This document shows positions 1-32,833 of a stretch of 32,833 nt of DNA, piece after piece (position 1 is the first letter of the stretch; each line of letters opens with the position of its first letter). The stretch lies in the NCBI GenBank assembly GCA_017859335.1, contig JAFMNH010000007.1, positions 1 through 32,833 of the forward strand, read 5' to 3'. The translations under genes and the position numbers were made by a program. This stretch comes from Rhodothermales bacterium. Lineage in GTDB: Bacteria > Bacteroidota > Rhodothermia > Rhodothermales > UBA10348. The notes under the pieces are model-generated. The model was not told the DNA's origin and did not search any database. It saw nothing but the letters and a program-made list of their open reading frames with translations.

Positions 1-723
1 TCCCAGCGCAATGATCAGCAGGGACGAGATGGCCGTGAAGTAGTAGTTGCCCAGTGGATTGACTAGCACCGAGGGGTCGATGATCTGGGCTGCTGGCTGC
101 GTGAAGCCCTGCAGGAGTGGATCGAGCGCACCAGGCAACGGATTGGCCGAAAAGCCTCCTGAGACCCCGGCAAACGCAGCCGCAATACCCGCAATCGGGT
201 GCCGCCCAACGGCGTAAAAGATGATGCCGCCCAGGGGTATGACGAGCACGTATCCGGCATCGATGGCACTGTGCGAAATAAGGCCGACCAGCACAATCAT
301 CGGCGTCATGAGCGCCTTGGGTGTCCATGACAAGGTCATTTTGATGCTGGTGTTGAAATACCCGGCCTCATCGGCCACACCGACGCCCAGCATGGCCACG
401 AGGACGACGCCCAGTGGCGCGAAGCCCGTGAAAATGGTCACCATCTGGGAGAGGAACGTGGCCATCGCATCCCCGGCCAGCAGGTTGTTGATGACGATTG
501 GTGTGCCAGAACGGGGGTCGATTTCGCTGAATGACATGCCCGACATGATCCAGGACAGGATCCAGACAACGACCAGCGAAATCAGGAAGAGGATGGCGGG
601 GTCGGGCAACTTGTTGCCGATGACCTCGATGCGGTTGAGGGCCCGTTCGATGAAGCCGGGCTTGGCTTGGGCAGAAGTGTCCATGGGGGAGCGGGTTGCG
701 TCTGATGAATGTTGGGTTTTCAT
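1..723 (-). CDS. AbgT-family transporter, N-terminal part (runs off window)
   Basis: An open frame starts at ATG 723 and stays open to base 1, giving 241 residues of a protein usually about 500 long. Residues 29-46 (ALNRIEVIGNKLPDPAIL) match the conserved N-terminal entry of the AbgT family, and GGFSANPLPGALDPLLQG (189-206) matches its hallmark substrate-binding hairpin. Hydrophobic membrane segments are visible at about 42-61, 99-118, 138-170 and 226-241. AbgT proteins are inner-membrane, ion-driven carriers; the founding member takes up p-aminobenzoyl-glutamate, and others have been reported to export antimetabolites such as sulfonamides, so the substrate here is open. It lies 47 bases downstream of the galactanase gene on the same strand and may be cotranscribed. 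No Shine-Dalgarno site precedes the ATG. The family call is secure; the function is not. Confidence 0.88.
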   Translation of the reverse strand, partial: MKTQHSSDATRSPMDTSAQAKPGFIERALNRIEVIGNKLPDPAILFLISLVVVWILSWIMSGMSFSEIDPRSGTPIVINNLLAGDAMATFLSQMVTIFTGFAPLGVVLVAMLGVGVADEAGYFNTSIKMTLSWTPKALMTPMIVLVGLISHSAIDAGYVLVIPLGGIIFYAVGRHPIAGIAAAFAGVSGGFSANPLPGALDPLLQGFTQPAAQIIDPSVLVNPLGNYYFTAISSLLIIALG

Positions 724-770
724 GAACCGAACCGGAGGAATCTACGGGGTTCATGCGGGAATCGCGACTG

Positions 771-2165
771 CTACGGGAGGATGGTTATCATCCGTACCTC
801 CGTGCGCTTTCCTCGGGCATCGCGGAAAGAAACGCGATACACGCCGGGTGTCAAGCCGGCCGTATCAAGATGCCATCGACCTGCAGGGACGGCAGTGGTA
901 CCTACCTCGCGCCCCTGGATATCGAAGAGGCGAACCATACCGCTATCGGCGCTTGTGCCACGGACAGGATCTCCCTGTCGAACCGGGTTGGGATAGACCT
1001 CCATCTGCAGCGGGGAAGATTCTGGGCTGGCCGCTTCGCTGGCCACATTGAAAAAGGGATTCAACGCGCTGGCCGCCGGCAAAACGTCGCCATTATTGTC
1101 GAAGAGGGCCAGGTTTTCCCAGGCGGTCGGGTATTGGGGGAGCGCCCACAGCTCAGGCGACCAGTAGCAGACGCCGACACCCATCCTGTCCGGCAGATCC
1201 AGAACCCGCTGAACGATGGCCTCCATCATGGCCCGCTGGCCTTCGGGTGTGGCCGGGTAGCCGTCGATGAGCTGATCGGCGCTGCCCACGAAGTTGTTCT
1301 GGCTGTCAAACCACTGCAACGTCCACGGATAGGCGATTTCAGACAGCATGACGGGCTTGTCGTACCGCGTGGTGGCCACGTCGAGGGCAGCCTCCAGATC
1401 ACTCAGGTCGCCGTGCCAGAACGGGTAATACGAAAGCCCGATCAGGTCGAAATCCACATTGAAGTCGGTGAAATTATCGAAGAACCACCGCACGCCGTTC
1501 GCATCGCCGCCCCGGTCAATGTGGATCATGATCTGGATGTCATTACCGCCCGCTTCCCGGACGCCCTCTATGCCGGCTTTCGTCAGCGCCGTGTACCGGC
1601 CCCACTGGGACGTGGTGTCGAAGCTGCCACCCACGCGACCTTCATCCCACAACATGCCGGTGGTGGTTTCATTTCCGATCTGTACGATGTCCGGGGTTGT
1701 CCCCTGGTCGACCAACGCTTGGATGACATTGGCTGAATAGGTCCGCACGGAGTCCCGCAGGGCGGTGAAATTCAAGTTTTCCCACGCAGCCGGCTTGTAC
1801 TGTTTTCCGGGGTCGGCCCAGTAGTCGGAATAATGGAAATCCAGCATGAAACCGAGGTCCAGGGCCTTGATGCGCTTCGCCATCTGGAGCGTTGCTGCCA
1901 GTCCATCGCGTCCATTGTCCGGTGTATGCCAGATGCGCAGACGTACCATGTTCATTCCGTGATCCTTCAGGATGGCCATGGCATTTTTCTGCATGCCGCC
2001 ATCGTAGAATCGGGCGCCAGCGGCCTCGAGTTCATCCAGGTAGGACATGTCCCCGCAGGCTTGGAACGGTCGTGACTGACTCGAAGCAGACTGCACGAGA
2101 AGGAACAGGGCCAGAATGGCAAGTGGGCGGTACATCCGGGATGGGTTGTCGGTTCTTCCGTTCAT
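771..2165 (-). CDS. GH53 arabinogalactan endo-beta-1,4-galactanase with T9SS sorting domain
   Basis: Secreted glycoside hydrolase that should cut beta-1,4-galactan, the backbone of type I arabinogalactan in pectin. The family signature GDMSYLDELEAAGARFYDGG lies at residues 38-57, the acid/base glutamate is E166 in QIGNETTTGM, and the nucleophile is E276 in MLSEIAYPW. A signal peptide follows Met11 (MYRPLAILALFLLVQSASSQ). The last 80 or so residues form a beta-rich T9SS sorting domain beginning at VYPNP (390-394), so the enzyme is probably exported across the outer membrane and attached to the surface or released. ATG 2165 gives 464 residues; ATG 2135 puts the signal peptide at the very start and is equally plausible. 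The closest neighbour is an AbgT transporter, with no sugar transporter visible in the window. Confidence 0.93.
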   Translation of the reverse strand: MNGRTDNPSRMYRPLAILALFLLVQSASSQSRPFQACGDMSYLDELEAAGARFYDGGMQKNAMAILKDHGMNMVRLRIWHTPDNGRDGLAATLQMAKRIKALDLGFMLDFHYSDYWADPGKQYKPAAWENLNFTALRDSVRTYSANVIQALVDQGTTPDIVQIGNETTTGMLWDEGRVGGSFDTTSQWGRYTALTKAGIEGVREAGGNDIQIMIHIDRGGDANGVRWFFDNFTDFNVDFDLIGLSYYPFWHGDLSDLEAALDVATTRYDKPVMLSEIAYPWTLQWFDSQNNFVGSADQLIDGYPATPEGQRAMMEAIVQRVLDLPDRMGVGVCYWSPELWALPQYPTAWENLALFDNNGDVLPAASALNPFFNVASEAASPESSPLQMEVYPNPVRQGDPVRGTSADSGMVRLFDIQGREVGTTAVPAGRWHLDTAGLTPGVYRVSFRDARGKRTEVRMITILP

Positions 2166-2311
2166 CCGTCAGATATACGACGCGCCGGCTTCTGTTTCAC
2201 GGTATTCTCTGGAATGGTTGGACTGTAATAATCGTCAGAGCGGCAGAAACGCCGTTTTGATCGGTGCGTTATGCTTTTGGACACCTGCAACCTTACCCCT
2301 TCGTGACACTG
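2166..2311. promoter_or_regulatory. Divergent intergenic region between galactanase and propeller-protein genes
   Basis: These 146 bases separate two genes pointing away from each other, so both promoters must lie here or close by. I see no convincing copy of the Bacteroidota -7 element (TAnnTTTG) with a correctly spaced upstream TTG, and no clear operator repeat. It is called regulatory from position only. Confidence 0.3.
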
Positions 2312-4696
2312 ATGTACCGACATTCTTTCCATCGTCTTTTTGCACTGGTCGTGGCCCTCGCCTTTCTGACGGTGCCCGCCTCGGCCCAATCCCTCGCCGT
2401 TGATGGCTCCACCGGCCTCGGATTCGGAGGTACGGTTTCGATTTCCGGCGATCACATCGTGGTCGGCTCGGCGCCCACGGGATGGCCCCGCGGTGATGAG
2501 CCCGCCGGTGTGGTGTACGTCTTCTCCCGCGCCACAGACGGCGCATGGAATGAGGCCGCTCGCCTCATGGCGTCCGATGCCCAGGTGGGTGATGACTTCG
2601 GCCGCACGGTGGCCATGCATGGTAATCGCATCGTCGTAGGCGCACCCGGCATGAATGCTGCCTACGTCTACGATCTGCAGGAGGATGGCAGCTGGGCCCA
2701 GACGGGTAAGCTGGAGCCCTCCAGCCTGGCTGAAGGCGCCGAGTTCGGCGGGGCCTACGCCCGCGCCGGCAGCCGCACAGGCAACATCGCCTTTGCCAAG
2801 GATCAGATCATCGTGACCTCCTACAATGGCGAAACACATGACGGTGCGGTCCACGTTTTCCGCCCGTCGGACGGTGGATGGGAGGAGATGGTCACCCTCA
2901 AGGCCGCAACGGCCAAGGAAGGCGATGGCTTCGGCTTCGCCGTGGCTGCTGACGATGGCAACATCTTTATTGCCGCGCCCCGCACGAACGAGCAGGCCGG
3001 TGTCATTTATGTCTTCATGGACCACGGCTACTGGATGCAGATGGGCATGCTCAAGCCTTCGGGTGAAGGCGCCGCGCAGTTGGGGTCCTCCCTGGCTGTT
3101 TCGGGGGGCAAAGTCTTCGCCGGGGCTCCGGCCACGAACCGTACGGGTGCTGTTGAGGTTTACGCCATGCAGCCCAATGGCATCTTTGGGCATGAAAAGA
3201 TGCTTTCGCCCGTGGTTGAGGAAGGTCAGCGCCTGTTCGGTTTCGGTCGTGGCGTGGCGGCCAGCGGCAACCACGCGGTCATCACGGCGGGTGGCGCGGC
3301 CTACGCTGTGGCGCTTGATTCGGGCGACATGACCCGCATTGAAGCGCCCGAGCGTCGCCTGCAGCCCGGATTCGGAACCGGTGTGGCCTTTGACGGCACG
3401 ACGGCTGTCGTTGGCAGCCCGTCGGCGGATTATGAGGCCGGTGTGGCGTCCGTCTGGGAAGCCACGGCCGACGGCTGGAATCACACGGCCACGCTGGAGA
3501 GCGAAGTCATCCGCTTTGCTTCCTACTCGGGCGACAAGGTGGAGTGCGAGGACGGTTCGGCCCAAGGCTTTGCCTGTGACAACGTTGATCTCGTCTCTTT
3601 CATGAGCGTCGGCGACGTTTCCACCGACCGCGGCGTGGGCATGACCGACATCTGGGGCTGGGAAGATCCCGAAACGGGGAAGGAGTGGGTCATCCTCGGA
3701 CGCACTGAGGGGGTATCGTTCGTCGATATCTCCAACCCTGGCAATCCGGTCTGGGTGGGCGAAATGCCGAAGACCGCGAGCTCCCCTGGTTCGGGATGGC
3801 GCGACGTCAAGGTGTACAAGGACCACGCCTTCGTCGTAGCCGATGGCGCCGAGCAGCACGGCCTGCAGATCTTTGACCTGACGCAGCTTCGAGACGTGGA
3901 TCCGGCCGACATGCCCGTCACCTTCCCGGAAACAGCCCGCTACGATGGTACGGCCTCCACGCACAACGTGGTCATCAACGAAGAAACCGGCTTTGCCTAC
4001 CTCGTTGGCAACCGCTCCGGTGGTGAGACCTGCGGCGGACAGCTGCACATGGTGGACATCCGCGACCCGCAGAACCCGGTCTTTGCCGGCTGCCAGTCCT
4101 TCGATGACGCCGGTGGTACGCACGATTCGCAGTGCGTCCTCTACCGGGGCGACGACACAGACTACCAGGGCCGTGAGATCTGCTTCAACTCCAGCGGCAA
4201 CATGTTCGTGATTGCCGACGTGACAGATAAGGAAAACGCCGTTACGCTGGCCGCTACGTCCTACCCGAACCAGGCCTACACGCACCAGGGCTGGCTGACG
4301 GAGGACCATGATTATTTCTACATGAACGATGAGCTGGACGAGATGGGTGGTCTGACCGAGCAGACGCGTACGCTTATCTGGGACGTGCGCGATCTGGAGG
4401 ATCCGGTGCTGGTCAAGGAGTTTTACCTGTCCAATGCCGCTTCGGACCACAACCTGTACGTCAAGGACAACTTCATGTACCAGTCCAACTACCAGGCCGG
4501 CCTGCGCATCCTGGACATCACGGATCCGGAAAACCCGGTCGAAGTGGGTCACTTCGATACGGTGCCCTTCGGTGAGGATGAAGCAGGATTCGGTGGGTCC
4601 TGGAGCAACTATCCGTACTTCAAGAGCGGCATCATTGCCGTCAGCAGCCGCGGGGAAGGGCTCTTCCTGCTGCGCAAACGCGAGCTGGACCTGTGA
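2312..4696 (+). CDS. Secreted double beta-propeller protein: FG-GAP repeats plus choice-of-anchor B domain
   Basis: A signal peptide (MYRHSFHRLFALVVALAFLT, ending PASAQS) supports ATG 2312 and a 794-residue product; an in-frame ATG at 2264 would add 16 hydrophilic residues before it. Up to about base 3530 there are roughly seven FG-GAP-like blades, each with a pattern such as FGRTVAMHGNRIVVGAP, as in integrin-type propellers. From about base 3533 (VECEDGSAQGFACDN) to the end it matches the choice-of-anchor B family, with LVIVD-type blades such as GVSFVDISNPGNPVWVG, LHMVDIRDPQNPVFAG and LRILDITDPENPVEVG. Proteins of this family usually carry a varied C-terminal anchor, but this one stops at RKRELDL with no sorting domain visible. 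Its function is unknown; surface binding or adhesion is a guess from the fold. Confidence 0.88.
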   Translation: MYRHSFHRLFALVVALAFLTVPASAQSLAVDGSTGLGFGGTVSISGDHIVVGSAPTGWPRGDEPAGVVYVFSRATDGAWNEAARLMASDAQVGDDFGRTVAMHGNRIVVGAPGMNAAYVYDLQEDGSWAQTGKLEPSSLAEGAEFGGAYARAGSRTGNIAFAKDQIIVTSYNGETHDGAVHVFRPSDGGWEEMVTLKAATAKEGDGFGFAVAADDGNIFIAAPRTNEQAGVIYVFMDHGYWMQMGMLKPSGEGAAQLGSSLAVSGGKVFAGAPATNRTGAVEVYAMQPNGIFGHEKMLSPVVEEGQRLFGFGRGVAASGNHAVITAGGAAYAVALDSGDMTRIEAPERRLQPGFGTGVAFDGTTAVVGSPSADYEAGVASVWEATADGWNHTATLESEVIRFASYSGDKVECEDGSAQGFACDNVDLVSFMSVGDVSTDRGVGMTDIWGWEDPETGKEWVILGRTEGVSFVDISNPGNPVWVGEMPKTASSPGSGWRDVKVYKDHAFVVADGAEQHGLQIFDLTQLRDVDPADMPVTFPETARYDGTASTHNVVINEETGFAYLVGNRSGGETCGGQLHMVDIRDPQNPVFAGCQSFDDAGGTHDSQCVLYRGDDTDYQGREICFNSSGNMFVIADVTDKENAVTLAATSYPNQAYTHQGWLTEDHDYFYMNDELDEMGGLTEQTRTLIWDVRDLEDPVLVKEFYLSNAASDHNLYVKDNFMYQSNYQAGLRILDITDPENPVEVGHFDTVPFGEDEAGFGGSWSNYPYFKSGIIAVSSRGEGLFLLRKRELDL

Positions 4697-4736
4697 TTTG
4701 ACGTGATCTGCCTACTGATCTGATGAGATTGGCGAT

Positions 4737-4774
4737 ATGCGGCGGGGCGAGGTGGATACCTCGCCCCGCCGCAT
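4737..4774. terminator. Bidirectional terminator-like hairpin between convergent genes
   Basis: Two perfect 17-base arms (4737-4753 and 4758-4774, with core GCGGCGGGGCGAGG) enclose a four-base loop. It sits 40 bases after the propeller-protein stop and 24 bases after the racemase-family stop on the other strand, so it can serve both transcripts. Neither side has a run of T, so it is either an atypical intrinsic terminator or a 3'-end stabilising stem. Confidence 0.7.
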
Positions 4775-4798
4775 TCAACCCGTTCGAATAGCGCGTCC

Positions 4799-5845
4799 TC
4801 AGGCCCCGGGCCAGGTATCTCCTACGCGGTACCCCTGTGGCCATGGATCGTCAGGATCCAGCATGAGCTGCCGGGTCCCTACAATCCATGCCCGGCCTGA
4901 AACCGTTGGGATGACGGCTTGGCGCTCGCCATCAGTGCCTCCGGCCCCCACGGTCGTCGTTCCGGCAATTCGCCCGATGAACTCCGAGTCGATGATGGAT
5001 CGGGCCCGATAGGTCATATCGCCCGTCATTCGTCCTTTCGCATGCAATACCGCCATGCGAGCCGAAACCCCCGTACCGGTCGGACACCGGTCGAGTTTTC
5101 CCGGGCGGATCGCCACGGTGTTCCGCCCGGTGAGTACGCCGTCTTTTTCGACCAACGGCTCGGTGAACTGGCAGAAGGAGATGTGGTCCCAATCCGGATT
5201 TTCAGGATGCGTGAATCCGAGTTGGTCATTGGCAGCTGCCACAATCTGGACTCCGAGCTGAGCCAGCTTCTGGGCATTTCCCGGGTGCAGCTCCACGCGT
5301 GCCTCGGCGGCATCCACGATCACAAAACTGTCGCCGCCGTAGGCTGTATCCACTCGCAACGTACCGACGCCCGCAACCTCGAGCTTGGCATCCAGCTGGT
5401 CCGCGAATGAGGGCACATTCGTAATCTGCACCCGCTCGGCCTTTCCGTCACGACATGTTGCCGTGACCCGGACCAACCCTCCCGGGGCCTCCAGTGTGAG
5501 CACGGTCTCGGGCTCCTGCATAGGGATCATGCCCGTGTCCAAGAGGGCCGTGGCCACGCACATGGAATTCGACCCGGACATGGGTGGCGTATCGGCGGGC
5601 TCCATGATGATGAATCCCATATCCGCATCCGGGTGCTTTGGAGGCACGAGCAGATTCACGTGCCGGAATACGCCGCCACGGGGCTCGTTCAGGACGAAAT
5701 TGCGAAGCGTTTCATCCTGCGCAATCCACGAGCGCTGCTCCCAGATCGTTTCTCCCGGAGGCGGCGCAACGCCACCAACAATGACATCTCCGACCTCTCC
5801 CTCAGCGTGGACGCTGACAATCTGTATCAACTTCTGCGTTCTCAC
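4799..5845 (-). CDS. Proline racemase-family enzyme, probably trans-3-hydroxy-L-proline dehydratase type
   Basis: Full-length (348 residues) member of the proline racemase superfamily, cytoplasmic, no signal peptide. The N-terminal half contains [15 protein letters not shown] (11-25) and [18 protein letters not shown] (53-70). Classical racemases and 4-hydroxyproline epimerases have cysteine at two active-site positions (MCGHN and SPCGTG). Here the first is serine (S90 in MSGSN) and the second threonine (T256 in CPTGTG), with a cysteine, C254, two residues earlier. Threonine at the second position is the known mark of trans-3-hydroxyproline dehydratases, which make delta-1-pyrroline-2-carboxylate, so dehydration is the better guess. 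The start is GTG 5845, only 25 bases after the stop of the S15 peptidase gene, and proline-specific peptidases upstream fit a role in hydroxyproline breakdown. The reaction is inferred, not proven. Confidence 0.85.
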
Positions 5846-5870
5846 AATCCGCTTTGGTCAAGGGTGGGGG

Positions 5871-7679
5871 TCAGTTCGTGCCCATTCCGTCTTCGAGCGC
5901 CGCGCGACCACCGACGATCGGAATCTCGATGGACGTCGCATCGAGATCCACCTGGAGTTCAGCGCCCGGGGCGGGCCACAGCGTGAAATCCCGGTCCGAG
6001 GACATGATCATGAGTCCGATCTTCTGTCCAGCTGGAATCACCTGATCATCCGGCTGCAGATCAAATTCGAATTCAACGAATTCACCGGGTGTGAGCGGCA
6101 TGCTTTCCGTCATGGACTCCGCATTCTGTGGATCGAACCACCCACGGGTGATGATGCCGCCACGGGCCCGTCGTCCTTCGGTCCATGGTAGGGAAACCAG
6201 CCAAACGGAGAAATTGACCGCAGGCTTGCTCGCAGCCAATCGGACCTTCATGGTGGCTGTACCGGAGATATGGATGTCCTGACTCAGCGCTGGCGTCACG
6301 TACAAGAGACGGTGATTGGTGTATTCGGCCGTAGCCAGCGATCGGCCATCAAACGACACGTTGTCGACGAGGGATTCAACGCCTTGGGAAGGTGACTGCT
6401 CGAGCGACAATGCAGCCGTGTACTGACCACCTTTGGCAGGGAAAAGACGCACACCCTCGGATTCAGGATGCGGATAGTCCGCGTAGGGCGTGGGCTCCAG
6501 GCGCTCATCTCCCTCGCGCACGATCCATGCTTTCGGGTCGTTTTCCACACCATTCTCGACGTCGTAGAGGAATCGCGTGAACCACTTGTTCATCATGTCG
6601 AGCGGCGGAGGCCCTCCGTGTCCGCCCTGGTGGTAATACATCTGAACGGGCACCTGACCCTCGAGCGCTTCTACGATGCGCACGCTGTGCTCAGGCATTA
6701 CATTCCAGTCATTGAAAGCATGCGCCATGAGGGTGGCAGCCTTCACGTTGTCAATCACGTTCAGGTAATCGCGTCCGGCCCAGAAGTCATTGTAGTCGCC
6801 GGTCGCCCGATCCATGCCTTCCACGTACTCGCCATCCCGGATCGTGGCGTTGCAGTAGTCCCGACGGTCGCTTTCTTGACTATGGATGAAGTCGTAGAGC
6901 ACGTCGATGTCTTCGCCCAGATACCCACCGGGATGACGAACCAGACCGTTCGTACGGTAGTAGTGCCAGTAGGAGGTATTTGGCGCTACCGGAATGATGG
7001 CTTTCAGTCCATCCACGCCCGTGGTGGCTGCCGCCAATGGCAGCGTGCCGTTGTACGAGGTGCCGGTCATGCCTACATTGCCCGTGGACCAGCCTGCTGC
7101 GATCTCTTCGCCGCCGACCGGAGCCGTGTAGGCCTTGGCTCGACCATTAAGCCAGTCAATGACCGCCTTCGGTGCCAGGGACTCGTTCATGCCGCCTACG
7201 GTCGGGCACCCTTGGGAAAGCCCTGTCCCGGGAGATTCCGAGTGCACGACGGCAAATCCGCGGGGCAGCCAGTCGGCCACGTACCCGTTTGAGATACCAG
7301 GTTGGATTCGGGGTTTGAACCCATCGAATTTTTCCTTCTCTGGCGGCTCCTGTCCTACTTCGTGCCGCACATCCCAGAAAAGATCCGCCAGCCCGGCCGT
7401 ACCGGCATAGTAGGGACTCGATCCGTAGATGACGGGTACTTGGAGCCCCTCGGTTTCTGTCTGGGCCTGGCGCACGACGGCAGCATGAACCCGATCCAAG
7501 GCGCCATCTCCGTCGGAATCGAATTCGGTTTCAACCCAGACTTCCTCCCGAATCCAGGCGGATTCATCGCTGAAGGCCTCTACCACCTGTGCCATCCCGT
7601 TCTCGAAAACGGGCCCGGTCTGCGCCCAGAGGGGCTGGATCAGAAGGGCAAGAGCAACAAGCAGAAGGGTGCGTTTCAT
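5871..7679 (-). CDS. Xaa-Pro dipeptidyl-peptidase, S15 family, secreted
   Basis: Serine peptidase of the CocE/PepX alpha/beta-hydrolase group, expected to release X-Pro dipeptides from peptide N-termini. A clear signal peptide (MKRTLLLVALALLIQPLWAQ) sends it to the periplasm or outside. The catalytic triad is visible: S208 in GMTGTSYNG, D324 in AFNDWNV and H354 in HQGGHGGPP. The C-terminal part, from about residue 400, is the jelly-roll domain of this family. At 602 residues it has the size of secreted bacterial members. The family also contains cocaine-esterase-like and glutaryl-7-ACA-type acylases, which cannot be excluded by sequence alone, but the tryptophan and tyrosine setting around the triad and the neighbouring proline iminopeptidase and hydroxyproline enzyme support X-Pro cleavage. 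It is preceded 48 bases upstream by the sugar dehydrogenase gene on the same strand. Confidence 0.9.
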   Translation of the reverse strand: MKRTLLLVALALLIQPLWAQTGPVFENGMAQVVEAFSDESAWIREEVWVETEFDSDGDGALDRVHAAVVRQAQTETEGLQVPVIYGSSPYYAGTAGLADLFWDVRHEVGQEPPEKEKFDGFKPRIQPGISNGYVADWLPRGFAVVHSESPGTGLSQGCPTVGGMNESLAPKAVIDWLNGRAKAYTAPVGGEEIAAGWSTGNVGMTGTSYNGTLPLAAATTGVDGLKAIIPVAPNTSYWHYYRTNGLVRHPGGYLGEDIDVLYDFIHSQESDRRDYCNATIRDGEYVEGMDRATGDYNDFWAGRDYLNVIDNVKAATLMAHAFNDWNVMPEHSVRIVEALEGQVPVQMYYHQGGHGGPPPLDMMNKWFTRFLYDVENGVENDPKAWIVREGDERLEPTPYADYPHPESEGVRLFPAKGGQYTAALSLEQSPSQGVESLVDNVSFDGRSLATAEYTNHRLLYVTPALSQDIHISGTATMKVRLAASKPAVNFSVWLVSLPWTEGRRARGGIITRGWFDPQNAESMTESMPLTPGEFVEFEFDLQPDDQVIPAGQKIGLMIMSSDRDFTLWPAPGAELQVDLDATSIEIPIVGGRAALEDGMGTN

Positions 7680-7727
7680 GGCAGAGCAGGTTGGTGTCCG
7701 GAAGAAAAAGGGATGCTACGAGGTCTG

Positions 7728-8870
7728 TCAGCGGGATGTTGTCGGGGCGAGCCGCACAATGTCTGCCTGTCCGACATTACTGTCCAGTCCAATGTAGAGG
7801 GCGCCATCGGGGCCCTGGCGGATATCGCGGATACGCCCCTGACCCTCGTAGAGGGTCTCTTCAGAGACGACGCTCGCATCGTTCATCTGCAGTCGCGCAA
7901 CCTGCTGGCCGCCGAGGCCACCAACAAACAGATTGCCCGTCCATGCGTCAATCAGACTTCCTGTGTACATGACCATACCGGACGTGGCAATGGACGGCAC
8001 CCAGTAGTGTACAGGCTGCTCCATGCCATCCTGGTGTGTCTTTTCGTGCAAGGGCTCACCGCCGTAGTTCACCCCATAGCCGATCACGGGCCAGCCATAG
8101 TTCAGGCCGGGCTTGACCAGGTTGAGTTCGTCGCCGCCTTGGGGGCCGTGCTCATTGATCCAGAGCCGGTCGCTGGCTGCATCGTAGACCATGCCCTGCG
8201 GGTTTCGGTGCCCATAGCTCCAAATGGAAGGCTCGATGCCATCCTGTCCCACAAACGGATTGTCTGACGGAATGCCACCATCATCCATGATGCGGTTGAC
8301 CGTGCCATGGTGATTGCTCCGGTCCTGAGCGGGATGATTGGCCTGGTCCCCGTTTGGATTGGCTTGGCGATCCCCAACGGTAACGAACAGGTAGCCTTCC
8401 CTGTCAAAAACGAGACGGGAACCGTAGTGCCCGCGTCCCCGGGTATTCGCCACAAAAATATCTTCGACATCCACGAGCGCCATGCCCTGCAGCCGGCCGC
8501 GTGCCACGGCCGTCGTGGAATTGTCATCCACAGGCTTGGCGTAGGACAGGTATACCCATTGGTTGGACTCGAAGTCAGGGTGCAAGGCCACGTCCAGCAG
8601 CCCTCCCTGGCCTTGGGCAAATACGTCCGGGACTCCGCTGATGGCCTCCTTCACAAGCATGCCGTCTGAAATCAGTCGAAGTCGACCTCCCCGTTCGGTT
8701 GCCAGAATGTCTCCATCAGGGAGGAAGGTGAATCCCCAGAGCGCCTCAAGGCCATCGGTTACAGTGGTCACATCGATGTCGACAAGGTCTGTGGACAGGT
8801 TCGTCGGCTGGGCATGGGCGCCAAAGGCCATACCGGCAACAAGGATGAATGCGGACAGGTATCGGGACAT
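7728..8870 (-). CDS. PQQ-dependent sugar (aldose) dehydrogenase, periplasmic
   Basis: Six-bladed propeller of the soluble glucose/sorbosone dehydrogenase family, which oxidises aldoses with the cofactor PQQ. ATG 8870 is chosen because it puts the signal peptide (MSRYLSAFILVAGMAFGAHAQ) at the N-terminus and gives 380 residues; the frame is open up to 8969 but that stretch is hydrophilic and proline-rich. Family motifs are GGLLDVALHP (about 89-98), HYGSRLVFD (148-156, with the conserved active-site histidine), YGHRNPQG (219-226) and EHGPQGGDELN (240-250). No PQQ synthesis genes are in the window, so the cofactor may be made elsewhere or taken up. It lies between two peptidase genes, 120 bases after the hydrolase and 48 before the S15 enzyme. 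Confidence 0.9.
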   Translation of the reverse strand: MSRYLSAFILVAGMAFGAHAQPTNLSTDLVDIDVTTVTDGLEALWGFTFLPDGDILATERGGRLRLISDGMLVKEAISGVPDVFAQGQGGLLDVALHPDFESNQWVYLSYAKPVDDNSTTAVARGRLQGMALVDVEDIFVANTRGRGHYGSRLVFDREGYLFVTVGDRQANPNGDQANHPAQDRSNHHGTVNRIMDDGGIPSDNPFVGQDGIEPSIWSYGHRNPQGMVYDAASDRLWINEHGPQGGDELNLVKPGLNYGWPVIGYGVNYGGEPLHEKTHQDGMEQPVHYWVPSIATSGMVMYTGSLIDAWTGNLFVGGLGGQQVARLQMNDASVVSEETLYEGQGRIRDIRQGPDGALYIGLDSNVGQADIVRLAPTTSR

Positions 8871-8990
8871 GGCTGGGCGTACTGGGTGATGAGGTGAATG
8901 CGCCGGAGTAACTGCAGGGAGGTCCGTTTCAGGGCTTGGCGGGGCGTCATGCTCCCCAGCCCGGATCAATAACGGGAAAGGTCGATCTGG

Positions 8991-9968
8991 TTATCGGTTT
9001 TCAATCTCGGACAGGAACGACGACACAAGATCAGCCACCAGTTCCGGCCGCTCGAGTGGGGCACCGTGTCCGGCTCCGGGCACGACCTCCACGCGGGCTT
9101 CCGGCATCATGCCAGCAAACGTTTCCATCGTTTCGGGGCGGGCCTCGTCGAATTCTCCTGAGATGATAAGCACCGGGACGTCAATATCGGGAAGCTGCTC
9201 CCGTCGATCGTACGTCAACAGGGTACCCGTGGCGGTAAACTCGGTGGGCCCCCACATCGTGGTGTATACTTCGTTGTTGCCGGAGACCCCTTCGCATTCC
9301 GGCACATACGGACGACCGAGCGGCGTCATGAACCGTGCGTAGAAAGAATCGGTCGCAGCGATGTAATCCGGGTGGTCGTAGTCCTCTGCTGCTTCATGCA
9401 GCCGGATGGTGGACTGCAGCTCCTCTGGCATGGTGGACAGCAGATAATTGGCATCCTCGATCCAGACCGGCGTACTGAGGAGCGGACCAGCCAGAATCAT
9501 ACCGCCAATACCCTCCTGCTGGCCTTTCAGCACATATTCCGCAGCCACCGCGCCACCCCAACTCCATCCCATGAGGTGGAGTTCATCCAGGTTCAAGCTT
9601 CGTCGAATGGCATCGATCTCGGCCACCGAATGTTCGATGTTCCACTGCTGGCGCAGGCCCGGTCGATCCGATCGACCGGTCTCGAGTTGGTCGTACCGGA
9701 TGACAGGTCGGTCCAGTATCTGATTGTCCATAAGTCCGTATCCGCAGCTCGTGCCGCCCGGCCCACCATGAATGAGCAGGAGGGGTGTCCCCTCGGCGTC
9801 CGGATTGGAGACCTCATAAAAAACATTCCCACCGGGAACGGCCACCATGCCGGTCCGAGTAATCTGGCCGGTTTCGGGGTTGATCTGCTCCGAAGGAACC
9901 GGATCGGTAGAACAGGCACTGACGAACCAAAAAACGGTTAACAGGACCAAGGCGTGGCGGGATATCAT
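8991..9968 (-). CDS. Proline iminopeptidase-like alpha/beta hydrolase, lipoprotein
   Basis: A 325-residue alpha/beta hydrolase with a lipoprotein signal (lipobox FVSAC, lipidated C19). The family's oxyanion motif HGGPGG is at 67-72, the nucleophile S136 lies in GWSWGG, the acid is D274 in GEFDEARP and the histidine is H301 in GAGHGAP. This arrangement is that of S33 peptidases, which remove N-terminal proline from peptides; other S33-like hydrolases act on esters or epoxides. Its start ATG overlaps the upstream gene's TGA stop (ATGA, 9965-9968), indicating translational coupling with the ThuA/dehydrogenase lipoprotein. Membrane-anchored proline iminopeptidase next to an X-Pro dipeptidyl-peptidase would let the cell digest proline-rich peptides outside the cytoplasm. 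Confidence 0.87.
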   Translation of the reverse strand: MISRHALVLLTVFWFVSACSTDPVPSEQINPETGQITRTGMVAVPGGNVFYEVSNPDAEGTPLLLIHGGPGGTSCGYGLMDNQILDRPVIRYDQLETGRSDRPGLRQQWNIEHSVAEIDAIRRSLNLDELHLMGWSWGGAVAAEYVLKGQQEGIGGMILAGPLLSTPVWIEDANYLLSTMPEELQSTIRLHEAAEDYDHPDYIAATDSFYARFMTPLGRPYVPECEGVSGNNEVYTTMWGPTEFTATGTLLTYDRREQLPDIDVPVLIISGEFDEARPETMETFAGMMPEARVEVVPGAGHGAPLERPELVADLVSSFLSEIENR

Positions 9969-12052
9969 CGCTTGTAGGTAATTCGGGTGAGGGTAGCGTT
10001 TTCGTTACGGGTATTCCAGGATTCGCCGTATTCAAGCACATACAAGGCGCCGTCCTGTCCGAAGGCCATGTCCATGGGCCGCACCCATGTGTGGGAGGGA
10101 AGGAAGTCTTCCATGTAATAATAGTCCCCGTTCTCCCGCAGGGTCACCACCAGCAATTTGCGGCGTTCCCACTCGTGCAGGAAGAGCTTGTCTTCGAAAT
10201 AGGCCGGAAAGGAGGGTGAAGCGATTTCCGATGCATGGAATACGGGACCGGCCATTGCGCTGCGTGATGCCGTTTCGAATCCATCCCGGTCCATGAGGGG
10301 GAATTCTGTCGAGTGGGCGTAGGGGTACCAGATGAAGGCGGGTTGAGCCGGGGGAAGAACCACGGCACCCGTGTTGTTGGGGGAGTCATTGACGGGTGCA
10401 GCCGGGTCGAACCATCCCTTGCTACGCTTGGCTGCAAAATCCCAATCGGCGTAGACCCGGTTGTCGGCCAGGAAATAGGGCCATCCAAAGTTGCCCGCCG
10501 ATCGGGCCTGGTTCACTTCGTCGTAGCCTCTCGGGCCGCGGATACTGTCTGGTTCAGGAGCATCGGGACCGATATCACCCCAGTACAGATATCCCGTACG
10601 GCTGTCTACGGAGATCCTGAATGGATTCCTGTGGCCCATGGTGTAGATCTCGGGACGGCCCTCGGCCGGGTCCTCGAACAGGTTACCCTCCGGGATCGAA
10701 TAGGTGCCATCGGCCTCGGGCCGGATGCGAAGGATCTTGCCCCGCAGGTCCTGACTGTTGGCGCTGGTGCCCTGGGCATCATAGGATGCTCGTCCCGGAC
10801 GCTCGTCGATGGGGGCATACCGATCCGCTTCGAACGGATTGACGTTATCGCCGGTTGAGAGGAAGAGGGTACCCCCGGGACCGAATGCCAACGAGCCACC
10901 GGCATGGCAACACGTTTCGCGCTGGGTCCGCACCTCCAGAAGCACAGACTCCGACTCCGGGTCGAGGCGGGTGCCATCGAACGTGAACCGTGAGAGCCGA
11001 TTCACGCTTGAATCAACGGGGGAATAGTAGAGGTACGTCCACCCGTTGTCGTTGACGTTCGGATCCACAGCCAACCCGATCAGGCCATCCTCCAGACCGT
11101 AGGCGACTTCCAATTCATTGATGATGACGTCAGAGCCCGTTTCCGGATCGACCAGGTGAACGGCGCCCGGACGTTCAATGAAGAGAACGCGTCCATCCGG
11201 CAGCGGGGCCAGCTCCATGGGTTCGTTCAGGTTCGAAGTCAGGACCTCGATATCGAAATCCCGCTCATCCGGGGACAGTTTGGTCCGCATGGTGGGGCGG
11301 TCATCGTCTGAGACAACCCAGGCCATGCCGGATCTGATCATTTGAAGGAACAGTTCTTCTTCCCAGGATGCCGAGGTGTGTCCCGGCGCGACGTAGAGCG
11401 AGCGGCCGCCATCGAAGTGATGGTACCAGACCATGGGATGCGAATCGCCTTCAGACCTGTCGGTACCCGGATCGTAGGTGGTTTCGTCAATGGAGACAAG
11501 CGGGATGATGTCCGGGTTGACGAAGCGGAAATTGTACCACTCATCGAACCGTTCCCATTGTGCCGGCAGGTGGGCGGTCACAGGGTGATTACTGACGTGA
11601 ACCTCGAGCGAAGCCGTCTGCTGCGCTGGATGTCCCGCGAAATAGGCGCCCACGAGTTGCCCATACCATGGCCACCCATATTCAGTATCGCTGGCCGAGT
11701 GGATTCCAAGGAAGCCACCGCCGCCTTGGATGAACCGCTGGAAGGCAACCTGTTGGTCATGAGCGAGCACATCACCGGTCGTGCTAAGGAAAATAACCGC
11801 ATCGTAGCGCGCCAGATTCTCGTCGTTGAAGTCCAGCGGGTTCTCGGTGGTATCAACCTCCATTCCGAGATCTGCCCCGAGTTCAAGAACGGCCTGTTTG
11901 GCCTTGGGAATGTGGTCGTGACGGAAGGCTTCCGTGTGGGAGAAAACCAGGATCCGGTCGGGACCGCGGGAACAGCCTGTTGGAAAAAGGCCGCCGACAA
12001 CGAGACCGCCCAGAAGAAGCCAGATGGGAACGTGAGCAAGAGGGCGTTTCAC
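9965..12052 (-). CDS. ThuA domain plus glucose/sorbosone dehydrogenase fusion lipoprotein
   Basis: A 695-residue two-domain lipoprotein (lipobox PTGC, lipidated C27), starting at GTG 12052. Residues 33-248 are a ThuA domain, a glutamine-amidotransferase-like fold, with motifs FSHTEAFRHDHIP (37-49), GGGGFLGIHSASDTEY (110-125) and GGRSLYVAPGHTSASW (215-230). Residues 265-692 are a PQQ-type glucose/sorbosone dehydrogenase propeller, with MGHRNPFRISVDS, RGPRGYDEVNQARSAGNFGW and a cysteine pair plus histidine in RETCCHAGG. ThuA proteins have been linked to trehalose and glucoside metabolism, and ThuA/dehydrogenase fusions are common in Bacteroidota and Planctomycetes, often with extra binding or cytochrome domains, which are absent here. 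Oxidation of a carbohydrate at the membrane is the likely role, substrate unknown. It is the first gene of the minus-strand cluster ending at 4799. Confidence 0.9.
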   Translation of the reverse strand: MKRPLAHVPIWLLLGGLVVGGLFPTGCSRGPDRILVFSHTEAFRHDHIPKAKQAVLELGADLGMEVDTTENPLDFNDENLARYDAVIFLSTTGDVLAHDQQVAFQRFIQGGGGFLGIHSASDTEYGWPWYGQLVGAYFAGHPAQQTASLEVHVSNHPVTAHLPAQWERFDEWYNFRFVNPDIIPLVSIDETTYDPGTDRSEGDSHPMVWYHHFDGGRSLYVAPGHTSASWEEELFLQMIRSGMAWVVSDDDRPTMRTKLSPDERDFDIEVLTSNLNEPMELAPLPDGRVLFIERPGAVHLVDPETGSDVIINELEVAYGLEDGLIGLAVDPNVNDNGWTYLYYSPVDSSVNRLSRFTFDGTRLDPESESVLLEVRTQRETCCHAGGSLAFGPGGTLFLSTGDNVNPFEADRYAPIDERPGRASYDAQGTSANSQDLRGKILRIRPEADGTYSIPEGNLFEDPAEGRPEIYTMGHRNPFRISVDSRTGYLYWGDIGPDAPEPDSIRGPRGYDEVNQARSAGNFGWPYFLADNRVYADWDFAAKRSKGWFDPAAPVNDSPNNTGAVVLPPAQPAFIWYPYAHSTEFPLMDRDGFETASRSAMAGPVFHASEIASPSFPAYFEDKLFLHEWERRKLLVVTLRENGDYYYMEDFLPSHTWVRPMDMAFGQDGALYVLEYGESWNTRNENATLTRITYKR

Positions 12053-12292
12053 GGTAATTCAGGGCCGATCGTTTGTTGATGACGTGTGGAAAACGTGAAA
12101 AATAAGCGTGTTTACGGCGTTAAGACAGTATTACGAAAAAAGAGTATCCTGTAAGTGCATGAAAATAAGCCATTTACAAACCAAGAGGGGCTGGCAGGAC
12201 CGTGTAAGCGTAAAGCGGCGGCCTATTGCCGCAGGCTCGAGCCGAAGTGGATATCGTGTGGAAAAGCAACCGGCTCCGTCACACCTGATGCC
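12053..12292. other. AT-rich spacer with two TGTGGAAAA (DnaA-box-like) sites
   Basis: This 240-base gap lies after the mreB stop and before the ThuA-fusion start. TGTGGAAAA occurs twice, at 12085-12093 and 12257-12265; its complement, TTTTCCACA, fits the relaxed DnaA-box consensus TTWTNCACA. The stretch 12090-12180 is clearly richer in A and T than its surroundings. It must also hold the promoter of the ThuA gene, for which TATTTTTC on the minus strand (about 12097-12104) is a weak -7 candidate. The small plus-strand frames here show no coding signs. Confidence 0.3.
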
Positions 12293-13552
<1,260 letters not shown>

Positions 13553-15079
13553 TCAGGAATGCAGAACGCGGTTTTTGAGCAGCTGTTCAATCTGACCCAA
13601 CTCCTCAACAAAGCGTGGATCGGTATCTATGCGGGCCTGGATAGCCTTGCAGGCATGAATGACCGTTGAGTGGTCCCGGCCGCCAAAACGACGACCGATG
13701 GCTTCCAGAGAATGCTGCGTCATTTGCTTGCAGAAGTGCATGGCAACCTGACGAGCATCAACGATGGGACGTTTCCTGCTTTTGCCGATCAAAAGATCCG
13801 TATCCATCTCGTAGAATTCCGCCACAATATCACGGATGCGGGAAGCGGATATACTCTTGCGTGCCCGGTTGTCAATCAGATCGGAGAGGGCGTCCTGGAC
13901 AAACGTGATGTCCACCGTTTGCCGGGATACACTATGCAGCGCCAGCAGTTTGTTGAAGGCGCCCTCCAACAGTCGGATATTATCCTTGACGTTGTAGGCA
14001 ATGTAGTCGATTACATCGCCTGGCAGTTCGAGACCTGCCTCCAGCGCATGGCGCTGGAGAATGGCCGTTCTCGTTTCGAGATCAGGTGGTTGGACGTCGG
14101 CCGACAATCCCCACCGGAACCGCGAAAGAAGGCGCTCTTCAATCCCTGCGATCTCGGCTGGACTTCTGTCGGCGCAGAGGATAATCTGCTTGCCACTTTG
14201 ATGCAGTTCGTTGAACAGATGGAAAAATTGTTCTTGGGTCTTTTCCTTGCCTCCGAAGAACTGGATATCGTCGACGATCAGGACATCTATCTGGCGGAAT
14301 GCCTGCGTGAACTCGCCGAGCGTGTTGTTCCTGATGGCGTAGACGAAGTAGTTCGTGAACGCTTCGGAGGTGAGGTACAGTACCTGGGCTCGCGGTTGGT
14401 GCTGTACAATATCGTTGCCGATCGCATGCGCCAGGTGTGTCTTGCCCAGCCCCACCTTTCCATAGATCAGGAAGGGGTTGAAACTCGTTGCCCCGGGTCG
14501 CTTGGCAACGGCCACGCCGGCACTGCGAGCCAAGCGGTTGCAATCCGCTTCAAGGAACGTGTCGAGCGTGTATTTGGGGTTGAGCGTCCGCGGGAGGCTG
14601 CCCGGTACGGTTTCCGGGCGGAAAGCAAATGGAGAGGCGCTACGCTGGGCCTGGGAGCGGTGGGCATGGGCATTGCGCGCCGCCTCGGGGTTGGTAGGTT
14701 CTGAGGGTGTCGGCGTGTGTCCCGCTCTGCCTTGTGGTCTACTTGGTCTGACCTCTTCCCCTGCCCGGTGTGCACTCGCACCATGCGCTTCGCTAACAGC
14801 TGTCTCCAACTCAGCCTCGGTCACGACCATCATCGTGTACGACACGGTCGTCGCGCTGTGTTTTTCCAGCGCTGACTGGATGGCGCCGCTGAACTCCTGC
14901 TCTATCCAATCGCGATGAAAGTCGGATGGCACTCCGATCGTGATGTGTTCTCCTTGACCAGTATCCATTCCCGAAAGAAACGACAGGGGATGGATCCACG
15001 TCTGGAACTGTTGTGTGGGGAGCTCCTCTGCCAACGTCTCCTTGCTTTTCTGCCACAGCAATTCAGTTCGATACGCCAT
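13553..15079 (-). CDS. dnaA: Chromosomal replication initiator protein DnaA
   Basis: AAA+ ATPase that binds and melts the replication origin. ATG 15079 starts MAYRTELLWQ (508 residues); a TTG one codon earlier is less likely. Domain I (about 1-85) mediates oligomer and helicase contacts. Domain II (about 90-155) is a low-complexity linker rich in Ala, Pro, His and Arg. Domain III has Walker A GKVGLGKT (207-214) and Walker B VLIVDDI (266-272). Domain IV has the DnaA-box recognition motif GGRDHSTVIHA (466-476). The classical partners dnaN and recF are absent: bcp lies upstream and mreB downstream. Sites resembling DnaA boxes lie 97-141 bases before the start, so autoregulation or origin function nearby is plausible. 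Confidence 0.98.
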   Translation of the reverse strand: MAYRTELLWQKSKETLAEELPTQQFQTWIHPLSFLSGMDTGQGEHITIGVPSDFHRDWIEQEFSGAIQSALEKHSATTVSYTMMVVTEAELETAVSEAHGASAHRAGEEVRPSRPQGRAGHTPTPSEPTNPEAARNAHAHRSQAQRSASPFAFRPETVPGSLPRTLNPKYTLDTFLEADCNRLARSAGVAVAKRPGATSFNPFLIYGKVGLGKTHLAHAIGNDIVQHQPRAQVLYLTSEAFTNYFVYAIRNNTLGEFTQAFRQIDVLIVDDIQFFGGKEKTQEQFFHLFNELHQSGKQIILCADRSPAEIAGIEERLLSRFRWGLSADVQPPDLETRTAILQRHALEAGLELPGDVIDYIAYNVKDNIRLLEGAFNKLLALHSVSRQTVDITFVQDALSDLIDNRARKSISASRIRDIVAEFYEMDTDLLIGKSRKRPIVDARQVAMHFCKQMTQHSLEAIGRRFGGRDHSTVIHACKAIQARIDTDPRFVEELGQIEQLLKNRVLHS

Positions 15080-15175
15080 CAATCGGTCCGGGTCCTGGGG
15101 GGTGGGTGGGTTCTGGTCTCGGTCCTCCTATGGTAGGCAGGACACGTCCCGCTGGCAAGTTGAATCAGGCCGTTT

Positions 15176-15220
15176 TTATCCACGCGTCCCACTTGTTATC
15201 AACAGTCGGAATGTTGAAAA
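15176..15220. promoter_or_regulatory. Cluster of three DnaA-box-like sites upstream of dnaA
   Basis: TTATCCACG (15176-15184, one mismatch to the TTATCCACA consensus), TTATCAACA (15196-15204, one mismatch) and, on the opposite strand, TTTTCAACA (15212-15220, two mismatches) follow each other at 20- and 16-base steps. They lie in the spacer between the dnaA start and the bcp stop, next to a run of seven A. They could be autoregulatory sites for dnaA or part of oriC. Confidence 0.5.
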
Positions 15221-15261
15221 AAACCCCGCCGATATGCTTGATTTTTCAGGCCGCCTCCGGG

Positions 15262-15303
15262 GTGCGGCCTGGGGCTGGATTATGATCCATCCCCAGGCCG
15301 CAC
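15262..15303 (-). terminator. Terminator hairpin downstream of bcp
   Basis: A 13-bp perfect stem (15262-15274 with 15291-15303, core GCGGCCTGGGG) is continued, after one mismatch, by five further pairs around a TATG loop. It begins 14 bases past the bcp stop. On the minus strand a T7 run preceded by GGCGGGG follows about 40 bases later (15217-15223), so termination may involve both. Confidence 0.7.
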
Positions 15304-15316
15304 AACGGCGTGATCG

Positions 15317-15799
15317 TCAGGCCTCCAGGCCGAACCACTTCAGGACTTCTGCAGCGTGGTCGCCCGTCTTGGGTCGCTTGATGACCTTCACGATGGTCCC
15401 CTCTTCGTCGATCAGGAAGGTCGTCCGTTTGGTGCCCTTGATGAGCTTCCCATACATGTTTTTGGGCCCATACGCTCCGTATGAGGACATTATTTCCCTT
15501 TCTGTATCTGCGATCAGCGGGAAGGGAAGCGCATATTTGTCTGCAAAACCGGCGTGTTTTTCTACGGGGTCGTCGGAGACACCCACCACACCGATACCGT
15601 GCTTCTGCAGGTCGCTCCAGTGATCGCGCAGATTACAGGCCTGCTTCGTGCAGCCAGGCGTGTTGTCCCTGGGGTAGAAATAAAGGACCAGTTTTCGGCC
15701 CTCGAAATCGCTCTTGGAAATGGTTGATCCATCTTGGGTTATCCCCGAAAAATCCGGGGCTTTCGTGCCCTCTTCAGGCATCTCTGTTGACGTACTCAT
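15317..15799 (-). CDS. bcp: Thioredoxin-dependent peroxiredoxin, Bcp/PrxQ type
   Basis: Cytoplasmic thiol peroxidase that reduces hydrogen peroxide and organic hydroperoxides using thioredoxin. The peroxidatic cysteine is C50 in PRDNTPGCT and the resolving cysteine is C55 five residues later, the atypical 2-Cys arrangement of this subfamily. ATG 15799 gives 160 residues (MSTSTEMPEEGTKAPDFSG), the normal size; the frame extends to 15862 but overlaps the preceding gene's end. Its start is 40 bases after the stop of the DUF2461 gene, so the two are probably cotranscribed. A strong hairpin follows. Confidence 0.95.
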   Translation of the reverse strand: MSTSTEMPEEGTKAPDFSGITQDGSTISKSDFEGRKLVLYFYPRDNTPGCTKQACNLRDHWSDLQKHGIGVVGVSDDPVEKHAGFADKYALPFPLIADTEREIMSSYGAYGPKNMYGKLIKGTKRTTFLIDEEGTIVKVIKRPKTGDHAAEVLKWFGLEA

Positions 15800-15839
15800 A
15801 ATGGATATGACGTTGGGTTGTGAACAGGTGTTGATCGGG

Positions 15840-16526
15840 TCAGAACGGAACGTTGACGGCACCGCTGAGGAAGCGCATCAGGGCGTCTCCCTTCGACCAT
15901 TGCGAGGCCAAAAAGGGAAGTAGGTCGGGCCGGCCGGCGTCTTCCTCCGCCAGCGGGGCTGCACCGATGAAATCCTTGCGACGCAGGTCCTCGATGTCGG
16001 GATGATCCAAGGCGTATCCCTTCGGAGCACGCTTGAGGGATTCCCCCGCCCACTCGTAAGTGCCGGTAAAGTCGGGGTTCTCCCGGACGTCCCGCCATTC
16101 GTCCGGCGCAGAATCGATTCGATCCCGGATCGAGCGCAGATCGTCGGCAGCAGGGTGCCACATACCGAGTGCATAGAACACGTTGCCGGGCTCTATATGC
16201 AGGTAGTATCCCGGGGCGTGGGCGTCCTTGCCCAGCTTGTGCCTGAACTGGATGCCGGCCGCCGTTTTGTATGGATGCTTGTTCTTCGAAAAGCGGACGT
16301 CCCGATAGATTCTGAACAGCGAGCCTCCCGATGCCTTGGGAATGGCCAGGTAGTGCGGACTGAGCAAGGACAGCATCGGGGCGAAATCGGCAATGAGTTC
16401 CAGGAGCGGCTCTTTCAGATCCTGTTCATAGCGTTTCTTGTTGTCGCTGAACCAGTCCCGGTTGTTGTTCGCCCACAAGTCCCGGAGGAACTGGAATAGC
16501 GCGGGGGTGATGTAAGGGTTGCCCAT
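15840..16526 (-). CDS. DUF2461 (TIGR02453) family protein
   Basis: A conserved protein of unknown function. The family pattern is clear: ITPALFQFLRDLWANNNRDW near the N-terminus, then FRIYRDVRFSKNKHPYKTA, YYLHIEPGNVFYALGMWHP, and GYALDHPDIEDLRRKDFI toward the C-terminus. ATG 16526 gives 228 residues and places the family's usual start right at the N-terminus; ATG 16577 would add 17 polar residues (MSRGQNTTGQATAQQG). It has no signal peptide or membrane segment. It lies between uvrC upstream and bcp downstream on the same strand, with about 100 and 40 bases between, which hints at a stress or repair setting but does not define a role. Confidence 0.85.
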   Translation of the reverse strand: MGNPYITPALFQFLRDLWANNNRDWFSDNKKRYEQDLKEPLLELIADFAPMLSLLSPHYLAIPKASGGSLFRIYRDVRFSKNKHPYKTAAGIQFRHKLGKDAHAPGYYLHIEPGNVFYALGMWHPAADDLRSIRDRIDSAPDEWRDVRENPDFTGTYEWAGESLKRAPKGYALDHPDIEDLRRKDFIGAAPLAEEDAGRPDLLPFLASQWSKGDALMRFLSGAVNVPF

Positions 16527-16628
16527 GATGCCTTGTTGTGCGGTTGCCTGTCCTGTTGTGTTCTGGCCACGCGACATTGTTACGCCGGCATCAAGGGCGG
16601 GGCTTGTGTATGGTCCTGGGCTGAAGGA

Positions 16629-18467
16629 TCAGTCCTTGTCGAAGTATTCCCGTACGAGTCGTGCGGCGTAGGGGCCAACCTTTTCGGCCAGCAGGGCCTC
16701 CGGCGCCTCTTTCACCCTTTTCAGGGATCCGAATGCGCGCAGAAGCTTGCGCGACGTAGCAGGCCCGATGCCTTCGATTTCCTCGAGCTCGGTGTGCAGT
16801 GTTTGTTGTTTGCGCTGTTTGCGCTGGAAGGTCACGGCAAAGCGATGGGCTTCGTTGCGTGCACGCTGCAGGAGCTGGAGGGAAGCGCTGTCCTTGGCAA
16901 TGAAGACCGAATCCGTGTCTCCCGGAAAAAAGACTTCTTCCAGACGCTTGGCCAGCCCGACCACCGGAAATTTCCCGTACGCCTCCACATCCACCAGGGC
17001 CTGTACGGAGCTTGAAAGCTGTCCCTTACCGCCGTCGATGACCACCAGGTCCGGCCATGGTCCGTTTTCCTCAACAACCCGAGCATAGCGTCGTCCGACC
17101 ACCTCATTCATGGACTTGAAGTCGTCCGAGCGCCCATCGCCGACGGTGCGGACCTTGTAGGTTCGGTATTCGCTCTTGCGAGGTTGTCCGTCGATGAACA
17201 CCACGCACGAAGCCACGACACCGGTACCGCTCAGGTGGGAGACATCGAAGCATTCGATACGGCGCGGCAGGCGGGAAAGGGACAGATCCTGTTGCAGCTT
17301 CTCCACGGCGTGGGGTACGCGTCCCTCACTCTGTTTCTGCTTGTGGATCAGATGCTCGGACAGCATCAGATCGGCATTTTTCTCCACGATGCGCACAAGA
17401 CCGGCTTTGTCTCCTCGTTGCGGAATGTGCAGCGTCACCTTGTGGCCGCTCTTCTCACGGAGCAGCTCTTCCACGATTTCCGGGTCCGAGCAGCCCACCG
17501 ACATCAACACCTCGGTCGGGAAGAAGGTGGATTCGGTGTAATAGCGCTCCATGACAGCCTGCATGAGCTCCGCCTTCGGGGTCTCTTCGATGCGACTGAG
17601 GTAGATGTGCCGCCGTCCGACGATCTTCCCGTCCCGCATCTGGAAAACCGCGCCGCAGGCCGCATTGGACTCTCGATCGACGGAGAGGGCAAACAGGTCT
17701 CGGTCGGCCAGATCCCCAGCCACGACCTTTTGTCGCTCCGCGTATTTCTCGAGCGCAGCAACCTGATCGCGCAGCTTGGCGGCCTCCTCAAAATCCATGG
17801 CCTCGGCCACGCGCTGCATTTCGTCCTTCAGGAGCCGGATGAGCCCCTGGGTCTTACCGTTCAGGAGCTGCTCGACCTGCTTGATCGTGCTGTCGTAAGC
17901 CTCGAACGATTGCAGACCCACACACGGCGCATCACATTTCTTGATGTGATACTGCAAACAGACCTCAAACTTGCCAGCCGCAATGGGTTCGGGAGCCAGG
18001 TTGAGTGAGCAGGTGCGCAGGCGGAAAATGGACCGGATGGTGTCCAGCATCAGGTTCATGCTGCGAACGTCCGTGTAGGGACCGAAGTACTTCGAGCCAT
18101 CCTTGCGGGGTTGGCGCGTCGGGAAAACCCGCGGAAAGGGTTCGTTCTTGATGCAGATGAACGGATAGGTCTTGTCGTCGCGCAGCAGGATGTTGTAGCG
18201 CGGTTTGAGGCTCTTGATCAGGTTGTTCTCGAGCAGAAGCGCTTCGACCTCCGTGTCGGTGACGATGACCTCGACATCGTGCACCTTGGAGACCATGATC
18301 CGCAGTCGTCCGTCCAGGTTGCGACTGGCGTGGAAATACGAGTTGACCCGATTGCGCAGGTTCTTGGCTTTGCCCACATAAAGCACCGTTCCCGCCGCGT
18401 CCTTGTGCTGGTAGACGCCGGGCTTGCGGGGGATGCGGGACAGTTTTTCAGCCAGTTCGGGGCGCAT
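16629..18467 (-). CDS. uvrC: Excinuclease ABC subunit C (UvrC)
   Basis: Nuclease subunit of nucleotide excision repair that cuts on both sides of a UvrB-marked lesion. All domains are present in 612 residues. GIY-YIG nuclease: KPGVYQHKD (15-23) and LYVGKAKNLRNRV (29-41), with E76 in DTEVEALLLENN. Cysteines C153, C170, C178 and C182 are placed like the iron-sulfur ligands reported in UvrC. The UvrB-contacting UVR motif lies near 222-240 (EAMDFEEAAKLRDQVAALE). The RNase H-like nuclease carries D408 (CFDVSH), D478 (VIDGGKGQL) and H541 (NEAHRF). The tandem helix-hairpin-helix lies near 562-610. It is divergent from nth, another repair gene. Confidence 0.98.
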   Translation of the reverse strand: MRPELAEKLSRIPRKPGVYQHKDAAGTVLYVGKAKNLRNRVNSYFHASRNLDGRLRIMVSKVHDVEVIVTDTEVEALLLENNLIKSLKPRYNILLRDDKTYPFICIKNEPFPRVFPTRQPRKDGSKYFGPYTDVRSMNLMLDTIRSIFRLRTCSLNLAPEPIAAGKFEVCLQYHIKKCDAPCVGLQSFEAYDSTIKQVEQLLNGKTQGLIRLLKDEMQRVAEAMDFEEAAKLRDQVAALEKYAERQKVVAGDLADRDLFALSVDRESNAACGAVFQMRDGKIVGRRHIYLSRIEETPKAELMQAVMERYYTESTFFPTEVLMSVGCSDPEIVEELLREKSGHKVTLHIPQRGDKAGLVRIVEKNADLMLSEHLIHKQKQSEGRVPHAVEKLQQDLSLSRLPRRIECFDVSHLSGTGVVASCVVFIDGQPRKSEYRTYKVRTVGDGRSDDFKSMNEVVGRRYARVVEENGPWPDLVVIDGGKGQLSSSVQALVDVEAYGKFPVVGLAKRLEEVFFPGDTDSVFIAKDSASLQLLQRARNEAHRFAVTFQRKQRKQQTLHTELEEIEGIGPATSRKLLRAFGSLKRVKEAPEALLAEKVGPYAARLVREYFDKD

Positions 18468-18669
18468 GCTCTGGACGGCGAGGGGCTACTGGGTGAGCGA
18501 TCACTTGGAGGGAAGGCAATAACCGATGCCCGCGGCGAAGGTTCGATGGATGCCTTTTGGGTCGGACGCCTCCGTCGGCGATATTACGCTATTACCGTAG
18601 CCGCATGTACCGCCTGGGCCTTGGACGCCATATGGCATCATTACCATAGTGACATACGCACATCCAGTC
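18468..18669. promoter_or_regulatory. Divergent uvrC-nth intergenic region
   Basis: A 202-base gap between two repair genes pointing apart. The only symmetric element noticed is the 10-base palindrome GCCATATGGC at 18627-18636, 33 bases before the nth start. No SOS-box-like or standard promoter sequence was recognised. Short reading frames here have no family resemblance. Confidence 0.3.
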
Positions 18670-19314
18670 ATGCCCACCCCCACCGAAGCCAGTCGCATCG
18701 AGGAAATCCTCAATGAACTTCACAACCTCTACCCGGGGGCTGACTGTGCACTGAACCATCGGAATGCGCACGAGCTGCTGTTTGCCACCATCATGTCCGC
18801 GCAGACGACAGACGTGAACGTGAACAAGGTGACCGATACCCTCTTCCAGAAGTATCGGACCGTGAAGGAGTTCGCGGATGCAGACCTGGGAACGTTCCAG
18901 GATGAAATCCGCTCTACAGGGTTCTTCCGCAACAAGGCGAAGAACGTCATTGCGGCGGCCAACATGATTGAGGACGAGTACGGCGGTACGGTCCCGGACA
19001 CGATGGAGGACCTGGTCCGCTTGCCGGGTGTGGCCCGCAAGACGGCCAATGTGGTGTTGGGCACGTGGTTCGGGAAAGCCAGCGGCTTTGTGGTGGATAC
19101 CCACGTCAAGCGGCTGGCCTACCGCCTCGGATTCACCGAGGAAACGGACCCGGTCAAGGTCGAAAAAGACCTGATGGACCGGCTACCCGAGGACGAATGG
19201 ATCTTCTCGGGTCATGCCATCATCCTGCATGGCCGCGCCGTGTGCGATGCCAAGAAACCGCAGTGCGATGTCTGTACGCTCCGGCCCCTGTGTCCGCAGA
19301 ACGGGGTTGGGTGA
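18670..19314 (+). CDS. nth: Endonuclease III
   Basis: Bifunctional DNA glycosylase/AP lyase that removes oxidised pyrimidines in base excision repair. ATG 18670 starts MPTPTEASRIEEILNEL (214 residues, normal length). The helix-hairpin-helix is LPGVARKTANVVLG (118-131), with catalytic lysine K124; the catalytic aspartate is D143 in VDTHVKRLAYRLG. The [4Fe-4S] cluster ligands are C192, C199, C202 and C208, with the exact C-x6-C-x2-C-x5-C spacing. It stands alone on the plus strand, divergent from uvrC and convergent with asnB. Confidence 0.97.
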   Translation: MPTPTEASRIEEILNELHNLYPGADCALNHRNAHELLFATIMSAQTTDVNVNKVTDTLFQKYRTVKEFADADLGTFQDEIRSTGFFRNKAKNVIAAANMIEDEYGGTVPDTMEDLVRLPGVARKTANVVLGTWFGKASGFVVDTHVKRLAYRLGFTEETDPVKVEKDLMDRLPEDEWIFSGHAIILHGRAVCDAKKPQCDVCTLRPLCPQNGVG

Positions 19315-19322
19315 TCCTCGTT

Positions 19323-19346
19323 CGGTCGGGCTCCAGCGCCCAACCG
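19323..19346. terminator. Weak hairpin between convergent nth and asnB
   Basis: CGGTCGGG (19323-19330) pairs with CCCAACCG (19339-19346) with one mismatch around an eight-base loop, 9 bases after the nth stop and about 50 after the asnB stop on the other strand. There is no T-run. Position is the main argument. Confidence 0.35.
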
Positions 19347-19397
19347 GACAGTGCCCAGGTACGCCCCCGGACCAGTGTACGCGCAAGGTGCCGCGTC

Positions 19398-21062
19398 TCA
19401 GTACGCGTCGGTATGCACGCCCTTGACGGCCCGTCCCGAGGGGTCCGCTGATGAAGCAAACGAGGCATCCCATGCCAGCGCCTCGGGCGTCGAGCAGGCT
19501 ACCGATTTGCCGCTGGGTACGCACCGCGCGGCAGACTCGGACGGGAACAGCTCCTCGAAGATGCTTCGATAGAAATAACCCTCTTTTGTGTCGGGCGTAT
19601 TGATCGGGAAGCGGTAGGCAGCGCGTTTCATGTCCTCGTCGCTGACCCGCTCTTCGGCATGGGCTTTCAGGTGATCGATCCATCCGTAGCCGACACCATC
19701 GGAGAACTGCTCTTTCTGGCGTTTCACGATGGACTCGGGCAGCAGGTCGGCAAACGCATCCCGCAGGATCTGCTTCTCCAGTTTGCCGTCCTTGATCATC
19801 TTGGCCTCGGGGTCGAGCCGCATGGCGGCATCCAGGAACGCCAGGTCCAGGAAGGGCACCCGCGCCTCGACGCCCCAGGCGGCCATGCTCTTGTTGGCGC
19901 GCAGGCAATCAAAAAGGTGCAAGCGATTCACTTTTCGGACCGTCTCCTCATGGAATTCCCGGGCGTCGGGTGCCTTGTGGAAATAGAGATATCCGCCGAA
20001 TATTTCGTCCGAACCCTCGCCGGAGAGGACCATCTTGATGCCCATCGCCTTGATCTTTCGGGCCATCAGGAACATGGGAGTGGACGCCCGGATGGTCGTC
20101 ACGTCATAGGTCTCGATGTGGTGGATGACATCGCGCAGGGCGTCGATACCCTCCTGGACCGTGAACGTCAGCCCGTGGTGCACGCTGCCAATGTGGTTGG
20201 CTACCTCCTGGGCTGCCGCCAGGTCAGGGCTGCCTTCCAGGCCGATGGCAAACGAGTGGATACGCGGCCACCACGCCTGGGTCTGGTCGTCCTCCTCCAC
20301 GCGCGAGGCTGCATACTTGCAGGCGAGGGCGGCGATGACCGAGGAGTCCAGGCCGCCGGAAAGGAGCACGCCGTAGGGCACATCGCCCATCAGCTGCCGG
20401 TGCACGGCGCTCGCCAGCGCATCCCTGACGACCTGCGGGTCGGAGGACCCTTCCTTCACATCATCGAAGGACTCCCAACCCCACTCGCTCCATTTTTGTG
20501 GCTCGCGGTCGGAGTCGCTGTGCAGGGCATGGCCCGGCAGGAATTCTTCAAATCGATTGCACACGGGCTCGATGGCCTTCATCTCGGACGCAACAATGAG
20601 ATGTCCCTCGGCATCGTGACCGATATAGAGCGGGATGACACCCACCGGGTCGCGAGCGACCAGGAAGCGTTGCTGCTCGGAGTCCCAGAGAACGAAAGCG
20701 TAGATGCCATTGAGCCGCTTCAGACCGTCAATTCCGTCACGATCCAACAAGGGGATGATGACTTCGCAATCGGAGTCCGTCTGGAACTGGTAATCCGGAA
20801 ACTCACGGCGCAACTCGCGGTGGTTGTAGATCTCTCCGTTGACGGCCAGAACGTACCGTCCTCCCGGGCTGTACAGCGGCTGCGCGCCATGCAGCAGATC
20901 GACAATGGCCAAGCGTTCGTGGGCCAGGATGGCATGGTCGTCGGCATGGATGCCGGACCAGTCGGGGCCGCGGTGACGCTGACGCCGGCTCATGGCGAGC
21001 GCCTGTTCACGCAATTCGTCGGTGACGTGGGGGATGTCCAAGATGGCCAGGATGGAGCACAT
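19398..21062 (-). CDS. asnB: Asparagine synthase, glutamine-hydrolysing (AsnB)
   Basis: Makes asparagine from aspartate, ATP and glutamine-derived ammonia. The N-terminal Ntn glutaminase domain begins with the catalytic C2 (MCSILAIL), exposed after Met removal, followed by RQRHRGPDWSG (27-37), LAIVDL (51-56) and AVNGEIYNHREL (73-84). The synthetase domain has the PP-loop ATP-binding motif SGGLDSS (235-241) and later LSGEGSDEIFGGYLYFHKAP. At 554 residues it is the size of E. coli AsnB. A slight oddity is LAIL where most homologues have FG-type residues after MCSI. It is 157 bases downstream of the kynureninase stop on the same strand. The gap contains a minus-strand T7 run near 21170 but no clear stem. 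Confidence 0.96.
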   Translation of the reverse strand: MCSILAILDIPHVTDELREQALAMSRRQRHRGPDWSGIHADDHAILAHERLAIVDLLHGAQPLYSPGGRYVLAVNGEIYNHRELRREFPDYQFQTDSDCEVIIPLLDRDGIDGLKRLNGIYAFVLWDSEQQRFLVARDPVGVIPLYIGHDAEGHLIVASEMKAIEPVCNRFEEFLPGHALHSDSDREPQKWSEWGWESFDDVKEGSSDPQVVRDALASAVHRQLMGDVPYGVLLSGGLDSSVIAALACKYAASRVEEDDQTQAWWPRIHSFAIGLEGSPDLAAAQEVANHIGSVHHGLTFTVQEGIDALRDVIHHIETYDVTTIRASTPMFLMARKIKAMGIKMVLSGEGSDEIFGGYLYFHKAPDAREFHEETVRKVNRLHLFDCLRANKSMAAWGVEARVPFLDLAFLDAAMRLDPEAKMIKDGKLEKQILRDAFADLLPESIVKRQKEQFSDGVGYGWIDHLKAHAEERVSDEDMKRAAYRFPINTPDTKEGYFYRSIFEELFPSESAARCVPSGKSVACSTPEALAWDASFASSADPSGRAVKGVHTDAY

Positions 21063-21219
21063 GGGCCGGGTCGGGAAAGTCGGGGGGTGAAGTTGGGGAC
21101 TTCTGTTACACGTTTCTTCCCGACAAGACCCCGTCCTCTGTTGAATAAAAGCGCTTCCAGAATAAAAAAACGAATACCGCCGGGTCTAGGTAACGACCTC
21201 CAGCCACCGAATCAGTCCG

Positions 21220-22491
21220 TCAGGCAACCGTTCGAAGCGCCTTTTCAAACAGCCCCGCAAACCGCCGAACGTCTTCGAATGAATTGTAGAGTGGAGCGGG
21301 AGAGATGCGGATACAGTCCGGATTGCGCCAGTCACAGATGACGCCGTGTTCCTTGATGAAGTTGAACACAGCTCGACCGTTCTCTCCGTGGACGCGAAGA
21401 GACAACTGGGCACCACGCTGTTCCGGGTCGGAGGGCGTCATGATGTCGAAACCGCCCTCCATCTCCTGCAGGAGGTCCCACAGGTAGCCGGTCAGCTTGA
21501 GGCTCTTCGCCCGTATCGCGTCCATGCCGACCTCATCGAACAAGGCCAGGGATCCCTTGAGCGGAGCCGTGGAGAGAATCGGAGTATTGGTCATCTGCCA
21601 TCCCACGGCTCCCGGCTCGGGGTCAAAGTCCTCCACCCACTCGAAGCGCGTTTTCCGGTTGTGTCCCCACCAACCCGCCAAGCGGGGCAGGTCCCTGGCA
21701 TGCGCAAACCGCTCATGCACGAAGGCACCACCGGGGGCAGCCGGACCTGAGTTCATGTACTTGTAGTGGCACCAGACGGCAAAATCCACATTCCAATCGT
21801 GCAGGTTCAGCGGCACGTTGCCCACGGCATGGGCCAGATCCCAGCCGACGGTGCAACCGGCAGCATGCCCCGCCTCGGTGATCGTGGCCATGTCGAAGAG
21901 CTGCCCGGTGAAGTAATTGATACCACCCATGATGACCAGTGCAATCCGATGTCCTTCGCTTCGGATGGTAGCCAGGACGTCTTCGCTACGCAGGTGGTAC
22001 TCACCGGGTCGGGCGTGTTGCACGATCAGGCAGTCGTCGGGATCGAATCCATGAAACCGGATCTGTTCTCGAAAGGCATACTGGTCCGAGGGAAAGGCGT
22101 GCTCCTCGATCAGGATACAGGGGCGTTCCGCTGTCGGACGATAGAAGGAGAGCAACAGCAGATTGAGATTCACCATGAGGGAGTTCATGACGGCCACCTC
22201 AATCGGTTTGGCGCCGACGAGGCGCGCCTCGGAGGCGCGCAACTCCGTACCGTAATCCGCCCACGGATCATCCCCGGAGAAGTACCCCTCGATACCCCGC
22301 TCAGCCCAGTCTTTCATGACCGTGGCAAGGGCTTCTGTCCCTTCCCGCTGCTGCAGGCCCAAGGAGTTGCCGCACAGGTACAGCGTCTCCGCTCCACCAG
22401 CCATTCGGGGGATGGAGAAGTGAGATCGATACGTCGACAGAGGGTCCGAGGTATCCAGTTCGCGGGCTTTTTCGGCAGAAAACGGACTCAT
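21220..22491 (-). CDS. kynU: Kynureninase
   Basis: PLP enzyme that splits kynurenine into anthranilate and alanine (or 3-hydroxykynurenine into 3-hydroxyanthranilate), in tryptophan breakdown or NAD synthesis. ATG 22491 gives 423 residues starting MSPFSAEKARELDTSDPL, which aligns with the family start; the open frame up to 22590 is not family-like. The PLP region shows GWDLAHAVGNVPLNLHDW (216-233) and the cofactor lysine K244 in CHYKYMNSGPAAPGG. Other landmarks are LCGNSLGLQ (39-47) and the C-terminal RISPAPLYNSFEDV. No kynurenine formamidase, tryptophan dioxygenase or other pathway gene is in the window. It is divergent from the ilv-leu leader. Confidence 0.96.
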   Translation of the reverse strand: MSPFSAEKARELDTSDPLSTYRSHFSIPRMAGGAETLYLCGNSLGLQQREGTEALATVMKDWAERGIEGYFSGDDPWADYGTELRASEARLVGAKPIEVAVMNSLMVNLNLLLLSFYRPTAERPCILIEEHAFPSDQYAFREQIRFHGFDPDDCLIVQHARPGEYHLRSEDVLATIRSEGHRIALVIMGGINYFTGQLFDMATITEAGHAAGCTVGWDLAHAVGNVPLNLHDWNVDFAVWCHYKYMNSGPAAPGGAFVHERFAHARDLPRLAGWWGHNRKTRFEWVEDFDPEPGAVGWQMTNTPILSTAPLKGSLALFDEVGMDAIRAKSLKLTGYLWDLLQEMEGGFDIMTPSDPEQRGAQLSLRVHGENGRAVFNFIKEHGVICDWRNPDCIRISPAPLYNSFEDVRRFAGLFEKALRTVA

Positions 22492-22808
22492 GAGGAAAAA
22501 AATTTCGGGCGGAGACGGGTGGATGTTCGTTTCAGGCCGACGCGAAAAGATACGGGTATGCAGGACAGGAACGCCGCTTAACACTGTCAAATGTTCGCTC
22601 TATTGGCCCCAAATGGACATCTTTTTGGTAGCGCTTACAGATTCTTCACAGAAACGGAGGTTGAAGTCGAGGCCCTAAAGACCCTACCATGGGGCCAGTC
22701 CCGGCGCATCCAGTGCCGCTCCCGGACGGTACGATCCACGCTTCAATGCACTTTATGTCACAGACCACGCACATGCCCGCAACAGCTGCCTCGGCCCCCG
22801 GCCAGGAC
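22492..22808. promoter_or_regulatory. Divergent region between kynU and the ilv-leu leader
   Basis: These 317 bases must hold the kynU promoter (minus) and the promoter of the branched-chain operon (plus). TATCTTTT on the minus strand, about 60-70 bases upstream of kynU, resembles the Bacteroidota -7 element but lacks a matching -33 TTG. No good plus-strand promoter was recognised. The leader reading frame may start here (ATG 22689, 22746, 22755 or 22773). Confidence 0.35.
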
Positions 22809-22904
22809 ATGCTTGGTCTGCTGCCCGTGGCCGAATCCGGTATTGGTGCACTACTGGCACCAGCGCTACGCCTACTCCCAATTCTTCTCGTGCTAGCCAC
22901 CTGA
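22809..22904 (+). CDS. Putative branched-chain amino-acid leader peptide of the ilv-leu operon
   Basis: A short frame that begins MLGLLPVAESGIG and ends LRLLPILLVLAT just before the ilvD gene. In the 31-residue form from ATG 22809, 11 residues are Leu, two Ile and two Val. The tail after residue 14 uses the leucine codon CTA four times (22851, 22866, 22872, 22893), while in ilvD I counted CTA in only about 2 of 58 leucine codons. Rare-codon runs for the regulated amino acid are the mark of leader peptides such as enteric leuL and ilvL. In-frame ATGs at 22689, 22746, 22755 and 22773 allow longer forms up to 71 residues, and no Shine-Dalgarno site selects among them. I infer that it senses charged leucyl-tRNA (and Ile/Val) for the operon starting 78 bases after its stop. 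Confidence 0.6.
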   Translation: MLGLLPVAESGIGALLAPALRLLPILLVLAT

Positions 22905-22909
22905 CGTAC

Positions 22910-22986
22910 CGGTCAACCTCGTCGCATCGCGGAATCATTTTGAATGCAGGGGTTGACTGACACCCCAAGACGATTCCTGACGATGT
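22910..22986 (+). promoter_or_regulatory. Candidate attenuator RNA with two exclusive folds, covering the ilvD start
   Basis: Fold A: 22910-22920 pairs with 22949-22959 over 11 continuous pairs (two are G-U). Fold B: GCATCG (22924-22929) pairs with CGATGT (22981-22986, one G-U), GGAATC (22931-22936) with GATTCC (22972-22977), and GGGGT (22949-22953) with ACCCC (22962-22966). Fold B buries the ilvD ATG at 22983-22985. Both folds compete for 22949-22953. A ribosome at the leader stop (22902-22904) would cover the left arm of fold A and favour fold B; one stalled at the Leu codons would leave fold A free. No U-tract follows, so control would be on translation. All pairings were found by eye. Confidence 0.5.
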
Positions 22987-24716
22987 CCAGACGCAGTGAT
23001 ACCATCACCAAAGGCTACCAGCGCGCGCCGCACCGCAGTTTGCTGCGGGCAACCGGAGTGGTTCGGTCCGATGACGATTTCGACCGCCCGTTCATTGGCA
23101 TCTGCAACTCGTACATCGACCTGATTCCGGGGCATGTGCATTTGCAACAGTTCGGTGCCCTGGTCAAGGAAGCCGTTCGGGATGCAGGTGGTCTACCCTT
23201 CGAGTTCAATACCATCGGGGTGGATGATGGGATTGCTATGGGCCATCTCGGCATGCGCTATTCCCTGCCAAGTCGGGAGATCATTGCCGATGCGGTGGAA
23301 ACCGTGGTTGAGGCCCACTGCCTAGACGCCATCATCTGCCTGCCCAACTGTGACAAGATCGTCCCGGGCATGCTCATGGGGGCGCTTCGGTGCAATGTAC
23401 CGGTCATTTTCGTTTCTGGAGGCCCGATGAAGGCAGGGCGTTTGCCTGATGGGCGCAAGGTGGATCTGGTCTCTGTTTTCGAAGGCGTCGGGCAGTATTC
23501 GAATGGCGAAATCAACGAGGTGGAGCTGGATGCACTCGAGCACCTGGCGTGCCCGACGTGTGGCTCCTGCGCCGGCATGTTCACGGCCAACTCCATGAAC
23601 TGCATCATGGAAGTGCTGGGCCTTGCGCTTCCCGGCAATGGCACCATCCTGGCCGTTGACCCGAAACGCGGCGACCTTGCGCGCAAGGCTGCATCCCGTA
23701 TCGTCGAGATGGTTGATGAAGGCCTCAGGCCACGCGATATCGTCACGGAAGCGGCATTCGACGACGCATTTGCGCTCGACATGGCCATGGGAGGATCCAC
23801 CAACACGATCCTTCACCTGCTCGCGGCCGCGCATGAGGCAGGTATCGACTACGATCTGGCGCGCATCAATGCCATGTCGGATCGGGTGCCCTATCTGTGC
23901 AAGGTGGCACCGGCCACACCGGATGTACATATGGAAGATGTGGACGCAGCGGGCGGCATCCAGGCCGTCCTGGCCGAGTTGCACGAGGCAGGTCATCTGC
24001 ATTCCGATCGGCCGACGGTGTCCGGCAAGGCCCTTGGCGAGGGCCTGGATGCCGCCCGCACCACCCGGCCTGATATCATCCGACCAGCTACGGATCCCTT
24101 CCGGACCACGGGTGGCCTGCGCATCCTCTTTGGCAACCTCGCACCCGAAGGATGTGTGATCAAGACGGGCGCCGTCTCGGACGAGATGCACATTTTCGAA
24201 GGCAGGGCGCGCATTTTTGAAAGCCAGGATGCTGCCGTGGAGGGCATTTTGAGCGGCTCGATCGAGGAGGGTACCGTTGTCATCATCCGGTACGAAGGGC
24301 CTCGAGGAGGACCGGGAATGCCGGAAATGCTCCAACCCACCTCGGCGTTGGCGGGCATGCGACTGGATCGCTCGGTGGCCATGATCACGGACGGCCGTTT
24401 TTCAGGCGGCACACGTGGGCTCAGCATCGGGCATTGCTCCCCGGAAGCAGCCGCCGGAGGACCCATCTCGCTTGTCGAAGAAGGGGATCTCATTACCATC
24501 AACCTGCACGAGAGCCGCGTGCACTGGCATGTCTCTCCCGAAGAGGAAGCCCGGCGGCGCGCGCTGCTGCCCCCCTTCGAACTGAAAATCAGTTCCGGAT
24601 ATCTGGCCCGGTACAGCCACTTGGTAACGAGCGCTTCCACCGGCGCCATTCTCCGCGTCCCCGGAGCCGATCAGCCGAAGCCGGAAAGGGCCCCGCAGGC
24701 TCAACCAACGCTTTGA
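22983..24716 (+). CDS. ilvD: Dihydroxy-acid dehydratase
   Basis: Iron-sulfur dehydratase of the third common step of valine and isoleucine synthesis, forming the 2-keto acids. ATG 22983 gives 577 residues beginning [20 protein letters not shown]; an ATG at 22944 would add 13 residues but falls inside the leader RNA structure. Cluster-ligand cysteines are C41 (GICNSY), C123 (LPNCDK) and C196 (CGSCAGMF). Other motifs are [29 protein letters not shown] and [11 protein letters not shown] near the C-terminus. It is the first enzyme gene of the eight-gene operon and the likely direct target of the leader control. Confidence 0.97.
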
Positions 24717-24782
24717 CCCGTCCAGGCATCGTCACCCATTACACTCCCGCACCAGACTTTACGTCACCTCAACCACAGACCG

Positions 24783-26549
24783 ATGAACACGTCAGTACAG
24801 ACTGAAAAAGCAACCACTCCGACCCCGGCCAATCCGTCGCAAGGGCTGGCCTCTGGCGCGGAAATCCTGATTCGCTCCCTTGAAGCGGAGGGTGTGGAAA
24901 TCATTTTCGGGCATCCCGGCGGCGCCATCATCGGTATCTACGATGAAATGCACCGGTTGAACCCGTCGTTCGAGCACGTCCTTGTACGCCATGAACAGGG
25001 CGGTACACATGCGGCGGAGGGCTACGCGAAGGCCACCGGCAAGGTAGGTACGGTTCTCGTCACGTCCGGCCCGGGCGCTACGAATTGTGTGACGGGTATT
25101 GCCGATGCCTACATGGATTCGATACCCATGGTCGTCTTCACGGGGCAGGTGCCTACCCACCTCATCGGGAACGATGCGTTTCAGGAGTGCGACACGATTG
25201 GTGTCACCCGAAGCATCACCAAACACAGCTTCCTGGTGCGGGACGTCAAAGATCTGGCTGAAACGGTCAAGAAAGCCTACTACATTGCTCGGACCGGTCG
25301 CCCCGGACCGGTCGTGGTGGACTTGCCGAAGGATATCCTGGCGGCGCGGGCTCCGTTTCATTACCCCTCTTCGGTGCGGATTCGTGGCTACAACCCGGTC
25401 GGTCGGGGCAATACAGAGCAGGTGCAGAAGGCGGCAACCATGATGGCCGAGGCCGAGCGTCCCCTGTTTTACGTGGGCGGAGGCACCATCATCTCAGACG
25501 GTGCGGAGCGGCTGACGGCACTGGCCCAGAAGACTGGTATTCCGGTGACGACGACCCTGCACGGACTGGGCTCTTTTCCTGAGAACGACCCCTTGTCCGT
25601 TGGCATGCTGGGCATGCACGGGACGTGGTATGCCAACATGGCGGTTCAGAATACGGACCTGCTCATTGCTGTCGGAGCGCGATTCGATGATCGGGTTACG
25701 GGTAAAATCGAAGCTTGGGCGCCCCATGCCCGTATCATCCACATTGATATCGACCCGGCCTGTATCTCCAAGAACGTCCCGGTTGATTGTCCCATTCTCG
25801 GGGATGTCAGCAAGGTCCTCGAGCAGCTTGAGCCCTTGGTACAGCCCGGAGACTACAGCGCCTGGCGCTCGCAGATCGATGCGTGGAAGAAGGAATGCCC
25901 CATGGATTTCGAGCGCGACGGAAAACTTCGCCCGCAGGAAATCATCCAGGCACTACGTGAAAAGACCGGGGGGCAGGCCGTGGTAGTGACCGATGTCGGT
26001 CAGAATCAGATGTGGGGAGCACAATTCTACTCCTACGTCCATCCACGCAGCCATATTACCTCAGGCGGCCTGGGTACGATGGGCTTCAGCTTGCCTGCCG
26101 CCATGGGCGCCGCGTTCGGTTTGCGCGGGATGGATCGGGACGTGATCTCGATCAACGGGGACGGGGGAGTGATGATGAACATCCAGGAACTCGGTGTGGC
26201 AGCTGCCCACAAGCTGCCGCTCAAGGTGGTCATTTTGAACAACAACTACCTCGGCATGGTGCGCCAGTGGCAGGAGCTGTTCCACGAAGAGCGCTACAGC
26301 CATACCAATCTGGAGCCCACGAATCCGGACTTCGTGCGTCTGGCAGAAGCCTGCGGATGCGTGGGTCTTCGCTGTGACTCGCCAGAGGACATTGCTTCGA
26401 CGCTCGAAGCCGCGTGGGAGGTCACCGATCGCCCGGTCGTCATGGAATTCTCTGTCGTCAACGAAGAGAAGGTATTTCCGATGGTACCTGCCGGTGCCGC
26501 TACCGACAACATGATCACGGCCCAGTTCAACCCTGAGGCGTGTGCCTGA
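24783..26549 (+). CDS. ilvB: Acetolactate synthase, large (catalytic) subunit
   Basis: ThDP enzyme for the first common step of branched-chain synthesis (pyruvate to acetolactate, or with 2-ketobutyrate to acetohydroxybutyrate). The ThDP-activating glutamate is E71 in RHEQGGTHAAEGYA, after the family motif IIFGHPGGAIIGIYD. The metal/ThDP site near residues 458-486 contains INGDGGVMMN and ILNNNYLGMVRQWQ. The FAD-domain motif GARFDDRVTGK is also present, so this is the anabolic, IlvN-regulated type rather than the FAD-free catabolic AlsS. At 588 residues the length is normal. The first 20 residues are Thr/Pro-rich and outside the conserved core. It follows ilvD after 66 bases and precedes ilvN. 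Confidence 0.97.
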   Translation: MNTSVQTEKATTPTPANPSQGLASGAEILIRSLEAEGVEIIFGHPGGAIIGIYDEMHRLNPSFEHVLVRHEQGGTHAAEGYAKATGKVGTVLVTSGPGATNCVTGIADAYMDSIPMVVFTGQVPTHLIGNDAFQECDTIGVTRSITKHSFLVRDVKDLAETVKKAYYIARTGRPGPVVVDLPKDILAARAPFHYPSSVRIRGYNPVGRGNTEQVQKAATMMAEAERPLFYVGGGTIISDGAERLTALAQKTGIPVTTTLHGLGSFPENDPLSVGMLGMHGTWYANMAVQNTDLLIAVGARFDDRVTGKIEAWAPHARIIHIDIDPACISKNVPVDCPILGDVSKVLEQLEPLVQPGDYSAWRSQIDAWKKECPMDFERDGKLRPQEIIQALREKTGGQAVVVTDVGQNQMWGAQFYSYVHPRSHITSGGLGTMGFSLPAAMGAAFGLRGMDRDVISINGDGGVMMNIQELGVAAAHKLPLKVVILNNNYLGMVRQWQELFHEERYSHTNLEPTNPDFVRLAEACGCVGLRCDSPEDIASTLEAAWEVTDRPVVMEFSVVNEEKVFPMVPAGAATDNMITAQFNPEACA

Positions 26550-26574
26550 GTAACCCCTCCAAACGGAGATGTCA

Positions 26575-27183
26575 ATGTCCAACGACACAACGTCCAATAA
26601 CACGACGGCCGTCATGCCCGAACTGACCCCTCAGCAACTCTTCCGCAAGCAGGCGGCAGGCGAAGCCATCCATCCGGATGCGGAAGATTCGATACATCGG
26701 CATGTACTGACGGTCCTTATCGAGAATACCATCGGAGCCCTGAACAGGGTATCCAACCTGTTTTCGCAGCGCGGTTTCAATCTGGAGAGCGTTGCCGTCG
26801 GCGAGGGGCTCAAACCCGAGCAGGCCCGATTGACGCTGGTTACAACCGGAAATGACCGCATAATTGCTCAGGTTCTCAAGCAGTTGAATGCCCTCATCGA
26901 CACCATCGAAGTAGAGGATCTGACTGAGGAGGACCATGTCGAGCGGGAGTTATGCCTGGTCAAGGTCCGCTGCACCTCGGAGGAGCGGGGGGTTCTCCTG
27001 GCCATGGTGGATGTCTTCCGCGCCAGCGTCGTCAACATTACGCCCGACAGCCTCACGTTCGAGGTTACCGGGCCGACGGCCAAGGTCAATGCATTCATCG
27101 GCGTCATGAAGGACTACGATGTGCGCGAAGTGGCCCGCAGCGGACGCGTGGCCATGCGCCGGCGCCTCGCTTTCGAACACTGA
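26575..27183 (+). CDS. ilvN: Acetolactate synthase, small (regulatory) subunit
   Basis: Regulatory partner of IlvB that raises its activity and confers valine feedback inhibition. An ACT domain follows a 40-residue N-terminal tail: [20 protein letters not shown] (about 43-62), then [14 protein letters not shown]. The C-terminal domain carries [23 protein letters not shown] and [13 protein letters not shown], as in IlvH/IlvN. ATG 26575 (202 residues) is preferred over ATG 26569 because GGAG at 26565-26568 lies six bases before it, one of the few recognisable ribosome sites in the window. It starts 25 bases after ilvB. Confidence 0.96.
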
Positions 27184-27259
27184 CAGAGCAGGCGGCCCCT
27201 GGTCCCTCACAAGAGAATCTCATCCATACACTTTACCCACCGAAGGAAACCCCACGACC

Positions 27260-28264
27260 ATGAAAATGCACTACGATGCCGACCTCGGCATTCTACAGAA
27301 CCGACGCGTTGCCGTCATCGGATTCGGCAGCCAAGGCCACGCCCATGCCCTTAACTTGCACGAAAGCGGGATCGAGGTCTGTGTCGGTCTTCGGGATGGA
27401 TCGTCATCGAAGGCGGAAGTGGAAGCCCATGGTGTACCGGTGCGCACGGTTTCGGATGCTGCGGCTTGGGCAGACGTCGTCATGATCCTCATCCCGGATC
27501 AGCACCAGAAAGCCGTGTATGAGGCGGATATCAAGGCGCACATGACACCCGGCAAGGCGCTCGGGTTCGGGCACGGATTCAATGTGCACTATGGTCAGAT
27601 CGAGCCGCCCGAAGGCGTCGACGTATTCATGGTGGCTCCCAAGTCACCCGGTCATTTGGTCAGACGAACCTATACCGAGGGCCGCGGCGTGCCCTGTCTC
27701 GTTGCCGTAGCGCAGGACGCTTCCGGTGGCGCCATGGACCTGGCCCTCAGTTGGGCCAAGGGCATCGGAGGAACCCGCGCCGGCGTCATCGAGACCAACT
27801 TCAAGGATGAGACGGAGACCGACCTGTTCGGGGAGCAGGCTGTCCTGTGCGGTGGCAGCGAGGCCCTCATCAAGGCCGGATTCGAGACCCTCGTGGAAGC
27901 CGGGTATTCCGAGGAACTGGCCTACTTCGAATGCCTGCATGAGCTCAAGCTGATCGTGGATCTATACTACGAGGGCGGACTCGAGGCCATGAACAAATCT
28001 GTTTCGGACACCGCAGAATACGGTGGTTACTCCCGGGGATCGCGCGTCATTACGGATGCCGTGAAAGGCGAGATGAAAACCATCCTGTCCGAAATCCAGA
28101 GTGGCCAGTTTGCCAAGGAGTGGATTGATGAATGTGAAGCCGGGTGGCCCAACATGTCCGAATTACGCAATGCCTCCGTCACCCATCCCATGGAGCGGGT
28201 GGGGAAAAAACTGCGAAGCATGATGTCCTGGCTGCGACGGGACGAACCTACCCCGTCTGCCTGA
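27260..28264 (+). CDS. ilvC: Ketol-acid reductoisomerase, class I
   Basis: Second common step: isomerises and reduces acetolactate to dihydroxyisovalerate (and the isoleucine analogue) with Mg and NADPH. ATG 27260 gives [20 protein letters not shown] and 334 residues, the class I length; an upstream in-frame start at 27119 would overlap ilvN and is rejected. The Rossmann motif is [13 protein letters not shown] (21-33). The coenzyme loop GLRDGSSSK (43-51) has Arg and Ser residues that favour NADPH. The active-site histidine lies in FGHGFNVHY (103-111), and metal ligands are in [14 protein letters not shown] and the C-terminal [13 protein letters not shown]. It is 76 bases after ilvN. Confidence 0.97.
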
Positions 28265-28304
28265 GTTCGTGGTGCCACCCCGTCCTTCACCTCTCCCACT
28301 TACC

Positions 28305-29387
28305 ATGTCCGACTCAATCCGCATTGCACTCTTGCCAGGCGATGGCATCGGCCCCGAAGTCATCGAGGCTGCCCGGCAGGTTGCCGATCTGGCAGCTGGC
28401 ATGGCGGGAGTGTCGATTGAATGGGAAGAGCATCCGTTTGGGGGTGCTGCCATTGATGCCGCCGGCGAGCCTTTCCCGGAGTCTACCCGCGCTGCCTGTA
28501 TGGCAGCCGATGCCATCCTGCTCGGTGCCATCGGTGGCCCCGCATGGGATGGTATCGAGCCGGAGCGACGGCCGGAGAAAGGTCTCCTTTCCTTGCGCCA
28601 GTCTTTGGGAGCATTCGCCAACCTTCGACCGGTACAGGTTCCCGGTTCATTGGCGCACCTCTCCGTGTTGCCACAGGAGAACGTGGCTGGCACGGACCTT
28701 CTGGTTGTACGTGAGCTGACGGGCGGGATTTATTTCGGGGAGCCTCGGCAGTACAGTGAAGAGGAGGCCTTTGACACCATGCGTTACACTGCACAGGAGG
28801 TGGACCGGATTGCCCGCGTGGCATTCGATTCGGCACGTCAGCGCAGTGGCCGCATCGTTTCTGTCGACAAGGCCAACGTGCTGGCATCATCGCGCTTGTG
28901 GCGCCATCGGGTAACCCGACTTCATGAGACGGAGTACGGCGATGTTATCCTCGACCATTTGTACGTGGACAATGCAGCGATGCAGCTGGTGCGGGACCCG
29001 AAAGCGTTCGACGTTATCCTGACGGCCAATCTGTTCGGAGACATCCTGTCTGACCTCGCATCTACGCTGGCCGGATCCCTCGGTGTGCTGCCATCGGCTT
29101 CCGTGGGCGGTACAACACCGCTTTTTGAGCCGGTCCATGGAAGCGCTCCCGATCTGGCGGGGCAGAACAAGGCGAACCCGGTGGCTGCGATGCTGAGTGC
29201 TGCTATGCTGTTCGATACCGTCGGGTATCCCGAGACGGGTACACTGATTCGTCGTGCCGTGGATGCTACCTTGGCAGCCGGCCATATGACAGCAGACCTG
29301 GCTGTCGATGGTGTATCCACGTCGGCCTTCACGGATCGGGTCTGCCAGCAACTTGAAACGATTGAATTACCACTTTCCGCTACCTGA
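28305..29387 (+). CDS. leuB: 3-isopropylmalate dehydrogenase
   Basis: NAD-dependent oxidative decarboxylase, the last leucine-specific step before transamination (3-isopropylmalate to 4-methyl-2-oxopentanoate). ATG 28305 gives MSDSIRIALLPGDGIGPEVI and 360 residues, the standard length. Conserved motifs are LLPGDGIGPE (9-18), RELTGGIYFGEPR, the substrate-binding SVDKANVLASSRLWR, the metal-binding NLFGDILSDLAS and the NAD site EPVHGSAPDLAGQNKANP. In many genomes leuB lies after leuA and leuCD; here it precedes leuA. It follows ilvC by 40 bases, and its TGA is directly followed by the GTG that may start leuA. Confidence 0.96.
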   Translation: MSDSIRIALLPGDGIGPEVIEAARQVADLAAGMAGVSIEWEEHPFGGAAIDAAGEPFPESTRAACMAADAILLGAIGGPAWDGIEPERRPEKGLLSLRQSLGAFANLRPVQVPGSLAHLSVLPQENVAGTDLLVVRELTGGIYFGEPRQYSEEEAFDTMRYTAQEVDRIARVAFDSARQRSGRIVSVDKANVLASSRLWRHRVTRLHETEYGDVILDHLYVDNAAMQLVRDPKAFDVILTANLFGDILSDLASTLAGSLGVLPSASVGGTTPLFEPVHGSAPDLAGQNKANPVAAMLSAAMLFDTVGYPETGTLIRRAVDATLAAGHMTADLAVDGVSTSAFTDRVCQQLETIELPLSAT

Positions 29388-29393
29388 GTGACC

Positions 29394-31010
29394 ATGCCGA
29401 ACGACCGCGTCATCATATTCGATACCTCCCTGCGTGATGGAGAGCAAGCTCCCGGCGCAGCCATGACCGTGCCGGAAAAGGTGCAGCTTGCCCAGCAGCT
29501 TGCCCGGCTGGGCGTGGATGTCATCGAGGCTGGTTTTCCAATCTCTTCGCCGGGGCAGTTCGAGGCCGTTCGGCGCATCGTTGCCGAGGTGGAGGGTCCG
29601 ACCATCTGCGCCTTGGCGCGGGCCAAAACGGACGATATCGATGCAGCTGGGCGGGCGCTCGATGGCGGCAAAAGGACGCGTATCCATACGTTCATCGCCA
29701 CGAGCGACATCCACCTCGAGAGCAAGTTCGCAGACCCCCGATACGGGCAGACGCTGGAAGAAAAACGGGACACGGTGCTCGAGATGGCGGTGAGTGCCGT
29801 TCGTCATGCCTTGACCTACACCGATGATGTGGAGTTCAGCGCCGAGGATGCCGGACGAACGGATACCGCCTATCTGTGCCGTGTCGTGAAGGCGGTGATC
29901 GATGCCGGCGCTACGACCATCAACATACCCGACACGACGGGGTACTGTATTTCGGATGAGTATGCCTCACTCATCCGGACGGTCATAGAAGAAGTCGATG
30001 CGCCGCCCTCGGTCATCTTCTCCACCCATTGCCACGACGATCTTGGATTGGCTGTGGCCAACTCATTATCCGGCCTGCAAGCAGGAGCCCGTCAGATTGA
30101 ATGCACGATCAACGGGATAGGGGAGCGTGCCGGGAATGCGGCCCTCGAGGAAGTTGTCATGGCGCTCAATGTGCGGAAAGATCATTTCGGCTTGCACACG
30201 GGCGTCGATGCCACGCTGCTCTACGAGACCTCTCGCATGGTGTCCACTTTCACCGGCTTCAGGGTGCAGCCCAACAAAGCCATCATCGGAAAGAATGCCT
30301 TTGCCCACGAGGCGGGGATCCATCAGGATGGGGTTCTGAAGAATCGGGCAACGTACGAGATCATGCGGGCCGAGGACGTAGGCCAGGATGCAGAATCCAT
30401 CCGGCTCGGCCGGCACTCGGGGCGTCACGGCCTGTTTTCCCGTCTGGATCGGCTCGGAATCCGCATCGATGCCTCGGACCGGGCGGCTGTCTATGCAGCG
30501 TTTGTGGAACTGGCCGACCGGAAAAAGGAGATCAACGATTCAGATTTGATCAACCTCTTCCATCGGGAAGAGGAAACATCGGAAACCCCCCACTATTCGC
30601 TGGAGACCTTCCACGTAGCCGTCGGATCCGGTCAGGATCCGGAGGCTACCGTTGCCGTCCGGAATCTTCAGGACCAGAGCCTGGTGAAGAAGAAGGCAAC
30701 CGGAGACGGACCGATCGATGCGCTCTACAGCGCTATCAACCACGCGGTCAATGAAGGCCATGACCTGGTCAACTATACCATTCGATCTGTTTCAGAAGGA
30801 TCGGATTCCTACGGAGAGGTCAGCGTATTGGTAGGCCTTGGTGGGCCGCTTTTTGCCGGCAAGGCCAGCAGCACCGATGTGATCGAGGCATCGGCACAGG
30901 CCTACATGAATGCGCTCAACTCGCTGGCAGCGTACCGCTCGGACAAGGAATCGATTGCCTTTGTCGGATCCGGTATCATGCAGGCCTTCGACAGCCCGAA
31001 GGAGCACTAG
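29394..31010 (+). CDS. leuA: 2-isopropylmalate synthase
   Basis: First committed step of leucine synthesis, condensing acetyl-CoA with 2-ketoisovalerate. The catalytic TIM barrel opens with FDTSLRDGEQAPGAAM, and the metal-binding histidines lie in STHCHDDLGLAVANS. Further motifs are GIGERAGNAALEEV and KNAFAHEAGIHQDGVLK. The C-terminal regulatory domain (from about residue 400) is complete, so leucine feedback inhibition is expected. ATG 29394 gives 538 residues; a GTG at 29388 immediately after the leuB stop is an alternative. At this length it belongs to the standard bacterial LeuA type 1, not to the shorter homocitrate or citramalate synthases. Confidence 0.95.
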   Translation: MPNDRVIIFDTSLRDGEQAPGAAMTVPEKVQLAQQLARLGVDVIEAGFPISSPGQFEAVRRIVAEVEGPTICALARAKTDDIDAAGRALDGGKRTRIHTFIATSDIHLESKFADPRYGQTLEEKRDTVLEMAVSAVRHALTYTDDVEFSAEDAGRTDTAYLCRVVKAVIDAGATTINIPDTTGYCISDEYASLIRTVIEEVDAPPSVIFSTHCHDDLGLAVANSLSGLQAGARQIECTINGIGERAGNAALEEVVMALNVRKDHFGLHTGVDATLLYETSRMVSTFTGFRVQPNKAIIGKNAFAHEAGIHQDGVLKNRATYEIMRAEDVGQDAESIRLGRHSGRHGLFSRLDRLGIRIDASDRAAVYAAFVELADRKKEINDSDLINLFHREEETSETPHYSLETFHVAVGSGQDPEATVAVRNLQDQSLVKKKATGDGPIDALYSAINHAVNEGHDLVNYTIRSVSEGSDSYGEVSVLVGLGGPLFAGKASSTDVIEASAQAYMNALNSLAAYRSDKESIAFVGSGIMQAFDSPKEH

Positions 31011-31036
31011 TCGCACGCACTACGATACATCACACC

Positions 31037-32335
31037 ATGGGACAGACCATCACCCAGAAAATACTTGCCCGCCACGCCGGTCGTGACCGCGTTGCCCCCG
31101 GAGACAATATCTGGGTGGATGTGGATACGCTCATGACGCACGATGTCTGCGGTCCGCCGACGATTGGCATCTTCAAGCGGGAATTTGGCGAGGACGCCAA
31201 GGTTTGGGACCCTGACAAATTGGTCATCCTGCCTGATCACTACATCTTTACGGAAGACCCGCATGCCCGCCGTAACATAGAAATCCTGCGCACGTTTGCG
31301 GCAGAGCACAACCTCAAGCACTATTTCGATGTCGGCACGGCCCGATACAAGGGTGTGTGCCACGTTGCCCTGGCCGAAGAGGGCTTCAATCGACCAGGTA
31401 CCGTGCTTTTCGGCACGGACAGCCATTCATGCACGTCGGGCGCGTTCGGCATGTTTTCGACCGGCGTCGGCAACACGGACGCCGCGCTCATCATGGGCAC
31501 GGGCAAGATCTGGGTGAAAGTACCTGAGACCATGCGCTTCGTATTCGAAGGTACGCTGCCGCCGTGGCTCATGGCCAAGGACCTTATTCTTAGTGTCATC
31601 GGAGACATCGGCTTCGAAGGGGGTACGTATCGGGCCCTGGAATTCGATGGGGAGGCGGTTTTCGACCTGTCCATGGAAGAGCGCATGACGCTGACGAACA
31701 TGGCCATTGAGGCCGGTGGCAAGAACGGCGTGATTGCCGCTGACCAAAAGACTGTTGACTACGTGACAGCCCGAACCGAAGCCCCGTTCGAGATGGTCAC
31801 ATCGGATGCCGATGCGCGCTACGCGTACGAAAAAGTCTACGATGTCTCGACCATGGAACCGGTCGTGGCCAAGCCGCACCGGCCAGACAATCGGGCCACG
31901 GTGTCCGAGGTCGCCGGCACCAAGCTCGACCGGGCCTACATCGGTAGTTGTACCGGTGGGAAGTACGAGGATTTCCTGGCTGCCGCACAGATCCTCGAGG
32001 GAAACCGTGTGCAGGTGGACACCTACGTAGTGCCTGCCAGCACGGAGGTCACCAAGCAACTCCGGGAGAAGACCCTCAATGGAAAGACGCTTTGGCAGGT
32101 CTTCCTGGATGCCGGCTGCAAGATGGGGCATGCCTCCTGTGGAGCATGCCTTGGAGGCCCCGTGGACACTTTTGGTCGAACGCATGGTACGGAGGTCGTC
32201 ATCTCCACGACGAACCGGAATTTCCCTGGTCGCATGGGCTCCAAGCAGTCCGCCGTATACCTTGCCTCACCCCTGACCGTGGCGGCTTCGGCCCTGCATG
32301 GCGAAATCACCGATCCGCGTTCCGTTCTCGTATGA
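31037..32335 (+). CDS. leuC: 3-isopropylmalate dehydratase, large subunit
   Basis: Aconitase-family iron-sulfur subunit that isomerises 2- to 3-isopropylmalate together with LeuD. The cluster ligands are C305 in GSCTGGKYED and C368 and C371 in SCGACLGGP. Substrate-region motifs are VDTLMTHDVCGPPTIG, LPDHYIFTEDP and FGTDSHSCTSGAFG. At 432 residues it is of the shorter archaeal-like LeuC type (the enterobacterial type is about 466), and GSCTGG replaces the more common GSCTNG. Homoaconitase or other homologues cannot be excluded by sequence, but the leu operon setting makes leucine synthesis the clear choice. Confidence 0.95.
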   Translation: MGQTITQKILARHAGRDRVAPGDNIWVDVDTLMTHDVCGPPTIGIFKREFGEDAKVWDPDKLVILPDHYIFTEDPHARRNIEILRTFAAEHNLKHYFDVGTARYKGVCHVALAEEGFNRPGTVLFGTDSHSCTSGAFGMFSTGVGNTDAALIMGTGKIWVKVPETMRFVFEGTLPPWLMAKDLILSVIGDIGFEGGTYRALEFDGEAVFDLSMEERMTLTNMAIEAGGKNGVIAADQKTVDYVTARTEAPFEMVTSDADARYAYEKVYDVSTMEPVVAKPHRPDNRATVSEVAGTKLDRAYIGSCTGGKYEDFLAAAQILEGNRVQVDTYVVPASTEVTKQLREKTLNGKTLWQVFLDAGCKMGHASCGACLGGPVDTFGRTHGTEVVISTTNRNFPGRMGSKQSAVYLASPLTVAASALHGEITDPRSVLV

Positions 32336-32340
32336 CTTGA

Positions 32341-32361
32341 GCCGGGGCCTCTGCGCCCGGC
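32341..32361 (+). other. Hairpin in the leuC-leuD spacer
   Basis: GCCGGG (32341-32346) pairs with CCCGGC (32356-32361) around a nine-base loop, between the leuC stop and the leuD start. It has no T-run, so it is more likely to affect RNA stability or coupling than to terminate. Confidence 0.3.
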
Positions 32362-32379
32362 CGATTGACCACTGATTCC

Positions 32380-32833
32380 ATGAAAGACCGCATTGAAGGC
32401 CGGGCCTTTGTCCTGGGAGACTCCATCGACACGGACCAGATCATCCCGGCGGCTCACCTTGTCTACTCCATGACAGAGCCGGAGGAGCGCCGAATGTACG
32501 GCCGATACGCGTGTAGCGGCGTCCCGAATGAGCAGTCGGGCTTGCCTGATGGCAGTATACCCTTGACCCAACCTGATGCCTGGAAAAGCGATTTTACGGT
32601 CATCATTGCCGGGTCCAACTTCGGCTGTGGGTCCTCCCGTGAGCATGCTCCGTTTGCCTTGCAGGAGGCAGGCATTGAAGCCGTTGTAGCCACATCGTAC
32701 GCACGCATTTTCTACAGGAATGCCGTAGACGGGGGCTTCGTGGTTCCGTTCGAGTCGGAAGAACGCCTGCTGGATCGGATAAAGACGGGCGACTACGTCG
32801 TTATCGATACGGCCGCCGGTACCCTGCATCATG
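32380..32833 (+). CDS. leuD: 3-isopropylmalate dehydratase, small subunit (runs off window)
   Basis: The swivelling subunit that completes the LeuCD isomerase. From ATG 32380 the frame stays open to the window end (151 full codons). It begins MKDRIEGRAFVLGDSIDTDQ, continues with IIPAAHLVY, and has the family hallmark GSNFGCGSSREHAPFALQ followed by ARIFYRNAVDGG. Small subunits of the short LeuC type are about 160-200 residues, so only the C-terminal end is missing. It lies 44 bases after leuC. Any ilvA, ilvE or further leu gene would be outside the window. Confidence 0.95.
   Translation, partial: MKDRIEGRAFVLGDSIDTDQIIPAAHLVYSMTEPEERRMYGRYACSGVPNEQSGLPDGSIPLTQPDAWKSDFTVIIAGSNFGCGSSREHAPFALQEAGIEAVVATSYARIFYRNAVDGGFVVPFESEERLLDRIKTGDYVVIDTAAGTLHH

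Follow-up and report, generated by a model that had tools for sequence, protein, structure and literature searches.

In enteric bacteria, the leu, ilv and his operons are governed by attenuators whose leader peptides carry runs of codons for the regulated amino acid, the rare CUA among them. The position of the ribosome on such a leader picks between RNA helices, and an intrinsic terminator with a U-run stands at the end. Leader peptides as regulators of amino acid operons are textbook material for enterics, but are little described in the Bacteroidota and the neighbouring phyla.

Other described systems vary in architecture. In Staphylococcus aureus, a leucine-rich attenuator peptide belongs to ilvD, with a terminator stem and a poly-U stretch 52 nt past the stop codon of the peptide (PMC5794164). 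The ilvB-II peptides of Corynebacterium are 15-17 aa long, and their motif ends in an intrinsic terminator (PMC10272879). The actinobacterial LEU element, located before leuA, is a pseudoknot in which a run of Leu codons is paired with the Shine-Dalgarno box (PMC1262725). Within the Bacteroidota, a passage on the amino-acid operons of Flavobacterium psychrophilum speaks of 'strong clues' of leader peptide attenuation (PMC9723704).

The ilv-leu operon and its leader reading frame

The window, the whole 32,833-nucleotide stretch of Rhodothermales DNA analysed here, contains an ilv-leu operon headed by a short reading frame. A kynureninase gene lies on the opposite strand, upstream of the leader. 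The features of the operon and of its upstream region are as follows.

22627-22638, forward strand: palindrome resembling a LacI-family operator (GGTAGCGCTTAC), 5' of the promoter; position kept in aligned sister species
22661-22690, forward strand: putative promoter, TTGAAG (22661-22666), 18 bp, TACCAT (22685-22690), with transcription start at about 22697; from conservation
22746-22904, forward strand: leader peptide ORF, 52 aa, MHFMSQTTHMPATAASAPGQDMLGLLPVAESGIGALLAPALRLLPILLVLAT followed by the stop codon; from the re-read sequence and counterparts in relatives
22836-22901, forward strand: control region, the last 22 codons, Leu/Ile/Val-rich with four CTA; from frame-specific L/I/V content and conserved CTA enrichment
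22983-24716, forward strand: ilvD, encoding dihydroxy-acid dehydratase (TIGR00110, 792.8 bits), which heads the operon
24783-32335, forward strand: ilvB, ilvN/H, ilvC, leuB, leuA and leuC, closely spaced, downstream of ilvD; from the gene annotation search

A first reading, made from the sequence only, had described a frame at 22809-22904 with a Leu/Ile/Val tail and an excess of CTA codons. Re-reading of the sequence confirmed that the frame closed by TGA at 22902-22904 is real, with LRLLPILLVLAT as its C-terminal end. In the 31-residue form, MLGLLPVAESGIGALLAPALRLLPILLVLAT, the 11 Leu codons comprise four CTA, two CTT, two CTC and three CTG, and this CTA share of 4/11 compares with 11/806 (1.4%) in 21 window genes, taken as a proxy for the whole genome (binomial p=1.1e-5). 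The tail and the CTA excess were thus both upheld. For ilvD (22983-24716), the ratio implied by the earlier count of about two CTA in 58 Leu codons was sound, and the Leu total was corrected to 52 upon recounting (2/52).

While the stop codon and the tail of the frame stood, the start at 22809 probably did not. The true leader start is probably ATG 22746, giving 52 aa. This ATG is the first start 3' of the putative transcription start, and its position matches the leader starts in sister species, among which only L003 has a counterpart to ATG 22809. A longer form from ATG 22689 (71 aa) was rejected: the codon is within the conserved -10 box TACCAT (22685-22690) and, given the transcription start near 22697, would lie upstream of the message. 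For ilvD, the start at 22983 is conserved. An in-frame ATG at 22944 was discarded as the ilvD start, since this frame has a shift in L003 and a stop in L004.

A GTTG-(~18 nt)-CCCTACCAT box is invariant across seven species of the window's genus. A consensus promoter scan of the window did not call the conserved TTGAAG/TACCAT promoter, and the assignment therefore rests on conservation. The LacI-family-like palindrome GGWAGCGCTWMC, directly 5' of the ilv-leu promoter, also occurs in relatives (L166, L167 and L168, near 1501), and boxes similar to that at 22627-22638 are also present in other relatives. The palindrome has four distinct sites in the genome, the other three being near glgB/glgX, pyruvate phosphate dikinase and a NAD-dependent epimerase/dehydrogenase gene. 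A protein may bind at 22627-22638, and the palindrome suggests a carbon-status regulator acting on the ilv-leu operon, with site counts not above those of a reversed-pattern control.

Conservation and codon selection in relatives

Upstream regions were collected through IlvD searches in relatives and a scan of named genomes. A short frame with a Leu/Ile/Val tail is found 5' of ilvD in 25 Rhodothermia loci, where the distance from the leader stop codon to the start of IlvD homology is 65-105 nt (reaching roughly 160 nt in other phyla). In the named scan, the leader frame also turned up in MAGs with the titles Ignavibacteria, Melioribacter, Calditrichia/Caldithrix and Marinimicrobia; it was nearly absent from the Chloroflexi, Aquificota, Bacillus and other loci returned by the same query. 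Genomes of family f12 (L026, L113, L114) have the same ilvD type without the leader peptide, another frame ending directly 5' of the gene. Over 40 leaders, the L/I/V content of the last 22 codons is 66% in frame, versus 19% and 9% in the other frames. The N-terminal half of the leader has an ordinary composition. In Bacteroidota family f28 (L160, L161, L163, L164), the tails before ilvD are of the Val/Ile type, such as IVVTLVITQVSIVVR.

In the Rhodothermia, CTA accounts for 20% of the tail Leu codons, versus 4% in ilvD of the same genomes (p=3.6e-12), and the corresponding shares in other phyla are 20% and 5% (p=3.4e-6). Twenty further loci from a phylum-wide search of the Bacteroidota, including a few Rhodothermia-distant Ignavibacteria counted earlier under other names, gave 45% in the tails versus 3% in ilvD (p=1e-30); these p-values overstate independence, because related sequences were pooled. 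TTA and TTG are shunned in the tails, even in AT-rich genomes, and among the Ile codons ATT is favoured over ATC. The CTA bias and the avoidance of TTA/TTG would fit the sensing of CTN-reading Leu tRNAs. The comparison of relatives proposed in the sequence-only reading therefore turned out in its favour: a CTA-enriched short frame with C-terminal Leu/Ile/Val is conserved before ilvD, while its N-terminal residues drift.

A conserved helix past the leader stop codon

The RNA downstream of the leader contains strands that can form alternative helices with each other.

22837-22842, forward strand: possible strand 1 (CCGGTA), complement of TACCGG at 22907-22912; weak here
22910-22920, forward strand: strand 2, partner of strand 3 in the 2:3 helix (GGTCAACC core at 22911-22918), 5 nt past the stop codon; from alignment and folding
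22949-22959, forward strand: strand 3 (GGGGTTGACTG), partner of strand 2 or strand 4; from alignment and folding
22962-22966, forward strand: strand 4 (ACCCC), local hairpin with 22949-22953; moderate, own versus other genera p=0.003

The consensus strand 2 after the stop codon, GGTCAAYCC, pairs with GGGGTTGACC about 30-60 nt downstream. In a MAFFT alignment of 24 sequences, this 2:3 helix is 96.6% paired, versus at most 65% when it is slid by 1-3 columns, and five pairs are altered on both sides in a compensatory manner. The helix is rebuilt with other sequences in L027 (GTCCACC:GGTGGAC), L076 (GCCAGAGGC:GCCTCTGGC) and L095 (GCGCCAGAGATC:GATCTCTGGCGC), and likewise in L103. The exceptions to the model are L019 and L033/L112, in which the peptide is present and the 2:3 helix is weak or absent. 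The f28 loci have a different 2:3-like helix, for example GCCGCTCCC:GGGAACGGC in L160, and L163 and L164 have U-runs downstream. Many of the loci L145-L159 share a motif similar to TATATCTGAAGGTTTTT in the spacer that separates strand 3 from the ilvD start.

The other two strands are less sharply defined. In relatives, strand 1 (GTTGACC/ATTGACC/ATCGACC, within the ORF) co-varies with strand 2 (2/2000 permutations, relatedness not removed). In the window's genome, strand 1 is degenerate and the pairing of strands 1 and 2 is not significant (54/100 shuffles). The 3:4 pairing reaches 72.5% on the plain alignment, where it is blurred through loop-length shifts.

Predicted sequestration of the ilvD start codon

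A further stem involves the loop of the 2:3 helix and the ilvD start.

22920-22936, forward strand: sequestor 5' arm (CGTCGCATCGCGGAATC), within the 2:3 loop; from folding, significant in genera g1 and g6 only
22972-22993, forward strand: sequestor 3' arm (GATTCCTGACGATGTCCAGACG), holding the ilvD start codon 22983-22985; from folding and the openness comparison

In the window's genus, CATCGCGGAATC in the 2:3 loop is predicted to pair with GATTCCTGACGATG, which bears the ilvD start. The sequestor of genus g6, GCATATC:GATACGC, ends just 5' of the AUG. Pairing with the own strand exceeds pairing with strands of other genera (p=0.002), with significance restricted to g1 and g6. Locus by locus, the sequestor is significant (p<=0.05) in 8/23 loci, and the burial of the start codon is not clear outside these two genera. 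The mark of a translational attenuator, a default fold that hides the start of the next gene, is thus found in the window and in g1 and g6, and is not significant in most other genera. Attenuators of the erm type respond to an antibiotic or to arrest of the nascent peptide, whereas the codons of the leader suggest tRNA charging as the signal.

According to the predicted folds, the 2:3 helix and the sequestor are mutually exclusive, with the former enclosing the 5' arm of the latter. In the growing RNA up to 22985, 2:3 is the preferred fold, at -21.2 kcal/mol. Synthesis of the AUG region and of the next nucleotides tips the balance to the sequestor (-29.7 free versus -24.3 with 2:3 enforced). 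This order of folding during RNA growth indicates that the choice of fold would be kinetic, decided by the ribosome cover on strand 2. Over 23 loci, the predicted openness of the ilvD start is 0.58 in the 2:3 state versus 0.36 with the ribosome at the stop codon (p=1.8e-4). The fold of the window RNA is barely better than those of shuffled sequences (z=-1.4). The general attributes of an attenuator are present, namely a short ORF with end-product codons and exclusive downstream folds that can be selected by the position of the ribosome.

Distribution of the element and its target gene

A covariance model, R1, gave a single hit in the genome of the window and was run against 245 genomes of the class. 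In G097, G072 and G068 (families f13 and f15), the element is located upstream of ilvB, not ilvD; the G068 match is weak (E=0.0125), with few L/I/V residues in the peptide tail. Loci L133, L140 and L142 (reverse strand, near 1500) come from families with a different IlvD type, and in them the leader helix lies 5' of ilvB, with the start of the gene at least 140 nt downstream. At the ilvB loci, direct sequestration is unlikely because of this distance. The weak matches G122 and G074 were rejected upon inspection, being without a leader peptide, and those in G111, G238 and G151 were left out of the counts. A nucleotide search of plasmids gave no matches.

Proposed mechanism and alternatives

The conserved CTA-rich L/I/V frame, together with a fitting and conserved RNA architecture, supports the leader-peptide interpretation originally put forward from the sequence, and we regard leader-peptide sensing upstream of ilvDBNC-leuBAC as nearly certain. 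The proposal that leucine is what is sensed fits the dominance of Leu in this species. The tails of relatives carry all three amino acids (L 33%, I 19% and V 13% over 40 tails), and the leader therefore probably senses Leu, Ile and Val.

We consider it reasonably likely that the leader is a ribosome-mediated attenuator that regulates ilvDBNC-leuBAC by sensing charged Leu (and Ile/Val) tRNA, with the sequestor as its read-out; for the read-out taken by itself, the balance tips towards translation. The translation of the ORF, the stalling of the ribosome, the direction of control and the translational read-out, all of which we infer, would combine as follows. The leader ORF at 22746-22904 would be translated and, when charged tRNA is scarce, the ribosome would stall within the L/I/V tail, leaving strand 2 exposed to pair with strand 3 once the latter is transcribed. 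Because 2:3 encloses the 5' arm of the sequestor, the sequestor could not close, the ilvD start would be open and the operon would be expressed. With charged tRNA in good supply, the ribosome would move on to the stop codon and cover strand 2, strand 3 would pair with strand 4, and the 22920-22936:22972-22993 stem would shut over the ilvD AUG, lowering the translation of ilvD and probably, via polarity, that of the rest of the operon too. Many relatives have a strand 1 within the leader frame that could re-pair with strand 2, thereby keeping the operon off.

The same leader sensor could instead have a transcriptional read-out, if stalling governed not the translation of ilvD but termination, Rho- or pause-dependent, within the 78-nt spacer. 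The occurrence of the leader and the 2:3 helix where the first gene starts at least 140 nt downstream agrees with this possibility, as do the U-runs present past strand 3 in several other Bacteroidota loci, owing to which the read-out may differ by lineage. However, a terminator scan found no intrinsic terminator in the window, and no T-run of at least four lies between strand 3 and ilvD in the Rhodothermia (0/23 loci), which excludes an intrinsic terminator in these 23 loci. The GC hairpin and subsequent U-run of a classical transcription attenuator are accordingly seen neither in the window nor in these loci, while the burial of the start codon is significant in the window's genus. We consider a transcriptional read-out rather unlikely. 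Without an intrinsic terminator, the enteric picture of transcription attenuation is not transferable, and start-codon sequestration fits the window's genus better.

A structured leader 5' of a biosynthetic operon might also be a ligand-binding riboswitch, a T-box or a protein-binding leader, with the ORF being incidental. This explanation is very improbable, given that an Rfam scan of the window yielded no matches at the gathering threshold or at E<=5, including Leu_leader, ilvB-OMG and T-box, and that conservation is found in the codons and in two short strands, with no aptamer-like core. Still less credit is due to the idea that the product of the ORF is a small hydrophobic (membrane) peptide with a function of its own, encoded upstream of ilvD by chance. 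Its roughly 20 consecutive, mostly hydrophobic residues would suit such a peptide, but the 40 tails are composed nearly entirely of L, I and V plus S, G and A, with Phe at 0.3% and Met, Tyr and Cys absent; beyond L/I/V there is no sequence conservation, the synonymous CTA bias would be needless, and the ORF occurs together with a conserved RNA helix and with ilv genes. A functionless frame in a GC-rich spacer with some Leu codons, as the plentiful mechanical ORFs of this GC-rich window and the ambiguous leader start might suggest, is refuted by the comparative data, namely conservation over several phyla, CTA p-values of 1e-12 to 1e-30 and compensatory helix changes.

On a wider scale, we tentatively entertain, at a little short of even confidence, an ancient BCAA attenuator common to the Bacteroidota (Rhodothermia, Ignavibacteria and others), Calditrichota and Marinimicrobiota. 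Its sensor, made up of the 2:3 helix and a long peptide whose L/I/V tail is rich in CTA, would have been kept, while the output (start-codon sequestration or termination, according to lineage) and the target (ilvD or ilvB, depending on the first gene of the operon) would be interchangeable.

Comparison with known systems

Leader-peptide attenuation before ilv genes is already known, and the present version is little described in the Bacteroidota and neighbouring phyla. A published description of an ilvD leader like that of the window was not found in the open-access papers searched, which is weak evidence, being limited to these sources. The leader is widespread and under strong codon-level selection, with tail CTA reaching 45% versus 3% in ilvD, and has no Rfam model; its alignment can serve as the seed for a covariance model. 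In the window's genus, the leader appears to act on the start of translation, not on a terminator. It offers a test of how tRNA charging is coupled to operon expression where mRNAs are often without Shine-Dalgarno sites.

Like the enteric leu, ilv and his leaders, the window leader combines runs of regulated codons, including CUA, with alternative helices chosen by the ribosome. The enteric systems end in a terminator with a U-run, whereas the window leader has none, is about 50 aa long and has a mixed Leu/Ile/Val tail of 20-25 codons. The F. psychrophilum passage mentions neither an ilvD leader nor a mechanism, nor does it speak of wide conservation (PMC9723704). The S. aureus leader may be likened to the present one by its features alone, not by kinship: both are located directly 5' of ilvD and the ilv-leu operon and contain Leu and Ile codons, but S. 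aureus employs a poly-U terminator, while the window has a predicted sequestor over the ilvD start without poly-U (PMC5794164). The Corynebacterium ilvB-II/ilvB-OMG uORFs share with the window a BCAA-rich upstream ORF and a conserved structure before an ilv gene; ilvB-II has a short peptide and an intrinsic terminator, and the Rfam models do not match the window leader (PMC10272879). In both the LEU element and the window, a leader peptide with a Leu run is present, and the initiation region of the following gene is within reach of the RNA. However, the codon run itself pairs in the LEU element, forming a pseudoknot with the leuA Shine-Dalgarno box, while in the window the partner strands are past the stop codon, a separate strand outside the ORF is predicted to pair over the AUG, and the gene is ilvD (PMC1262725).
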